From NCBI GenBank assembly GCA_944324165.1, contig CALUVG010000012.1:1-63776 (forward strand): a stretch of DNA of 63,776 nt, read 5' to 3'. A program made the position numbers and the translations under genes. Below are positions 1-63,776 of this stretch, piece after piece. The notes beneath the pieces were generated by a model that was given only the letters and a program-made list of their open reading frames with translations, made no database searches and was not told where the DNA came from. The first letter of the stretch is position 1. Each line of letters opens with the position of its first letter. The stretch comes from Candidatus Gastranaerophilales bacterium (lineage in GTDB: Bacteria; Cyanobacteriota; Vampirovibrionia; Gastranaerophilales; Gastranaerophilaceae).

Positions 1-100
1 ACACGAGTGAAACGAGTTAGTCCGGATAGCGAGAATATTGAGCGAAGTTGAACCGCAGGTTCAATAGCGAAACTATTCGAGCGTGAAGGAAATCCAAGAC
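1..100. repeat. Structured intergenic repeat, copy A
   Basis: This copy shares the blocks TCCGGATAGCGA (21-32), GAGCGTG (79-85) and AATCCAAGAC (91-100) with a second copy at 46571-46670. The two distances between these blocks (46 nt and 5 nt) are identical in both copies, but the sequence between them differs while still folding. Positions 33-37 pair with 74-78, and TTGAACC at 48-54 pairs with GGTTCAA at 58-64 around a GCA loop. The left end may continue beyond the window. Function unknown; structured RNA or a mobile palindromic element are both possible. Confidence 0.7.
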
Positions 101-352
101 AATCGCATCCAGGGTATTTTTGTGCCCATTTTTGAATTTTATTTTAGACAAAAATGCTTTTTTATTTTCTACCTCTGCTCTTTAGGGAAAATTTTGAAAT
201 ATAACTTGTTGTTCAAGGGCAAAATACCTCAACTAATTTTTTAAAATTAAAAGTTACAGAAAGTAAATAATTTATTATAAATTTTATAAACTTTAATAAA
301 AACATGTTATAATTAAGTTAAAGCAATTAAACTTAATTAAGAGTGATTTATA
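101..352. other. AT-rich intergenic stretch before the fic gene
   Basis: No convincing coding region is visible. Apart from the promoter and inverted repeat at 305-338 this is AT-rich sequence between the structured repeat and the Fic gene. Confidence 0.5.
305..338 (+). promoter_or_regulatory. Promoter and inverted-repeat operator candidate for fic
   Basis: An extended -10 element, TG-T-TATAAT (305-313), is followed by an inverted repeat, AATTAAGTT at 311-319 and AACTTAATT at 330-338. The repeat lies over the expected transcription start, between the -10 and the ATG at 353. No good -35 is visible. Position suggests an operator, possibly bound by the Fic protein's own C-terminal HTH; that is inference. 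Confidence 0.45.
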
Positions 353-1477
353 ATGAAGGAATACAAAGCAGGAACATATATTTTGCATAAAGGCTACAAG
401 CCGTTTAATCCGTCATTTATCAATGACGATATTGATTGGAAACTTGAGGAACTTGCGCCGTTATTACAAGATGCGAGTATTTGGCTTGGAAAACTGAATT
501 CTTATGCTGATTTGATTCCTAATATTGAATTCTTTATCAAGATGTATGCAACCAAAGAAGCAACAAATTCAAATAGAATTGAAGGTACAAGAACAACTTT
601 TGAAGATGCAATTACACCACTTGAACAAATTAAACCGGAATTGCGTGATGACTGGCATGAAGTTCAAAATTATATTCAAGCAATAAAATATTCTATTGAT
701 AGGTTGAAAGAGTTGCCAATTTCAATGAGATTAATAAAAGAAACTCACCAAATCTTGTTGCAAGGTGTTCGCGGTGAACATAAAATGCCGGGTGAGATTC
801 GTAAAACTCAAAATTGGATTGGCGGTTCGTCTTTAAAAGACGCATTCTTTATTCCACCTGAACCTAATATGCTGTCGGAATTATTAACAGACTTTGAAAA
901 GTTTTTGCACAATGAAAACTTGCAAGTACCGGAAATAATCAAGGCTGGTATTGCGCATTACCAATTTGAAACAATTCACCCATTCTTGGATGGTAATGGA
1001 AGAACAGGGCGTCTATTAATAATCCTATATTTGATTAGTACAGGCTTGCTCAATAAACCTGTGCTTTACATTTCGGATTTCTTTGAACGTCATAGGATGT
1101 CATATTATGATTCTTTATCAATGGTTAAGCAAACTGATAATATGACTCAATGGCTTAAATTTTTCTTGAGCGGCGTCATAGAAACTTCACAAAATAGTAT
1201 AAAGACTTTTGATGAACTCATCAAACTTAAAAAAGAAACTGAAACAAAAATTGCTAAGACAGGCAAAAAAGCTGTCAATGGACAAAGACTGTTAGAATTA
1301 TTATATTCACAGCCTAAAGTTAATGCACAAATTATATCTAAAGAACTTGGGCTTTCAATTGTTTCAGTAAATAATTTAGTTAAAACTTTTATTGAGATTG
1401 GCATTTTAAAAGAAAAAACGGGTATGAGCCGTAATCGTTATTATACGTTTGAAGATTATATTAAAATATTCAGATAA
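353..1477 (+). CDS. Fic family protein, class II, with C-terminal winged HTH
   Basis: A 374-residue Fic-domain protein, predicted to transfer AMP from ATP to hydroxyl side chains of a target protein. An N-terminal Fic_N-type region (about 25-110) carries the inhibitory motif S73-NRI-E77-G78, matching (S/T)xxxE(G/N). The active-site loop HPFLDGNGRTGR lies at 209-220. This arrangement, inhibitory helix before the Fic motif, defines class II Fic proteins, which restrain themselves. Residues about 300-374 look like a winged helix-turn-helix, so it may bind DNA and regulate itself. The catalytic motif is intact. GAGTG about 9 nt upstream supports the ATG. It stands alone; no separate antitoxin is seen. 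Target unknown. Confidence 0.9.
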   Translation: MKEYKAGTYILHKGYKPFNPSFINDDIDWKLEELAPLLQDASIWLGKLNSYADLIPNIEFFIKMYATKEATNSNRIEGTRTTFEDAITPLEQIKPELRDDWHEVQNYIQAIKYSIDRLKELPISMRLIKETHQILLQGVRGEHKMPGEIRKTQNWIGGSSLKDAFFIPPEPNMLSELLTDFEKFLHNENLQVPEIIKAGIAHYQFETIHPFLDGNGRTGRLLIILYLISTGLLNKPVLYISDFFERHRMSYYDSLSMVKQTDNMTQWLKFFLSGVIETSQNSIKTFDELIKLKKETETKIAKTGKKAVNGQRLLELLYSQPKVNAQIISKELGLSIVSVNNLVKTFIEIGILKEKTGMSRNRYYTFEDYIKIFR

Positions 1478-1607
1478 AAAATAGTGTCTTTATAAGAATA
1501 AAGTTAGCTTAATAAAAACATATATTGCAACATATAAACTAAACGAACTTATGCCATTTCTCAATCAGAAAAGATCTGAACTGATAATTTAACATCTTAA
1601 ATAAATT

Positions 1608-1925
1608 TTATCTCAATGATTTGACCATTCTATATACAGCAATTAAATCATTTTCTGGCAGATAATCTATGTTCGTTTTTATATATTCCGACATTGTTGA
1701 CGGATTTACGTCAAGATGTTCAAAGTCAAAAAGATCCTTCAGGTCTATATTTAATGCTTTTGCTATGTCCAGCAAAGCTCTTGACGGAAATGTGTCCCCG
1801 CATTCTATATGGCTTAAATTACGCTGATCAATATTCGCAAGTTCTGCAAGCTCCTGTTGCGAGATCCCTTGTGCCTTACGTAATTCTTTTATTCTTCTAC
1901 CTAAAAGTCTTCTAACATCATTCAT
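1608..1925 (-). CDS. XRE-family transcriptional regulator
   Basis: A small regulator of about 105 residues with an N-terminal Cro/C1-type HTH (LGRRIKELRKAQGISQQELA) and a short C-terminal helical tail. The frame is open up to 1982, but the start at 1925 (MNDVRRLLG) is preferred because sister proteins at 7914 (MTDIKKHFG) and 22248 (MSDFKKLLG) begin at the equivalent residue. No Shine-Dalgarno is seen before either candidate. It converges with the Fic gene and diverges from the HTH gene at 2133. Predicted DNA-binding repressor; targets unknown. Confidence 0.8.
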   Translation of the reverse strand: MNDVRRLLGRRIKELRKAQGISQQELAELANIDQRNLSHIECGDTFPSRALLDIAKALNIDLKDLFDFEHLDVNPSTMSEYIKTNIDYLPENDLIAVYRMVKSLR

Positions 1926-2132
1926 AACTATTTTAGAATACATGTTTTTAACTGCTAATTGAACGATATTGTTTGTGTACATATTGACTTTAAGACCATT
2001 TATATAGTATTTTACAACATATAATGGTATTTTCTCGTTTTTTGGAAAATTTATTTCTCGAAAATTTTCTAAAGAACATAACCATTACCAACAATATACA
2101 TTGTATTTATACGCACAACCAAAATTATATTT

Positions 2133-2642
2133 ATGAACAACCGTTTTAGAAAATACATTAATAAAAAATTTGAACGCCCAATCTCGCTTACCAAAAGTCA
2201 AATCGCTTTGATAAAAACTCTTGCCGGTGGAGACACTCTGAAAAATGCTGCTGTACAATTGGAGTCGTCTTATGAAAGTGTTAAAAAACGTACTCAGCTT
2301 TTATATAAAAAATTTGCGGTCAAAAATCGAACTGAACTTATTAAAAAAGCTCTACAACTCAAATTAATAGCTAATAAAGATGTGAAACCCAAATTCAGGC
2401 GGCGTTTTGTAAAAGTGCCGGTATCCTCTGCTAAACCTGCTTTGAGAGAATCTTTAACATCAAAAGAAAATCAATATTTACAGCTTACTGCTTATGGATT
2501 TACAAAAGAAGAAATAATGAAAAAAATGCGTCTGCCCAATATATATTTTTGTAATTATCTGACATTATGCATATGCGGCAAGCTTAATGCTAAAAATATA
2601 AATCACGCAGTTGTTTTTGCATTTCAGCTGCACTTGATATAA
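2133..2642 (+). CDS. Tandem LuxR/GerE-type HTH protein
   Basis: 169 residues without a sensor domain. Residues about 18-75 (LTKSQIALIKTLAGGDTLKN onward) and about 108-168 (LTSKENQYLQLTAYGFTKEE onward) each resemble a LuxR/GerE DNA-binding domain: a leading LT, a turn with a glycine, a recognition helix and a closing helix. The protein therefore looks like two HTH units joined by a basic linker (about 85-95, KFRRRFVKV). The second unit is more divergent. Two separate adjacent genes at 11059 and 11294 look like the split form. Recognition rests on pattern only. Function unknown, probably a transcription factor. Confidence 0.6.
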   Translation: MNNRFRKYINKKFERPISLTKSQIALIKTLAGGDTLKNAAVQLESSYESVKKRTQLLYKKFAVKNRTELIKKALQLKLIANKDVKPKFRRRFVKVPVSSAKPALRESLTSKENQYLQLTAYGFTKEEIMKKMRLPNIYFCNYLTLCICGKLNAKNINHAVVFAFQLHLI

Positions 2643-2891
2643 ACAGGAACTTTTACGACGTATAATGTGTTTTTATAAATCAAAAATAAATTATTTTCAT
2701 AAAAATTTATTCCCCGAACAGGCATTTTAAAATTCCGGTAAAATTACCCGTTTTTAGCACAATACGCCCTAATATTAAAAGATAAAAAATAATCCTAAAA
2801 TAGAATCGTTGAATTTAACAAAAATGTAAAAATTATTAATAGTTGCGATTTTATTTTGTTTTATTTAGAATTCTAAAATAAAGGGGGATGT

Positions 2892-3752
2892 ATGAAAAAC
2901 GAGATGCCAAAGTATAATGAGTTGATTTTACCTGCATTTGTTGCGCTAAAAGAACTTGGCGGCTCTGGCAGCAATAAAGAGATTTTAGAACAGGTCATTA
3001 ATGATATGGAACTTGATGAAAATATTATAGATATCCCTCATAAAAACAAATATGGCTCATATCAAAGTGAACTTGAATATAGACTCGCCTGGGCAAGAAG
3101 CTACTTAAGTATATCTAATGTTATTACAAGCAGTGCCAGAACAATATGGACGATTTGCCCTGAATATACAAATAAAGAGACTCTGACACCGGATGAGATA
3201 AAAGAAATCATTAGAAAGCCGCATCGGAATAAAAAACAAAAGGAAAATATCAGCAAAAATGAAACGAATACTGTAGAAGAGCTTGTCGAAGATGAATGTC
3301 CATGGGTGAAGAAACTGTCTTACTTATTGCAAAAGATGGATGGCTTTGCATTTGAAAGATTCTCAAAACGTCTTTTACGTGAATGCGGATTTTCCAAACT
3401 AGTTGTTACAAAACGCACTAATGACGGCGGTATTGATGGATTTGGAGAATATAAAATAAACGGTATTTTAACAATGAAATTGGCTTTTCAATGCAAACGA
3501 TACAAAAATCAGGTCAGGGCAAAAGATATAAGAGATTTTCGCGGTGCTTTAACTTCTGATATAGAAAGAGCAATCTTAATAACAACAGGTACCTTTACAA
3601 GAAGTGCGATTGAGGAGGCTGCAATTCCCGGGAAAACTTATATTGATTTGATGAATGGTGAAGAACTTATCGCTAAAATTATTGAATTGGAACTTGGAGT
3701 CAAAGCAATTAAAACATATGAGGTAGATGAAGAATTTTTTAAAAGTATCTAG
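2892..3752 (+). CDS. mrr: Mrr-type restriction endonuclease (type IV)
   Basis: 286 residues. Residues 1-95 match the Mrr N-terminal winged-helix domain (MPKYNELILPAFVALKELGG). Residues 148-268 match the Mrr_cat PD-(D/E)XK-like nuclease, with E155, a D178-GGID182 motif and Q200-CK202, so the nuclease core appears intact. Mrr proteins of this kind cut modified (methylated) foreign DNA and need no partner methylase, and none is present here. A strong AAGGGGG Shine-Dalgarno at 2881-2887 supports the ATG. It follows a 249-nt AT-rich spacer with no other feature. Probably a horizontally acquired defence gene beside other accessory genes. Confidence 0.88.
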   Translation: MKNEMPKYNELILPAFVALKELGGSGSNKEILEQVINDMELDENIIDIPHKNKYGSYQSELEYRLAWARSYLSISNVITSSARTIWTICPEYTNKETLTPDEIKEIIRKPHRNKKQKENISKNETNTVEELVEDECPWVKKLSYLLQKMDGFAFERFSKRLLRECGFSKLVVTKRTNDGGIDGFGEYKINGILTMKLAFQCKRYKNQVRAKDIRDFRGALTSDIERAILITTGTFTRSAIEEAAIPGKTYIDLMNGEELIAKIIELELGVKAIKTYEVDEEFFKSI

Positions 3753-3917
3753 CGGAAATGTTAACGGATGAACAGTACTAAAAAGACTTTGCAGCGTCTG
3801 TCTAATCCTTTGGAAAAATGCGTGGCACTAATTCAAAGGATATCACAACACGGCTTAAGAAGAAAGGATATCATTTTAAATTAAAGGATAATAAAATTGA
3901 CAAAACGCATGTCTTTT

Positions 3918-4586
3918 TTATTTGCTGAAACCGGTTAAAAATTCCAGACTAACCTGAGGTGATTTAGAAATTTTTTTATAATTTAATGCTCTAACTTGTT
4001 CTGCAAAAGTAGCTAAAATATCTTTTCGTCCGGCAGACATTGTAGAAAGATGAGGATCCTTGAATTCAAGTCCCATTTTTTTGTAGAATCCCACGGCGTC
4101 AGTAGGTCCTTGCAAAATTGGCTCTAATTTTAAATTTTTACATTTTTTTGCTGAGACCACATCCAAAAAAGCTGTAAATAAAGCCCGTCCCGCGTTTTTA
4201 ACCTTTTGCTCAACTCCAACAGGCCAGGTTGCAAATCCAACAAGTTCGCATTTTCTCTTATTACAAACCGATACGAGCATTCCGCACGGCTTTTTATCCT
4301 GCACTGCAAGAAATACTCTCTGTCGTGCTGTTGTCCCCATAAAGTCACCCATAAATTGGATTAAACCCTGCCAAACACTAAAATTCTTTTTATTTCGTTT
4401 AGATGGCAAAAGTCTTTCCATATTAATTTGGCTCAAAAATTTTGTCATAAAATCTTTATCTTTTTGCCCGAGAGTATATATTTCAATCGGTTTATGACTA
4501 TCGGCAATTGCATCCGCCAACGGTTTAACAACCGCAAACTGTCTTGCTGTAAATGTTGTATTTTGATTTTTAGAAGATATATTCAT
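3918..4586 (-). CDS. GNAT-like acetyltransferase of unknown substrate
   Basis: 222 residues. The C-terminal half contains a GNAT-like core: an MLVSVCNKRKCELVGFATWP strand region, a GRALFTAFLDVVSA helix and a closing AVGFYKKMGLEF motif typical of N-acetyltransferases. The N-terminus (about 1-60) is lineage-specific and includes TTFTARQF. The frame runs open to 4757, but that would overlap the hom gene; the ATG at 4586 is preferred. It diverges from hom (start 4658), so the 70-nt gap must hold both promoters. Substrate unknown. Confidence 0.6.
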   Translation of the reverse strand: MNISSKNQNTTFTARQFAVVKPLADAIADSHKPIEIYTLGQKDKDFMTKFLSQINMERLLPSKRNKKNFSVWQGLIQFMGDFMGTTARQRVFLAVQDKKPCGMLVSVCNKRKCELVGFATWPVGVEQKVKNAGRALFTAFLDVVSAKKCKNLKLEPILQGPTDAVGFYKKMGLEFKDPHLSTMSAGRKDILATFAEQVRALNYKKISKSPQVSLEFLTGFSK

Positions 4587-4639
4587 TGTTTTTTTAACAA
4601 AACAGGTAAATAAAATTTTTTGCGCATAAAATTTATTTT

Positions 4640-4658
4640 TTGTGTTAAAATTTGTATA
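4640..4658 (+). promoter_or_regulatory. Candidate leaderless promoter of hom
   Basis: TAAAAT at 4646-4651, within TGTGTTAAAAT, ends 6 nt before the hom ATG at 4658. The transcript would start at or next to the start codon. No Shine-Dalgarno is present. TTGCGC at 4620-4625 is a poor -35 candidate with a long spacer. Confidence 0.4.
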
Positions 4659-5935
4659 TGGAAAATAAAAAGATAAAAATCGGATTAATTGGATTGGGCA
4701 CAGTTGGCTCAGGTGTTTATAAAACTCTTGCAGGATTTGATAACGTTGAGATTTCAAAAATTGCTGTTCGGAATTTGAACAAACCGCGAAATATAGAAAA
4801 TCTGGATACTTCTATAATTACCGACAACCCTTATGAAGTTGTTAATGATCCTGAAATATCTATTGTTGCAGAACTGATAGGCGGCATTGACCCTGCTTTT
4901 GAACTTATAAAAACTGCAATAAAAAATGGCAAACATATAGTTACGGCTAACAAAGAATTACTTGCAAAACACGGAGAAGAATTATTTAATTTTGCAGAAA
5001 AATATAATAAAGTCGTGCTCTATGAAGCAGCTATTGCCGGAGGTATTCCTCTTATTATGCCGATAAAAACTATTCTGGCAGGTAACAAAATTAATAAGGT
5101 TGAAGCAATACTGAATGGTACTACAAATTATATTTTAACCAAAATGGATGTACAGGGGGCGTCTTACGCAGATGTTCTCAAAGAAGCACAGGAATTAGGT
5201 TATGCAGAAGCCGATCCAACAGGAGATGTGGAAGGCTTTGATGCTGCATACAAAATTACAACTCTTGCAACCATAGCATTCAGAAAACGGGTTAAGCTTG
5301 AAAATGTTTACCGCGAAGGTATTACGAAAATTCGCCCGCAGGATATGCATGCGGCTAATGATTTAGGGTACAAGATTAAACTTATTGCGTCAGCCAATAT
5401 TGATACAGAAGGCAGAGCTGATGTCAGAGTGCATCCTATGCTTGTGTCAAAAAAATCAACTCTTGCACATATAGATTATGTAACTAATGCAGTAAGTCTT
5501 GAAGGACATCCGGTAGGCAGTGTAACACTTTCCGGTCCCGGAGCCGGAGAATTTCCGACTGCAAGTTCAGTTGTAGGCGATATACTTGCCATAGCTAATG
5601 AACTCGGTACTAGTGATTATATTTTACCGATGATGAGATGTCAGCATAATTCGGAAGCCATACCGCTTACAATTGATGAAACAGTCAATAAATACTATAT
5701 TTCTATAAACGCCAAAAACAACAAAGGTGTTATAGGAAAAATCGGCACGATTTGTGCTAATAATGGTATAAGTCTTTCAAGTATCGTCCAGCGCGGAGTA
5801 TCTGATGATAATACAGCAGATATCACTGTTATTACCGAGCTTGTACTGGAAAAAGATATGCAAAAAGCTATTAAAGAAATTGAAGAAGACGAATTTATAA
5901 ATAAAGTAAATAGTCTTATTCGTGTTCAAATATAA
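4658..5935 (+). CDS. hom: Homoserine dehydrogenase
   Basis: Reduces aspartate semialdehyde to homoserine with NAD(P)H, the branch step to threonine and methionine. The 425-residue protein opens with the dinucleotide-binding loop [12 protein letters not shown]. It continues with the catalytic domain ([14 protein letters not shown], then [11 protein letters not shown] and the [17 protein letters not shown] segment) and ends with an ACT domain at about 350-425 ([20 protein letters not shown]), the usual site of threonine feedback. ATG 4658 is preferred over TTG 4652 because the Rossmann strand follows directly. thrC follows 14 nt later, so they form one operon; thrB is not in the window. Confidence 0.96.
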
Positions 5936-5949
5936 GAAAAGAGGAAAAA

Positions 5950-7002
5950 ATGTACTATCAGGGCTTAATAAATACATTCAGAGAATACCTGCCGGTAAGC
6001 GACAAAACACCGGTCATTACATTAAATGAAGGCAATACCCCGTTGATAAAAGCTGACAATCTCGCTAAAAAAATAGGGTTAGATGCTGAAATTTATTTAA
6101 AGTTTGAAGGCTCAAATCCTACAGGCAGCTTTAAAGACCGCGGCATGACAATGGCTGTTTCAAAAGCAAAAGAAAATGGGGCAGAAGCTATAATTTGTGC
6201 ATCTACCGGAAATACCAGTGCCTCTGCTGCTGCTTACGGCGCAAAAGCCGGCATGAGAACTTTTGTACTGATACCTGACGGTTACATTGCACTTGGCAAA
6301 TTATCTCAGGCTATGATGTACGGAGCAGAAATTATTGCAATTAACGGCAACTTTGATGAAGCATTGGAAGTCGTTCGTAAAATCGCGGATGAGTATCCTA
6401 TTACTCTTGTAAATTCTGTAAATCCATACAGAATAGAAGGACAAAAAACAGGGGCATTTGAAATATGTAATGCACTATCTCAGGCTCCTGACTATCATTT
6501 TATACCGGTTGGCAACGCAGGTAACATTACTGCTTACTGGAAAGGTTACAAAGAGTTCCATGCACTTGGTAAAATTTCTAATTTACCTAAAATGATGGGA
6601 TTTGAAGCAGAAGGAGCTGCGGCAATTGTCCGCGGTGAACGCATAATGCATCCGGAAACTCTTGCTACTGCGATTAGAATAGGTAATCCTGCAAGCTGGA
6701 AACAGGCTGAGGCTGCCAGAGACGAAAGCAATGGCATGATTAATTCCGTTACAGATGATGAGATAGTAAAAGCTTACAAGCTTATCGCCTCATGCGAAGG
6801 TGTTCTTGCTGAACCTGCAAGTGCCGCATCCGTTGCCGGATTGATAAAAGTTAAAGATACAATTAAAACAGGCTCCAAAATAGTTTGTATTTTGACAGGT
6901 AACGGTCTAAAAGATCCGGACAATGCAATTAAATATTCAAATGCCGATGTTAAAAAGACATCAAGCGAAATAAAAGATATTTTAAAAGCAATGAATATAT
7001 AA
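5950..7002 (+). CDS. thrC: Threonine synthase
   Basis: PLP-dependent enzyme converting O-phosphohomoserine to threonine and phosphate, 350 residues. The PLP lysine is K62 in GSFKDRGM. The phosphate-binding [11 protein letters not shown] segment and the C-terminal TGNGLKDP motif are present. The length fits the short bacterial/cyanobacterial type rather than the long E. coli type. Start supported by AAAGAGG about 6 nt upstream. It is cotranscribed with hom and followed by a good terminator. Confidence 0.96.
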
Positions 7003-7004
7003 GA

Positions 7005-7033
7005 AAAATGTCGGGGAGAACCCGACATTTTTT
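7005..7033 (+). terminator. Rho-independent terminator of hom-thrC
   Basis: An 11-bp stem, AAAATGTCGGG (7005-7015) and its complement (7021-7031), with a 5-nt loop followed by T residues. It lies between thrC and the convergent prepilin gene and can probably serve both. Confidence 0.85.
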
Positions 7034-7048
7034 ATTACCTTAAAAATT

Positions 7049-7807
7049 CTAGTTCCACGGATACTCTTCTGTAATCTCCCAGTTATCCCGTTGAATTAAC
7101 GCACCACAAAAAGCCCCATAAGCATTTTTATTGCATCCTAAATTATTGTGATTGATTAATTCGTCTCGCGTAAGTTCAGGTATCCATCCATTTCCGTAGA
7201 AATATACACCAGCCTTTTTAGGTCTGTTTTCATAAACGGAGACAGCTTGTTGTACATTAAAATTTGCACTCATTTGAAATATATCTTTACCAATTTGAGA
7301 TTCACCTTTGTTAGGTCCATCTATATCTATAAAAAAATGAACATGCTCTGAAAATTCCCCCTCTTCAGTAATACCGCCAAACCACACAAATATTGAATAT
7401 CCACTCGCGGTTAATATCGCCTCAGGATATTCCGGTAGAGCTTTCTCTGTATTATTTAAATATTTAATCGGAGTTTTTATACACTCCGTAAGATTACTGT
7501 CATCACAATATTTTGCAATTTTAATTGATTTTCCAAGATAATTTTTTATAAAATTCTCCTGAATTTCTTCTCTTGAACTCCCCATTCCTTGCCAGCTCCA
7601 TGTATTCATAAACCCGTGTTCAACCTCCGCAAGTTTCAATGCCTGATTAATTTCAGAGTAAGCTTTTTGCAACCGTACTACAGTTTGTCTCTTTTGATAC
7701 TTAACCACAAGATTAGGAATTGTCAAAGCTGCAACTATGCCTATTATTGCAAGAGTAATTAGCACTTCTGCTAAAGTAAATCCCATTTCTTTTGTATATC
7801 TGTTCAT
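7049..7807 (-). CDS. Type IV prepilin-like (pseudopilin) protein
   Basis: 252 residues. The N-terminus MNRYTKEMG/FTLAEVLITLA is a classic class III signal: a prepilin peptidase would cut after G9, leaving a hydrophobic N-methylated helix. A C-x7-C pair (YCDDSNLTEC) lies in the middle and the C-terminus reads C-GALIQRDNWEITEEYPW. The C-terminal motif recurs in the prepilin at 58348 and the C-x7-C pair in all three prepilins here. Start at 7807 is set by GGAGG just upstream; an ATG at 7819 lies before the Shine-Dalgarno. No pilus assembly genes are adjacent. Surface filament or secretion role is inferred. Confidence 0.85.
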   Translation of the reverse strand: MNRYTKEMGFTLAEVLITLAIIGIVAALTIPNLVVKYQKRQTVVRLQKAYSEINQALKLAEVEHGFMNTWSWQGMGSSREEIQENFIKNYLGKSIKIAKYCDDSNLTECIKTPIKYLNNTEKALPEYPEAILTASGYSIFVWFGGITEEGEFSEHVHFFIDIDGPNKGESQIGKDIFQMSANFNVQQAVSVYENRPKKAGVYFYGNGWIPELTRDELINHNNLGCNKNAYGAFCGALIQRDNWEITEEYPWN

Positions 7808-7913
7808 ACCCGCCTCCATATTATATACAAATTATAAATTACCATATAGTATTTGTCAATACGTGTATTAACTCCGCTATTTAACTGACAATAACTATAT
7901 AGGAATTTAAAAT

Positions 7914-8237
7914 ATGACTGACATAAAAAAACATTTTGGGAAAAAGGTTAAATATTTTAGAGAACAAAAACAACTGACCCAGGAACAACTGGCAGAAAAA
8001 CTTGAAATGAATTGCCGCTCTCTCTCGTTTATAGAATGCGGTACAAACTTTGTCTCTGCTGACACTCTGGAAAATATTTGTAAAGTTCTTGATGTCAGTC
8101 CTAAACAACTATTTGATTTTGATTATTTTATGCAGACTCCTGAAGATACAGAAAAAGCAATAAATGAATTAATAAAAAGCAACAGAGATAAATTAAAAGA
8201 AATTTATAAAGTCATTTATCTGTATCTGGAACTGTAA
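7914..8237 (+). CDS. XRE-family transcriptional regulator
   Basis: 107 residues: N-terminal Cro/C1-type HTH (FGKKVKYFREQKQLTQEQLA) then a helical tail from about residue 72. Closely similar in layout to the proteins at 1608 and 22248, including the CGTNFVSADTLENICKVLDV-like segment after the HTH. No clear Shine-Dalgarno before the ATG. It lies alone, diverging from the prepilin at 7049. Target unknown. Confidence 0.8.
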   Translation: MTDIKKHFGKKVKYFREQKQLTQEQLAEKLEMNCRSLSFIECGTNFVSADTLENICKVLDVSPKQLFDFDYFMQTPEDTEKAINELIKSNRDKLKEIYKVIYLYLEL

Positions 8238-8360
8238 TCTATACTTTCTAAAATGCTTTATATTGTTTACAATTCTTAAAGCAGTATCGGCTTATAAATA
8301 AGTTTATTGTAACATATTATTATCCTGAACATGTTTTCGGATTACAGAAAGAGGTAGTAC

Positions 8361-8696
8361 ATGAATACAGTAGTGTTAGTAGGACGCGTAGGCAGAGATG
8401 CTGAAATAAAATATTTTGAATCAGGTAAAGTAAAAGCTAATTTTTCAATGGCAGTAAACAGATGGGATACAAAAACCAAATCGGAAGTTGCAGATTGGTT
8501 TAATGTAGACGTGTGGGACAAGCAGGCTGAATTTGCCGGTGAATATGTGAAAAAAGGTATACAGGTTGCTGTTGACGGACGTATTGCAGTTAATAAATGG
8601 ACAGATAAAGCAACCGGTAATGACCGTGAAAACTTCCTTGTTGTTGCAAATAATATAAGATTATTAGGATCTAAAAGAGACGCAGAAGTATTATGA
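8361..8696 (+). CDS. ssb: Single-stranded DNA-binding protein
   Basis: 111-residue single-domain OB-fold protein that coats single-stranded DNA in replication and repair. It starts MNTVVLVGRVGRDAEIKYF, with the usual FSMAVNR and WFNVDVWDKQAE segments. It ends soon after the OB fold and lacks the Gly-rich linker and the acidic DDDIPF-type tip that bacterial SSBs use to recruit partners. This short form resembles cyanobacterial/organellar SSB, or it may be a second paralogue. GAGGT about 5 nt upstream of the ATG. Its stop overlaps the next start by 4 nt. Confidence 0.9.
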   Translation: MNTVVLVGRVGRDAEIKYFESGKVKANFSMAVNRWDTKTKSEVADWFNVDVWDKQAEFAGEYVKKGIQVAVDGRIAVNKWTDKATGNDRENFLVVANNIRLLGSKRDAEVL

Positions 8697-10009
8697 TAGT
8701 TACATCTAATATAGTAGGAATTATTGCTGATGATTTGACAGGCGCAGATGATACCGCATTACAGTTTCATCTGCAGGGGGCAAATACACAGATTTTGTTA
8801 TCAACAGAAGTTGAGCCTCTAAACACCAAAAATACTCAGACCTGGGCTATCTCTACAGAATCAAGAAATATACCCGCAGAAGAAGCTTTTGATGCTGTAA
8901 AAAATGCGGCGCAGATGCTTGTTGAAAAAATTAATCCTGATTATTTCTATAAAAAAATAGATTCAACCCTGCGCGGTAATATTGCTGTAGAAGTGTTCGC
9001 GTTACTGGATACATTGAATTGGGATGCGGCAGTTATTGTACCGGCTTTTCCTGTGGAAGGACGTATTACTGTAGGAGGTTATCACCTTTTGAAAGGCGTT
9101 CCTATTGAACGCACAGAAATGGCAAGAGATCCACATTCACCGATTTTTGAATCTCATGTTCCTACTCTTTTGGCAGCACAATTAGATGAAGAATGTCAGC
9201 AATTTATTGGTACTATTGAGTTGAAAACTATTATGGAAGGGGCAGGTCCTATTTTAAGAAGACTTAATGAACTGATATCAGAAGGCAAAAAACTTATTAT
9301 AGCTGATGCTGTTTCAACCGTTGATATTGAACAAATAGCACTTGCGATAAATAAGTCTGATTATAATATATTGCCAACAGGAACAGCAGCATTTGCAAGG
9401 TCACTTGCAGAATTGTGGTTTGTTGATCTTGATAACAGCCATATTATTAAAACTTTTCCGGAATTACCAAGATTAATCATCTCAGGCAGTGCAACACAAA
9501 TTACGGCAAATCAGATTAAAGCACTTGACGATAGCGACGATATTGATGCTTTATTTATAAGTCTGGATATGCAGACAATCTTGAATGATGTTTCGGACTC
9601 TCTGGTTGAGCGAGTAGTCTCTAATCTGGGTAAGAAAAATACGGTTGTAGTCCATACATCTCATCTAATTCAGAATTTTGACGGTTTTTCTGAAGACTCA
9701 CTGAATGCAGAATTAACAAAGGCAAAATTGTCTGAAAAAATAACAGACTTTTTGGCAGAATTAACAAAAAAAGTTTGTGAAGCAAGAGAAGTTATATTGA
9801 TAACTCTTGGCGGCGAAACTTCTTATAAATGCTGTTCTGCGATTAATGCTTTACAGTTACAGTTAATTGACGAGGTAGCCCCGGCAATTGCACTCTGCAT
9901 GGATCACAATGCTCAGTGGATTGTAACAAAATCCGGCAATTTAGGTAATGCAAACACGCTTGTTGATATTTTAAAATATTTTAAATCGCACGAAAGTTCA
10001 GGAAGTTAG
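8693..10009 (+). CDS. Four-carbon acid sugar kinase family protein (DUF1537)
   Basis: 438 residues with both halves of the DUF1537/OtnK family: N-terminal GIIADDLTGADDTALQF (substrate side) and a C-terminal nucleotide-binding part with LITLGGETSYKCC. The family phosphorylates four-carbon acids such as threonate, erythronate and, in some cases, 4-hydroxythreonine, and is often coupled to a PdxA-type dehydrogenase as here. The start overlaps the ssb stop (ATGA), implying translational coupling. The aldolase/decarboxylase usual in catabolic clusters is absent, so the substrate is open. Confidence 0.85.
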   Translation: MIVTSNIVGIIADDLTGADDTALQFHLQGANTQILLSTEVEPLNTKNTQTWAISTESRNIPAEEAFDAVKNAAQMLVEKINPDYFYKKIDSTLRGNIAVEVFALLDTLNWDAAVIVPAFPVEGRITVGGYHLLKGVPIERTEMARDPHSPIFESHVPTLLAAQLDEECQQFIGTIELKTIMEGAGPILRRLNELISEGKKLIIADAVSTVDIEQIALAINKSDYNILPTGTAAFARSLAELWFVDLDNSHIIKTFPELPRLIISGSATQITANQIKALDDSDDIDALFISLDMQTILNDVSDSLVERVVSNLGKKNTVVVHTSHLIQNFDGFSEDSLNAELTKAKLSEKITDFLAELTKKVCEAREVILITLGGETSYKCCSAINALQLQLIDEVAPAIALCMDHNAQWIVTKSGNLGNANTLVDILKYFKSHESSGS

Positions 10010-10013
10010 GCAA

Positions 10014-10940
10014 ATGTCAAAATATCAAGATAAAATTGCCATTACGACAGGTGATGTCAACGGTATTGGCGCAGAAATAACTATTAAAGCATTGAATAAA
10101 CTGGATTTGCCGGAAGATAAAATCGTTTTGATTTCTTCGAAAAATATTTTAGACTATTACGGTAAATTAAAGAGAAATTATGAAGTTATTGAAATACCTT
10201 ACTTTGAGAATATTGAACCTGGTAAAATAACATCAGCCGGCGGTGAATTTTCTTTTTTGTCCTTAAAAAAAGTATGTGAGCTAAATCCTAAAGCCATTGT
10301 GACAGCTCCGGTATCAAAAGAGGCACTTCACATCGCAGGACACAATTTTAACGGACAAACTGAAGTTTTGCAGCATTTTTTGGCTCACGGTAACCAGAAG
10401 GCAGAAATGCTTTTTTTAGCAAAAGATTTCAGAGTTCTACTTTTAACAAGACACTGTTCACTTAAAAATATTATGATTTCAACTGAAATGGTTGTTGAAA
10501 AAATTAAAAATTTAAAAAGTTTTTTTGAAACAAGATTAGGTATTAAAAATCCAAAATTTGCATTATGCGGTTTGAACCCACATGCAGGAGAACACGGAGT
10601 CTTAGGTGATGAAGAGATTAAAATATTAAGACCGGCAGTTGACATTTTAAAATCCGCCGGAATTGATATAACAAATCCATTACCTTCTGATACACTGTTT
10701 ATTAAAGCGGGACAAGCTTTCTTCAACCACACAAAACAGCCGTATGATTGCTATATAGCAATGTATCATGATCAGGGTCTAATTCCTATAAAAACAGTTG
10801 CCGGAGCTGAAACTGTAAATATGACTATAGGACTTGACATAATTCGAACATCCCCGGGACATGGCACGGCATTTGATATTGCCGGTAGAAATATTGCCGA
10901 TGAAACAGGTATGATTGCTGCAATTAATGCAGTTTTATAA
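10014..10940 (+). CDS. pdxA: 4-hydroxythreonine-4-phosphate dehydrogenase family (PdxA/PdxA2)
   Basis: 308 residues. NAD-dependent, metal-dependent dehydrogenase. Family landmarks: ITTGDVNGIGAEI at the N-terminus, a TRHCSL histidine, the GLNPHAGEHGVLG segment and the MYHDQGLIPIK segment, which supply the three metal-binding histidines. It lies 4 nt after a DUF1537 kinase. In such pairs PdxA2 usually oxidises 4-phospho-erythronate or 4-phospho-threonate. True PdxA of vitamin B6 synthesis cannot be excluded from sequence alone, since no pdxJ or other pdx gene is in the window. Confidence 0.88.
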   Translation: MSKYQDKIAITTGDVNGIGAEITIKALNKLDLPEDKIVLISSKNILDYYGKLKRNYEVIEIPYFENIEPGKITSAGGEFSFLSLKKVCELNPKAIVTAPVSKEALHIAGHNFNGQTEVLQHFLAHGNQKAEMLFLAKDFRVLLLTRHCSLKNIMISTEMVVEKIKNLKSFFETRLGIKNPKFALCGLNPHAGEHGVLGDEEIKILRPAVDILKSAGIDITNPLPSDTLFIKAGQAFFNHTKQPYDCYIAMYHDQGLIPIKTVAGAETVNMTIGLDIIRTSPGHGTAFDIAGRNIADETGMIAAINAVL

Positions 10941-11058
10941 TTTTTTACCCTAAATATTGGAAACAAAATAAAAACGGAAATATTATTAATCTTATAGCCG
11001 TAAAAATGAGTTAAAATATATTGTGTATTTAATAATAGACTCTAAAGGCGGCAATAAA

Positions 11059-11301
11059 ATGTATGACGTTGAACATAAATGGTTTTATCTGCAAAATGAA
11101 CGAATATTTTATTTTTTACTTTCCGGTCTGACATATTCCGAGATTGTTGAAAAATATTACTCTCGTCATAAATACAAATTTATTTATCAGGTAAGAAAGC
11201 TGTTAAAATATCTGCATCTTCAAAACAGGCGTCAGTTAGCCTATTTTGCAGTGAAAAACGGTTTGGTAGACACAGATTTGTTGAGAAAATATTATGAATA
11301 A
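11059..11301 (+). CDS. Small LuxR/GerE-like HTH protein (first of an overlapping pair)
   Basis: 80 residues from ATG 11059, which has AGGCGG 8 nt upstream; a GTG at 11023 in the same frame has none. The sequence FLLSGLTYSEIVEKYYSRHK followed by RKLLKYLHLQNRRQLAYFAV resembles the LuxR/GerE fold with a stretched turn. It overlaps the next gene by 8 nt, so the two are translated together. The pair mirrors the fused double-HTH protein at 2133. Function unknown. Confidence 0.6.
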   Translation: MYDVEHKWFYLQNERIFYFLLSGLTYSEIVEKYYSRHKYKFIYQVRKLLKYLHLQNRRQLAYFAVKNGLVDTDLLRKYYE

Positions 11302-11500
11302 ATTGTCTGATTATCAAGAAAAAATTGTTTTACAAATGCTGATTCAAGGGCATAGCTCAAAAGAAATAGCTGAATGGCTTAATATTAGCCCGCATCACTA
11401 CAAAAAAATAAAAAGCAGCCTTTTCAAAAAATATAATATAAAAAGAGCAATTCAATTACTGCCGGCAATTATAAATGCAAAGATTGATGAAAATTTGTAA
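11294..11500 (+). CDS. Small LuxR/GerE-type HTH protein (second of an overlapping pair)
   Basis: 68 residues, almost only a LuxR/GerE HTH: LSDYQEKIVLQMLIQGHSSK, then EIAEWLNISPHHYKKIKSSL and a final helix. There is no receiver or ligand domain. It overlaps the gene at 11059 by 8 nt and is followed by a terminator. It could work as a heterodimer with its neighbour. Confidence 0.65.
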   Translation: MNKLSDYQEKIVLQMLIQGHSSKEIAEWLNISPHHYKKIKSSLFKKYNIKRAIQLLPAIINAKIDENL

Positions 11501-11511
11501 AATAAAAACAA

Positions 11512-11539
11512 TCCCGCTCAATGAAAATTATGAGTGGGA
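11512..11539. terminator. Terminator between convergent HTH pair and secF
   Basis: A 9-bp stem, TCCCGCTCA (11512-11520) with TGAGTGGGA (11531-11539, one G-T wobble), and a 10-nt AT-rich loop between convergent genes. The T-run is poor on the plus strand. Confidence 0.6.
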
Positions 11540-11563
11540 CTGTCAATGAATTTTATCAAGTTT

Positions 11564-12544
11564 TTAAACTGATGCCATATTATTTTTATGGTCATTCCAG
11601 AAGTCAACAAGCATACTACAGAAGAATATACTTGAATAAGTACCGATTGTGATACCTAAAATCATAGCCAGTACAAAGTCTTTTGTTGTGACACCGCCAA
11701 AGAAATATAATGCAAGCAATGTAATCAAAGTTGTCAAAGATGTATTGATACTTCTTGCCAGTGTCTGATTAACGGATGCGTCAACAATTTCACCATAAGA
11801 CATTTTCTTAGCATAATATCTAAGATTTTCTCTGATTCGGTCAAATACAACAATAGTATCATGAACAGAAAAACCGATAACAGTTAACAAAGCAGTTATA
11901 AACAATCCGTCAATCTGCACATTATATAACAATCCCAGAATAGAGAACGCACCGCACACAAAAAGTACGTCATGAACTATACCAAGTATTGCAGCCACTG
12001 CATAATCAAATCTAAATCTAAAAGAAAGATACGCAATAATGCCTAATACAGCCAATGTTACCGCAAGCAATGAGTTTTTAAATAATTCCTTACCCATTGT
12101 AGGACCTACAGAACTTACAGAAATAAGTTCAGGATTATTATATTGTTTTGCTAAAGTTCCTTTTATTTTTTCAGGCACCATAGAATCTTTTTCTACAAAC
12201 TTTGTTCTTATGGATATAATAGAACTGATTTGTGCCTTTGTATTTTTTTGTTGTGTACTATTTACATTAAGTATCTGAATATAAGGATTTTCAATACCAG
12301 CCTCTTCAAGTGCTTTACGATTTTTGGCAAGATCTTCATTGCTGATTTTTTCAGTCAATCCGTATTGTAGAATTGTACCGCCGGTATAGTCAATACCCAC
12401 TTTCAAAGGCGCATGATTTGAATATGTCATAGATGAATAAACCATTGCAAAAATACCCGGCACAAGTAAAATAGCGGATAAAGCCATCCACAGCCATCTG
12501 TATTTAACAATGTGTACTAAATGTTTTCTTCCTGTATTTATCAT
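11564..12544 (-). CDS. secF: Protein translocase subunit SecF
   Basis: 326 residues, membrane partner of SecD that uses the proton gradient to pull exported proteins through SecYEG. Six membrane segments flank a periplasmic domain, with the GIDYTGGTILQYG motif after the first segment and VIGFSVHDTIVVFDRIRE in the membrane core. secD lies 18 nt upstream on the same strand. Confidence 0.96.
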   Translation of the reverse strand: MINTGRKHLVHIVKYRWLWMALSAILLVPGIFAMVYSSMTYSNHAPLKVGIDYTGGTILQYGLTEKISNEDLAKNRKALEEAGIENPYIQILNVNSTQQKNTKAQISSIISIRTKFVEKDSMVPEKIKGTLAKQYNNPELISVSSVGPTMGKELFKNSLLAVTLAVLGIIAYLSFRFRFDYAVAAILGIVHDVLFVCGAFSILGLLYNVQIDGLFITALLTVIGFSVHDTIVVFDRIRENLRYYAKKMSYGEIVDASVNQTLARSINTSLTTLITLLALYFFGGVTTKDFVLAMILGITIGTYSSIFFCSMLVDFWNDHKNNMASV

Positions 12545-12562
12545 TTTTATTAATACCTCTTT

Positions 12563-13870
12563 CTAATCAAGAATACCAAAACGAGCTTTTTCACGTTTGG
12601 TTTCTGTTGCTTCGTAATCTTTACCTATTTCATCTTTTCTTAATCCGAATAAAGCCGGATATTTGAGTTCACCTGTACCGAATATCAAGTGCATAAAGTT
12701 TTTGGTTACAGTAATTGCTGAGAACATTGACACCATAACCCCTAAAGCAAGAGTTAGGGCAAATCCTTTAACAACACTGGTACCTAACATATAAAGAATA
12801 AAACAGGTAATTATAGTTGTCATATTAGAGTCAAAAATACTTGTAAATGCTCTGTCAAATCCTGAATTTATTGCAGTAAACAAGTTTCTGCCGGCTCTAA
12901 GTTCTTCTTTTGTTCTTTCAAAAATCAGGATGTTAGCGTCAACCGCCATACCGATTGAAAGAATAAACCCTGCAATACCTGCAAGAGTAAGAGTTACAGG
13001 AATAGTCTTGAATAAAGCAAACAAGATTAAACTGTAGATAATTAATGCTATATCTGCAATTAATCCAGGAACTCTATAGTATAACAACATAAATATCATT
13101 ACGGCAGAAAGCCCGATAATACCTGCTTTTTCGGATTTAGCGATACTGTCAGCTCCTAAAGTAGGACCAACTGTATTTTCCTCAACTATTTTTGCAGGAA
13201 CAGGCAAAGCACCGGCATTCAAGAGGTTAACCATTCTTGATGCTTCTTCATAAGAGAACCCGGCGCCGCCGCTTGTAATTTGAGCGTTGCCGCCATAAAT
13301 TGCTTCGTTTACATTTGGATCTGAAATTAATTCATCATCAAAGAATATCGCCATTTTTTTACCAACGAGTGCTTCGGTTAATTCTCCGAATTTTTTTGCA
13401 CCTGTTGAGTTAAATTCAAGAGACACAACCCATTGACCGGATGCGTCAGTTGAAAGTGTTGATTTTGAAAGGTCTTGACCTGTCAAACCTGTCGGAACCC
13501 ATACTACATTACCGGATGCGTCCGGCGCTTGTTTTTTAAATTCAAGTTGTGCAGTTTCACCAATAAAAGATTTCGCTTCTGTTAAATCAGTTATCGCAGG
13601 TATTTCAATAAGTAATCTTTTATCACCTACCTGCTGAACAACGGTTTCTGATACACCGAGTTTATTAACGCGGCTTTCAATAGCATATTGCAGTCTTTGC
13701 ATTACTTCCGGAGTAATTTTAGCAATATTGTTAGTAGTTTGTGCTTCAAGGATCAATCTTGAACCGCCGACAAGATCAAGTCCCAGTTTGATTGGTTTAA
13801 CGGCAATTAGTATAATCGCTGCAATCACGATTAACATAATGCCCCAGAACATAAGAATTTTGTTTTTCAC
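12563..13870 (-). CDS. secD: Protein translocase subunit SecD
   Basis: 435 residues with the family landmarks GLDLVGGSRLILEA after the first membrane helix, a periplasmic P1 domain (to about residue 220) and the C-terminal membrane bundle with SIGMAVDANILIFERTKEELR. It works with SecF in the late steps of Sec export. Shorter than E. coli SecD (about 615) but normal for many phyla. First gene of secD-secF; separated from dapA by an 80-nt gap. Confidence 0.96.
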   Translation of the reverse strand: MKNKILMFWGIMLIVIAAIILIAVKPIKLGLDLVGGSRLILEAQTTNNIAKITPEVMQRLQYAIESRVNKLGVSETVVQQVGDKRLLIEIPAITDLTEAKSFIGETAQLEFKKQAPDASGNVVWVPTGLTGQDLSKSTLSTDASGQWVVSLEFNSTGAKKFGELTEALVGKKMAIFFDDELISDPNVNEAIYGGNAQITSGGAGFSYEEASRMVNLLNAGALPVPAKIVEENTVGPTLGADSIAKSEKAGIIGLSAVMIFMLLYYRVPGLIADIALIIYSLILFALFKTIPVTLTLAGIAGFILSIGMAVDANILIFERTKEELRAGRNLFTAINSGFDRAFTSIFDSNMTTIITCFILYMLGTSVVKGFALTLALGVMVSMFSAITVTKNFMHLIFGTGELKYPALFGLRKDEIGKDYEATETKREKARFGILD

Positions 13871-13950
13871 TTTTTATTTCCTCATTTATACTATTAATAT
13901 TATTTAAATTTTAACATGAAATAGAATAAGATTATAGCCGGAGCGGGCTA

Positions 13951-14844
13951 TTAATCTTCATAGAACTTATCAAGAACACTAAACAATTCAGCTTTTTGCT
14001 CATCACTAAGTTCAACTAAAGGACGTCTTACATAGTCTTCGCAAAGTCCTCTATGCGCAAGCGCAGCTTTTACCGGAACAGGATTTGGTGCCATAAATAA
14101 CTTTTTCATAATCGGATACAATTTCTTATGCATATTCATTGCCGCAATAAACTGTCCCGTTTTATAGTTTCTAATCATAGATTTAACATCGTTTCCGAAA
14201 AGATGAGATGCCACAGAAATCACACCTCGTGCGCCTAATGACAACATGGGCAGTGTAAGACTGTCATCACCTGAATAAACAGAAAAATCTTCAGGAGCAA
14301 GAAGTTTAATTTCAGTTACAGCATCCATATCAGAACAACTTTGTTTAACTGCAACAATATTTTCGTATTTGTTTGCAAGCTTAGCTATAGTTGCCGGCTG
14401 AATATTAACGCCGGTACGTGATGGAATATTATAAATAATAATTGGTAAACTTGTACTTTCAGCAATCGCCGAAAAATGAGCTATCATACCTTCTTGAGAA
14501 GGTTTATTATAATAAGGAACAACTGATAACAGAGCATCAACATCTTCTTTTTCTGCAAGTTTAGATGTTCTGCAGGCTGTTGCCGTGCAGTTGGAACCGG
14601 CATTCATAATAACTTTTGCTTTACCGGCAACGGCACGCCTAACTGAACTTAACAGTTCCAATTCTTCTTCATGTGTTAAAGTCGGACCTTCTCCGGTAGT
14701 TCCCGCGACAAGAACAGCATCACTGCCATTGTCCACGAGATATCCGGCTAATTGTTCCGCTTTATTGTAATCAATTTCTCTTGCAGAGTTAAATGGTGTA
14801 ACCATTGCGGTTATAACTTCACCGGCGTCATATCTTAAAGCCAT
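13951..14844 (-). CDS. dapA: 4-hydroxy-tetrahydrodipicolinate synthase
   Basis: Condenses pyruvate with aspartate semialdehyde, the first step to diaminopimelate and lysine. 297 residues forming a TIM barrel. Schiff-base lysine K167 (VAVKQS), GTTGEGPTL at 48-56, tyrosine Y139 in YNIPSRTG and the YYNKPSQEG loop are all present. GAGGT lies just upstream of the start. The product feeds the meso-diaminopimelate used by MurE at 41881. Confidence 0.97.
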   Translation of the reverse strand: MALRYDAGEVITAMVTPFNSAREIDYNKAEQLAGYLVDNGSDAVLVAGTTGEGPTLTHEEELELLSSVRRAVAGKAKVIMNAGSNCTATACRTSKLAEKEDVDALLSVVPYYNKPSQEGMIAHFSAIAESTSLPIIIYNIPSRTGVNIQPATIAKLANKYENIVAVKQSCSDMDAVTEIKLLAPEDFSVYSGDDSLTLPMLSLGARGVISVASHLFGNDVKSMIRNYKTGQFIAAMNMHKKLYPIMKKLFMAPNPVPVKAALAHRGLCEDYVRRPLVELSDEQKAELFSVLDKFYED

Positions 14845-14961
14845 AATAAATACCTCTTTCTTTCTACATATCCCATTGCAAATTTAATTATATCGCAAAT
14901 ATAAAATTTGTGAAAGTTTTTTACGAATTAATAAGGTTACTTAGCCAAATTACAGCCAAGA

Positions 14962-16263
14962 CTAATTATTTTTTTTAGCAGCCAGAACATCAGGAGCAAG
15001 CCCGGGTTCCAAATCTGATCCTGTGACTAGTTTTCTAAAGGCAAAAGTAGCTTTGGGCAGTGCATATGCAAGAAGGAAGCTGCTTATACCAACATTAGCG
15101 AGAATATTGGTACCTTTCAGAATTTTAGCTTTAAGAATATATCTGTTCAAATTTTTTCCTGTCGGCGCATTGGTTATAAAATCAGCAATAGAATTTCTAA
15201 ATTTGCCTAAATCGTCGAAATTAACATACGCACGCGGATCTCTAATTCCATTATCTAACATTTTTATTTTCTTAAATTTATCTGCGAATTTTACAAACAG
15301 ACTATCAGGATTTTCATCCACAAATTTCAAGAGCATTTCAGGGGTGTCATTTACAGGCAGTTTAATGGTTCCTTTTTGTATTTTTTCCTTAAAAGCCTTA
15401 TCAGCAAGCATAATAGGATCAAGCTCAACCCCGCTTACTTTATTAAGGAATTTTTCTATCCATTTAGGTGCCACAAAATTTAAAAACATCATGCCGCTTA
15501 GACGAAACCCTACATCTATTGCCTCATTTTTCTTACGGGAAGTCGCAACCCGACCTACAGTATAGCCGCCATCCGTTATCATCATTTTGTCCTGAGTTGA
15601 AACTGTTGCCAGTTTAGCCAGTGAAAATCCTGTAAATGCCACCTGATTTATTTTATTAGATGTAAAACTGTCCAGAATATCACGTTTAGGAGCGGCAAAA
15701 TTAGGACGCATAATCGGCTGCGGCATAGTTTTATTTGCGGCTTGACGTTCTTTTTTAAGTTTTTCGATTCGCCTTGCAGATGAGGCAAATATCATTTTCG
15801 GCAATATGAATCCCATAAATGCAATAGGAATAGCGGTAGATGCTAAAAATTTCAGTGAAAGAAGTTTTTTATAGTATTTTTGATTTTCCGGATTGGCTAA
15901 TTTAATCAAATCTTTAACCGCATCAGGTGCTGTTTTTTCAAATTTCTTTATATTGTAATTCAATCCTTGTAAACTGCCTTCTTCAAAAAGTTTAGGATTT
16001 ATATTAGGGTTAAATCCTTTCTTTTTAATAATCCAATTTGAAATTAAGTCGATCAGAGGAATACCGCCGAGCCAGACAGCAGAAGTTGCGTATTCATCAA
16101 TCAAACGTTCGCGTGTTGCCAGTTTGGCAACTTCAGGATCTTCTTTGTTCTGTTTATATGTCAGGGCAACTTTGATCGGATTCTCTATTCCGCAATCACG
16201 CACTAAAAGCGGATATACACTGTTATTATTTCCTATCGCTGAAATTATTGATGATATTGTCAT
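14962..16263 (-). CDS. Conserved membrane protein of unknown function, attenuator-controlled
   Basis: 433 residues, not recognised. It opens MTISSIISAIGNNNSVYPLL with VRDCGIENPIKVAL following. Hydrophobic stretches lie near residues 67-80 (GGIPLIDLISNWII), 150-175 (FLASTAIPIAFMGFILPKMI), about 270-285 and about 390-415 (ILANVGISSFLLAYALPKAT). Between them are lysine-rich, soluble-looking segments. No catalytic motif was seen. Start at 16263 is supported by GGAG about 11 nt upstream. It is preceded by a histidine-rich leader peptide and attenuator (16313-16490), so expression is probably coupled to charged tRNA-His. A transporter-like permease fold is not evident. Confidence 0.7.
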   Translation of the reverse strand: MTISSIISAIGNNNSVYPLLVRDCGIENPIKVALTYKQNKEDPEVAKLATRERLIDEYATSAVWLGGIPLIDLISNWIIKKKGFNPNINPKLFEEGSLQGLNYNIKKFEKTAPDAVKDLIKLANPENQKYYKKLLSLKFLASTAIPIAFMGFILPKMIFASSARRIEKLKKERQAANKTMPQPIMRPNFAAPKRDILDSFTSNKINQVAFTGFSLAKLATVSTQDKMMITDGGYTVGRVATSRKKNEAIDVGFRLSGMMFLNFVAPKWIEKFLNKVSGVELDPIMLADKAFKEKIQKGTIKLPVNDTPEMLLKFVDENPDSLFVKFADKFKKIKMLDNGIRDPRAYVNFDDLGKFRNSIADFITNAPTGKNLNRYILKAKILKGTNILANVGISSFLLAYALPKATFAFRKLVTGSDLEPGLAPDVLAAKKNN

Positions 16264-16312
16264 TTTTTCTGTTTCTCCAATTCTTGATGCTAATCACGCG
16301 GGGTAAGGCACT
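16264..16312 (-). promoter_or_regulatory. Leader of the 14962 gene with sequestered Shine-Dalgarno
   Basis: On the minus strand AAGAATTGG (16285-16277) overlaps the GGAG Shine-Dalgarno (16278-16275). It is exactly complementary over 9 nt to CCAATTCTT (16356-16348), upstream of the terminator. The pairing would place the ribosome site in a stem whenever the terminator hairpin has formed. Confidence 0.55.
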
Positions 16313-16343
16313 AAAAAACCTCTTCTTTTTCCCGAAGAGGTTT
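16313..16343 (-). terminator. Attenuator terminator in the leader of the 14962 gene
   Basis: A 10-bp stem (16343-16334 with 16325-16316 on the minus strand), an 8-nt loop and six T residues (16318-16313 on the minus strand). Its 5' arm plus loop, CCTCTTCGGG (16340-16331), can alternatively pair over 10 nt with CCCGAAGGGG (16406-16397) inside the leader-peptide gene, a classic antiterminator. Confidence 0.8.
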
Positions 16344-16384
16344 ATTTAAGAATTGGAATAGCTTTTTATAATTTAATCACAACC

Positions 16385-16456
16385 TTAAATAGACAGCCCC
16401 TTCGGGTTGCTATGATGATGGTTGTGATGTAATTGTACTCTGTTTATATTTCTCAT
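16385..16456 (-). CDS. Histidine-rich leader peptide (HisL-like)
   Basis: A 23-codon ORF whose product contains RVQLHHNHHHSNP, with five histidine codons in six. E. coli HisL contains RVQFKHHHHHHHP, so the match is strong for so short a peptide. The ATG lies 6 nt after a TACACT -10 element, so translation would be leaderless. ATCACAACC within the histidine codons (16428-16420) pairs with GGTTGTGAT (16384-16376) just after the stop, and CAACCC-GAAG-GGGCTG forms an inner hairpin. Terminator and antiterminator follow. This is the layout of a transcription attenuator read by a ribosome stalling at histidine codons. What is unusual is that the controlled gene is not a his gene. Confidence 0.75.
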   Translation of the reverse strand: MRNINRVQLHHNHHHSNPKGLSI

Positions 16457-16462
16457 ACGATA

Positions 16463-16490
16463 AGTGTAACAGAAAAAAAATAAAAAGCAA
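16463..16490 (-). promoter_or_regulatory. Promoter of the histidine leader/attenuator
   Basis: Minus-strand TTGCTT (-35, 16490-16485), a 16-nt spacer and TACACT (-10, 16468-16463). Transcription would start at about the leader-peptide ATG (16456). Confidence 0.7.
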
Positions 16491-16492
16491 GT

Positions 16493-16780
16493 CTAATTTT
16501 CAAAAAACTGTTTTACCTGTTCAATTTTAGAGTTATCAAACACTTTTAGCAGCAGAGTTTTCTCTTTTGATGTTTCTCCCCTGATAATTTCAATTGATGT
16601 TTTTGGAATTTTCAACTGCTTGGCAAGATACTCGGTTAGAGCTTTATTTGCCCTGCCGTCAACCGGTTGAGCCGTAATTTTAACTTTTATTCCTTCTTCG
16701 TTTTTAATAATTTCATTTTTGCTTGCATTCGGTGAAATTTTTAACGTTACAACAAGTCCGTCTTTTGTCTCTTTTAGCAT
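16493..16780 (-). CDS. DUF167 (YggU family) protein
   Basis: 95 residues, the full DUF167 domain: LKISPNASKNEIIKNEEG, the VKITAQPVDGRANKALTEYL motif and IPKTSIEIIRGETSKEKTLL. A widespread small protein of unknown role. AAGGA upstream supports the ATG. It ends inside or just before the promoter of the histidine leader, so read-through from this gene could also reach the downstream membrane protein. Confidence 0.92.
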   Translation of the reverse strand: MLKETKDGLVVTLKISPNASKNEIIKNEEGIKVKITAQPVDGRANKALTEYLAKQLKIPKTSIEIIRGETSKEKTLLLKVFDNSKIEQVKQFFEN

Positions 16781-16817
16781 AATGGTAATCCTTATGTATG
16801 AAATTCCTCAATTTTAC

Positions 16818-16856
16818 TTGAAAATTATTAATAAAATCTGTATTATGATTATATCA
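16818..16856 (+). promoter_or_regulatory. Promoter of rsh, apparently leaderless
   Basis: TTGAAA (16818-16823), a 17-nt spacer and TATTAT (16841-16846). The ATG at 16856 is only 9 nt beyond the -10, and no Shine-Dalgarno is present, so transcription probably starts at or next to the start codon. Confidence 0.6.
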
Positions 16857-19066
16857 TGAGTGTAGATCCGTTATTTCAAGATATAAAACAAAAGTTAATA
16901 GAACAAAATCGTGAGGACAGCGAAATTGATTTAATAGAAAAATCATTTTTATTTGCCAAAAGACTTCACGAGGGACAATATAGAATTTCAGAAGAACCAT
17001 ATATCATTCACCCTGTAGAAGTCGCAAAAATTCTTCTGGATTTAAAAGTCGATTCACATACACTTATGGCGGCTTTTTTGCATGATATTCTTGAAGATAC
17101 TGACACAAAGCCGGAAGAAATAGAAGAACAATTTGGTAAAGATGTCCTGACGCTTGTTCAGGGAGTTACTAAACTCGGTAAATTACAGTTCAAGTCTAAA
17201 GAAGAACGTCAGGCTGAAAATTTTCGCAGACTTTTTATTGCTATGGCAAGCGATATAAGAATTGTATTTTTAAAACTTGCCGACCGTTTGCATAACATGC
17301 GCACGCTTAACTTTATGGCTGTAAATAAACAGCAAAAAATTGCCAAAGAAACGCTGGATATTTTCGCCCCGCTTGCCAATCGCTTAGGGATAGGTAAAGT
17401 TAAAGCCGAACTTGAAGATTTATCTTTGAGGTATCTTGAACCTGACAAATATTTTGAAATAGCACAATTAGTATCCCAAACAAAAGCTGAACGCGAAGAA
17501 ACAGTAAAACTTTTGATAGATAAAATTTCACAGGACGTAAAAAAAAGCGGAATAAATGCACAGATTACCGGACGTGCAAAACATTATTATTCTATTTACA
17601 GCAAAATGAAACGTTTAAATATTGCGTTTCATGATCTTTATGACATTACTGCCGTACGTGTAATTGTAGATACAGAGAAAGAATGTTATGAAGTATTAGG
17701 GTTAATTCACTCACAATTCAAGCCTATTCCGGGAAGATTTAAAGATTACATAGCAATGCCGAAAGGCAACATGTATCAATCTTTGCATACCTCAGTAATC
17801 GGACCGCGCTCCAAACCTCTTGAAGTTCAAATCAGAACGTGGAAAATGCATGAAGTTGCAGAATACGGGGTTGCGGCACACTGGCGTTACAAAGAAAAAG
17901 GCTCTCAAAAAGCAGATAATCCTGCAGATATGCAGTTCTCCTGGATGCGAAAACTTGTCGAATACGACAAAGATATGAAAAGCGCAGAAGACTACGTAAA
18001 TTCCGTAAAACTTGATATTTTTTCTAATCAGGTATTTGCATTCACACCAAACGGTGATGTGCTTGATCTGCCTGCTAATGCAACACCTGTAGATTTTGCA
18101 TACCGTATCCACTCTGATGTCGGACACAGAACTGTTGGTGCGCTTATCAACGGACGTATTGCGCAGCTTGATACAAAGTTAAAAAACGGTGATATAGTTG
18201 AAATTTTAACATCTAAAACTCCTGCCCCGCGTTTAGACTGGCTTAATTTTGTTGTTACAAAACAGGCATCATCCAAAATCAAACAGTGGTTTAAAAAGAA
18301 TAATCGAGAAGACCATATTGAAGTCGGTCGCGCAAACCTTGAACATGAACTGACTAAATCCGTATTTGATGAATACACTAAACAGGGTGAGTTTGAAAAA
18401 GTAGCCAAACAGATGAATTATTCATCAGCAGAAGATCTTTTTGCCGCACTCGGATATGGCGAAACAACCGTAAACAAAGTTATAAATAAACTTAAAAAGC
18501 CGCAGCCGCAAAAAACTTTGGAAACCAGCGGATTTTATTCTTCAAATAAAAAGAAATCAGAAAAAGATATTATCGGGCTGGAAGGACTGATGTATTCTTT
18601 TGCAAAATGCTGTTCTCCTATCCCCGGTGAACCAATAGTAGGGGTTGTAACCCGCTCAAAAGGTGTATCTGTTCACAGGGTTGACTGCAAAACGCTTGAA
18701 AATGTGGAACCGGAACGCTTAATGGATATTCACTGGGCCGGCAACAATACAAATAAAATTTATTCAACAACTATACGTGTAGAAACCGCTGAAAAAATGG
18801 GACTTTTGAAAGATATTGTCGCTGCCGTCTCTGATAATAATACAAATATTAACTATGCAAACGTTAAATCAAAAAGCGGTAAAATCGGTATAATTGAACT
18901 CGGAATTGAACTGGATAACATTGAAACCCTAAAACGTGTAATATATGCAATACAGGCAATACCTGATGTTTACAGTGTAAAACGTATCCAGACATCTTAT
19001 ACCCCGTCACATAACAAAAAAACACAAAATAACAAAAATAAAAATAACACCAAAAAACGAAAATAA
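16856..19066 (+). CDS. rsh: Bifunctional (p)ppGpp synthetase/hydrolase, RelA/SpoT homologue
   Basis: 736 residues controlling the stringent response. Order: HD hydrolase with intact AAFLHDILEDT (about 75-85); synthetase domain (about 230-350) with GRFKDYIAMPKGNMYQSLHT, where RxKD is the form seen in bifunctional enzymes; TGS domain (about 385-445, VFAFTPNGDVLDLPANATPV); a zinc-finger-like region with CCSPIPGEPIVGVV; and a C-terminal ACT domain (about 640-715). Both catalytic centres look intact. The basic tail is low complexity. Probably the only long RSH of the cell, as in cyanobacteria. Confidence 0.95.
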   Translation: MSVDPLFQDIKQKLIEQNREDSEIDLIEKSFLFAKRLHEGQYRISEEPYIIHPVEVAKILLDLKVDSHTLMAAFLHDILEDTDTKPEEIEEQFGKDVLTLVQGVTKLGKLQFKSKEERQAENFRRLFIAMASDIRIVFLKLADRLHNMRTLNFMAVNKQQKIAKETLDIFAPLANRLGIGKVKAELEDLSLRYLEPDKYFEIAQLVSQTKAEREETVKLLIDKISQDVKKSGINAQITGRAKHYYSIYSKMKRLNIAFHDLYDITAVRVIVDTEKECYEVLGLIHSQFKPIPGRFKDYIAMPKGNMYQSLHTSVIGPRSKPLEVQIRTWKMHEVAEYGVAAHWRYKEKGSQKADNPADMQFSWMRKLVEYDKDMKSAEDYVNSVKLDIFSNQVFAFTPNGDVLDLPANATPVDFAYRIHSDVGHRTVGALINGRIAQLDTKLKNGDIVEILTSKTPAPRLDWLNFVVTKQASSKIKQWFKKNNREDHIEVGRANLEHELTKSVFDEYTKQGEFEKVAKQMNYSSAEDLFAALGYGETTVNKVINKLKKPQPQKTLETSGFYSSNKKKSEKDIIGLEGLMYSFAKCCSPIPGEPIVGVVTRSKGVSVHRVDCKTLENVEPERLMDIHWAGNNTNKIYSTTIRVETAEKMGLLKDIVAAVSDNNTNINYANVKSKSGKIGIIELGIELDNIETLKRVIYAIQAIPDVYSVKRIQTSYTPSHNKKTQNNKNKNNTKKRK

Positions 19067-19134
19067 ATTTTATTTAAACATCTTGCACTTTTGAATTAAT
19101 CCTTTGGAATGATGATTTTTTTCTAAAAATAGTG

Positions 19135-19140
19135 TATAAT
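19135..19140 (+). promoter_or_regulatory. -10 element before the MBL hydrolase gene
   Basis: TATAAT preceded by GTG, 44 nt before the ATG at 19184; no clear -35 was assigned. Confidence 0.45.
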
Positions 19141-19183
19141 ATACGTGGATAAATTATAGGAATAGAGGAAACGGAGTAATATT

Positions 19184-19960
19184 ATGCAACTAACAGTATT
19201 AGTTGATAATAATTCAAATGTAGCACATTTTTTGTGTGCTGAACCTGCTTTATCCTTTTGTATTGAAGACGGTTACAGAAAAATATTATTCGATTGCGGA
19301 TACAGCGATGCCTTTATAAAAAATGCATATCAACTTGGAATTGATTTAAGCGATGTAACTGATATAGTCCTTTCACATGGACATATTGACCACACCGGAG
19401 GACTTGGCAGATTACAAAGTCTTTATCTAAAAATATCTCGCGTTGGCTTTCCAATCTGCGTAAAAAGAATTACAGCACATCCAAATATAATGCATCAACT
19501 GGAAGATGATTCACTTGCAAACAAAAGTTTGCCACAATTATGCGATTTATTTGAAACATCTTTTACTGCACACCCTAGATATTTGACTGACAATATACTA
19601 TTTCTCGGTGAAATTCCGGTTACAGACAAAACAAGATACCGCCATAGAGATGACTCTTCACTTGTCTATACAAGTGAATCCGGTCTTGTTATTATTTCAG
19701 GATGCTCTCATTCAGGATTAATCAATATTGCCGAATATGCTAAAAAAGTTGCAAATGATAATAGAATTAGAGCAATTATAGGCGGTATATATATCGGTAA
19801 CAACCACGAAAATGATATAAAAGAAATAGGAGAGTATTTACGCAACGAAAATGTAGAGTGTATCTACCCTTGTCATTGCTGTGATCTCGATACAAAATTA
19901 CTCCTATCCCGATATGTTCCTGTTAAAGATGTCTATTCAGGTCTGGCTATAACTTTTTAA
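19184..19960 (+). CDS. Metallo-beta-lactamase-fold hydrolase, DHPPP-synthase-like
   Basis: 258 residues. The metal motif SHGHIDHTGG lies at about 65-74; a later SGCSHSGLINI and a C-terminal YPCHCCD histidine complete a binuclear metal site. The pattern fits the MBL subfamily annotated as 7,8-dihydropterin-6-methyl-4-aminobenzene-5'-phosphate synthase-like, whose bacterial members have no settled role. Monocistronic, with its own -10 element and a GGAG upstream. Confidence 0.82.
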   Translation: MQLTVLVDNNSNVAHFLCAEPALSFCIEDGYRKILFDCGYSDAFIKNAYQLGIDLSDVTDIVLSHGHIDHTGGLGRLQSLYLKISRVGFPICVKRITAHPNIMHQLEDDSLANKSLPQLCDLFETSFTAHPRYLTDNILFLGEIPVTDKTRYRHRDDSSLVYTSESGLVIISGCSHSGLINIAEYAKKVANDNRIRAIIGGIYIGNNHENDIKEIGEYLRNENVECIYPCHCCDLDTKLLLSRYVPVKDVYSGLAITF

Positions 19961-19977
19961 ATTTGTTTACAATTGTA

Positions 19978-20005
19978 TTGCAAATCTCTTTTTACATTGT
20001 ATAAT
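19978..20005 (+). promoter_or_regulatory. Promoter of rpmI-rplT
   Basis: TTGCAA (19978-19983), a 16-nt spacer and TATAAT (20000-20005) preceded by TG. A leader of about 65 nt follows. Confidence 0.7.
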
Positions 20006-20021
20006 ATTTTTGCAGTCTTAT

Positions 20022-20042
20022 GGCTTTGGTATGCCAAAGGCT
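20022..20042 (+). promoter_or_regulatory. Leader hairpin before rpmI
   Basis: CTTTGG (20024-20029) pairs with CCAAAG (20034-20039) around a TATG loop in the 5' leader of rpmI-rplT. The L20 protein represses its own operon through leader RNA in several bacteria, so this hairpin is a candidate site; no match to a known leader family was established. Confidence 0.4.
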
Positions 20043-20075
20043 TGATTATTAGTTTTTAATAAAAAGGAGAACAAA

Positions 20076-20285
20076 ATGCCAAAAATGAAAACTCACAAAT
20101 CTGCTGCAAAACGCTATAAAGTTACTGCAACAGGTAAAATTACAAGAAGACAGGCAGGTATCGGCCACTTGCTCCAACATAAATCTTCTTCTAGAAAACG
20201 CCGTATTTTCAAAACTGTATCAATTTCACCTTCACATGTAAAATTGATATCTAAAGAGTTACCGTACAAGAAGTATTCTAGATAG
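20076..20285 (+). CDS. rpmI: 50S ribosomal protein L35
   Basis: 69 residues, basic, starting [20 protein letters not shown], the L35 signature. Strong AAGGAG Shine-Dalgarno. rplT follows 8 nt later. infC, which usually precedes them, is not here. Confidence 0.97.
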
Positions 20286-20293
20286 GAGGAACA

Positions 20294-20638
20294 ATGAGAG
20301 TAAAACGTGGTAATGTAAGTCGTAACAGACATAAAAAAATATTAAAACTTGCTAAAAGTTTCATTGGTGCAAGAAGCAGAATATTCAAAGTTGCTAACAT
20401 CGCTGTTATGAAAGCTTTGAAATATGCTTACAGAGACAGAAGAACTACTAAACGCAATATGCGTCGTTTATGGATTGTCAGAATTAATGCTGCTGTTAGA
20501 GAACGCGGTATGAGCTATTCAAGATTTGTTAACGCTTGCAAAAAAGCTAACATTATCGTTAATAGAAAAATGCTTGCGGATATGGCTGTCAGAGATCCTG
20601 AAGCTTTCCAAACTGTTTTTGATGCTGCTACTAAATAA
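20294..20638 (+). CDS. rplT: 50S ribosomal protein L20
   Basis: 114 residues with the L20 signature: [20 protein letters not shown], then [20 protein letters not shown] and [21 protein letters not shown]20 binds 23S rRNA early in 50S assembly. AGGAGG lies upstream. A strong terminator follows. Confidence 0.97.
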
Positions 20639-20663
20639 GCACTATATAAAACAAGTCATTTAT

Positions 20664-20704
20664 AAGGCGAAAGTCCTGAATATTCAGGACTTTCGCCTTA
20701 TTTT
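20664..20704 (+). terminator. Terminator of rpmI-rplT
   Basis: A perfect 17-bp stem, starting AAGGCGAAAGTCCTGAA (20664-20680), complement 20683-20699, with a tiny loop and then TTATTTT. Its right end touches the stop codon of the minus-strand HTH pseudogene. Confidence 0.9.
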
Positions 20705-20936
20705 ATAATTCTATATCTTTAAAAAATTTATTCAAATCAAGATTCAAAACTTTCGCTATTTTTAAGAACTGGTAAATCGTGACACTTTTTATACCCCGCT
20801 CAATGTATCCGATGAATGGTGTGCTGCAATCGACCAATTCAGCAAGTTTTTCTTGCGTAAGTTTATTCCTAACCCGCTCAATTTTTAAGTTTAGCCCAAA
20901 TTCTTCTAAAAATTTTTATAGCTGAATACGACTCAT
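20703..20936 (-). pseudogene. XRE-family regulator interrupted by an in-frame stop
   Basis: Read on the minus strand from ATG 20936, the frame gives MSRIQL, a TAA stop at 20918-20916, then KFLEEFGLNLKIERVRNKLT and a full Cro/C1-type HTH (QEKLAELVDCSTPFIGYIER) to a stop at 20705. No ATG, GTG or TTG lies between the stop and the HTH. One substitution would restore 77 residues. Either a recently inactivated regulator or a sequencing error. Confidence 0.65.
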
Positions 20937-21038
20937 TTGTTACAAAACATTAAATGGATTTGTGCGGCAGGCAATTTTTTCCCTCCAAATAACTTTATAT
21001 AAATAGGTTAGTTATTTTTCAATGTGGAGTGAATAGTT

Positions 21039-21389
21039 ATGAGTTCTATCGACAGTGGTATGTTTAATCCTGCTATGTATCAAGATATTGGAATGATGTC
21101 TTCAGGAATGTACAGTCCGTATATGTATCCCGGTATGTTTCCGATGTATGGAACAATCGCTCCTGTCAAAATGCATCAGGAACCTATGACTGATAAATAC
21201 GAAACTATTGCTAAAAAAGATAAAGAAACGAAAAGTACGTTCAAATCCGTAGCAAAAGCCCTATTTTGGATGGCTTTAGGCGGTTTCATTCCTCCTGCAA
21301 GAAAATATATAAAGAATAGCGGTGGATTACGTAACGTCTTAACTCAAGCTTTTAGCTCATTAGGCAAACTGTTTAAGAAAACTCCGTAA
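21039..21389 (+). CDS. Hypothetical protein with Met/Tyr/Pro-rich N-terminus
   Basis: 116 residues, not recognised. Residues 1-50 are rich in Met, Tyr, Pro and Gly (GMFNPAMYQDIGMMSSGMYS). Residues 60-75 are lysine-rich, and 75-90 form a short hydrophobic segment (SVAKALFWMALGGFIPPARK) with a basic C-terminus. It could sit at the membrane. GGAG lies about 9 nt upstream of the ATG. Its own terminator follows, so it is probably a single-gene unit. Function unknown. Confidence 0.65.
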   Translation: MSSIDSGMFNPAMYQDIGMMSSGMYSPYMYPGMFPMYGTIAPVKMHQEPMTDKYETIAKKDKETKSTFKSVAKALFWMALGGFIPPARKYIKNSGGLRNVLTQAFSSLGKLFKKTP

Positions 21390-21416
21390 AATATACACCC
21401 CCAAATAATAAATTGT

Positions 21417-21447
21417 AATGCGGATGTTTTACATATCCGCATTTTTG
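21417..21447 (+). terminator. Terminator after the Met-rich gene
   Basis: A 9-bp stem, AATGCGGAT (21417-21425) with ATCCGCATT (21435-21443), followed by a run of T. Confidence 0.8.
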
Positions 21448-21476
21448 TGCTATGATTTTCAAAAAGGGGGGCTTAT

Positions 21477-21977
21477 ATGGCTAAAGATTGTAGTTTTGAT
21501 ATTGTTTCTGAATTTGACAGGCAAGAACTTGTCAATGCTGTTGATCAGGTAAAAAGGGATGTTTCTTCAAGATTTGATTTGAAAGATTCTAATTCCAGCA
21601 TTGAACTAGAGGCTGATAAAGCCATCACAATTACAACAAGTGATGATATGAAATTGAGAAATATTTATGATATTTTGCAATCAAAACTTGTAAAACGCAA
21701 CATAAGTATAAAAGTTCTTGATCCACAGCCTGTAGAAAATGCGCTTGGCGGCAATGTGAGACAGGTTTATAACTTGAAAAAAGGACTTACGCAGGAACTT
21801 GCGAAAAAAATAGTTGCTGATATAAAAGAGATGAAGAAAAAAGTTCAGGCATCTATTCAAGGTGATCAAGTCAGAGTTTCTGGCAAAGACAAGGACGAAT
21901 TGCAAAGTGTTATTCAAGCACTTAGAAAAAATGAAGATAAATATGATTACCCGCTGCAATTCACTAACTATAGATAA
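21477..21977 (+). CDS. yajQ: YajQ-family nucleotide-binding protein
   Basis: 166 residues matching the YajQ family from end to end: CSFDIVSEFDRQELVNAVDQ, VSSRFDLKDS, and the closing QVRVSGKDKDELQSVIQALR. Family members bind cyclic-di-GMP or other nucleotides; the cellular role here is unknown. A GGGGGG-type Shine-Dalgarno lies upstream. Confidence 0.95.
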   Translation: MAKDCSFDIVSEFDRQELVNAVDQVKRDVSSRFDLKDSNSSIELEADKAITITTSDDMKLRNIYDILQSKLVKRNISIKVLDPQPVENALGGNVRQVYNLKKGLTQELAKKIVADIKEMKKKVQASIQGDQVRVSGKDKDELQSVIQALRKNEDKYDYPLQFTNYR

Positions 21978-22008
21978 TTTTCAACGATAACCAAAATACA
22001 CAGAGAGC

Positions 22009-22037
22009 GAAAACACCTGAATGCGGCAGGTGTTTTC
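22009..22037 (+). terminator. Terminator of yajQ
   Basis: An 11-bp stem, GAAAACACCTG (22009-22019) with its complement (22027-22037), and a 7-nt loop. Confidence 0.75.
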
Positions 22038-22041
22038 TGAT

Positions 22042-22078
22042 AAAAATGCGACCCCCTTTCCCTATGGTCCGCATTTTT
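22042..22078. terminator. Second hairpin downstream of yajQ
   Basis: AAAAATGCG (22042-22050) pairs with CGCATTTTT (22070-22078) around a pyrimidine-rich loop. It is T-rich on both strands and probably a backup terminator. Confidence 0.65.
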
Positions 22079-22247
22079 ACTTCTGTTATTAATTCACAAC
22101 ATTAATATATTAAAAATAAATAAAGCTGTTAATTATATTATATCGTATGTTACTTTAATTGTCAAGGTTTATATAAATCTGTTGTTTATTAAAAAATCAG
22201 CTGGTTAAGTAAATAATAAAATTGGATAGTTTATAAAGGACTTTATA

Positions 22248-22574
22248 ATGTCTGATTTTAAAAAATTGTTAGGCAAACGCATTAAACAGATTCGAAAATC
22301 AAAAAATTTGACACAGGAAAAACTTGCCGAGTTAATAAATATAGAAATTCCCAGCCTGAGTTATATTGAAACGGGAAAATTTGCGCCATCAATAGAAACG
22401 CTGCAAAAATTGTCAGAAGTTCTGGAAGTTGCCCCATGGGAATTTTATTACTTTGAACAGATAACGCAAGAAGAAATGTTAAAAGATATTAATAACGCAC
22501 TGAAAAATAATAAACAACTTACGGAAATCGTTTATTATTTTTGCAAATCAGTAAATTATAAACTTACTGATTAA
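22248..22574 (+). CDS. XRE-family transcriptional regulator
   Basis: 108 residues: HTH at about 7-62 ([20 protein letters not shown]), then a tail with a [15 protein letters not shown] segment in place of the LFDFE seen in sister proteins. AAAGGA about 8 nt upstream supports the ATG. Its 3' end overlaps the convergent panD by 11 nt. Target unknown. Confidence 0.82.
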
Positions 22575-22917
22575 TAATTTTGTTATTATCATCAACAATA
22601 ACAATAGTTGGTTTATGATTTTTAATTTCTTCAGGGGTAAACTGAGCATAAGTTACGATGATTACTTTGTCACCAGGCTGAACCTTTCTTGCTGCAGCCC
22701 CATTAAGACAAATTTCTCCTGAACCGGCTTTTCCTTTGATTATATAAGTTTGAAATCTTTCACCATTATTTACATCAAGAATTTCAACTTTTTGCCATTC
22801 CTGCATATTTGCGGCAGCAAGCAAATCTTCGTCAATAGTAATTGAGCCGACATAGTTCAAATTAGCATCCGTAACTGTTGCTCTATGTATTTTGGAGTTT
22901 AAAAATTCTAATAACAT
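22564..22917 (-). CDS. panD: Aspartate 1-decarboxylase
   Basis: Makes beta-alanine from aspartate for pantothenate and CoA. 117 residues from ATG 22917, which gives the normal family N-terminus ([20 protein letters not shown]); a longer frame to 22953 is open but has no support. Self-cleavage would occur at G24-S25 (NYVGSITID), producing the pyruvoyl cofactor. K9, needed in catalysis, and the [16 protein letters not shown] segment are present. No other pan gene is nearby. Confidence 0.95.
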
Positions 22918-23057
22918 AATAATTATCCTCAACCAGAATACTATAACAAACAAAAAAAAAATAAAAGATATTTTAACTAAGATGTATATTGTAGTTTACA
23001 CAAAGATAAACACAACTGCTCTTGATTTTGTTATCTTTTTGACATAAGTTTATAGAT

Positions 23058-24242
23058 ATGTATAGTTATGCTGATGCAAAAAAATTGTTGACTTCTCAAG
23101 GAAAATTCTATATTAATCTTGGATTAGACAGAATTTCTGCCATATTAGAATTGCTGGGAAATCCGCAGGATGAATTAAAGTTTATTCATGTTGCAGGCAC
23201 AAATGGCAAAGGCTCAGTGTGTGCAATTATTGAAAACATATTGCGCAAATCCGGCAGAAAAACAGGGCTTTACACAAGTCCGCATATCTTTGAATATACA
23301 GAAAGAATTAAAATTTCAGGGCAAGATATTCCTCAAGAAAAATTTGCGGAACTTGTTTTTGAAATATGTTCACTCGCAGATAAACATAATATTCACCTGA
23401 CAGAATTTGAAATATTAACAGCAATGGCATTCAAATATTTTGCAGAACAAAACTGTGATGTTGTAGTACTGGAAACAGGTCTGGGCGGAAGATTTGATGC
23501 TACAAATGTTATAAAAAGCAACCTGTGTTCTATTATTACACATATAGACCTTGATCATACCGAAAGACTTGGCAATACAAAAGATAAAATCGCGTTTGAA
23601 AAAGCAGGTATTATAAAAGCAGGCTGCCCTGTATTCACCTCAGAAGGGTATGAAGCTATTCGGGATGCAGCAGATGAAAAAGACTCTCTTCTTGTTATGG
23701 TGGCACCATTTGAAGATACATCAGAACTTTCTTTAAAAGGGACATGCCAGCAGGAAAATCTTTCGCTTGCACTGGCTGCTGTTCGATATCTTTTCCCCGA
23801 TATTACGCAAGACATAATTATTGAAGGTTTGAGAAGTGTTAAACATCCTTGCCGCTTTCAGGTATTTGAAGATAAAAAATTAATTATTGACGCCTGTCAC
23901 AATCCTAATGGCGCACTTGCGCTGCGTGACAGTCTTGAACTGTATTATCCAAATACCAAACGTCGTTTTGTATTCGGCTGTCTTAAAAACAAAGATTACC
24001 CAAAAATGATGCAAGTTCTATTTACTCAGGGCGATGAAATTTATTTTTACCATTTTAACAATAAAAATTCCTGCTCTATTGAAGATTTACAGAAGGTCTG
24101 TGAATTGCCGTCAAAAAAATTCACCTCATTAGAAGATTTATTCAAAAATAATCCGCAAAATGATGTCTGGACTATCATCTGCGGATCATTTTATATGTTA
24201 AACGAGATTATACCTGAAAATCTTCTGTCATCTCAGCCATAA
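23058..24242 (+). CDS. folC: Folylpolyglutamate/dihydrofolate synthase
   Basis: 394 residues of the Mur-ligase superfamily, adding glutamate to folates. ATP loop GTNGKGSV at about 49-56, then LYTSPHIFEYTERIKISG, the TEFEILTAMAF segment and the C-terminal IIDACHNPNGALALRDSL (HNP motif). The 3' end overlaps the convergent glycosyltransferase gene by 35 nt. No Shine-Dalgarno before the ATG. Confidence 0.94.
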   Translation: MYSYADAKKLLTSQGKFYINLGLDRISAILELLGNPQDELKFIHVAGTNGKGSVCAIIENILRKSGRKTGLYTSPHIFEYTERIKISGQDIPQEKFAELVFEICSLADKHNIHLTEFEILTAMAFKYFAEQNCDVVVLETGLGGRFDATNVIKSNLCSIITHIDLDHTERLGNTKDKIAFEKAGIIKAGCPVFTSEGYEAIRDAADEKDSLLVMVAPFEDTSELSLKGTCQQENLSLALAAVRYLFPDITQDIIIEGLRSVKHPCRFQVFEDKKLIIDACHNPNGALALRDSLELYYPNTKRRFVFGCLKNKDYPKMMQVLFTQGDEIYFYHFNNKNSCSIEDLQKVCELPSKKFTSLEDLFKNNPQNDVWTIICGSFYMLNEIIPENLLSSQP

Positions 24243-25770
24243 AGCTTTCGACTTTTCCCGGTTTAAATTCAGAACAGGTATTCCATATTAAAGTTTCTTT
24301 TGTTTCGTTCAAAGCCGGACTTGGGAAGTCACAATTACATATACCTTTTAGCATATTTCTTGAGCCATCCGGACATGATTTAAAATGTTCACAGCAGCTG
24401 CAAATTTTGATTACAAAATTATACTCATTGAGTTTTAATTTCAGTTCCTGCAGTGCATCTATCATTCTTAAATGACTTCTTGTCACATATTTTTTCTTCT
24501 TATAGATGAATTTAATCTTTGCAAGTCCGCTTTCAGAAATAAATTCTAAACGGCAAGGGATATGAGTCTGATTTTTACCTGCAAGCACCATTACATCAAT
24601 TGCGAGTTTTTCCACACCTGCAGGTAATTCTTCGCGTTTAGCAATTTTATTTCTTATTGCTCTTATTGGCGGGAAGTGTTTTATTATATGACAGATTGAA
24701 TAAATCGGATAAAGACACAATCTAACCGTTTCCATAAATGTCAGTTTTGCATTAATTAAACTTATACCAAATGCAACCATTAATATTATAAAAGTAAATA
24801 ATACAATTTTAAAATCTACAAAGAAATAATACTGATAAGAATGTTTCAACACCCAGGCATATATAAATAAAATAAGCCAGAAATTAGGGTAAAGCAGAGA
24901 AAAAGTATGTTCTGCAAACACGAAATTTTTTGGTCTTATCTGTCTGAAACAGTTTTTAAATAAGTCCATTCTTATGGAGAGACGCGGCTGTTTAAATTCA
25001 TAATTAAGAGTATCTACATAAGTTTGAATATTAGGGTTATAAGTACAAGGAAATCCGATTTTAGACAACAACAAACTATATTTGAGTTCAGTATTAATAT
25101 CTTTAAAATCGACTTCACCAATTCTATCAACAATATCTTTTCTTATGATAAAAACACCGGAATCTGCACGTGCGGCAAGTCCGAATAAAGATCTTGCCTG
25201 ACGCAAAAAATTCATATGATATTTTTGATAAGCAGCTTTAATTTTATCTACAGGTCCTAAATTTTCTGTAAGCATTAGTGTCTCTCCGCTCAAAACACTG
25301 CTTTTTTCCAAAGCGGAATTAACTGTTGATAAAAAGTCTGCCGGTATACTTCTGTCAGCATCAATAAATACATAAGAATCAATACTCTGATCGGTTGTTA
25401 ATCTTTCAATAAGCATGGAAACAGCTTGATCTTTTCCGATTGTGCCGACGTTTTGAATGTTAATTACCTTAATAAAAGGTTCGCGTTCAAAAAGTTCTTC
25501 TGAGCCGTCACAGCAGTTATCCAGCAGGACAAACACTTTAAAGTTATCAATCGGATAATCCTGCAGTTTCAACTGATTAATCAACTGTGCTAGTGTAGAT
25601 TTGTTGTTATGTGCATAAATTACAACCGCCAGATTTTCTTTTTCACCGTAATTTTGATACCTTTTTTCAATCCTGAACGGTTTATCATTAAGGTTGCGCA
25701 ATGCCAGCACAAGAAAATATATTGTGTAAAGTGCAACATAAACATATAAAATATCTAAAACAATTTCCAT
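24208..25770 (-). CDS. Membrane glycosyltransferase family 2 with Cys-rich C-terminus
   Basis: 520 residues. An N-terminal membrane helix (1-22) is followed by a GT-A domain (about 45-260) with NLAVVIYAHNNKSTLAQLIN, DNCCDGSEE and the metal-binding-like DADRSIPADF. Two or three membrane helices lie at about 295-345. The C-terminal soluble part carries a cysteine cluster (ICSCCEHFKSCPDGSRNM, then GICNCDFPSP), spaced like a metal or redox site. AAAGGG before ATG 25770 sets the start; an upstream TTG at 25785 is less likely. Probably transfers sugars to a cell-surface glycan; acceptor unknown. Confidence 0.8.
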   Translation of the reverse strand: MEIVLDILYVYVALYTIYFLVLALRNLNDKPFRIEKRYQNYGEKENLAVVIYAHNNKSTLAQLINQLKLQDYPIDNFKVFVLLDNCCDGSEELFEREPFIKVINIQNVGTIGKDQAVSMLIERLTTDQSIDSYVFIDADRSIPADFLSTVNSALEKSSVLSGETLMLTENLGPVDKIKAAYQKYHMNFLRQARSLFGLAARADSGVFIIRKDIVDRIGEVDFKDINTELKYSLLLSKIGFPCTYNPNIQTYVDTLNYEFKQPRLSIRMDLFKNCFRQIRPKNFVFAEHTFSLLYPNFWLILFIYAWVLKHSYQYYFFVDFKIVLFTFIILMVAFGISLINAKLTFMETVRLCLYPIYSICHIIKHFPPIRAIRNKIAKREELPAGVEKLAIDVMVLAGKNQTHIPCRLEFISESGLAKIKFIYKKKKYVTRSHLRMIDALQELKLKLNEYNFVIKICSCCEHFKSCPDGSRNMLKGICNCDFPSPALNETKETLIWNTCSEFKPGKVESFMAEMTEDFQV

Positions 25771-25849
25771 ACTTATCCCTTTCAATATTTTAATTCTAGA
25801 TAAAATCAGAAAAAATATCTATTACATGTTAATAATTGTGTAGAAAGGA

Positions 25850-25948
25850 TTAATCAAACATAAGAAGTGTATGGATATTTATTTCCAGAGCATTAGCAAT
25901 TCTGTTCAAAGTTTTAATTGTAATATTTTGACAGGGGTCAAACTCAAT
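25850..25948 (-). pseudogene. C-terminal remnant of an XRE regulator
   Basis: A minus-strand frame of 32 codons, preceded directly by stop codons, ends QNITIKTLNRIANALEINIH-TLLMFD. That matches the helix 4-5 end of a Cro/C1 HTH (TL.RIA.AL...H.L). The first half of the gene is missing. A decayed relative of the other XRE genes here. Confidence 0.6.
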
Positions 25949-25982
25949 TTATCATAAATGCCCAAATAAATGAATATAAAAA

Positions 25983-26012
25983 AAGTCGGCGCGAGGAATT
26001 CCGCGCCGACTT
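25983..26012. terminator. Terminator of the DUF561 gene
   Basis: An 11-bp GC-rich stem, AAGTCGGCGCG (25983-25993) with its complement (26002-26012), and T-rich flanks on the minus strand. Confidence 0.85.
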
Positions 26013-26027
26013 AATATATTATACGGA

Positions 26028-26786
26028 CTAAACAAGTTCTAAAACATGCTGAGTATTTTTAGCGGCAATTTCAACTAATTGTTTAGCTGTTGCCATCATT
26101 GATAATTCTGAATCCATTTTATTGATGCAAGATCCGCATCCGATAGCACTTGCACCAGCAGCGAATGCAAAAGCTGCAGTTGTAGGGTTGATACCTGTAG
26201 CTGTCATAATAGGCAAATCAATGTTTCTTGCTAATTCAACTGTGTTAGAAAGAGTCAATTCAGCTCTTTCCATTAGACCGCGAACACCAGATGCAGGAGT
26301 TTCTTTTGAGAAGTGTCCTTCAGTTTGGATTAAATCAATACCCATTGTTTCCAATTTTCTGGCTAATTCAATCTGATCTGCAACTTCAATTTCACCAGGG
26401 ATTGTTACTGAGAAAAATACTCTTGTATCACCCAGCAAATCAAGTGTTCTGTTTACTAAAGTCAAAACATCCTGAGCAGAGAATGAAGTACCTTTTTTGT
26501 AAAGAACATCAAAGTTTCCTAATTCAATTGCATCAGCCCCTAATTCAACTGCTCTTGCCAATTCTTCAGGAACAATTGATGATACAAATAAAGGCATGTC
26601 TGTCATTTCTCTGATTTCAGAAATAATTTTTTCATCAGCACAAATATCAATAGCGCTTGCATTTGCATATTCTGCTGCTTTTACAACTTTTTTAATATTT
26701 TCAATATCAAAATTGTCGATACCTGCAATAATTTTTACTGCTCTTTTTTCCATTAAATGTTGTTTAAATGATTCAATTCTTGTCAT
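26028..26786 (-). CDS. DUF561 (Ycf23-like) TIM-barrel protein
   Basis: 252 residues. The sequence reads as a TIM barrel with LMEKRAVKIIAGIDNFDIEN, SAIDICADEKI, LGADAIELGNFDVLYKKG, GIDLIQTEG and a closing phosphate-site-like ASAIGCGSCINKM. This matches DUF561, the family that includes plastid Ycf23 and is otherwise found mainly in cyanobacteria and algae. Its reaction is not known. GGAG before ATG 26786 sets the start. The gene stands alone with its own terminator. Confidence 0.82.
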   Translation of the reverse strand: MTRIESFKQHLMEKRAVKIIAGIDNFDIENIKKVVKAAEYANASAIDICADEKIISEIREMTDMPLFVSSIVPEELARAVELGADAIELGNFDVLYKKGTSFSAQDVLTLVNRTLDLLGDTRVFFSVTIPGEIEVADQIELARKLETMGIDLIQTEGHFSKETPASGVRGLMERAELTLSNTVELARNIDLPIMTATGINPTTAAFAFAAGASAIGCGSCINKMDSELSMMATAKQLVEIAAKNTQHVLELV

Positions 26787-26942
26787 ATATATTCTCCTTT
26801 TTAAAATAAGATGTCTCAACTTTTTACTGAATTATACATTAAAATTATAATAATTTCAACAACTAATCTTAATTTAATTTAAAAGGGGCTGTAAAATAGG
26901 TTTGCCGGAGAGAAATAATTAATTAGGTATAGGAGATTAAAG

Positions 26943-27647
26943 GTGAAGAATATAATATTACTTTTATTTTTACTTGGAATTTCAGTTTTAAATCCGGCTT
27001 ACTGTTATAATTTTGCTCCGGATGAAAAAGCTACAATAAATATATATGAGAAAATAAATCCTTCAATAGTAGCAATAGATGCACAAATTCCTGACGGATT
27101 TTCTGCCGGAACAGGTTGTATAGTAAGAGAAGATGGGGTTATTCTGACAGGCTCTCATGTTATAGAAGACGCACAAAGCATTGAAGTAAAAACTTCCAAC
27201 GGAAAGACATATATGGCTAAAGTTCTGGCGCAAATGGGTAAAAATAAAGACCTTGCATTATTAAAAATCAATGCAAAAGAGAAATTTCCTGTAATTGAAT
27301 TTGGAGATTCAGACGAAGTTAAAGTCGGACAAAAAGTTCTTGCCATAGGCAACCCTTTTGGCTTTGCCGGCACATTGACGCAGGGTATTGTATCCAGAAT
27401 TGATTATGCAAAAGGACGAATTCAAACTGATGCATCTATAAACCCCGGCTGTTCAGGCGGTCCGCTTTTAAATGCATCGGGTGAAGTAATAGGAATTAGC
27501 CAATCTATTTACAATCCTGACAATAATATATCAAACATTGGCATTGGATTTGCAATTCCCGTTAACGAGGCTAAAAAATTTCTTGCTACCGCCAATATGG
27601 GTGAAACATCAGTCAGCAATAAAAAACATTTTGCATCAAAAAAATAA
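26943..27647 (+). CDS. Secreted trypsin-like serine protease (DegP/HtrA type, no PDZ)
   Basis: 234 residues with a signal peptide (1-21) and an intact catalytic triad: H72 (GSHVIE), D103 (KDLALLKI) and S171 (GCSGGPLLN). The chain stops after the protease domain, so the PDZ domains of DegP/HhoA are missing. Start codon is GTG with TAGGAG 6-8 nt upstream. Predicted to work in the periplasm or at the cell surface in protein quality control. Confidence 0.88.
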   Translation: MKNIILLLFLLGISVLNPAYCYNFAPDEKATINIYEKINPSIVAIDAQIPDGFSAGTGCIVREDGVILTGSHVIEDAQSIEVKTSNGKTYMAKVLAQMGKNKDLALLKINAKEKFPVIEFGDSDEVKVGQKVLAIGNPFGFAGTLTQGIVSRIDYAKGRIQTDASINPGCSGGPLLNASGEVIGISQSIYNPDNNISNIGIGFAIPVNEAKKFLATANMGETSVSNKKHFASKK

Positions 27648-27736
27648 AGTATACTCTTTATAAATCTTAAAATACAAACTCTGTTTTTATTATTTTATGC
27701 TATAGTTTATTTATATAGTTAATATAAGGAGGGATA

Positions 27737-28648
27737 ATGACAGAGTTTTATTTTATGAACGGGGAATATGTAGAAGCATCAAAAGCTATGATTCCTGCCC
27801 GTACACACGCATTTTTATACGGTACCGCAGTTTTTGAAGGTATACGCGGTTATTGGAACGAAGAAGAAAAACAACTCTATGTTTTTCGTGCTCCGGAACA
27901 CTACCAGAGACTGATTCACAGCGGTAAAATAATGCATATGGAAAGTCCGTATACAATCGAAGAATACTGTAAAATTACATGCGATTTATTGAAGAAAAAT
28001 GGTTATAAAGAAAATTGCTATATGCGCCCTAACCTTTATAAATCAGCGCAAAAAGTAGGACCGGGATTATACGACAATCCGGATGCATTCATGATTATTC
28101 CAAACAAAATGGGTGATTATATTGATACATCAAAAGGTCTGAGAGTATGCGTATCAAGCTGGAGAAGAAACAGTGATAACGCTATTCCTCCGCGCGCTAA
28201 AGTTGCCGGAGGCTATGCTAATGCTGCATTAATTAAAACAGATGCACACAATGCAGGATTCGATGATGCAATTGTTCTTGATGAAGCAGGTAAAGTAACC
28301 GAAGGCTCTGCAATGAATTTGTTCATTGTTCAGAACGGTAAACTTATTACAACCAAAAAGACTGATGATATTCTGGTCGGGGTTACAAGAAACACTATCA
28401 TTGAACTGGCTAAAGACTTAGGAATACCGGTAGAAGAACGTGCAATTGACAGAACTGAATTGTATATCTCTGATGAAGCATTCTATTGCGGAACAGGTGC
28501 TCAGGTAAGCCCTATTGTCGAAATTGACGGCAGAAAACTTGGCGACGGTAAAGTCGGACCTATTGCAACAGATTTACAAAAACTGTATTTCGATGTTGTT
28601 TGCGGTCGTGTTCCTAAGTATAAAAAATGGTGCATGCCGGTTTACTAA
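27737..28648 (+). CDS. ilvE: Branched-chain amino acid aminotransferase
   Basis: 303 residues, PLP fold type IV, moving the amino group between glutamate and branched-chain 2-oxo acids. Lysine K155 (PPRAKVAGGY) binds PLP; the VTEGSAMNLFIV and VGVTRNTIIELA segments and FEGIRGYW near the N-terminus are typical. AAGGAGG Shine-Dalgarno. The permease gene begins 5 nt after the stop. Confidence 0.93.
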   Translation: MTEFYFMNGEYVEASKAMIPARTHAFLYGTAVFEGIRGYWNEEEKQLYVFRAPEHYQRLIHSGKIMHMESPYTIEEYCKITCDLLKKNGYKENCYMRPNLYKSAQKVGPGLYDNPDAFMIIPNKMGDYIDTSKGLRVCVSSWRRNSDNAIPPRAKVAGGYANAALIKTDAHNAGFDDAIVLDEAGKVTEGSAMNLFIVQNGKLITTKKTDDILVGVTRNTIIELAKDLGIPVEERAIDRTELYISDEAFYCGTGAQVSPIVEIDGRKLGDGKVGPIATDLQKLYFDVVCGRVPKYKKWCMPVY

Positions 28649-28652
28649 TTCT

Positions 28653-29390
28653 ATGATTACTTTTTTAGGACTATGCGTTCAAAATTTAATAAAATGTATT
28701 AAATACATATTTGCAAGACAGGTGAGATTTTCAACTATCATTTCGCAGGCTGCTGCTATAAGTTATGATTCGTTGTCAATCTCACTTATCATTGCATTTA
28801 TTGCTGCGGCTGTTATCGCGATACAGGTAGCAAAACAGTTTCTAATGTCCGGTGCTGACACATATATCGGCGGAACAATTGCAATTGTAATGATCAGAGA
28901 AATAGCTCCTGGGTTTGTTGGTCTGGCTATTGGCGCACGAGCCGGAACAGCAATTTCCGCAGAAATTGCAAATATGCAGGTAACTTCTCAGGTTGATGCC
29001 ATAAAAACTCTTAAAGTAGATCCTGTCGGGTATTACTTTACACCGAGAATTTTAGGCGCAACTATAACTGTCCCTATGGTTGTTTTAATTGCCGAAGTTA
29101 TAGGAGTGCTCGGCGGAATGCTTGTATCTAACGCAACTATCGACTTACATCCCGCAAGATATATGAATTCTGTCTGGCTCTGGTTAAGTACAAGAGATAT
29201 TTACATAAGCCTTTTAAAAGCCGCTGTATTTGGCGGACTTATTGCCCTTGTGTGTGCGACACAAGGTTACGAAACTAAAGGCGGAGCTAAAGAAGTCGGG
29301 AATTCCACTACTCAAGCTGCAATTCTTTCGACTATATATTTATTAGTTGCAGATTTTGTAATAAACTTAATATTCTATATAGCAAAGTAG
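28653..29390 (+). CDS. mlaE: MlaE-family ABC transporter permease
   Basis: 245 residues, multi-helix membrane protein with the family core REIAPGFVGLAIGARAGTAI-SAEIANMQVTSQ and the P-R-ILGATITVPM segment. MlaE permeases move phospholipids between inner and outer membranes; in cyanobacteria and plastids the TGD1 branch does the same. Start at 28653, 5 nt after ilvE; a longer frame beginning inside ilvE (28515) is unlikely. The ATPase and MCE partners are not in the window. Confidence 0.9.
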   Translation: MITFLGLCVQNLIKCIKYIFARQVRFSTIISQAAAISYDSLSISLIIAFIAAAVIAIQVAKQFLMSGADTYIGGTIAIVMIREIAPGFVGLAIGARAGTAISAEIANMQVTSQVDAIKTLKVDPVGYYFTPRILGATITVPMVVLIAEVIGVLGGMLVSNATIDLHPARYMNSVWLWLSTRDIYISLLKAAVFGGLIALVCATQGYETKGGAKEVGNSTTQAAILSTIYLLVADFVINLIFYIAK

Positions 29391-29422
29391 CAAAAAAAAA
29401 TTTTACGGATTTTCTTTCCAAT

Positions 29423-29908
29423 ATGATTAAACCAATTACACAATATATGCGCAATAATACTGCCTATTGTATTAAGGGACCGGTCGGACGCGTAATGGAT
29501 ACTAACATTAAACTCCGTCTGTTTTTCGATAAAAATGATAATGTTATCGCCAAATCAACAACTTTTTCTGCAGCTAGAGGCGGAAATAAGCTTATAAAAA
29601 CAATTCTACAAACAGCAGAAGGATTGGTTAAAATTACCGAGCACAATCTGGATGTCATAAAATTAAACAAATACAAAGGCAAAAAAAATTTCAAATATCC
29701 TTATAGCATGTCCTCTTCAGTAGTTTATAATGACAGCACCACTGCAGAAAGAAAACTGTTTTTCATAAAATCAGGGATTAAATTTCTACGCACTGATGAT
29801 GACGGATTTCTTATTTACAAAAAACAGCCGATTTTTAAAACGCAAAAATTAACACTACATTCTTCTGTCAACAAAGATGATTTTATATTTGACAGTTCAA
29901 AAATTTAG
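29423..29908 (+). CDS. Hypothetical protein
   Basis: 161 residues, not recognised. Strand-rich and basic, with no signal peptide or membrane segment. Landmarks are MDTNIKLRLFFDKNDNVIAK near the N-terminus and a KFLRTDDDGFLIYKKQPIFK segment near the C-terminus. No Shine-Dalgarno. It follows the mlaE gene by 32 nt. Confidence 0.55.
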   Translation: MIKPITQYMRNNTAYCIKGPVGRVMDTNIKLRLFFDKNDNVIAKSTTFSAARGGNKLIKTILQTAEGLVKITEHNLDVIKLNKYKGKKNFKYPYSMSSSVVYNDSTTAERKLFFIKSGIKFLRTDDDGFLIYKKQPIFKTQKLTLHSSVNKDDFIFDSSKI

Positions 29909-30103
29909 GTAATGGGGTTATTATCAATCGCGCTTTTGAAAAATCAAATCATAACCCATTGCATCTGCAAGTTTTTTTTGTTTCATACATTTTTGTTACA
30001 TATATGGACATTCTTGCGCTGCATGGGTAATTCAAAATGAAAACATGGATTACCTGCATTGTGATGACCTATCCTGGGCAGGAAAACACAAATGTTCTGA
30101 TGA

Positions 30104-31492
30104 TTAAGCCAGATATTTTTGAACGGTTGTTTTGTCAAAGACTTCAACGCTGTCTTTTGAATGTATAAATATCATACAACTTATAAGTTCTTTCAGGCTC
30201 TCAAAATCAGAAAATGACATTTTATTACGTAAATCTTCCATGTTATTTGCAAGAAATTCCATGATAATAATTTTGTTATCATATACAAGACTTGAATAGT
30301 AATCAAATGTTTCCTTAGTCTTAATACCTTCAAGATAAATCACATCAGGTGATTGGAATTCTATAAAACGTGAAGCTTTATCCATGTTAAACCCTACATT
30401 CTCATTAAGTTCACACTGATGAACATTTTCCAGATGATATTTTGCAATACTTTCCAGCGTCATTATATTTTTATTTTTGTGCTTTGCTGCAATTTCTGTC
30501 AAGAGAGAGTATATTATATGGGTTTTTCCACTTAATGGCGAACCGCAGACAAGTATTATTCCCGGAATATCAAGAGATTTTTTGATTACCGCCAAACTTT
30601 TTTCGTCTTTAATAATTTGTGTTAGTTTTTTAGGCGGTTTATAGATTTTTAAGAAAATTCTTTCTCCCATAATAGTAGGAAATGTTGATATACTTGCGAT
30701 AAGAGAAATATCATCTACTTTAAAATTAAGTTTGCCAAGCTGAGGAACTTCACTAACAGAAGGATCAAGCTCTGCAAGATTTTTCAGTCTGCCTGTAAAA
30801 GAAGTTGAAAGTACAGATGGTATTGTTCCTTTATTTAATAACTCACTTTGTTTTTTAAAGTTTACAACAAGTCCTTCATCTTCGCGTTGAAAAGAAACTT
30901 CATGAACTTCTTCTAAAATTGCCTGTTTAAGTATTGCACGAATGATTTTTTGCATATGATTGTCGCTTAAATCTTCACTGTGCAATTCATCACGCCAATC
31001 ATAACCATTTTCCTGATTTTGAGTAAAAATTTCCCCGACCGTAATATCTGTATGATAATATTCATCTATTTTTTTCATTATAGATGTTTCTGAAGATATA
31101 ACCGGCTCGATAGAACATTCAGCAGTTTCCAGAATTTTATCAATGGCAAACAAGTCCAAAGGGTCTGCCATTGCAACTGTCAGAGTATCTTCTATTTTAA
31201 ACAGTGGAATAATACGATATTTTTTAGCATCAGAAAAATTGATAAACTTTAAACAGTTTGTATCAAGTGTGTAATCATCAAGATTAACATAAGGAATATG
31301 CAGTTTTGCCTCAAGAAATTTCAAGATAGCATCTTCAGTGAGCACACCTGAATTAATCAATACCTGCCCTATATTAATATTTTGAGCATTAGCAATTTCT
31401 TCTGCCTGTTCAATTGTCTCATACTGCACAAGCCCTGCTCTTACAAGGTCGTATTTTAATTTTTCCAGTGTTTTATTCGTAACTGCTTCCAT
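30104..31492 (-). CDS. Degenerate GspE/PilB-like ATPase with MshEN domain
   Basis: 462 residues. Residues about 10-145 match the MshEN/GspE N-terminal domain (GQVLINSGVLTEDAILKFLE, then PLFKIEDTLTVAMADPLDLF), which binds cyclic-di-GMP in some family members. An ATPase core follows with Walker A GSPLSGKT (317-324). Other core motifs are altered: the Walker B/GEIRD region reads PDVIYLEGIKT, the LRQDPD motif has become EFQSPD, the histidine box (GHLV..TLHT) is absent and there are no CxxC zinc pairs. It lies 9 nt after a receiver protein and in line with a histidine kinase, not with pilus genes. It may be a regulatory or cyclic-di-GMP-sensing relative; inference. Confidence 0.75.
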   Translation of the reverse strand: MEAVTNKTLEKLKYDLVRAGLVQYETIEQAEEIANAQNINIGQVLINSGVLTEDAILKFLEAKLHIPYVNLDDYTLDTNCLKFINFSDAKKYRIIPLFKIEDTLTVAMADPLDLFAIDKILETAECSIEPVISSETSIMKKIDEYYHTDITVGEIFTQNQENGYDWRDELHSEDLSDNHMQKIIRAILKQAILEEVHEVSFQREDEGLVVNFKKQSELLNKGTIPSVLSTSFTGRLKNLAELDPSVSEVPQLGKLNFKVDDISLIASISTFPTIMGERIFLKIYKPPKKLTQIIKDEKSLAVIKKSLDIPGIILVCGSPLSGKTHIIYSLLTEIAAKHKNKNIMTLESIAKYHLENVHQCELNENVGFNMDKASRFIEFQSPDVIYLEGIKTKETFDYYSSLVYDNKIIIMEFLANNMEDLRNKMSFSDFESLKELISCMIFIHSKDSVEVFDKTTVQKYLA

Positions 31493-31501
31493 GCCTGCCC
31501 C

Positions 31502-31864
31502 TTACTTCAAATACTCATCAACTTTTTTTAATACATAATCCAAATCAAAAGGTTTGGTAATATATTCATCCGCCCCGGTTTCTTCACCTATAAGTTTATC
31601 CTCTTCTTGAGAGCGGGCAGTGAGCATTAAAATCGGGATATTTTTGTATTTATTGTCAAATTTTAAAAGTCGGCTGATTTTAAAACCGTTAATTTTTGGC
31701 ATCATGACATCCAGAATAATCAAATCCGGCAATATTTCTTTTGCAATTCTCAGCCCTTCTTCCCCGTCATACGCGCAATAGCAGGTATAATCAGATGTTT
31801 CTAATACAAATTTAAGACTTTCGACAATATCCTGTTCATCATCTACAATAAGAATCTTTTTCAT
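31502..31864 (-). CDS. Single-domain response regulator (CheY-like)
   Basis: 120 residues, receiver only. Phospho-acceptor D52 (LIILDVMMPK), acidic pair D8-D9, MLTAR threonine and the YITKPFD lysine are all present. It sits between the histidine kinase upstream (82 nt) and the GspE-like gene downstream (9 nt), so the three probably form one unit, with the receiver passing the signal to the ATPase or to another partner. Confidence 0.92.
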   Translation of the reverse strand: MKKILIVDDEQDIVESLKFVLETSDYTCYCAYDGEEGLRIAKEILPDLIILDVMMPKINGFKISRLLKFDNKYKNIPILMLTARSQEEDKLIGEETGADEYITKPFDLDYVLKKVDEYLK

Positions 31865-31946
31865 AACTTTCCTCTGTTCTGAGATACATTCCGCTATAAT
31901 ATTATTATAGCATACTTTTAAATGGACTTTAGTTTATTAAATTTTC

Positions 31947-33620
31947 TTAATTTTCACTTACCGGCAAAACAAAGTTAAAAGCAGACCCTTTTTCCGGCTT
32001 GCTTTCGCACCAGATAGCACCTTTATGAGTTTCAATCAATTGTTTTGCTATAGGAAGTCCGAGCCCTGTGCCACCAACTTTTCTGGATAAAGAATTTTCT
32101 ATCTGGGCAAACTTATCAAACGCACGCGCTAAATTTTCTTCTGCAATACCAATACCTTCATCTACTACGCTAACCATTACATAATCACCATTGAGCTTTT
32201 TCAACTCTTCTTTAAAGCAATTATTGATATCAATATCTCCGGCATTAATCAGTCTGGATTTTATCGTGATATTTTTACCGGCAGGAGTAAACTTTATTGC
32301 GTTGGACACAAGATTTGTCAAAACTTGTTCCAGCCGCTGCGGATCTGCAATAATCTCCGGCAAATCAGGAGTTTCTTCTGCCGTTAAATTCAAGCCTTTT
32401 TCTTTTGCCACATTCAAAAATGTTGATTTGACAAAATCTATAACAGAATGAATGTCCATTTTTGTAAAATGAAAATCCATTTTTCCGGCCTCAATTTTTG
32501 ACAAATCAAGAAGATCATTGATAATTCCTGACAATCGTTGAACATTACGTGCAGCCATTGTTAAGAATTTTTCAGCTGCGGCAGGAACATCACCACATCG
32601 CCCGCTTGCAAGTATATCCAGTGAATTTTTTATAGATGTCAAAGGAGTGCGCAATTCGTGCGAAACAATAGATATAAATTCAGATTTCAGTCGTTCCAGT
32701 TGCTCAAGTTTATGATTTGTTTCTTTAATTTCCTGATAAAGCGAAGCACTTTTCAATGGCAAAGAAACCTGTTGAGCCAGTGTTTGAAAACACTTAGCAT
32801 CTTCAGATGAAAACGGAGTGTCCTTAAATATTTCAATGCAGCCAAAAAAATTATCACCTAAAGATATTGGCGCAAACATATTATCATATTGAAAAAGGTT
32901 AAAAGTAAATCTGCTTGCAGGATATTTCACATTTTTTATAACCTTTAAATTTTCAGCATCAACTTCATAAGGCAGTTTTTTGTTGTTGAATAAAGATTTA
33001 TAATTCAGAACAATGCGCAGTTTTATAGCACTCAAAAGTTCTTCGGATATCTCATATAAAGAATTCAAAAGTAAAACAGGCGCTTCTTCAGTGCAAAATG
33101 ACAGAGTGCAGGTAAGAGAAAAACTCAAAGACTTATCCATACCCTCTATCATATAATTTATCAACTCGGAAGACTCCAGAGTTCCTGCAAACTGAGAACT
33201 GGTTGAATACAATGTATTAAGCATGTATAGGCTATCCGCCAGATCCTTGTTTGAATTTGAAAGCTGTTCAAGTGAGTGTCTGGTACGCAAATTCATATTT
33301 ATAGCCGCTTCTATCAGTTCTGCTGACATATTTTCCGTAATAAATGCATTTGTCAATTTTATCAGTTCTTTTTCTATTTTATCCTCAATAATAAGAATAA
33401 AAACAGGATTTTCAATATGTGATTTCATTTGTTTAATTATTTTTTTTGCATTTAATGAATGGGATAGAGTGTCAATAATTATAACATCCGGAGAAGAAAC
33501 ATTCAGGATATCATACGCAGTATTTTCATCCATTGCAACAGCAAAAGCACCGGATTTTTTGTTAAAAATTCCGCCGATTAAATCAATTTTCTCCAGCCTG
33601 TCAGAAACTAATAAAATCAT
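31947..33620 (-). CDS. Histidine kinase with pseudo-receiver and GAF domain
   Basis: 557 residues, no membrane segment. Residues 1-115 resemble a receiver (SSPDVIIIDTLSH, D50) but lack the acidic pair and the MP after the aspartate, so it is probably a pseudo-receiver as in cyanobacterial clock kinases. A GAF-like domain spans about 150-295, then HisKA with H321 in SHELRTPLTSI and a HATPase with NLVSNAIKFTPAG, DEGIGIA and GGTGLGLPIA. The enzyme core is intact. Cytosolic sensor; signal unknown. Confidence 0.92.
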   Translation of the reverse strand: MILLVSDRLEKIDLIGGIFNKKSGAFAVAMDENTAYDILNVSSPDVIIIDTLSHSLNAKKIIKQMKSHIENPVFILIIEDKIEKELIKLTNAFITENMSAELIEAAINMNLRTRHSLEQLSNSNKDLADSLYMLNTLYSTSSQFAGTLESSELINYMIEGMDKSLSFSLTCTLSFCTEEAPVLLLNSLYEISEELLSAIKLRIVLNYKSLFNNKKLPYEVDAENLKVIKNVKYPASRFTFNLFQYDNMFAPISLGDNFFGCIEIFKDTPFSSEDAKCFQTLAQQVSLPLKSASLYQEIKETNHKLEQLERLKSEFISIVSHELRTPLTSIKNSLDILASGRCGDVPAAAEKFLTMAARNVQRLSGIINDLLDLSKIEAGKMDFHFTKMDIHSVIDFVKSTFLNVAKEKGLNLTAEETPDLPEIIADPQRLEQVLTNLVSNAIKFTPAGKNITIKSRLINAGDIDINNCFKEELKKLNGDYVMVSVVDEGIGIAEENLARAFDKFAQIENSLSRKVGGTGLGLPIAKQLIETHKGAIWCESKPEKGSAFNFVLPVSEN

Positions 33621-33753
33621 AGTAATAATATAGTAGCAGGGAATTAGTATAATGCAAAACTGTTAAGTTTTTTTTAAGTGTAATCAGATTTTGGGATAAT
33701 TTTAAATTCATAATTTGAGGACGATTATCCATGGGCTGATTTTTAAAAAACTA

Positions 33754-33775
33754 GGGCGAACAATATTGTTCGCCC
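33754..33775 (-). terminator. Terminator of the NarL-type regulator gene
   Basis: A perfect 22-nt palindrome (arm GGGCGAACAA, 33754-33763), with CCCTAGTTTTTT on the minus strand just after it. Confidence 0.8.
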
Positions 33776-33785
33776 GCGAATAAAT

Positions 33786-34475
33786 TTATACCATACCCTC
33801 TTTAACAGCTTTTACTGCAGCCTGCACTCTGTCATTTACACACATTTTTTGTAATATAGAACAAACATGAGCTTTGGCAGTATGCACACTTACTATCAAT
33901 TCTTTTGCTATTTCTGTATTGCTTTTGCCTGATACCAGATGTTTTAAAACTTCATATTCTCTTTCCGTAAGCGGTACACGACCTTCTGACTGGGATTTAT
34001 TAGGCAAAAATCCTATATTTTCAACTTTCGGGAATGAATTTAGCGCAAGTTGAGCAACCATAGGGTCTATCCAGCAGACTCCAATCGAAACATCTCTTAC
34101 AACATCAGCAAGCTTTTGCGGATCAATGTCTTTCAGGCAATAAGCACTTGCGCCGGAACTTAATGCCGCAACAACTTCTTCTGCTCTGTCATGTGAAGTT
34201 AATGCTATAATCTTTGTTTCCGGTGCGAACTCTTTTACTTTAATCATCGCCTCAATACCGTTCATGCCCGGCAGCCCCAAATCCATTAATACAACATCCG
34301 GTTTATATCGCTCTATAAACTTTAATCCTTCTGTTGCATTTTCGGATTCTGCGACAACTTCCATGTCGTCATTTGCATTCAGCGCGCAGCGTAATCCTAC
34401 TCGTGTGAGTTTAAAATCCTCTACAATGATAATTCTAATCACCTTTTTGGTTTCAGTTGTGTTTTTATCTTCCAT
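33786..34475 (-). CDS. NarL/FixJ-type response regulator
   Basis: 229 residues: receiver (10-125) with D65 in VVLMDLGLPGMNG, lysine in AYCLKDIDP, and a C-terminal LuxR/GerE HTH (about 165-225, LTEREYEVLKHLVSGKSNTE then IAKELIVSVHTAKAHVCSIL). A cytosolic DNA-binding regulator. It is separated from the downstream histidine kinase by its own terminator, so the pairing is uncertain. Confidence 0.92.
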   Translation of the reverse strand: MEDKNTTETKKVIRIIIVEDFKLTRVGLRCALNANDDMEVVAESENATEGLKFIERYKPDVVLMDLGLPGMNGIEAMIKVKEFAPETKIIALTSHDRAEEVVAALSSGASAYCLKDIDPQKLADVVRDVSIGVCWIDPMVAQLALNSFPKVENIGFLPNKSQSEGRVPLTEREYEVLKHLVSGKSNTEIAKELIVSVHTAKAHVCSILQKMCVNDRVQAAVKAVKEGMV

Positions 34476-34674
34476 TAGAAGCCCCCTTTTCTTTGGAATA
34501 ATATCTACTCCTCTTTTTACTTAAAACTATTAAAGGATAGCAACGAGAATTAATCCATTACCCACGTGGGTACAATTATTGTATTAGATACAATTATTAT
34601 TTTTATGCTATTTCTTATTTGTTATGATATAATATCATTAGTGAAATTATTATCTTGCTTTAGGGGATTTAAAT

Positions 34675-36963
34675 ATGCTAAATTTTTTATTTGCTAACAA
34701 CAAGAACAAATGTGAAAAATGTGAAAAGCTTAACGAAATTTATTCGAAATTATTATCTAAATACGGTTTCGAAAATATTTCGGAAGAACGAAAAAAATAC
34801 CTCACGGAAATAGTTAAAAAAAATGGGTATCTGCCTTATCCGCACATTAAAGCATTAGAAGAGTTGACAAATGAAGAAGTTCTTTTTGCTCTGCAAATCA
34901 AATGGGAACAAAACGGCGTTTTTAAAGACGGCAAATTTGACTTTGAAGATGATAAAGTTAGTGTACTCGCAAGAAATAATATAAAAAATTCAAGCTGGTT
35001 TAAAAGAGAAGGTCATGATATCAAATTGATTAATCTTGCAGGATTAGGCGACGGTAACAAATCAAAAGAAACAGGAAAGTTTTTTGATTGGCTGCGTCAA
35101 TTACTTATTTTGCCAACAGGAAATTTAGAAAATAATATTTTCAACACAACAATATATTTAATACCTTTTCATCCAAGAGAATTCGGGTGTGCATATCTGC
35201 CAAAAAGTACAGAAGTTAGTGAAAATCTTCTTGATTTGGAGATAAAAGGGTTAACCGATATGGATGCAAAACAGCAGGTACAGACATTTATAGAAATGGC
35301 ACAGCTTGCAGGACATCCTGTAATTTATGATATTTTGCCGCAAACAGGCAGATTTTCTAAAGCTGTTCTTGCAAATCCGAATATAGCAAGATGGTTTGAT
35401 ATTACTGAACTCAACCTGAAAATAGATGAATGTGTTGAGAAAATTGCTAATGATTTCTCAGAAGAATACGACAGTGATGATATAGAATTAATGAAAAGGA
35501 TTTATAAACAATCCCAACAAGGATGTGCCGGCGATTTGAGCGAACATTATCAGATTATGTTCAACAATTTTGAGAATAAAATGCTGGAACTAAAAAAAGA
35601 ATACTCAAATAAAATGTTGAGTCTTCCTATTCAGCAAAAAATACACAAACGTGTGAGAGAAATTGTATCAAGAATTCAAGAAGTAAGTGCTAATAAAAAG
35701 CTTGAAGAAAATGATATAACCAAACAGCTTGAAATAATTCAGGAACTTATAAAAATAGGATTATGGCCTGCTCCGGGAGGTGCCTGGTGCTCTGCTGGAA
35801 TACCGGTATACGATAAAATGAGTGAATGCGGCGGATACCCTACATTCAAACATTTTGATTATAAGGATGAAGATGTAACCGTATTTGCAAATTTGGATTG
35901 TCAGACGCCATATTATTTTGTAAATCTGGAAAATGGAACATTCAATAAAGATGTAATAGATTTTTTCCTGAATGCAATGAAAAATTTGCAAAAAGATTAC
36001 AACTTTGACGGTTTCAGAGTTGATCATATAGATCATATTGTTGATAAAGTTTCAGAAAAAGACGGAGTACCGATAAGTTACCGTGCGCCGCGCAAAGTGC
36101 TTGGCAAACTTAACAAAATGATGAAACAAGAAATTCCATATTTTGCAACGCTTGCTGAATACATGTTGTGGGATGACTTTTTGAAAGAGTATCATAAAGA
36201 CATGAGTTTTGACCTTTTATGGGGAAATGATATTGTTTCTCAATCAAGCAAAGCACCGGAAACAATTGTCGAAGATAATCAGCATCTTGCAAATTACAAT
36301 ACTGCATTAAAAAATGATGATTACCTGTCTATATTGAAAACATACAACAATCAGGACGGAGAATTCAGGGCTATTGACCAATATCCGGGACAACTTGGAG
36401 AACAGGGGGCTTTATACAAATGGTTCAAATATAAATTCTTACCCGGCGGTAAATTTGCACAACGCCCTGTGCTTTATGTAGACGGAGATGAAAGTTTCAC
36501 CAAACGCGGAATAGAAAGTGTCATCGGAGAAGAAATGTCTATGCCGCGAGAAAAAAATTATCAATTCTTTGAAAAATTTAATGCGATTGATAAATTTGTA
36601 AAATCTAATCCTATAATAACTGACGGCGAGGCTCAAATTATTCGTCAGGATGATGATGGATTTGTCTCATGGATTATAACTAAAGAACCGTTAAAGACAG
36701 CATTTTTAATCACATCAAACTATAAATATCCGACTGAAAAAGTTTGTATAAACGATGAAAACGGCTCTCACAATGAAATTGTAGAAGGGCATAGTGTTTA
36801 TAATAAAACTGTGCAGCTCCCTTGCGATTACACGGTTGAAAATGAATATGAACTTGTTAACGGTGAATATGTCGCAAGAGAACTGAAACTTATAGGAAAT
36901 CATGTCGAATTTGGCGAACTTAAACCGGGTGAATTCTCTATAATTGAACTTAAACGCCAATAA
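34675..36963 (+). CDS. Divergent GH13-like alpha-glucan-active enzyme
   Basis: 762 residues. The TIM-barrel core can be followed: VIYDILPQTGR in the place of GH13 region I (the usual DxxxNH is lost), NFDGFRVDHIDH with nucleophile D450, and ATLAEYMLW with acid/base E495. A beta-rich C-terminal part (about 655-762) resembles the GH13 C domain. The N-terminal 110 residues include CEKCEKLNEIYSKLLSKYGF. Two essential acids remain, so activity is plausible, but specificity cannot be read; a glucan hydrolase, transferase or phosphorylase-type enzyme is possible. AGGGGA lies upstream of the ATG. No signal peptide, so probably cytosolic glycogen metabolism. Confidence 0.7.
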   Translation: MLNFLFANNKNKCEKCEKLNEIYSKLLSKYGFENISEERKKYLTEIVKKNGYLPYPHIKALEELTNEEVLFALQIKWEQNGVFKDGKFDFEDDKVSVLARNNIKNSSWFKREGHDIKLINLAGLGDGNKSKETGKFFDWLRQLLILPTGNLENNIFNTTIYLIPFHPREFGCAYLPKSTEVSENLLDLEIKGLTDMDAKQQVQTFIEMAQLAGHPVIYDILPQTGRFSKAVLANPNIARWFDITELNLKIDECVEKIANDFSEEYDSDDIELMKRIYKQSQQGCAGDLSEHYQIMFNNFENKMLELKKEYSNKMLSLPIQQKIHKRVREIVSRIQEVSANKKLEENDITKQLEIIQELIKIGLWPAPGGAWCSAGIPVYDKMSECGGYPTFKHFDYKDEDVTVFANLDCQTPYYFVNLENGTFNKDVIDFFLNAMKNLQKDYNFDGFRVDHIDHIVDKVSEKDGVPISYRAPRKVLGKLNKMMKQEIPYFATLAEYMLWDDFLKEYHKDMSFDLLWGNDIVSQSSKAPETIVEDNQHLANYNTALKNDDYLSILKTYNNQDGEFRAIDQYPGQLGEQGALYKWFKYKFLPGGKFAQRPVLYVDGDESFTKRGIESVIGEEMSMPREKNYQFFEKFNAIDKFVKSNPIITDGEAQIIRQDDDGFVSWIITKEPLKTAFLITSNYKYPTEKVCINDENGSHNEIVEGHSVYNKTVQLPCDYTVENEYELVNGEYVARELKLIGNHVEFGELKPGEFSIIELKRQ

Positions 36964-37001
36964 ATATTGTTATAAATAATTTTTTGAGATATTCTGAAAG
37001 T

Positions 37002-38660
37002 ATGATTAAGCAGTTAAGAATAAAAGATTACATTTTAATAGATGAACTTACAGCCAATTTTCACGAAGGCTTAAACGTAATCACAGGTGAAACAGGGTCA
37101 GGTAAAAGTATTCTTATCAATGCTATAGATTTAGCTTTTGCACCGAGAGTATCAAAAGAAGTTATTAAAACGGGAAAAGATAAAGCCGTAATAGAACTTG
37201 TTATTGAAAATCGCAGACATAATGTAGAAAAATTATTTGCGGAAAACGGCGTTGATTATTACGGCACTGAAATTGTTTTATCCAAAGAAATAACTAATAG
37301 CGCCGTAAGAACACGAGTTAATGGAACTCTCGTTAATCAGGATTTTGTAAAACATCTGAAAAATTATTTTCTGGATATTCATTCACAGCATCAAACATAC
37401 TCTTTTATGCAGCCGAAATCTCATATTGTTCTGTTAGATAACTATGCAAAAGACTGTTACGGAGAAAAACTCAACAAATACCGTGAAACATATAAAGAAT
37501 ATCAGAATTTAAAAAGTCAGTTAGAAGCACTAAAAAACGCAGCAAATACAACTGAAGCACAGCTTGAATTTTTAAAGTTTCAAATAAATGAAATTGAATC
37601 TGCTGAAATCCAAAGCGAAACAGAAGATGAAGACTTAAAAGCCGAATTGGAAGTTTTAGAAAATGCCGAAAAATTAAAAGAATTAACAGGCACTTCATAC
37701 TGGGCAATCAACGGTGACGACGGCTCGATTATGGAAGCGTTGGGCAAGATTAAACAAAATGTTTCAAAAGCCGCATCTTACGATGAAAAACTAGTACCTA
37801 TTGAACAGTGTTTGATTGATGCTATGGAAAATCTGCGCGAAGTCGGCGGCGATTTGAGAGATTACAGCCAGAAATTAGATAATGACACTGAAAGGCTGAA
37901 TAATATTCAGGAAAGACTGTATATTCTGGACAAACTTAAACGCAAATACGGCGGAACGCTGCAAAGTGTACTGGAAACTTTTGATAATCTTTCTAAAGAA
38001 CTCTCTGCAATTGAATTTTCCACCCAGAATATTGATGAACTGGAAGAAAAAATTGTACATACAGAAAAACAACTTATAGAAATGGCTAAAGAAATAAGTG
38101 AAAACAGAAATAATTATGCAAAAGTTCTCTCTTCACTTGTACAGGACAAACTGGAAAAACTTGAACTGCCCAAAGCCAGATTTGAAATTGCAGTTCGTCC
38201 GAAGGAATTATCACCTGACGGGGCTGATGATGTTGAATTTATGATATCGACAAATGTTTCAGAGGATTTGAAACCTCTTGCAAAAGTAGCCTCAGGCGGT
38301 GAAATTTCGCGCGTAATGCTTGCTATAAAATCTATTTTTGCACAGAGTGATGATATTAATACTGTTATTTTTGATGAAATAGATACAGGTATTTCCGGCA
38401 AAGCATCCCAGAGTGTAGCGGATGAAATTGTTGAATTGTCCAAATATCACCAGATAATTCTGATTACGCATCAGGCGATTATTGCATCAAAAGCTGATAA
38501 ACATTTCTACGTCAGAAAGTCCCAGAATGATGAAACTCAGGTAGAAGTTTATGTTCTCACCGGAGAAAACCGCGTTAAGGCACTTGCAGAACTTGCAGGC
38601 GGTGAAATAAATGAACAGTCTATAGAGTTTGCAAAATCACTTATTCATTATCCTGTTTAA
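37002..38660 (+). CDS. recN: DNA repair protein RecN
   Basis: 552 residues of the SMC-like ATPase RecN, acting at double-strand breaks. Walker A GETGSGKSILINAI near the N-terminus; central coiled coil (about 150-370, rich in EKLKE/LEALKN heptads); signature KVASGGEISRVMLAIKS and Walker B VIFDEIDTGISGK. The start MIKQLRIKDYILIDEL at 37002 matches the family better than the in-frame site at 36984. The 3' end overlaps the convergent amidase gene by 20 nt. Confidence 0.95.
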   Translation: MIKQLRIKDYILIDELTANFHEGLNVITGETGSGKSILINAIDLAFAPRVSKEVIKTGKDKAVIELVIENRRHNVEKLFAENGVDYYGTEIVLSKEITNSAVRTRVNGTLVNQDFVKHLKNYFLDIHSQHQTYSFMQPKSHIVLLDNYAKDCYGEKLNKYRETYKEYQNLKSQLEALKNAANTTEAQLEFLKFQINEIESAEIQSETEDEDLKAELEVLENAEKLKELTGTSYWAINGDDGSIMEALGKIKQNVSKAASYDEKLVPIEQCLIDAMENLREVGGDLRDYSQKLDNDTERLNNIQERLYILDKLKRKYGGTLQSVLETFDNLSKELSAIEFSTQNIDELEEKIVHTEKQLIEMAKEISENRNNYAKVLSSLVQDKLEKLELPKARFEIAVRPKELSPDGADDVEFMISTNVSEDLKPLAKVASGGEISRVMLAIKSIFAQSDDINTVIFDEIDTGISGKASQSVADEIVELSKYHQIILITHQAIIASKADKHFYVRKSQNDETQVEVYVLTGENRVKALAELAGGEINEQSIEFAKSLIHYPV

Positions 38661-40002
38661 GCAGATAATCTTCAATACCATCGGCTATTGATTTTGCCGC
38701 TGCTTTTTGAAACTCTGATTCGCGCAGCAGTACACTGTCATCAGGATTTATTAAATACCCGACTTCTATCAAAATACTTAAGGCATTAGTGTTACGCACA
38801 AGCGCCAGACTTGCCTGACGTACTTTGTCATTGTTCATTCCAAGTTGAGTCGTCATTTTTTTCAGAATAGAGTCCGCAAGCGGTTTTGCCATATCATAGT
38901 AATAAAATATACTTGTGCCGCTGTTTTTGTTCGGATCGAGATTGTCAGGCAGTGCATTTCCGTGAATACTTATTAACATAATGGCATTTTGCTCATTAGC
39001 TTTATCGACTCTTTCTTTCAATCCGTGATAAGTATCATGTGTACGTGTCATATAAACATCAGCCCCGCGTTTTTTTAACTCGTTATGCAAAGCTTTTGCA
39101 ATTAAAAGGTTAATATCTTTTTCTTTTTCTCCAAAACAGCTTATAGAACCGCACTCATATCCGCCGTGTCCTGCATCTATTGCTATTTTTATATCTTTTA
39201 GCGGATATTTTTTGTCAATTACAGGCGGTTTGCGTATTTTCCAGATAAAATCATTACCTATAAATTCTCCGCTATAACCGTATAATGTTTTACTGCCTGA
39301 GGTCTCAGAGTATGGAAAATCAAAGGTATATGGGGAATAATCTTTCACATTATATAGTTTCAATTCCATTGTAGAACCTTCTGCAATAACAAATGGAACT
39401 TTTTTATCTAAATGAAACACAAATGTGTAAAATTTATCAGTATCAATAAAATCATAACCTTTAAGGTTAGCCTCTGCATTTTCTTTGACTGTAATTACAT
39501 TATTTTTAGAAATCCAGGCAGTCTCCAGATTATCCAAAACAACTCTGTAAAATCCGTTTTGTTCTCCGTTTACTGTGAGATTAACCCCGACAGGTAAATG
39601 CGACAGACGATTTATACCCGCATCAATCGGTGTTGATCGCAAAGGCACATTTTCAGCATTTGTCATAACAACTTTATATTCTGTAAAATCAATCTGTTTG
39701 GCTACAGTTCCCGGATAAATTTTTGGCGTCGGTCTCGTAATTTTATAAATCTCTTTTTGAATAGAATCATCAAAGGTAAAAACATTTTCACCGATATTCA
39801 GCGGTACCACATATGCAAATGCTCCTTTTTTATTACGCGGAACAGGCTGCCCGTTTATCTTGAAATCACGTTCAGAATTTCCTATAAAAAATGTTGTCCC
39901 CGAGTTAATAGTGACATTCTTTGCTTTTGGATATACAACTTCAAAGGCATTACAGTGAATTCCTAAAATAAAAGCAATTAAAACTAAAAAAACTCTCTTC
40001 AT
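38641..40002 (-). CDS. N-acetylmuramoyl-L-alanine amidase (AmiC type)
   Basis: 453 residues. Signal peptide (1-20, MKRVFLVLIAFILGIHCNAF), beta-rich N-terminal region (about 20-100), an SH3-like segment (about 105-170, VPLRSTPIDAGINRLSHLPV) and a C-terminal Amidase_3 domain (about 270-450). Zinc site: H and E in IAIDAGHGGYECGS and EKDINLLIAK, H in ISIHGNALPD, and the catalytic E in ILIEVGYLINP. It cuts the bond between MurNAc and the peptide during cell separation or recycling. Start at 40002. Confidence 0.92.
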   Translation of the reverse strand: MKRVFLVLIAFILGIHCNAFEVVYPKAKNVTINSGTTFFIGNSERDFKINGQPVPRNKKGAFAYVVPLNIGENVFTFDDSIQKEIYKITRPTPKIYPGTVAKQIDFTEYKVVMTNAENVPLRSTPIDAGINRLSHLPVGVNLTVNGEQNGFYRVVLDNLETAWISKNNVITVKENAEANLKGYDFIDTDKFYTFVFHLDKKVPFVIAEGSTMELKLYNVKDYSPYTFDFPYSETSGSKTLYGYSGEFIGNDFIWKIRKPPVIDKKYPLKDIKIAIDAGHGGYECGSISCFGEKEKDINLLIAKALHNELKKRGADVYMTRTHDTYHGLKERVDKANEQNAIMLISIHGNALPDNLDPNKNSGTSIFYYYDMAKPLADSILKKMTTQLGMNNDKVRQASLALVRNTNALSILIEVGYLINPDDSVLLRESEFQKAAAKSIADGIEDYLLKQDNE

Positions 40003-40108
40003 AAAACTATTATAAAACAAAATCTTAAACAAATTTAATAAAATATTTTTTTCTATACCATTGTGCTACAATAATAGGTAAGACACTAATAAATAGGGGA
40101 TAACCGTT

Positions 40109-41863
40109 TTGAGCAGAAGATTGAGAAACAGAGCAGAAGAAACAGAAAAAGAAAAACGTGTCCGTATATTTGACAGTTTGCTTGGAATGCTTAATATTTT
40201 TTTCATAGTATTTGCTGCACTGCTGATAATATATCTGTTTTTTATTCAGGTAGTTGATGTAAAACATTACCGTGCAAAAGCAAGAAGCCAGCGTGTGGGA
40301 AGAATTTTTTCTATGCGCGGTGATATTTTTGACCGGAACGGCATCAAACTCGCAACCGATAAAGTTTATTCTGATGTCTACGCGCACCCTGCGGATTATG
40401 ACCACTCGGAAGAAGAACTGGCAAAGATGCTTGCCCCTATTTTAAAAATGCCAAAGGATAAATTGCTGCAAAAACTCAAAAAACCGGGACCGGTTATAAC
40501 TCTTAAAAAAGATTTGGACAGAGCTACAGCAAAAGAAGTTGCCAAACTCCACTTGAGAGAAATTAGTTTAGGCAAGAAGAATACCCGCGAATATCCGCAG
40601 GGAACACTTGCAGCACACATTTTAGGCTATTACAATTTTGATGCTGATATCGCAAACGGTGTTGAATATACTGCAAAAGATAAACTTGAACATGTAGTTA
40701 ATACCGTAAAATTCCAGAAAACACGAGACGGCAAAATTATATATGATTTTGCAACAGATCCGGTTGCAACCACAACAAATCCTAAAGGTGAAAATGTAAC
40801 ACTTACAATTGATGCCGCAATACAACACGTATGTGAAAAAGAAATAGAAAAAATGGTTAAAGAAAAAGAAGCAGAACGCGGCACTGTAATAGTTATGAAT
40901 CCTAAAAATGGTGAAATCCTCGCTTTTGCGGTTTATCCGACCTATGATCCGAATAATTATAAAAAAGCCACAATGGCGGAGATTAAAAACTGGGCATTGA
41001 CGGATGTATTTCCTCCGGGATCTACTTTCAAAACCGTAACAGTTGCAAGTGCAATGGAACTTGGCAAAATTAATGCAAACTCCACAATTCTCGATACAGG
41101 TAAAATGACGATAGGCAAATGGGTTATTAAAAATTATGATTATGATGTTCACCCATATCCGGGTAATATAAACCTTGAATACCTGTTTGAACACTCAAGT
41201 AACATCGGGTCGTTAAAAGTCGCATTAATGATGCATCCACAAGAATTCTATGAAATGCTTAGAAAATTCGGCTTTGGAGAAAAAACAGGAATTGATCTGC
41301 CCGGCGAATCTGTAGGACTTCTTACAAACTGGAAATACTGGGATTTAGGTCTTCATAGTACTATGGGTTACGGATACGGAACTTCCGTAACCGCAATACA
41401 AATGGCATCAGCAGTATCCGCACTTGCCAACAATGGTGTACGTGTTACCCCGCACGTCATAAAATACCCGCAAGAAGAATTTGAACAAAAAATTCACTAT
41501 ACACGGGTCGTAAGTCCTGAAACTGCAAAAACAATAACTAAAATACTTGCTGATGGTATAAATCACGGACGTTCAACCATAAAAATGGATAGATATAATG
41601 TAGCGGCTAAAACAGGTACTTCCCGTAAACCAAAAGAAAATTCTGTCGGTTATACTCCGTATAATTACACTTCTACCATAGGTTATTTACCGGCATCTGA
41701 TCCACAGGTATTAATATATGTTATGGTTGACAGTGCTAAAGTCGGAGCAATCTGGGGTAATACTGTTGCCGGACCTGTATTCCATGAAGTGGCAACGCAG
41801 GTTGCAAGAATTATGAATTTAAAACCTGACAAAGCACCGGAAAAAACACAACAAAAAAATTAA
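40109..41863 (+). CDS. ftsI: Penicillin-binding protein, FtsI/PBP2-type transpeptidase
   Basis: 584 residues. TTG start with AGGGGAT upstream, short cytosolic tail, one membrane helix (about 29-52), PBP dimerisation domain, then the transpeptidase domain: S305-TFK-308, S363-SN365 and K501-TG503. It cross-links septal peptidoglycan. murE follows 17 nt later, the classic division/cell-wall order. Confidence 0.93.
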   Translation: MSRRLRNRAEETEKEKRVRIFDSLLGMLNIFFIVFAALLIIYLFFIQVVDVKHYRAKARSQRVGRIFSMRGDIFDRNGIKLATDKVYSDVYAHPADYDHSEEELAKMLAPILKMPKDKLLQKLKKPGPVITLKKDLDRATAKEVAKLHLREISLGKKNTREYPQGTLAAHILGYYNFDADIANGVEYTAKDKLEHVVNTVKFQKTRDGKIIYDFATDPVATTTNPKGENVTLTIDAAIQHVCEKEIEKMVKEKEAERGTVIVMNPKNGEILAFAVYPTYDPNNYKKATMAEIKNWALTDVFPPGSTFKTVTVASAMELGKINANSTILDTGKMTIGKWVIKNYDYDVHPYPGNINLEYLFEHSSNIGSLKVALMMHPQEFYEMLRKFGFGEKTGIDLPGESVGLLTNWKYWDLGLHSTMGYGYGTSVTAIQMASAVSALANNGVRVTPHVIKYPQEEFEQKIHYTRVVSPETAKTITKILADGINHGRSTIKMDRYNVAAKTGTSRKPKENSVGYTPYNYTSTIGYLPASDPQVLIYVMVDSAKVGAIWGNTVAGPVFHEVATQVARIMNLKPDKAPEKTQQKN

Positions 41864-41880
41864 AATAAGGAGATATACAA

Positions 41881-43353
41881 ATGAAACTCGATGAATTAAT
41901 TGAACATTTAGATTATAAAGACTTAATTAACTTTAAAAATATTGATATAACAGGAATTTCTTACAATTCTAAAACAACGAAGAAAGGCGATATATTTGTC
42001 TGTCTTGTAGGTGAACATACTGACGGGCATGAATATGCTAAAAATGCCTTAGAAAACGGTGCTGTAGCACTACTTGTTGAAAGAAAATTAGATTTTAAAG
42101 TGCCGCAGGTTGTAGTGTCTTCAACACGCCACAAAATTGCAGATATTGCAGACAGATTTTATTCAAGTCCCTCTGAAGGTCTGAACCTTATAGGAATTAC
42201 CGGTACAAACGGTAAAACAACCGTAACCCACTTAATTCAGAAAATTTTTGAAGAAAACGGTCAAAAATGCGCACTTATCGGAACCCTTGGATATAAATTA
42301 TCATCTGACGGTGAATACAGAGATGCAAAACACACAACCCCGCAGGCTCCTGAATTGCAGGCTACATTAAGGATGATTAAAGATGTTGAAAAAATTGACA
42401 ATGTTGTTATGGAAGTAAGTTCGCACGCTCTTGATCAAAACAGGGTCGGCGGATGCCGTTTTAACGGAGCTGTCTTAACTAATTTAACACAGGATCATTT
42501 AGATTATCACATTACTATGGATAATTATTTTGAAGCAAAAGCATTACTATTTAAAGGCTTAAAAGAAAATTGTTTTGCGGTGATAAACGCTGACGATGCC
42601 TATTCAGAAAGATTTTTAAATATTATACCGGAAGGAGTTAAAAAATTAACTTATGGCGTAAAGAAAAATGCAGATGTTCAAGCTAAAAATATTCAATTTT
42701 CAATGAACGGCGCAGAATTTACACTTGCCGCTCAAGGACAAGAATATCCTGTGAATCTGCATATGAACGGGATGTTTAGTGTATATAATGTGCTGGCAGC
42801 AATAACAACAGCCATGGCTCAGGGAATTGATATAAATACATCTCTAAGAGCATTGCAAAACGTAAAAGGGGTTGCGGGAAGGTTTGAAGTTGTTGTAAAA
42901 AAACCACTTGTAATTGTGGATTATGCCCACACTCCTGACGGATTGGAAAATGTTCTTAATTCAGCCAGAGAAATTACACCAAAAGATGGTCGTCTAATAT
43001 GTCTATTTGGCTGCGGCGGAGACCGTGATGCAACTAAACGTCCGAAAATGGGAGCCATAGCAGAAAAAATTGCGGATAAAATAATCATAACCAGTGACAA
43101 TCCGCGTTCAGAAGATCCGCAGCAAATTATAACGGATATAATTGCCGGATTAAAATCAGTTGCTGCAGAAAAAGTTACCGTAGAACCTGATAGAGGCAAA
43201 GCTATTGAACTTTTAAAAACTATTGCCAATAACAACGATGTCGTAGTTATTGCCGGTAAAGGTCATGAAGATTATCAAATTTTAAAAGACCGCACAATAC
43301 ACTTTGATGATCGTGAACAGGCAAGAAAAGTATTTGAAGGCAGCGTTATTTAA
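41881..43353 (+). CDS. murE: UDP-MurNAc-tripeptide synthetase MurE (meso-diaminopimelate adding)
   Basis: 490 residues. ATP loop GITGTNGKTTV at about 107-117, the tripeptide-recognising motif DNPRSEDP (the DNPR form selects meso-diaminopimelate rather than lysine), and GKGHEDYQ near the C-terminus. AAGGAG Shine-Dalgarno. The substrate comes from the pathway begun by dapA at 13951. Confidence 0.96.
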   Translation: MKLDELIEHLDYKDLINFKNIDITGISYNSKTTKKGDIFVCLVGEHTDGHEYAKNALENGAVALLVERKLDFKVPQVVVSSTRHKIADIADRFYSSPSEGLNLIGITGTNGKTTVTHLIQKIFEENGQKCALIGTLGYKLSSDGEYRDAKHTTPQAPELQATLRMIKDVEKIDNVVMEVSSHALDQNRVGGCRFNGAVLTNLTQDHLDYHITMDNYFEAKALLFKGLKENCFAVINADDAYSERFLNIIPEGVKKLTYGVKKNADVQAKNIQFSMNGAEFTLAAQGQEYPVNLHMNGMFSVYNVLAAITTAMAQGIDINTSLRALQNVKGVAGRFEVVVKKPLVIVDYAHTPDGLENVLNSAREITPKDGRLICLFGCGGDRDATKRPKMGAIAEKIADKIIITSDNPRSEDPQQIITDIIAGLKSVAAEKVTVEPDRGKAIELLKTIANNNDVVVIAGKGHEDYQILKDRTIHFDDREQARKVFEGSVI

Positions 43354-43419
43354 GCAGACAGGCAAAAAGGCAGGGTTGAGCTTTCGGACTAAAAAATAAT
43401 CTAGGGGGCAAAACTGATT

Positions 43420-44352
43420 ATGCAGCGGCAAGATAAGGGTAGAACAATGCGCACCAAACCGTTAATAGAACAACATTTTCATGGGGCTTTCGGGATAAAT
43501 TTTAATACCGCAAGCGTTGACGATATTTTATTTCTTGCAACAGAAATAAAAAAATATGGTATTGGAGGAATTTTTCCTACTCTTGTCACTGATACAATAG
43601 AAAATACCCGCAAAGCAATTTCTATAATCAAAAAAGCTGCCGCGCGTCAAACCTTAGAACAGGCAAAAATCTTCGGTATACACATTGAAGGCATTTTTCT
43701 TAACCCGAAGAAAAAAGGTATTCATGACGAAAAGCTTTTTCTTAAGCCTTCAATTGAAAATTTTCAACTGATAGAAGACGATTTTATAAAAATAGTTACG
43801 CTTGCGCCGGAACTTGCAGACTCTGAATTCCTAACTTATTTATCCCAAAAAGGAATAAAAGTTCAAGCAGGTCACTGTATTGGCGGCGATTTAACCGGAT
43901 GCAGCGGGGTTACACATACATTTAACGCAATGGAAGGTGTTTCGCACCGCGGGAAAAGTACAGCTCTCTCTGCCTTAATTAATGATGATATATTTACTGA
44001 AATTATAGCCGACGGGGTTCACGTCTCTGATGATGCTCTGCAACTCCTTTTTAAAACGAAACCACATAATAAAATTATACTTGTCAGCGACTGTCTGCCC
44101 TGCACTACCTCTAATATTACGGAATTTAGTTTTGCCGGCGAAAAAATATATTTTGACGGGAAAAAAGCAACCTCAAAAGAAGGCACTATTGCAGGTAGTA
44201 CAACCCTTTTACCGGATATAGTTAAACGCCTTAATTCTATTGGACTTTTCAATCCTGATTGGATAAATAACCCATATAAATATCACAATATTCAATTAGA
44301 TTATGAAATTGAATGGGATAATAACTGGAATTTGGTTAACAGTTGTAAATAA
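43420..44352 (+). CDS. nagA: N-acetylglucosamine-6-phosphate deacetylase-like amidohydrolase (N-terminally short)
   Basis: 310 residues; usual NagA is about 380. The protein starts almost at the first metal motif, QHFHGAFGINF, so the N-terminal beta-sandwich strands are missing. The rest is in place: HIEGIFL (metal Glu), QAGHCIGGD, THTFNAM, GVHVS and the catalytic aspartate in LVSDCLP. It probably removes acetate from GlcNAc-6-P released from wall recycling, fitting its place after ftsI-murE. ATG 43420 has GGGGG about 11 nt upstream; ATG 43447 has AAGGGT and is an alternative start. Confidence 0.8.
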   Translation: MQRQDKGRTMRTKPLIEQHFHGAFGINFNTASVDDILFLATEIKKYGIGGIFPTLVTDTIENTRKAISIIKKAAARQTLEQAKIFGIHIEGIFLNPKKKGIHDEKLFLKPSIENFQLIEDDFIKIVTLAPELADSEFLTYLSQKGIKVQAGHCIGGDLTGCSGVTHTFNAMEGVSHRGKSTALSALINDDIFTEIIADGVHVSDDALQLLFKTKPHNKIILVSDCLPCTTSNITEFSFAGEKIYFDGKKATSKEGTIAGSTTLLPDIVKRLNSIGLFNPDWINNPYKYHNIQLDYEIEWDNNWNLVNSCK

Positions 44353-44421
44353 ATATTACACGGGTAGCAAAAAATATTTATTAGTGTTTTTCCTGAATAA
44401 TAACTAATGGAGAAATATTTT

Positions 44422-44943
44422 ATGCAACTAACCCCTGTTAATTTTAATTCTGATAATAAAAAAACTAAACAAACATCCTTTAAAGCATATTCAACATTTA
44501 TTGAACCTATAATCGAAGATATTACAAGTTCAACAATGCTCACTACCAAAAACTCACGTCTGCTGAAAAAAGTTGAAATATTAATTGATGAAGAATGGGC
44601 AAAAATTAAATCTAAAAAGCTAAAACAGGTTACGCCTGAATTCGTTCATAAAAAAAGCAATAATACTATTATAACTTTAAAACCCGCATATTTCGGCACT
44701 CAAAACGAAATTCTTGTGAATGTCGACAAAGGGGAAGAAATAGAACGTGTTCTTATACCGAGAGGTCTTCATAACTCATACAAATATGAAAAAATCAAAA
44801 AAACACCATATGGGTCAGCTACAGTGAAAACATACAATTCAAATATTCAAAAAGATGAATCTATGGAATTGCATATAAACTCTTTACTTGAAGAATCTCT
44901 TGCTAATTTTTTCAAAAACAAAAGAGGCAATGTCATCTATTAA
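44422..44943 (+). CDS. Hypothetical protein
   Basis: 173 residues, not recognised. It begins MQLTPVNFNSDNKKTKQTSF-KA, and the rest is mixed alpha/beta and basic with no membrane segment. GGAGA about 9 nt upstream supports ATG 44422 over ATG 44407. The short TSFKA motif recalls TTFTA near the N-terminus of the protein at 3918. Function unknown. Confidence 0.55.
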   Translation: MQLTPVNFNSDNKKTKQTSFKAYSTFIEPIIEDITSSTMLTTKNSRLLKKVEILIDEEWAKIKSKKLKQVTPEFVHKKSNNTIITLKPAYFGTQNEILVNVDKGEEIERVLIPRGLHNSYKYEKIKKTPYGSATVKTYNSNIQKDESMELHINSLLEESLANFFKNKRGNVIY

Positions 44944-45154
44944 TTTTTATAGCATTTATTGCATATTTAATAGGGGTTGAAATTTATGGGGCGATATGTA
45001 ATAATAGAAGTATGAGGACTGAACTTAGAGGAATTTTGATGGCAGGAAATTTGGCAACGAAACAAATAAATAAAGCTGTAGGTTGGGGTTTCTACCCCAA
45101 CAGTAATAATTTAGTTCTGCATGAGGCTAAAACCCGCATGAATAGTGCATTTGC

Positions 45155-45166
45155 GGGGGGGGGGGG
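45155..45166. repeat. Homopolymeric G12 tract
   Basis: Twelve consecutive G, exceptional in AT-rich DNA, 200 nt before the prepilin start. Such runs slip during replication and cause phase variation where they sit in promoters or genes. They also mark error-prone assembly. Confidence 0.8.
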
Positions 45167-45217
45167 CAGCAACCTCAAAGCCTGAGCGGCTTTCAGCGCA
45201 CGATACAACAACCTGTC

Positions 45218-45238
45218 ATGCTGAACTTGTTTCAGCAT
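45218..45238. repeat. Short extragenic palindrome (REP-like)
   Basis: ATGCTGAA (45218-45225) and TTCAGCAT (45231-45238) flank a 5-nt loop. The wider sequence around it, including TGTCATGCTGAAC, is one I recognise as an interspersed palindrome in many bacterial genomes, often yielding a spurious MLKQVQHD translation. Confidence 0.65.
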
Positions 45239-45367
45239 CTCCAACAAAAAATGACACAAGTTAGGTAACTTGTGAGAAAATATATAACCCTTTAAAAAGT
45301 AGATTATAAACAAGAAAAACGATAAAAAACACAGTTATTAAATAGAATATATGGAGGTAAAAACTAA

Positions 45368-46507
45368 ATGAAATCCAATTTAACCAAAATTATTAATCAG
45401 AACGAAATTCATCACGTAGCGACAGAGCCAGCTTTAAGTAACTCCTTAGTGCCTTTAAAAAAGAGTGCCTTCACCCTCGCCGAGGTCTTAATCACCCTCG
45501 CGGTAATCGGCGTAGTGGCAGTGCTGACATTACCAGCGTTAATCCAGAATTATAATGAAAAAGCATGGTCAACGGCACAGGATGTATTCACAAAGCGTTT
45601 GGAAGTAGCAACGCGCCAGATGAATACCGAAGAGAAATTGGCTGGCTATTCAAACACAATGGACTTTGTAAACGAACTTAAGAAGTACATAAAAATAACC
45701 CGCGTTTGTGACAACAGCAATATTATAAAATGTTTTGACAAAGAAATAATTTGGAACGAAGGTGAAGACCCGATAGACATGTCCACAATCAAAAATGCCG
45801 CGTCATTAGGTCAGGAAGATTGGGATACAGATACTGTAGCAGTACAATTTGCGAATGGTGTAAATGCAATTATTGCATATAATCCAAATACAACACAGGA
45901 ACCTTTTAATAATCAGTTTAGCGCAACAAGCAATTCAATGGCAATATTGTATGATGTGTCAGGCAACAAAAATCCTAATACAAATGGTAAGGATATAGCC
46001 GGCATAAATGTATCAGAATTAGCAGGTACAACAGGGTGTTTATTGCCGGAAGATGAGCTAGGATTTTGTATAAGCCAAATATTAGCCCCGGGTACAGGAT
46101 ATAGCCCTATGACCTTAGAAGAATGTAATCAAGCAGTATCCGAGGGTACCCTGGGAATAAATGCGTGCTACTACAGTAGTGATTATTGGGCAGGAGCAGT
46201 GAAAGCATGTGGCGGAACAAGTAAAATGGCAACAATGGAACAGTTAGGTCAGCTAGCTACATATTTATATAATTATGGCAGTACAATAGGTGCGGAACAG
46301 GGTATAAGCAGTGGAATAACCCTAGACACAACCAAAGCATCTCAATTCCTCTCAGTTTCATCGAATTCTAACAACAACTTCTATGTTTGGTCGGTGGGGC
46401 GTACTTACAACGTCGCATACTGTCGCAGCTTTACCTCTACCATCACGAGTTGGGGCTACTACTTCCGCAACAACAGCGACAAACTGGCGGTGTGCGTGGA
46501 CCAGTAA
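45368..46507 (+). CDS. Prepilin-like protein with C-type-lectin-like, DGR-target-like tail
   Basis: 379 residues. A 34-residue leader precedes FTLAEVLITLAVIGVVAVLT, the prepilin helix; C-x7-C (VCDNSNIIKC) follows as in the other prepilins. From about residue 235 the sequence changes (ACYYSSDYWAGAVKACGG, then MATMEQLGQLATYL) and ends NFYVWSVGRTY...YYFRNNSDKLAVCVDQ. That end resembles the C-type-lectin fold used by diversity-generating-retroelement variable proteins. The last 45 codons are rich in NNC/NNT codons, and 46381-46500 is about 54% G+C by my count, well above the surroundings. GGAGG upstream of the ATG. A perfect hairpin overlaps the stop. Probably a displayed, diversifiable pilus-tip adhesin. 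Confidence 0.8.
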   Translation: MKSNLTKIINQNEIHHVATEPALSNSLVPLKKSAFTLAEVLITLAVIGVVAVLTLPALIQNYNEKAWSTAQDVFTKRLEVATRQMNTEEKLAGYSNTMDFVNELKKYIKITRVCDNSNIIKCFDKEIIWNEGEDPIDMSTIKNAASLGQEDWDTDTVAVQFANGVNAIIAYNPNTTQEPFNNQFSATSNSMAILYDVSGNKNPNTNGKDIAGINVSELAGTTGCLLPEDELGFCISQILAPGTGYSPMTLEECNQAVSEGTLGINACYYSSDYWAGAVKACGGTSKMATMEQLGQLATYLYNYGSTIGAEQGISSGITLDTTKASQFLSVSSNSNNNFYVWSVGRTYNVAYCRSFTSTITSWGYYFRNNSDKLAVCVDQ

Positions 46508-46526
46508 GAGGCGATGCCTCTTACTG
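46502..46526 (+). repeat. Hairpin overlapping the prepilin stop codon
   Basis: A perfect 11-bp stem: left arm CAGTAAGAGGC (46502-46512), right arm 46516-46526, loop GAT. It sits directly after the candidate variable region. In phage BPP-1 a hairpin just past the variable region is needed for retrohoming, so the position is suggestive. T residues do not follow, so it is not a normal terminator. Confidence 0.75.
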
Positions 46527-46570
46527 AAGGCACTAAGTTACTAAGGCACTAGCGGATTTGCGGACGGACG

Positions 46571-46670
46571 GAGTGAGCAGAGCGAGCGAGTCCGGATAGC
46601 GAACGGAACGAGCCGGCTTGTGCGTAAGCACAATAGGCGAGTCTCCGTGAGCGTGGAGCAAATCCAAGAC
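46571..46670. repeat. Structured intergenic repeat, copy B
   Basis: It shares TCCGGATAGCGA (46591-46602), GAGCGTG (46649-46655) and AATCCAAGAC (46661-46670) with copy A at 1-100, with identical spacing. ACGGA (46603-46607) pairs with TCCGT (46644-46648), replacing GAATA/TATTC of copy A with compensated pairs. TTGTGC and GCACAA form a stem around a GTAA tetraloop. Confidence 0.75.
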
Positions 46671-46710
46671 AAGGGATTAATAAAGACGATAAGTTCGTTA
46701 ATAAAAATAG

Positions 46711-46745
46711 GGCAATTAGGGAAATTCCACATTGCCTTATTTTTT
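46711..46745 (+). terminator. Probable terminator downstream of repeat B
   Basis: GGCAAT (46711-46716) pairs with ATTGCC (46731-46736), followed by TTATTTTTTG. The stem is short and the loop 14 nt, so moderate support only. Confidence 0.5.
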
Positions 46746-46892
46746 GTAAATACTTAGTGCCCTAGCAACTTAGTGACTTTGGGAAACAACAGTTCACTGT
46801 TCACTAGCTCTCTAACTCCTTATCGCCTTTATCCGAAAGCGAAAACGCGTCCGACTTTTTACTGTTTACTTTAATTTTTATTTATTTTGTTA

Positions 46893-46905
46893 TATACTTA
46901 TCATA
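46893..46905 (+). promoter_or_regulatory. Leaderless promoter of alr
   Basis: TATACT (46893-46898) ends 6 nt before the alr ATG at 46905, with no Shine-Dalgarno. Transcript and coding region would begin together. The -35 is weak. Confidence 0.55.
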
Positions 46906-48029
46906 TGAAAAATATTAGACAAACAAATATCAATACGCACAGAGATGCGTGGGTTGAGATTAATCTGGAAAATTTGACAAATAATATTAAGGAAATAAAA
47001 AAACTTGTACCACAGGGTGATAAACTATTAGCTGTGGTTAAAGCAGATGCATACGGGCACGGTGCGGTTATGCTTGCGCCGACTCTTTTAGCCTCAGGAG
47101 CTGATATGCTGGGCGTAGCATCTATTGACGAAGGCGCAGATCTGAGAAATGCCAAAATCACCTGTGATATTCTGGTACTGGGGGCTGTTCCTGTATGGGC
47201 GGTTGAAAGTGCTGTTCTTGCTGACCTGTCAATCTCTGTTTTTTCTCGTGAACATTTGACCGCATGCAAGCAGGCTTTCGAACGTACAGGTATTAAACCT
47301 AAAGTCCATATAAAATTGGATACCGGTATGAACAGAATCGGGGTTTCTATTGATGATGCCGTTGATTTTATAAAAGAGGCTCAACAACTTGATTTTATTA
47401 ATCTTCAAGGTATTTTTACCCACCTTGCCTCTGCTGAAGAACGCGATGAAACTCAATTGCAATTTGATAAATGGAATAAAGTAATTTCACAAATTAATAC
47501 AGAAGGGCTGCTTTTACATATTCTCAATACTGCAGGCGGTATGAGTTATGAAGTACCAAATTCTAACATGCGCCGCGCCGGTATTGCCATTTACGGTTTG
47601 TATCCTGACTTGCCGCCGGATGGTGAAGTAAGAAAACCTAATCTAAAACAAATTTTATCTTTAAAAGGACGTATAGTAAATATTCACACAGCAAAAGACG
47701 GCGAAGGGGTAAGTTACAGCCACACATATCGTGCAAAAGGTGACAGAACAATTGCAACAATCCCGATTGGATATGCTGACGGTGTACCGCGTGTACTTTC
47801 AAACAAAATATGCGGAACTTTAAACGGCAAATCCGTACCTCAGGTTGGAAATATCACTATGGATCAGATGATGTTTGACATAACCGGTGTTGATGCCAAG
47901 CTGGGTGATGTAATTACTCTTCTGGATGAAAATCATTCAATTGATGAGTGGGCAAGGCTTGCAAATACAATAAGTTATGAATTAACCTGCGGATTAAAAG
48001 TCAGATTGCCGCGGATTTATACACGTTAA
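46905..48029 (+). CDS. alr: Alanine racemase
   Basis: 374 residues. PLP enzyme converting L- to D-alanine for peptidoglycan. PLP lysine K46 in VVKADAYGHGA, catalytic tyrosine in GVSYSHTYRAKGD, and the DTGMNRIGV segment are present. Start at ATG 46905, giving MKNIRQTNINTHRDAWVEIN; the 18 nt of open frame upstream hold the -10 element. Confidence 0.95.
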   Translation: MKNIRQTNINTHRDAWVEINLENLTNNIKEIKKLVPQGDKLLAVVKADAYGHGAVMLAPTLLASGADMLGVASIDEGADLRNAKITCDILVLGAVPVWAVESAVLADLSISVFSREHLTACKQAFERTGIKPKVHIKLDTGMNRIGVSIDDAVDFIKEAQQLDFINLQGIFTHLASAEERDETQLQFDKWNKVISQINTEGLLLHILNTAGGMSYEVPNSNMRRAGIAIYGLYPDLPPDGEVRKPNLKQILSLKGRIVNIHTAKDGEGVSYSHTYRAKGDRTIATIPIGYADGVPRVLSNKICGTLNGKSVPQVGNITMDQMMFDITGVDAKLGDVITLLDENHSIDEWARLANTISYELTCGLKVRLPRIYTR

Positions 48030-48049
48030 TCAGCCCGAGAGGTATAAAA

Positions 48050-49288
48050 ATGGTTGAAAAATTTGATTTAGGAATAATAGGCGGCGGACCTGCCGGATAT
48101 ACCGCGGCACTTCATGCAAAAAATTCAGGGTTGAGTGTTGTTTTATTTGAAAAAGATAAAGTAGGCGGCGTCTGTCTCAACCGCGGCTGCATTCCAACAA
48201 AAACCATTTTACATTCTGCAGAACTGTATGAAGAACTAAAATGCGCAGAAGAACTAGGTATTCATATTGAAAATTTCAGCGTTGATTTTAAGCAGGTTGT
48301 CAAACGAAAAGATACAGTTGTAGAAAAATTACGTAAAGGACTAGAGCTTGCTCTCAAAAATGCCGGTGTTATGGTCGTTAATACGGAGGCTTCACCTGTA
48401 AGTGAACATCAAATTAAGGCGGACAATAAAATATATGAGTGTCATAAAATTTTAATGGCAACCGGTTCAAAGCCGCGTGAGCTTGAAAACTTAAAATTTG
48501 ACCATAAATTTATCCTGAATTCTGATGATATTTTGGATTTAACAGAATTACCGGAAAGTATTTTGATAGTAGGTTCGGGGGCTATAGGCACAGAATGGGC
48601 AAGAATTTTTTCTGCATTCGGTGTGAGCGTAACTGTTGTGGAGGCTGCTGAGCATCTTTTGCCGCTTGCTGATGTGGAAATTTCTAAACGACTTGAACGT
48701 ATTTTCAAAACAAAAAAAATTAAATTTTACACTTCAACTACTGTCGAAAAAATTGATGGACAAAATATTCAACTTTCTAATGGTGAATTGATTACGCCTG
48801 AAAAGGTTCTGGTTGCCGCAGGCAGGGATATAAACTCAAAAGAACAGATTCATGGTATCACTTATATTGGTGATGCTTGTGGAGAAATCCAGCTTGCACA
48901 TTTTGCAATTAAACAGGCTATTGCAGAAGTACAAGGAATTAAATTTGAAAAAACTCTTGTACCTTCAGTAGTATATGGCTGCCCTGAAATTGCATGGATT
49001 GGTAAACGCGAGCAGGATTTAGAAAAAGATAGTTATGAAAAAGCCATTATGCTCATCTCAGCACTTGGCAAATCTCACTGTGATAATTGCAGTGAAGGCA
49101 TAATTAAAATTCTGGTCCAAAACGACCAAATTATAGGGGCTCATATTATATCTAAAGAAGCATCATCCTTAATCCAACAAATACTTATAGCAATGCAAAA
49201 TAACATAAGTATAGAAAAGCTCAAAGAAATATGTTATGCACACCCAACATATTCAGAAGGCATATTTGAATGTTTATTCAAATTTTAG
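48050..49288 (+). CDS. lpdA: Dihydrolipoamide dehydrogenase-like flavoprotein (short)
   Basis: 412 residues; usual Lpd is about 460-470. FAD loop GIIGGGPAGYTAAL, redox disulfide GGVCLNRGCIPTK, NAD loop VGSGAIGTEWARIF, second FAD motif YIGDACGEIQLAH and the C-terminal base region HPTYSEG are all present. The deficit is mainly in the region after the NAD domain, where VLVAAGRDINSKEQIHGITY is compact. Likely reoxidises lipoyl groups; lipA lies 420 nt downstream. GAGAGG precedes the ATG. Confidence 0.88.
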   Translation: MVEKFDLGIIGGGPAGYTAALHAKNSGLSVVLFEKDKVGGVCLNRGCIPTKTILHSAELYEELKCAEELGIHIENFSVDFKQVVKRKDTVVEKLRKGLELALKNAGVMVVNTEASPVSEHQIKADNKIYECHKILMATGSKPRELENLKFDHKFILNSDDILDLTELPESILIVGSGAIGTEWARIFSAFGVSVTVVEAAEHLLPLADVEISKRLERIFKTKKIKFYTSTTVEKIDGQNIQLSNGELITPEKVLVAAGRDINSKEQIHGITYIGDACGEIQLAHFAIKQAIAEVQGIKFEKTLVPSVVYGCPEIAWIGKREQDLEKDSYEKAIMLISALGKSHCDNCSEGIIKILVQNDQIIGAHIISKEASSLIQQILIAMQNNISIEKLKEICYAHPTYSEGIFECLFKF

Positions 49289-49289
49289 T

Positions 49290-49613
49290 TTATTGTATAG
49301 AGCCTGAATATCCATAGTTAGGACGTCCGAAATCCCAGTATGTGCTGGACGGACTGGAACCGCCGCTTCCCCAAAAACGTCTGCGCGGCTTTTGTTGTTT
49401 GGTTTCTTCAGTTTGTGTATTTTGTGTTTCTTTGACTGATTCTGTTTGCTGTTCAACAGTTGTAGTAGTTGTTTTAACATCTGTTTTATCCGCCTCTTCG
49501 CTATACTCTCCCGAAGGCGTTAAGTCATATTCAAAATAGTTTCTGTCATGTGCCGCTGCAAAAACTGTTTGCGCCATACATAGTAAACATAAAATAACTA
49601 TAACTTTCTTCAT
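49290..49613 (-). CDS. Small secreted protein, unknown
   Basis: 107 residues. Signal peptide (1-19, MKKVIVILCLLCMAQTVFA), then a Thr/Glu/Gln-rich low-complexity stretch (about 40-72, KTTTTTVEQQTESVKETQNT) and an arginine/Gly/Ser/aromatic tail. No fold recognised. It ends 2 nt from the convergent lpd gene. GGAGCG lies upstream of the start. Likely a disordered exported protein. Confidence 0.7.
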   Translation of the reverse strand: MKKVIVILCLLCMAQTVFAAAHDRNYFEYDLTPSGEYSEEADKTDVKTTTTTVEQQTESVKETQNTQTEETKQQKPRRRFWGSGGSSPSSTYWDFGRPNYGYSGSIQ

Positions 49614-49707
49614 AAATCGCTCCTTTTATTTATATTTTAACCTTTTTTTATAAAAAATGCAACATTTTCACTAAATTGAAGTATAATTTTCTTAAAAGAG
49701 GAATATT

Positions 49708-50550
49708 ATGAGAGAACGCCTGCCTGAATATTTAAAACGACCGATAATTGATACAGAAAAAACGCGAACAGTAAGACGGATTTTAAAGACAAATTGTCTG
49801 AATACAGTTTGTGAAAATGCCCGTTGCCCGAATAAAAACGAGTGTTACACAAAAAATACCGCAACTTTTTTGATTATGGGAAATGTATGTACCAGAAATT
49901 GCCGCTATTGCAATATTGGCTGCGCAAAACCAGACCCGTTAGATATGGATGAACCAATGCATGTTGCACAGGCAGTTAAAGAGTTAGGACTAAAGTATTC
50001 GGTTATAACATCCGTAACCCGTGATGATCTACCTGACGGCGGAGCTGAACATTTTGCAAGATGTATTGAAGAAATTCGCAAACTGGTACCTGATGTAAAA
50101 ATAGAAATACTGACACCGGACTTTAAAGGTGAACACTCCGCGCTTGACAGGATTATTAGAGCACATCCGGATGTATTTAATCATAATATAGAAACGGTTA
50201 AAGAATTATTTAAGACTGTCAGACCAAAGGCTATTTATAATCGTTCGCTTGACGTATTAAAATATATAAAAGAAAATAGTGATATTATAACGAAATCCGG
50301 TATGATGATAGGACTTGGAGAAACTTTTGAGCAAATAGAAGAAACTCTGACTGATTTGAAAAAAGCAGGATGTGATATACTGACGATTGGGCAATATATC
50401 CAACCATCTAAAGAGCATCTTCCCGTTGCTGAATATTACAAGCCCGAAGATTACGAAACATTAAAAACACTTGCGCAAAAAATAGGGTTTAAACACTATC
50501 AGATAGGTCCGCTCGTAAGAAGTTCTTACCGCGCAGCAGAGCTTATCTAA
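49708..50550 (+). CDS. lipA: Lipoyl synthase
   Basis: 280 residues, radical-SAM enzyme inserting sulfur into octanoyl chains. Auxiliary cluster cysteines in CENARCPNKNEC and the SAM cluster CTRNCRYC, with the closing RSSYRA serine arginine motif (VRSSYRAAEL). GAGG before the ATG. lipB is not in the window. Confidence 0.96.
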   Translation: MRERLPEYLKRPIIDTEKTRTVRRILKTNCLNTVCENARCPNKNECYTKNTATFLIMGNVCTRNCRYCNIGCAKPDPLDMDEPMHVAQAVKELGLKYSVITSVTRDDLPDGGAEHFARCIEEIRKLVPDVKIEILTPDFKGEHSALDRIIRAHPDVFNHNIETVKELFKTVRPKAIYNRSLDVLKYIKENSDIITKSGMMIGLGETFEQIEETLTDLKKAGCDILTIGQYIQPSKEHLPVAEYYKPEDYETLKTLAQKIGFKHYQIGPLVRSSYRAAELI

Positions 50551-50625
50551 ACTTTTCTATACTGCTGGACAAAATTCTTTTAAATGTTATTATAAATTTG
50601 TAAACGGAATTAGGTATTTATTTTT

Positions 50626-52863
50626 ATGATGAGCCAAACCAAAAAGTTATCTGTAGCATTCTACTGGCATATGCATCAACCTGTATATCAACTTAGCCCC
50701 AATGGCGATTATCTAATGCCCTGGGTAAGATTGCATGCGATTAAAGATTACCTTGACATGGTTACAATTCTGGACAAGTTTAAAAAAATAAAACTTAATT
50801 TTAATCTTGTTCCCGTACTGCTGGACAGCCTTGTCGATTATGGCGAAAAAGGGTTGCATGATATTCATTCACGACTCACAATAAAGGATGCCAGCCGGCT
50901 GACTGATGATGACAAAGAATTTATTCTTAACAATTTCTTTGATGCAAACTATCAGTCAATGATACTGCCATACCCTGAATACAACCGTCTGTTCCATAAA
51001 GCTCAAATGGAATTTTCAAAAGGTATTTATGTTTTCTCAAATCAAGAATATTCAGATTTGATGGCTCTTTTTAATCTTGCATGGTTTGATCCTACGCATA
51101 AACAAAAATATCCTGAATTAAAACGTTTGATTAAAAAAGGCAAAAATTACACTCTGCAGGATAGAATAAAAATTATTGACATACAACGTGATATTATAAG
51201 AAAAATTATCCCGGCATACAAAAAATATCTTGATAAGGGCAGAATTGAAATTACAACAAGCCCGTATTATCATCCAATCCTGCCAATATTGCTTGACATA
51301 AAAGGAATTAAAAAATCTACGGGAAACGATCTACCAACAAATCTAAAAATGGAGCTTGATGCAAAATTACAAACCGAATATGCACTGGAAAGAATTCAAG
51401 AACTATTTGGCAAACGCCCGCGCGGCATCTGGCCATCCGAACATTGCATAAGCGCAAAAGAATTACAAATGTTTTCCGATTTGGGTATCGAATGGACAAT
51501 TTCTGATGAAGGAATTCTTGCAAATTCAATAAATTACGAATTTGTAAGAGACTTTAGAGGTTATCTGGAAGATCCTTACAGACTTCTAAAAACTTATCAT
51601 TACAAAACGAAAAATTCAGATATAAACCTTATATTTAGAGATTCAGTACTTCCTAACTTGATAGGATTTGAATATCCAAACCACAACCCTGAAAATGCTG
51701 CAAATGACCTTTACGATCGTATAAAAGTAATACAAAGCAAACTTCTGTCTTCGCCTGACGAAAATCACCTTATTACAATTGCAATGGATGGGGAAAACTG
51801 CTGGGAAAATTATGAATATGACGGCTATACATTCCTTAAAACACTTTATACTTTAATTGAAAAAGATGACTCTTTAGAAACTGTTTTGATAAGCGATTAT
51901 ATAGAAAAAGAAAAACACCCGAAAACGCTTAATAAAATAAGTTCAGGCTCCTGGATTAATCAGAATTTTAAACTCTGGATAGATGAACCGTTAAAAAATC
52001 TTGCCTGGACATATGTAAAACAGGCACGTGATGATTTTTCCGCTTATGTAAAACAAAATCCTCTTGATCCTAACATTCCGCTTGCAATGCGCGAACTTTT
52101 TATCTGCGAAGGCAGTGATTGGTTTTGGTGGTACGGCGAACCAAATGACTCAGGGCGTGATAATATTTTTGATTATTTATTCCGTGAGCATTTAAAAAAT
52201 ATATATCTATATCTTGGAATGGAGCCCCCGCAATACCTTGAAACAGCACTTGCAAATGCCCTAACAAAAACTAAATATCCAACCGGTGAATGTTCACCTG
52301 AAATTAACGGAAATAAAGATGATATAGAACAATGGATGAATGCAGGCTGTATTGAAATTCCTGATGGACCTGTTCTTAAAGATACAAAATTGTTTGACAA
52401 AATTTGTTTTGGAAACGATAAAGATAACTTCTACCTGAGATTTTATATTAATGATTATGTCAGAAAAAATCCATCTAAATACATCCAAACCTATCAAATG
52501 TATATTTACATGCGTAATGCTTCAAAAAGACAACACCTTTCTCCAATAAGGCTTATAAACAAAACAGAAAATGTGCTCTCTCTTTCTAAGGAAAAATTTC
52601 ATAATGAATTACAGCTTGCAGTGCATAATGATGAACTTCAGTTTACTCGTTTAATTAAAGCCTTACCGAATAATATATGGGCACTTCAATCTTCCAAAGA
52701 TTTTGTTGCGGCATATGACAGAGCAATTGATTTAAAAATTCCGTTTGACAATATTGATATTGCTCCTGGAGATACATTAGAATTTATATTTGTGAATGCA
52801 AATCTTGGCATTAAAGATTTATTTATTCCAAATGAAATGCTGTTGAGTCTCAAACGACAATAA
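50626..52863 (+). CDS. Glycoside hydrolase family 57 protein
   Basis: 745 residues. N-terminal GH57 barrel starting FYWHMHQPVYQLSPNGDYLM. Nucleophile E272 in GIWPSEHCIS and acid D388 in IAMDGENCWENY. The C-terminal third is a beta-rich extension (about 560-745). GH57 enzymes act on alpha-1,4/1,6 glucans as amylases, amylopullulanases or branching enzymes; the subfamily was not resolved. No signal peptide, so a cytosolic glycogen role is likely, together with the GH13-like enzyme at 34675. Confidence 0.9.
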   Translation: MMSQTKKLSVAFYWHMHQPVYQLSPNGDYLMPWVRLHAIKDYLDMVTILDKFKKIKLNFNLVPVLLDSLVDYGEKGLHDIHSRLTIKDASRLTDDDKEFILNNFFDANYQSMILPYPEYNRLFHKAQMEFSKGIYVFSNQEYSDLMALFNLAWFDPTHKQKYPELKRLIKKGKNYTLQDRIKIIDIQRDIIRKIIPAYKKYLDKGRIEITTSPYYHPILPILLDIKGIKKSTGNDLPTNLKMELDAKLQTEYALERIQELFGKRPRGIWPSEHCISAKELQMFSDLGIEWTISDEGILANSINYEFVRDFRGYLEDPYRLLKTYHYKTKNSDINLIFRDSVLPNLIGFEYPNHNPENAANDLYDRIKVIQSKLLSSPDENHLITIAMDGENCWENYEYDGYTFLKTLYTLIEKDDSLETVLISDYIEKEKHPKTLNKISSGSWINQNFKLWIDEPLKNLAWTYVKQARDDFSAYVKQNPLDPNIPLAMRELFICEGSDWFWWYGEPNDSGRDNIFDYLFREHLKNIYLYLGMEPPQYLETALANALTKTKYPTGECSPEINGNKDDIEQWMNAGCIEIPDGPVLKDTKLFDKICFGNDKDNFYLRFYINDYVRKNPSKYIQTYQMYIYMRNASKRQHLSPIRLINKTENVLSLSKEKFHNELQLAVHNDELQFTRLIKALPNNIWALQSSKDFVAAYDRAIDLKIPFDNIDIAPGDTLEFIFVNANLGIKDLFIPNEMLLSLKRQ

Positions 52864-52968
52864 TTTTAAAAAAATTATATAAGTTTCTTTTGAATATAAA
52901 TGTTGATTGAAAAATGAAAATTTTCATGGTACATTCTATCTTGTAAAAATAAAATATGAGGAAAAATT

Positions 52969-53628
52969 ATGCAAGCCCGACGCGCAGCCAGAGAACTGGC
53001 TTTTATATTATTTTCACAGTTTGATAAAAAAATAACAAATTATTCCAAACAGGATCTGGAAGATATTATATTGAAATCCGTAAGAATATTAACAAGTAAT
53101 GCCAGTGATGAATTACAAATCACGGTTGGGGCATTGCTTGAAATGAAAGCACAAATAGATGATTATGAAGCAAATCATGAAAAAAATCTACAACGTCCAT
53201 TAGGTGTTGCAAATATTCCGGTACCGCTGCCAATGACATCTGATATGTCAGGGAGAATTAGTGAAATGATTGATATTGCAGAAAAAGCACTTCTTGCATT
53301 GGAAATTGCTGAATTTACAACTCTGGATTCTCAAAATGATGTCAAAAATTACGCAATAACTATTGCCGAATATTTTCAAAAAAATCATAAAGAAGTAGAT
53401 GAAATTATTCAAAAATACTCTAAAAATTGGGATTTCCAAAGACTTGTCAAAATGGATAAAGACATCCTTCGCATTGCAATTGTAGAACTTCTTTACATAA
53501 AAGATGCCCCGATGAAAGTTGTTGTTGATGAAGCCCTGGAACTTGCCAAAAAATATTCAACCGATGACAGCTCTTCATTTATAAACGGCATTCTCGCCAA
53601 AGTTATTGTAGACTATGGAATAAAATAA
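52969..53628 (+). CDS. nusB: Transcription antitermination factor NusB (long form)
   Basis: 219 residues; typical NusB is about 140. N-terminal RRAARELAFILFSQFDKKIT and the C-terminal core (about 150-219, LVKMDKDILRIAIVELLYIK then VVVDEALELAKKYSTDDSSS and FINGIL) are clear. A 70-residue central insertion matches the longer NusB seen in cyanobacteria. GAGG before the ATG. ftsY overlaps the stop. Confidence 0.92.
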   Translation: MQARRAARELAFILFSQFDKKITNYSKQDLEDIILKSVRILTSNASDELQITVGALLEMKAQIDDYEANHEKNLQRPLGVANIPVPLPMTSDMSGRISEMIDIAEKALLALEIAEFTTLDSQNDVKNYAITIAEYFQKNHKEVDEIIQKYSKNWDFQRLVKMDKDILRIAIVELLYIKDAPMKVVVDEALELAKKYSTDDSSSFINGILAKVIVDYGIK

Positions 53629-54542
53629 TGTTCAAATTTTTCTCTGAAAAGTTCAATAACCTAAAACAAGCCGTATCTAATACGGCTCAGGCTTTAGTAG
53701 GGAATGTTGTATCTTCTGTTGAACACGAAGAGGAATTTTCCGAATTTGTTCTTGAAGATATGGAGGATCTGCTGATAAGTGCGGATCTTGGTGTAAATTA
53801 TGCGGCAGAACTGGTTGATAACTTGCGCGATCAAACTAAAATTAAACCTTCGGAAGTAAAAAATTATCTGAAAAATGAGTTTTTAAAAACGCTTTCTGAT
53901 GCCGGCGATACAAAGTTGAAATATATAGATAACAGTTTAAATATTTATTTTATAGCAGGCGTAAACGGGGTAGGTAAAACTACATTGATAGGCAAGCTGG
54001 CATATAAATTTAAACAAGAAGGTAAAAAAGTTTTAATTGCTGCCGGTGACACATTTCGCGCTGCCGCAGAAGAACAGTTAGATATATGGTCAAAACGTGC
54101 AGGCGCAGATATTGTCCGCCGGGACAAAGCTGATCCTGCATCGGTTGTTTATGAAGCTATAGAAAAAGCCCAACGGGAAAATTACGACGTAATCCTTGTT
54201 GATACCGCCGGACGCTTGCAAAATAAATTTAATCTCATGGAAGAGTTAGCAAAGATTAAAACTGTTATTGATAAAAAAGCTCCGGAAAATTTACGTGAAT
54301 GTATGCTTGTTCTGGATGCCAATACGGGACAAAACGGCTTACAGCAGGCAAAAGTTTTCACCGAAGCAGTCAACCTGACATCTGTTGCATTAACCAAACT
54401 TGACGGGTCAGCAAAAGGAGCAATTGTGCTTGCGGTTGCAAAAGAATTGAAATTACCGGTAAAACTTATAGGTATCGGTGAAAAAATGGAAGATTTAAAA
54501 TCATTTGATGCAAATGAATTTATAGAGGCTTTATTTGAATAA
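53628..54542 (+). CDS. ftsY: Signal recognition particle receptor FtsY
   Basis: 304 residues, NG domain only. GTPase motifs GVNGVGKTTLIGKLA, DTFRAAAEEQLDIW, DTAGRLQNK and TKLDGSAKGA. The acidic A domain of E. coli FtsY is absent, as in many phyla. The ATG overlaps the nusB stop (TAATG), and a TTG start for the next gene lies inside its last codons, so three genes are translationally coupled. Confidence 0.95.
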   Translation: MFKFFSEKFNNLKQAVSNTAQALVGNVVSSVEHEEEFSEFVLEDMEDLLISADLGVNYAAELVDNLRDQTKIKPSEVKNYLKNEFLKTLSDAGDTKLKYIDNSLNIYFIAGVNGVGKTTLIGKLAYKFKQEGKKVLIAAGDTFRAAAEEQLDIWSKRAGADIVRRDKADPASVVYEAIEKAQRENYDVILVDTAGRLQNKFNLMEELAKIKTVIDKKAPENLRECMLVLDANTGQNGLQQAKVFTEAVNLTSVALTKLDGSAKGAIVLAVAKELKLPVKLIGIGEKMEDLKSFDANEFIEALFE

Positions 54543-55587
54543 ATTAAAAACAGCAACAACAAAATTAGGGAATGAAATATATCTAACCGGAGATGAGACT
54601 GCCAAAACTCTAATTATAGGAGTTTTTCACGGCGATGAACCTCAGGGAAAATTTTTGATTGAAAAATATATTGATTGTGGACAGTCAAATATTCTTCATG
54701 ATACTCAAAGCCCCCTCTCCCTATCCCTCCCCCTCGAGGGGGGAGGGCAAATTTGCCAATATTCTAAATTTACGCTGGAAAAATCTAAAAGGTTACGTCA
54801 CAATATGACTGATGCAGAATCTCTTTTATGGGATTGTTTACGCGCCAAACGGCTCAATGGATTTAAATTCCGACGTCAACAGCCTATAGGCAAATATATT
54901 GTTGATTTTGTCTGCATGTCATATAAATTAGTAGTTGAATTAGATTGCAGTCAACATAATGAAATACCTAATAAGGTATATGATGAAAAAAGAACTCAAT
55001 ATCTTAACAAGTTGGGCTATAAAGTACTGCGAATATGGAATGATGAAATCTTCTCCAATCTAAATGGTGTTTTAGAATATATACTAAGTTCCCTCCCCCC
55101 TCGAGGGGGAGGGATAGGGAGAGGGGGAGACGGCAAACTCTTTATCCCCTGTCTAAACCCTGACGGACTACAGTTAGGGCAGCGCACTAACGCCAATGGT
55201 GTTGATCTTAATCGAAATTTTCCTACGAAAAACTGGGAATTAACAGAAAAAAATGAATTTTTTGGCGGAGAAAAACCTGCAAGCGAAATAGAAACACAAT
55301 TTCTAATTGATGTAATAAATCAATATAAACCCGAAACAATTCTAACCTTACACGCCCCCTTTAAAGTTGTTAATTATGATGGTCCTGCTCGGGAGCTTGC
55401 AGAACAAATATCCCAAATTATTGGCTATCCCGTTGAAGAAAGTATTGGTTATCCAACCCCCGGCAGTTTTGGTACTTACGCCGGTATAGAAAGACAAATT
55501 AAAACAATTACTCTGGAATTGGATGAAACTTGCCATGTTGAAGAACTTTTAACCCCAGTTCATAAAATATTTGACATAATATTGTAA
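54535..55587 (+). CDS. M14-family zinc amidase/carboxypeptidase with an in-frame DUF559 insertion
   Basis: 350 residues. Host part: MpaA-like M14 peptidase with zinc ligands H32/E35 (FHGDEPQG), R227 (DLNRNF), H273 (LTLHAPF) and probable catalytic E328 (TLELDE), so the active site appears complete. TTG start overlaps ftsY. Codons from 54711 to 55127 form an insert flanked by perfect 37-bp inverted repeats and encoding a DUF559 endonuclease-like domain (D124, E135, D137). The insert is 417 nt, exactly 139 codons, so the host frame is kept. The host probably trims murein peptides. Whether the fused protein works is unknown. Confidence 0.85.
   Translation: MNKLKTATTKLGNEIYLTGDETAKTLIIGVFHGDEPQGKFLIEKYIDCGQSNILHDTQSPLSLSLPLEGGGQICQYSKFTLEKSKRLRHNMTDAESLLWDCLRAKRLNGFKFRRQQPIGKYIVDFVCMSYKLVVELDCSQHNEIPNKVYDEKRTQYLNKLGYKVLRIWNDEIFSNLNGVLEYILSSLPPRGGGIGRGGDGKLFIPCLNPDGLQLGQRTNANGVDLNRNFPTKNWELTEKNEFFGGEKPASEIETQFLIDVINQYKPETILTLHAPFKVVNYDGPARELAEQISQIIGYPVEESIGYPTPGSFGTYAGIERQIKTITLELDETCHVEELLTPVHKIFDIIL
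54711..54747. repeat. Left 37-bp inverted repeat of the DUF559 cassette
   Basis: Starts CCCCCTCTCCCTATCCCTCC and matches the reverse complement of 55091-55127 at all 37 positions. It contains its own small palindrome, CCCCCTCGAGGGGG. Highly GC-rich within AT-rich DNA. Confidence 0.9.
55091..55127. repeat. Right 37-bp inverted repeat of the DUF559 cassette
   Basis: Reverse complement of the left repeat at 54711-54747 without mismatch. It is translated as a Pro/Arg/Gly-rich stretch in the host frame. Confidence 0.9.
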
Positions 55588-55673
55588 CAATATCTTAATA
55601 ATTGTGCAATTTTATATATAAAAAATACTTAATTAGTATATATGAAGTGTACAGCTATTACGGAGATATTATT

Positions 55674-56165
55674 ATGTTGAGAATTAATCAGACCACAAAT
55701 GTAGATATGAGTGCATCAATTGCCGCTTCATCTTCAACAGAGGCATCTAAACCGGATATTTCGTTTCCGGATTCAGGGCTTGATGATTATTTGACAGGCA
55801 AAAATACTAAAGAAACTGTCAAAAACACATTACGTGCCCACAAACAAAATATAGAACTGCACGTTCCATGGATAGGATCAGATTATATTATTTACAAAGG
55901 TGACGGCAAAACAACATATGGAACCTTAAGACAAAATCTTGGTATTCCTCCGAGAGTTTTGAGCGAAACCAACGGAAAAAATTTGTCTGATGATCAAATA
56001 GTAAAAAATACCAAAATTTATCTTGAAGACATTGGCTGGTATGAAACAACACCGCAATTTGAAGGCGAAGCAGCAGACATAAGAGCACAAAGAAGTTATG
56101 GTAATCATTTCGCCGGTTACAACAGATCTGTTACCAACGATGAAGTTAAAGCATACCTGAAATAA
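55674..56165 (+). CDS. Hypothetical protein with a possible LysM-like segment
   Basis: 163 residues from ATG 55674, which has CGGAG about 9 nt upstream; the frame is open to 55602. The N-terminus is Ser/Ala-rich. Residues about 77-105 (DYIIYKGDGKTTYGTLRQNL then GIPPRVLSETNGKNLSDDQI) have the rhythm of a LysM repeat, but it is only a partial match. No signal peptide. A terminator follows. Function unknown. Confidence 0.55.
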   Translation: MLRINQTTNVDMSASIAASSSTEASKPDISFPDSGLDDYLTGKNTKETVKNTLRAHKQNIELHVPWIGSDYIIYKGDGKTTYGTLRQNLGIPPRVLSETNGKNLSDDQIVKNTKIYLEDIGWYETTPQFEGEAADIRAQRSYGNHFAGYNRSVTNDEVKAYLK

Positions 56166-56182
56166 GATATTATATATATTTT

Positions 56183-56212
56183 AAAAAAGCTCCTCTAAAC
56201 GGAGCTTTTTTG
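56183..56212 (+). terminator. Terminator after the LysM-like gene
   Basis: An 11-bp stem, AAAAAAGCTCC (56183-56193) with its complement (56201-56211), loop TCTAAAC, ending in T. Confidence 0.85.
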
Positions 56213-56263
56213 TGCAAAAAAATGTTTTTTGTTGTAGAATTATGAAAAAAGAGGGATGAGGCA

Positions 56264-57637
56264 ATGAGATTACATAATTCATACACAAATCAAGTAGAAG
56301 AATTTAAACCAATAGAAGAAGGTAAAGTTAAAATGTATGTTTGCGGACCGACAGTATATGATTATGCACATCTGGGGCACGCAAGATGCTATATTACCTG
56401 GGACGTTTTATACAGGTATTTGAAATTTAAAGGTTATGATGTAACTTATTGCCGCAATGTAACCGATGTTGATGATAAAATTTTGAAGAAAGCCGAAAAA
56501 GAAGGTAAAACTCCTGAAGAAGTCTCACAATACTGGTACAAGCAGTTTACAAATTCCATGAATGCACTGCATAATTTGAAACCGGATATTGAACCGTTTG
56601 CCACTAAGACAATCGGAGAAATGATATCAATAATAAAAGATTTGATAAAAAATGGTTATGCATATGAAGCAGGCGGCGATGTATATTTTCGGGTTAAAAA
56701 ATTTCCAAAATACGGTTATCTTTCAAAACAACCTATAGACCAGCTGGAAAGCGGCGCAAGAATTGAAGTTGGTGAATTAAAAGAAGATCCGCTGGATTTT
56801 GCATTATGGAAAAAAGATGAAAAATTCGGGTACAATTCTCCATGGGGAGTCGGTCGTCCGGGCTGGCACATTGAATGTTCTGCCATGAGTCGTAAATATC
56901 TTGGTAAAACAATTGATATTCATGCGGGCGGGGCTGATTTGATATTCCCGCACCACGAAAATGAAATTGCACAATCTGAATGTGCTAATGGCTGTAAATT
57001 TGTAAATTACTGGCTGCATAACGGATTTGTTACGATTAATAAGGAAAAAATGTCAAAATCTTTAGGTAATTTCTTGACAATTGATGACTTGTTGAAAAAA
57101 TATGATGCCAATACAATAAGATTTTTCATTTTAACAAACCATTACAGGATGCCTGTAGAATTTTCTGATGAGTCATTATCCAGTGCGCAGGCAGGGGTTA
57201 AGCGGTTGATGAATGCTAAGCGAACCAAAATTAATGATGATTTAGATATTACACAAACAGATAGCTATAAACAGTTTGTAGAGGCAATGGATGATGATTT
57301 AAACACCTCAAAAGCACTTGCTGTATTGTTTGATCTTGCAAACCGCGCAAATAAAGATGAGCAGGATGCATTCACTATATTGTACAAACTCGCATCAGTT
57401 TTAGGGTTTAGTTTTGAAAAAGCAGCCCTGTCAGAAGATGAATTAACAAAGGCTGTGGAGCAGGTTTCTGAAGTATTGGGCGAAAAATTTGCAAGTATGG
57501 ATGAACTGATTGAATACCGCAAAAAAGCACGTGAAGAAAAAAATTGGGATGTTGCGGACAAAATCCGTATAGCACTTGATGAATGCGGAATTGTCGTTAA
57601 GGATTCTAAAGAAGGAACTGTTATTGAGGCTAAGTAA
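56264..57637 (+). CDS. cysS: Cysteinyl-tRNA synthetase
   Basis: 457 residues, class I synthetase. HLGHAR (HIGH motif), zinc-site C27 and [26 protein letters not shown], and KMSKS at about 264-268 are all present. AGGGATGAGG precedes the ATG. Confidence 0.97.
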
Positions 57638-57704
57638 ATTTCATTTACACAAAATGCATTTTTTATTAATCTAAGTAGCACTGCAGTTAACTCAAGAGGT
57701 AAAA

Positions 57705-58313
57705 ATGGTTTTAGAAAACAAACTTGGTATTGTGGATCCGGCAGAACTTGCAAGGCAAGAAGAAAAAATAAGCAAAAAAAAAGCACTTGAGCTATTTGAA
57801 AAAGAGATGCTTGATAAATACGAAACAGGGAGTTTTGAAACTTTATCTAAAATCCATAAATATCTTTTCGATGAAATTTATTATTTTGCGGGAGAAGTAA
57901 GAACTGTCAATATCGCAAAAGGCAGCTTTAGATTTGCGCCGGTTATGTATTTAGAACAGGCTTTAGCACATATAGATAAAATGCCGCAGTCAACATATGA
58001 ACAAATTATTGAAAAATATGTAGAAATGAATGTCGCGCATCCATTTAGAGAAGGCAACGGACGCAGCATGCGTATATGGTTAGATTTAATTTTAAAAAAA
58101 GAAATTGGTAAAGTGGTTGATTGGAGCAAAGTCGATAAAGATGATTATCTGCTGGCGATGGAACGCAGTCCGGTCAAGACAGTCGAAATTAAAGAGTTAT
58201 TAAAACATGCATTAACTGATGAAATAAATGATAGAGAAGTTTATATGAAAGGCATAGATGCAAGTTACAATTATGAAGGATATTTCAGTTATAGAATAAA
58301 AGATCTTGATTAA
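57705..58313 (+). CDS. Fic family protein, class III-like
   Basis: 202 residues. Fic motif H112-PFREGNGRSMR-123. A C-terminal inhibitory motif S187-YNY-E191-G192 fits (S/T)xxxE(G/N), placed as in class III Fic proteins, which self-inhibit. Contrast the class II protein at 353. Starts MVLENKLGIVDPAELARQEE; AAGAGG lies about 5 nt upstream of the ATG. Predicted to AMPylate an unknown target. No antitoxin gene next to it. Confidence 0.88.
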   Translation: MVLENKLGIVDPAELARQEEKISKKKALELFEKEMLDKYETGSFETLSKIHKYLFDEIYYFAGEVRTVNIAKGSFRFAPVMYLEQALAHIDKMPQSTYEQIIEKYVEMNVAHPFREGNGRSMRIWLDLILKKEIGKVVDWSKVDKDDYLLAMERSPVKTVEIKELLKHALTDEINDREVYMKGIDASYNYEGYFSYRIKDLD

Positions 58314-58347
58314 AATAATTTGTATGTTTTTACAACATTGCAAATTT

Positions 58348-59007
58348 TTAGAATTTTACAGGGTAATCATCTTTATATTCCCAGTTATCATGTCTCAATA
58401 AGCCGGCACATTTCAACGCTGAACTCTCACAAACTTCTTTAAGATAGTTTCTGTCATTTGCCTTTTCTGCTCCATATTTGTCATACACGGTTTGAGACCA
58501 AATATAAGGTACGAACTGCCCTGATTTAGTTTCAAAAGCAAACATATCTACCCCGGCTTTATTTGGTTTTTGAAGCCCGTTTAAATCCACTTCCCAGTAA
58601 AAACTTATCGAACTCCATGTGCCAACAACTGCAACACCATTGTTCAGAATAAATTTTATCATTTGTGCATTGTTGTCATAATCATTTGTGTAACACTTTT
58701 TACCGGTATCAAGCCCGCAGTATTTGGAAAATTTCAAGTATGGTTTAAAATATTTTTCGAAATATTTCTTGTTTTGTGCTCCTACCCACCCCTGAGTGGG
58801 TTTTTCCCACAAACTCATTTCACCATTTTCAGCTTCTGATAATTTAACCGCCTGATTAAATTCTGCATAAGTTTTTTTTAAACGTGTTTCAAAAACGAGT
58901 TTTTGATATTTATTTACAATTGCGGGAATAGTCAAAGCTGCAACAATACCGATAATTGCAAGAGTAATCAAAACTTCTGCAAGAGTAAACGCCCTATAAT
59001 TATTCAT
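58348..59007 (-). CDS. Type IV prepilin-like protein
   Basis: 219 residues. MNNYRA/FTLAEVLITLAIIGIVAALT is a short leader and prepilin helix; C-x7-C (YCGLDTGKKC) lies mid-protein and the C-terminus reads C-AGLLRHDNWEYKDDYPVKF, like that of the prepilin at 7049 (LIQRDNWE...YPW). GGAGG upstream of the ATG. It diverges from the XRE gene at 59117, with a palindrome between. Assembly genes are elsewhere. Confidence 0.87.
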   Translation of the reverse strand: MNNYRAFTLAEVLITLAIIGIVAALTIPAIVNKYQKLVFETRLKKTYAEFNQAVKLSEAENGEMSLWEKPTQGWVGAQNKKYFEKYFKPYLKFSKYCGLDTGKKCYTNDYDNNAQMIKFILNNGVAVVGTWSSISFYWEVDLNGLQKPNKAGVDMFAFETKSGQFVPYIWSQTVYDKYGAEKANDRNYLKEVCESSALKCAGLLRHDNWEYKDDYPVKF

Positions 59008-59061
59008 TTATATCCTCCATTAATTCTCAATATAATTAATTTATACATCATTATTCTAACC

Positions 59062-59087
59062 AGTCCTATCGTGTTCGCGATAGGACT
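59062..59087. promoter_or_regulatory. 10-bp inverted repeat between divergent prepilin and XRE genes
   Basis: AGTCCTATCG (59062-59071) and CGATAGGACT (59078-59087) flank a 6-nt spacer. It lies between a prepilin gene and a regulator that diverge, a natural operator position. It lacks the strong T-run of a terminator on the plus strand. Confidence 0.5.
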
Positions 59088-59116
59088 TTGTGCCTATTAC
59101 ATTCAAAATTAAAATT

Positions 59117-59377
59117 ATGCAAGAGGTAAAGAAAAAAATAATTTTCTCAGCTATAGGTAAAACAGTTAAACGGCTGCGCGGAAACAAAAGTCAATTTATG
59201 TTAGGAGCGGAATACGATATTCCCTCTTCTGTCTTGAGCGATTTAGAACGCGGCGTTAAGGATCCGCAGCTTACTACTCTTTTTAAACTCGCCGGTGCTT
59301 TTAACATTTCTATTGCTGAATTTATGCAAGAATTAGAAAAAGAATTACCGGAAAATTTTTCTGTTAATGAAGAATAA
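59117..59377 (+). CDS. XRE-family transcriptional regulator
   Basis: 86 residues from ATG 59117; upstream the frame is open to 59090 without start-site support. The HTH (AIGKTVKRLRGNKSQFMLGA through SVLSDLERGVKDPQLTTLFK) is a divergent Cro/C1 fold, ending with a short acidic tail. Diverges from the prepilin at 58348 and may regulate it through the palindrome at 59062-59087. Confidence 0.78.
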   Translation: MQEVKKKIIFSAIGKTVKRLRGNKSQFMLGAEYDIPSSVLSDLERGVKDPQLTTLFKLAGAFNISIAEFMQELEKELPENFSVNEE

Positions 59378-59386
59378 TGTTTGTCA

Positions 59387-59399
59387 TATAATATACTTA
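59387..59399 (+). promoter_or_regulatory. Leaderless promoter of the spoIID-murJ-tsaC operon
   Basis: A perfect TATAAT (59387-59392) ends 6 nt before the ATG at 59399, with no Shine-Dalgarno. The -35 is weak. Confidence 0.55.
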
Positions 59400-61129
59400 T
59401 GAAAAATATTTTAAGTTTTTTATTAATAAATTTATTTTTACTTATTCCGGCTAAAGCTTATTCATTTGGAGAAATTCCTGCAGCAACAATGCAAATAGCA
59501 CAGGAAAGCGGCTACAGTCAAAATCTAACCAATACTCCGCGTTCAGCAGTTGTCAGAGTAGGAATCGGTAATGCTAATTTTGGGACATATGTTTATTCAA
59601 ATATCAGCATATACGGAACAGATGAGGTTCAAGTTTACGATGATAACAAACTTGTGAAAATAGTGCCGGCATATTCAAATATTAATGCTAAACTTACTAC
59701 CGCGGGTTATGAATTAATCCTTGAGGATGGTACAAAATTAAATGTAGTACAAGGACCTGTAAGATTTACTTGTAACAACGGTCTGCTCGGGGTTAAAGAT
59801 TTGAAACGTGCAGGTAAACCTGCTTTGTATCATGGAGCATTTGAACTTACTAAATATAAGAATAATAACTTTAACCTTGTAAATTTGATTGAAGTTGAGG
59901 ATTATTTAAAAGGTGTAGTACCCAATGAAATGCCGGTTGATTTCGGCTTAAATGCATTAAAAGCGCAAACGGTTGCCGCACGCAATTATGTTTTATCGCC
60001 GAGGATTAAAGCCTCACCAAACTATGATGTTGTGGATTCTGTTGCAAGTCAGGTATATTTTGGAGCCAATACGGAAAAACCACTGGCTACTCAAGCCGTA
60101 GAAGAAACCGAGGGAGTTGTTGCAATATATGATTGGGATTTAATCCTTGCTTTATACAGTTCAACGGCTGGGGGCTATACAGAAAGTTTTTCACTGGCTT
60201 TTTCTGATCCGAATACCAAAGTTTTCCCGTCAAAAGAAAGACCATATCTAACAGCAAAGCCGGACATTCTGACTCAAAAAACACTTAATACAGAGGAAGA
60301 TGCATCAGAATTCTATAAATCAAGACCTGATTCTTATGACATCCGTTCTCCATATTACCGTTGGGAACGTGATTGGACAGGACAGGAATTGCATGATACT
60401 TTGCAAAATACTCTTGTGGCACAATCCGCAACAGGATTTATCAAACCGGCATTTAATAAAGGTGACAAACTCGATAATCTTGTGGCAATAAATGTAAAAC
60501 GCCGTGGCAATTCCGGTAAAATTGTTGAGTTAGAAATAGTTACTGACTCACAAACTTTCACTGTCCAGAAAGAACTTGTTATAAGAAGACTTTTTGTAAA
60601 CAAAGGCAAGGCTCTGCCTTCTGCAAATGTAGTTTTTGAATGCGCACAGGATGATTATGGCAACATAACCTCAGTAAAAGCATATGGAGGCGGTTACGGG
60701 CATGGGGTAGGCTTAAGCCAATTCGGCGCAGGCTTTATGGGAACAGAATTGAAAGCTCCTTACGAAAAAATACTTCAGCATTATTATGATGATATAGTAT
60801 TAGGGACCAAGCCCGTAAAACTTTCTTATGCAAATCAGACTGCCACTCAAAATTTTTATACAACAGGAAAAGAAACTAATATTGTAATAGACAATCACTC
60901 TCAAGATTCAACACTTGAATGTACAATTAACGGTAAAGATTTAGTTTTAGAAATACCTAAAGCCATCTTTGCAGATAAAATTTCAAAAATTGATATTTCG
61001 AAATACATAAATAAAGGACGAAACACTATAACTTTTCATGTTCCAGCCGATGCAATTCATGGAAAAGACAAATACGTAAAATTATATGTGGAATTGGTGA
61101 AAAAAGATGACAGCAAAAACAATTGGTGA
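59399..61129 (+). CDS. SpoIID/LytB-domain protein
   Basis: 576 residues. Signal peptide (1-20, MKNILSFLLINLFLLIPAKA). SpoIID domain (about 150-460) with VEDYLKGVVPNEMPVDFGLN-ALKAQTVAARNYVL and the GYGHGVGLSQFGAGFMG segment. SpoIID is a lytic transglycosylase that thins peptidoglycan during engulfment in spore formers; homologues in cyanobacteria act in the cell wall. A C-terminal beta-rich tail follows. ATG 59399 sits just after a TATAAT. The murJ start overlaps its end by 23 nt. Confidence 0.85.
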   Translation: MKNILSFLLINLFLLIPAKAYSFGEIPAATMQIAQESGYSQNLTNTPRSAVVRVGIGNANFGTYVYSNISIYGTDEVQVYDDNKLVKIVPAYSNINAKLTTAGYELILEDGTKLNVVQGPVRFTCNNGLLGVKDLKRAGKPALYHGAFELTKYKNNNFNLVNLIEVEDYLKGVVPNEMPVDFGLNALKAQTVAARNYVLSPRIKASPNYDVVDSVASQVYFGANTEKPLATQAVEETEGVVAIYDWDLILALYSSTAGGYTESFSLAFSDPNTKVFPSKERPYLTAKPDILTQKTLNTEEDASEFYKSRPDSYDIRSPYYRWERDWTGQELHDTLQNTLVAQSATGFIKPAFNKGDKLDNLVAINVKRRGNSGKIVELEIVTDSQTFTVQKELVIRRLFVNKGKALPSANVVFECAQDDYGNITSVKAYGGGYGHGVGLSQFGAGFMGTELKAPYEKILQHYYDDIVLGTKPVKLSYANQTATQNFYTTGKETNIVIDNHSQDSTLECTINGKDLVLEIPKAIFADKISKIDISKYINKGRNTITFHVPADAIHGKDKYVKLYVELVKKDDSKNNW

Positions 61130-62717
61130 TGATGGTAAGACAGTAAGTGTCTTAAAAGCTGCCTGGATGATAGCGGTAGTAACTATATTTAGCAAATTAA
61201 TAGGATTTGTCAGAGATGTAGTTATAGCAAATTACTACGGTGCAAATACAGTATCTGACGCGTATTTCTATGCATATCAGATACCATCGCTTGCAATAAT
61301 TCTTCTTGGCGGAGTGGGCGGACCTTTTCACAGTGCAACTGTAGCGGTGTTTACTAAACTTATTCCTGATTTGAAAGCTAAACCAACAGAATTTGTTAAT
61401 AAATTATACAATACTTTTTTAACCGCAAGTGTGATGTTTTTTACATTTTTGGGTTTAATATTTTTTATATTTTCAGACAAAATAATGCAGATAATAATTT
61501 CTGATTCCAACCCTGAATTACTTACACTTGCAGCACAGCATTTACAGATAATGACCCCTGTATTTATAGTCGGTGGTATTGTTGGAATTTATTACGGTCT
61601 TTTGATTACTTACAAAGAGTTTATGCTGCCTAATTTTTCTCCGATTGTAATGAGTGTAGTTATTATACTTATGGTAATGCTGACCAAACATGATCCACAC
61701 GGTTATGTGTTAGCCATTGCCACAACAATAGGGGCTATCTGTCAGTTTTTACTTCAGTTTCCCAAAATCAGACAGCTTGGATTCAGATTTAAACCGAATT
61801 TTGAATTTCACAACAATCCGGAATTTAAAAATATATGTGAACTTTTATTCCCTGCAATTTTGAGTTCTACAGTCGGACAGATACATATTTATGTAGATAT
61901 GTTTTTCGCATCATCATTGAAAGAAGGGGCATGGACTGCTATCGGATATGCAAACAGAATTTTTCAGTTCCCTGTTGGAATACTTGTGACAGCATTTTTA
62001 GTACCACTGTTTCCAATATTTTCACGGCTTGTTGCAGAAAATGATATGGACGGAATAAGACGATATTTTAATAAAGGGGTCGGAGTATTATTTTTCGGCG
62101 CAATTCCTATTATTATCGGAATTCTTGTTGTTGGCTACGATGGAGTCAGTCTGATTTTTGAACGCGGGGCATTTGATGCTAAAGCAACATTTATGGTAAC
62201 TGAGGCTTTGTGGTTTCTGTCTGTCTCAATTTTGCCTTATGTGTTCAGGGATTCTATAACAAGAGTGTACTATTCTTTTAATGATTCCAAAACGCCGTTT
62301 GTTATTGCATTTTCTTCAATAATTTTGAAATACTTATTGAATGTAGTTTTTATCACAATACTTGGCATGGGAATAGGAGGAATAACATTATCAACCTCAC
62401 TTGTAACCTTATTTAATGCAGTTGCACTTGGTGTTTTAATACAGAAAAAACTTGATATGAAGTATAAAGAATTATTTATAAATCTTTGTAAAATGATTTT
62501 TGCGGGATTAATATCATTTGTGCTTTGTATGGCAACAGCATATGTAATAGTTCATTATTTAACATTACCAAAAGCTTTGCTGGAAATAACAAAAATAATT
62601 ATTGTTGGAATTGTCTGTCTTGCAACATACACGTCTCTAAATATATCATTTGGAATGGAATATGCAACCGAGCTTGCCGAACGCTTTATAAATAAGATAA
62701 AAAGGACAAAAACATGA
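61107..62717 (+). CDS. murJ: Lipid II flippase MurJ/MviN
   Basis: 536 residues with about 14 membrane helices. It flips lipid II to the outside for peptidoglycan synthesis. Family signs: TIFSKLIGFVRDVVIANYYG near the N-terminus, the VGGPFHSATVAVFTKLIPDL segment and the VRFPVGIL-like FQFPVGILVTAFLVPLFPIF. Overlaps spoIID by 23 nt and tsaC by 4 nt. Confidence 0.94.
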   Translation: MTAKTIGDDGKTVSVLKAAWMIAVVTIFSKLIGFVRDVVIANYYGANTVSDAYFYAYQIPSLAIILLGGVGGPFHSATVAVFTKLIPDLKAKPTEFVNKLYNTFLTASVMFFTFLGLIFFIFSDKIMQIIISDSNPELLTLAAQHLQIMTPVFIVGGIVGIYYGLLITYKEFMLPNFSPIVMSVVIILMVMLTKHDPHGYVLAIATTIGAICQFLLQFPKIRQLGFRFKPNFEFHNNPEFKNICELLFPAILSSTVGQIHIYVDMFFASSLKEGAWTAIGYANRIFQFPVGILVTAFLVPLFPIFSRLVAENDMDGIRRYFNKGVGVLFFGAIPIIIGILVVGYDGVSLIFERGAFDAKATFMVTEALWFLSVSILPYVFRDSITRVYYSFNDSKTPFVIAFSSIILKYLLNVVFITILGMGIGGITLSTSLVTLFNAVALGVLIQKKLDMKYKELFINLCKMIFAGLISFVLCMATAYVIVHYLTLPKALLEITKIIIVGIVCLATYTSLNISFGMEYATELAERFINKIKRTKT

Positions 62718-63298
62718 TAAAAAACAAAGAAGAAATAAAAAAAGTATTGGAAAATGACGGGGTAATAGCTTATGTTACTGACACGGTCTGGGGGCTGGGC
62801 TGTCTGCCGGATTCTGAAAAAGCTGTTAAAAAAATTTATGATATAAAAAAACGTGAGGCGCAAAAACCTTTAATATTGATGTCTAATGAAATTTATCACC
62901 TGCTAAATTACGTAAAAATTATTCCTAAAAACGGACAAAAATTAATAAAAAAATATTTTCCGGGAGCTTTAACCGTTGTTACAGAAAAATCAGACGCAAC
63001 CCCTTATTACATAACTTCAAATATGGAAACTGTAGGAATTCGAGTACCGGATAATAAAATTTTTCAAGAAATATGCGAAATAGCTCCGGGACATGTGCTG
63101 GCAACTACCAGTGCAAACCTTTCCCACCAGCCTTCGGCTAAAACTTATGAACAGGCACTTGAAAATATGGGGGGACTGGCTGATTTAGTTATTGAAGATT
63201 ACGGATACCATTGCAAAGGGCTTGAGTCAACAGTTGTCGGTGTTTTTGGAAACGAACTGAGAATTTTTCGTCAGGGGGCCATAAAAATCGAATTATAA
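62714..63298 (+). CDS. tsaC: Sua5/YciO/YrdC-family threonylcarbamoyl-AMP synthase
   Basis: 194 residues, making threonylcarbamoyl-AMP for tRNA t6A37. Signs: YVTDTVWGLGCLPDSEKAVK, KREAQKPLILM, FPGALTVVTEKS and the closing TSANLSHQPSA and ESTVVGVFGNELRIFRQGAI. ATGA overlap with murJ shows coupling. Confidence 0.93.
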   Translation: MIKNKEEIKKVLENDGVIAYVTDTVWGLGCLPDSEKAVKKIYDIKKREAQKPLILMSNEIYHLLNYVKIIPKNGQKLIKKYFPGALTVVTEKSDATPYYITSNMETVGIRVPDNKIFQEICEIAPGHVLATTSANLSHQPSAKTYEQALENMGGLADLVIEDYGYHCKGLESTVVGVFGNELRIFRQGAIKIEL

Positions 63299-63400
63299 AT
63301 TTTATTTTGTAAATTTTTTGTAATATTAGTTATTTTATTCTAAAGTTTTTTAATTATTGTATCGTTAGTATAAGTACAATAAAGATTAAGGAATGTAGAT

Positions 63401-63577
63401 ATGACAGAACCTATTTCAAACTTTGGACAATTTGAATATAAAGGCAAACCGACATATGATCCTAAAGCTAATAGTGTGGATGAGGAATTAAAAAGCGGTA
63501 ATATTTTCAATCCTCAACACAATATTCTAAAAGCAAATATCAATGAAATTTCTATATTTCCAAGAAAATCACAATAA
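63401..63577 (+). CDS. Small ORF, unknown
   Basis: 58 codons, MTEPISNFGQFEYKGKPTYD onward, ending before a terminator. AAGGA 8 nt upstream of the ATG and TACAAT at 63375-63380 support expression. No fold recognised; hydrophilic. Confidence 0.5.
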   Translation: MTEPISNFGQFEYKGKPTYDPKANSVDEELKSGNIFNPQHNILKANINEISIFPRKSQ

Positions 63578-63612
63578 GATATTCTAATTTCCTCCTTCTA
63601 ATAATTCTTATA

Positions 63613-63646
63613 AAAAGCCATTCTTCGATATCAGAATGGCTTTTAT
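63613..63646 (+). terminator. Terminator after the small ORF
   Basis: A 12-bp stem, AAAAGCCATTCT (63613-63624) with AGAATGGCTTTT (63633-63644), and T-rich sequence on both sides. Confidence 0.85.
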
Positions 63647-63776
63647 TATTTCACATTGCCTTATTACAGAAATCACTTAATCACTCAGTCATCTCAGATA
63701 AAATAGATATTTCTCTTGAATATTACGAAAAAGTAACAATTAATTATCAAATAAAGATTTCCAAATAATGTTAGAG

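What the first reader, a model, noticed from the sequence alone, without database searches (positions are those of the whole stretch)
1..100. Structured repeat with compensatory changes, copy A (partner at 46571-46670)
Two copies share three short blocks at identical spacing. Between them, all but one base pair of the 5-bp outer stem differ while pairing is kept (GAATA/TATTC versus ACGGA/TCCGT), and the inner hairpin is likewise rebuilt (TTGAACC/GGTTCAA versus TTGTGC/GCACAA with a GTAA tetraloop). Covariation between copies indicates selection for structure: a non-coding RNA, a DNA hairpin site, or a mobile palindrome. Copy B lies directly downstream of the lectin-tailed prepilin.
Basis: seen in the sequence. 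Interest (0 to 1): 0.65.

Follow-up and report, generated by a model that had tools for sequence, protein, structure and literature searches.

The report
Folded mobile repeat in gut bacteria
The two repeats belong to a large family of short mobile DNA pieces in gut bacteria related to cyanobacteria; they keep one folded shape while their letters change, and they jump precisely into other repeats, next to tRNA genes and even, in frame, into the throw-away front end of pilin genes.

Summary
Copies A and B belong to a dispersed element of roughly 100-130 nt (about 40 copies in this 2.05-Mb Candidatus Gastranaerophilales-type genome, 0 to 59 per related genome). Copy A is cut by the contig edge.

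In 78 diverse copies, 22 of 31 pairs show double changes (358 cells against 97 in shuffles), and tandem G.A mismatches are invariant. Ends are fixed (GCG...CAAGAC), even where the stem between them is replaced. Re-joined flanks exist uninterrupted elsewhere for 46 of 112 sites when exactly one right-hand base is dropped. So insertion is precise, leaves no target duplication and adds one purine: a mobile element.

Preferred places are T-loops of tRNA 3'-end copies behind intact tRNAs (copy A), other palindromes, period-8 arrays (copy B) and prepilin genes (19 of 40 copies within 200 bp, 4.8 expected). In prepilin leaders it is read in frame, with an empty-site paralogue in the same genome.

The mover is unknown; RAYT/REP and IS110 do not fit. 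Closest known kind: Rickettsia palindromic elements and MITEs.

The parts
1..100 (+). Copy A: right part of one element, cut by the contig edge; ends CAAGAC at 100. Holds GTCCGGATAGCGA, P3 arm GAATA/TATTC, inner hairpin TTGAACC-GCA-GGTTCAA and the right outer-stem strand GGAAATCC.
   Evidence: the missing left end GCGGATTTCCGTACGGACG is on contig C13, which shares a 77-nt overlap
101..116 (+). One extra purine (101) plus a copy of the 3' end of tRNA-Arg(TCT), ATCGCATCCAGGGTA; the intact tRNA lies upstream on contig C13.
45368..46507 (+). Prepilin gene upstream of copy B (379 aa; 30-odd-residue leader, then FTLAEVLITLA).
   Evidence: N_methyl 20.7 bits, cut-off 21.2
46502..46526 (+). Perfect 11-bp hairpin CAGTAAGAGGC-GAT-GCCTCTTACTG across the prepilin stop codon.
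   Evidence: direct reading
46529..46551 (+). Short array of 8-nt units (GGCACTAA GTTACTAA GGCACTA) in which copy B is inserted.
46552..46670 (+). Copy B: complete element, 119 nt, GCG...CAAGAC.
46554..46561 (+). Outer stem P1, left strand GGATTTGC (pairs with 46658-46665 GCAAATCC).
   Evidence: 99.5% of cells paired
46565..46594 (+). Arm P2, CGGAC...GTCCG, variable length inside.
   Evidence: 97.9% paired, 4 of 5 pairs with double changes
46599..46653 (+). Arm P3 with the tandem G.A mismatches (GCGA...GAGC), ACGGA/TCCGT, and the inner hairpin TTGTGC-GTAA-GCACAA (46618-46633).

Best explanation
Copies A and B belong to a non-autonomous mobile element confined, as far as the scan reached, to Candidatus Gastranaerophilales. 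It is usually 100-130 nt long. Shown: the ends GCG and CAAGAC are fixed; they are joined by a terminal stem whose sequence can be replaced; inside are two arms with a conserved junction and tandem G.A mismatches; insertion is precise, without target duplication, and adds one purine at the right end. Inferred: an enzyme supplied in trans recognises the element as a folded single strand (DNA more likely than RNA), reading the end motifs placed by the terminal stem, and joins it between two purines. That explains why shape and ends are kept while stem letters drift. Copies survive where harm is small: inside other palindromes and 8-nt arrays, behind tRNA genes whose 3' end is duplicated so that the tRNA stays intact, and in the leader of prepilins, which prepilin peptidase is expected to remove.
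For: Copies: 45 matches in the own genome; 21 of 39 related genomes carry it, with 59, 39, 34, 8 and 0 copies in members of the same genus; the genome-contig scan returned only Gastranaerophilales/Melainabacteria-type or unnamed gut-bacterium records apart from one MAG labelled Muribaculaceae. Structure: 94.6% of cells paired, 22 of 31 pairs with double changes, 358 double-change cells versus 97 +/- 11.5 shuffled and at most 79 when slid; tandem GA/AG 78 of 78. Ends: GCG plus 7-nt stem plus CAAGA found 222 times versus 15, 15, 15 and 34 for permuted motifs, including unrelated stems such as ACCTGCG (the loci were partly chosen for this element). Precision: re-joined flanks occur uninterrupted for 46 of 112 sites with one base dropped, versus 11, 5 and 0 for 0, 2 or 3 dropped; mispaired control 9. 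Purine on the left 106 of 112, on the right 110 of 112. Prepilin leader: occupied and empty paralogues in one genome differ by 129 nt, 43 codons, with the same ribosome-binding site and start codon.
Against: No enzyme was identified. RAYT-type Y1 transposases are absent from three of the richest genomes and carry different REPs; IS110 is absent from every genome that has the element; reverse transcriptases do not track copy number. The strand argument rests on the G.A mismatches only: folding energies of the two strands are similar (mean z -3.86 and -3.60), and orientation shows no clear replication-strand bias (38 of 66, p 0.27). Part of the copy number, above all around prepilins, could come from gene duplication. 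Recent movement was not seen directly.
Confidence: 0.8

Rival explanations
1. It moves through RNA: the folded transcript is inserted into another RNA or into nicked DNA and copied by a reverse transcriptase, which would fit insertion into T-loops and hairpin loops.
For: Targets are often themselves hairpins or 3' ends of structured RNAs; insertion has one orientation relative to the CTGAACTT|GTTTCAG and GGGA|GGG palindromes; no target duplication; RNA-like three-way junction with covariation.
Against: Genomes G001 (59 copies) and G002 (39) have no detectable RVT_1 protein, while G003 (0 copies) has two. Some targets are coding sequences or arrays with no evident RNA hairpin; stem enrichment at the sites is modest overall (17% versus 10% with a stem of 5 bp or more). 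No poly(A) or variable 5' truncation pattern was seen.
Confidence: 0.15
2. It is the folded recombination site of a site-specific integrase (attC-like or tRNA-att-like), and the roughly 200-bp units behind tRNAs are mini integrative elements that restore the tRNA 3' end.
For: In 23 of 42 T-loop-type sites an intact copy of the target lies upstream, mostly 90-121 nt away, with a terminator between; tandem units occur behind one tRNA-Arg (G001, G004).
Against: Many insertions are of the element alone, with nothing else inserted; the ends do not match attC core sites (direct reading); integrases were not surveyed.
Confidence: 0.12
3. It is a family of ordinary non-coding RNA or terminator genes, spread by gene duplication rather than by transposition.
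For: Strong structure; several copies sit behind tRNAs and behind prepilin stop codons; prepilins are a large duplicated family (93 motif hits).
Against: 112 distinct flank contexts and precise empty counterparts; in-frame placement inside coding leaders in sense and antisense; no Rfam match; G003 has no match.
Confidence: 0.05
4. It is a REP/BIME mobilised by a RAYT (Y1) transposase.
For: Palindromic, intergenic, multicopy; RAYT-like genes exist in 17 of 39 relatives.
Against: The RAYT genes are flanked by short GTAGG-hairpin REPs, not by this element; G000, G002 and G019 have 35-39 copies and no Y1 protein.
Confidence: 0.03

Closest known systems
Rickettsia palindromic elements (RPE)
   Same: Palindromic, of the order of 100-150 bp, tens of copies, several families per genome, many inserted in frame in protein-coding genes (RPE described in PMC10969869; here).
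   Different: Different order of bacteria; complex three-way-junction fold with tandem G.A; fixed GCG/CAAGAC ends; concentrated at prepilin leaders and tRNA 3' ends rather than in unrelated metabolic genes. Sequences were not compared.
Bacterial MITEs
   Same: Short, non-autonomous, inverted terminal stem, multicopy.
   Different: No target-site duplication and no known parent transposon; internal fold conserved by covariation, not only the ends.
REP/BIME with RAYT (TnpA-REP)
   Same: Folded palindromes, extragenic, in the same group of bacteria.
   Different: Three to five times longer, no GTAG tag, not linked to RAYT genes.
Repetitive hairpin-forming / double-hairpin elements of mitochondria
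   Same: Hairpin elements that differ by compensatory changes and are scattered between related taxa (PMC2800124).
   Different: Mitochondrial, shorter; no common end motif of this kind known to me.
IS200/IS605 ends
   Same: Strand-specific folded ends, insertion without target duplication (general knowledge).
   Different: No fixed target tetranucleotide, one global terminal stem instead of two end hairpins, no Y1 transposase in this genome.

Membership tests
Rickettsia palindromic elements | Palindromic repeat of about 100-150 bp in tens of copies | tested here: met
   101-129 nt for most copies, about 40 in the genome
Rickettsia palindromic elements | In-frame insertion into protein-coding genes | tested here: met
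   14 of 14 distinct prepilin-adjacent copies have the prepilin frame open through the element, 12 with an upstream ATG; empty paralogue differs by 43 codons
Rickettsia palindromic elements | Sequence homology to an RPE family | not tested
   RPE sequences were not compared; similarity claimed is of kind, not of descent
MITE | Terminal inverted repeats | tested here: met
   terminal stem paired in 99.5% of cells
MITE | Target-site duplication | tested here: not met
   one extra purine only; re-joining works with exactly one base dropped
MITE | Relation to an autonomous transposon | not tested
   no larger element with these ends was noticed in the loci read, but no systematic search was made
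REP/RAYT | GTAG/GGAG-tagged short hairpin flanking a RAYT gene | tested here: not met
   14 RAYT loci were read; where hairpins flank the gene they are GTAGG-type, never the element
IS110 (bridge RNA) derivative | IS110 transposase in carrier genomes | tested here: not met
   no genome that carries the element has a match
IS91/Helitron-like | Y2 HUH transposase in carrier genomes | tested here: inconclusive
   no match, but the control genomes were silent too
Known Rfam RNA family | Score above a family's gathering threshold | tested here: not met
   0 in the window; nothing on the elements at E up to 1 except a weak, sub-threshold viral-RNA match in L010
Integron attC | RYYYAAC/GTTRRRY core sites and an integron integrase | not tested
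   ends GCG/CAAGAC do not resemble the cores on reading; integrase not searched

The most novel reading that the evidence does not exclude
A previously undescribed kind of mobile element whose unit of selection is a folded single strand: fixed end motifs displayed by a freely replaceable terminal stem, moved by an enzyme of an unknown kind (or by an RNA route) into loops of other folded sequences, with two modes: the bare element, and a roughly 200-bp unit that restores the tRNA it enters.
Probability: 0.25. Interest if true: 0.85.

Novelty: new variant of a known kind. Interest (0 to 1): 0.62.

Why it matters
It would be a well-documented structured mobile repeat in a poorly studied gut lineage, with strong covariation, exact junctions and empty sites, so its mechanism can be tested. 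It shows selfish DNA tolerated inside protein-coding sequence at a place where the extra residues should be cut off, the prepilin leader, and it marks tRNA 3' ends as a repeated landing place. It also explains assembly breaks in these genomes, such as the one that cuts copy A.

Tried and rejected
Rfam at gathering and E up to 1: nothing relevant. RAYT/REP: rejected on flanks and presence. Reverse transcriptase as mover: no relation with copy number; the single RVT_1 protein of this genome is a 311-aa protein with a YVDD motif, retron-like by eye only, on another contig than copies A and B. IS110: absent from carriers. IS91 Y2: inconclusive. General hairpin-loop targeting: only modest enrichment overall (stems of 5 bp or more 17% versus 10%), so I claim preference for certain palindromes and T-loops, not a general rule; an energy test on joined flanks was confounded because flanks of one class pair with each other. 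Strand assignment by folding energy failed, and replication-strand bias was not significant. Literature searches for a described repeat in this order found none; a search for the end motifs as text gave only unrelated papers among the few listed.

Full report
WHAT WAS CHECKED. The two copies exist as described. The shared blocks GTCCGGATAGCGA and AAATCCAAGACAA sit at the same offset, 46570. The window is contig C12 of a 2.05-Mb genome in 55 contigs. Base 1 is the contig start, and the end of contig C13 repeats the first 77 nt of the window, a k-mer-sized overlap, so copy A is one element cut by the assembly. Its missing left end on C13 reads GCGGATTTCCGTACGGACG, and an intact tRNA-Arg(TCT) lies upstream of it. 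The adjacency of C13 and C12 is inferred from the overlap and from the tRNA-Arg 3'-end copy that follows copy A in the window.

FAMILY. A similarity search with copy B gives 45 matches in the genome; a covariance model gives 39 here and hits in 21 of 39 genomes searched, including 59, 39, 34, 8 and 0 copies in other members of the genus. A pattern scan of one genome per species returned at least 110 stretches, nearly all labelled Candidatus Gastranaerophilales, Melainabacteria or unnamed gut bacteria.

STRUCTURE. The element is 5'-GCG[stem P1]-arm P2-GATA-arm P3-GTGGA-[P1']CAAGAC-3'. On an alignment of 78 divergent copies made without structure, 94.6% of pair cells are standard pairs; 22 of 31 pairs have changes on both sides; 358 cells carry a double change against 97 +/- 11.5 in shuffles and at most 79 in slid registers. 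Four invariant residues form tandem G.A/A.G mismatches in 78 of 78 copies, with a second such site in most. These mismatches suggest that the plus strand is the one that folds; energies alone do not decide. The terminal stem can be replaced wholesale: elements with GCGACCTGCG...GCAGGTCAAGAC or GCGTAATTTC...GAAATTACAAGAC keep the ends and the pairing.

INSERTION. Flanks of 112 distinct sites were compared. Left neighbour A or G in 106, right neighbour A or G in 110. When the right-hand base is dropped and the flanks are joined, the joined 18-mer exists uninterrupted elsewhere in the data for 46 sites, against 11 with none dropped, 5 with two and 0 with three; mispaired flanks give 9. Thus the element enters precisely, with no target duplication, leaving one extra purine. 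Landing places include CTGAACTT|GTTTCAG and GAGGGA|GGG palindromes, GCTACGCA|CGTAGC, 8-nt arrays, and T-loops (TTCG|A) of tRNA 3' ends.

TRNA SITES. In the T-loop class (42 of 112) the tRNA itself is intact wherever it could be seen. For 23 an uninterrupted copy of the target lies upstream, mostly 90-121 nt away, followed by a terminator, a short conserved stretch, then the T-loop with the element, then a second copy of the tRNA 3' end. Copy A is such a case behind tRNA-Arg. The same slot in relatives holds the same element, other elements, two units in tandem, or none in G003, the genome without copies.

PREPILINS. The genome has 93 N_methyl motif hits. Nineteen of 40 copies lie within 200 bp of one, against 4.8 expected and 11 at most in 2000 random placements; gene duplication contributes to this and the test does not remove it. 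In 14 of 14 distinct copies in front of a prepilin motif, here and in relatives, the prepilin frame runs open through the element, in sense or in antisense, 12 with an ATG beyond it. In this genome the open stretch before FTLAEV has a median of 83 residues with the element and 22 without. A paralogue on C10 lacks the element; compared with the one on C17 it is 129 nt, 43 codons, shorter, with identical upstream ribosome-binding site and start. The inference is that the leader, removed by prepilin peptidase, is a safe place. Use of a weak start inside the element cannot be excluded.

COPY B. It sits 44 nt behind the stop of a prepilin (45368-46507), in an 8-nt array, before an alanine racemase gene. 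Relatives have no element, or another one in reverse, in front of that gene.

A PHAGE COPY. One viral contig of 2.9 million matched the pattern. There the element lies just after the first codons of a structural gene behind the tail-sheath gene, and a second, silently different copy of the gene start follows it. This recalls the restored tRNAs.

MECHANISM. Shown: structure, ends, precise insertion. Inferred: recognition as a folded single strand by an enzyme in trans. The enzyme is unknown; Y1/RAYT, IS110 and reverse transcriptases do not fit, IS91 was inconclusive.

KNOWN KINDS. Rickettsia palindromic elements are the nearest in behaviour (PMC10969869); descent from them was not tested. It fails the target-duplication feature of most MITEs and the tag and RAYT linkage of REPs. 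I therefore call it a new variant of a known kind.

Noticed in passing
G000, 93 places; window 7721-7783, 45458-45529, 58930-59007: About 90 prepilin-type N-terminal motifs in a 2-Mb genome, an unusually large number.
   Followed up: partly
L253, L017, L048, L260 leaders: Prepilin leaders also hold other repeats read in frame (LSCPPLETLPNKNNPVDCFCERKP..., GRLACTTTQATAKAA); the leader looks like a general landing place for repeats.
   Followed up: partly
window 46502-46526; L049: Perfect hairpin across the stop codon of lectin-like prepilin genes, with different letters but the same pairing in a paralogue (CAATTAAGAAGAC-TTT-GTCTTCTTAATTG).
   Followed up: no
window 46529-46551 and flanks of many copies: Dispersed arrays of 8-nt units (NTAAGNNN, e.g. 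ACGTCTTA and CTAAGGCA) around prepilin genes, part of them inside coding leaders.
   Followed up: partly
L272:3700-4050: Phage contig with the element at the start of a structural gene, followed by a second, silently different copy of the gene start.
   Followed up: partly
L195-L208: RAYT-like Y1 genes (one to three per genome) in relatives, flanked by their own GTAGG-hairpin REPs of different sequence.
   Followed up: yes
L053:780-1204 (minus strand); L050: Truncated elements: one runs straight into the middle of a lectin-like prepilin gene, one is replaced by other repeats; signs of recombination at the element.
   Followed up: no
window 54711-54747 and 55091-55127: Perfect 37-nt GC-rich inverted repeat, 343 nt apart.
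   Followed up: no
L270:1313-2246 (minus): A 311-aa reverse transcriptase-like protein with YVDD, possibly retron-like.
   Followed up: no
L010, L013, L047: Copies with long extra GC-rich stretches built into P2, P3 or before P1', with the shared ends kept.
   Followed up: no
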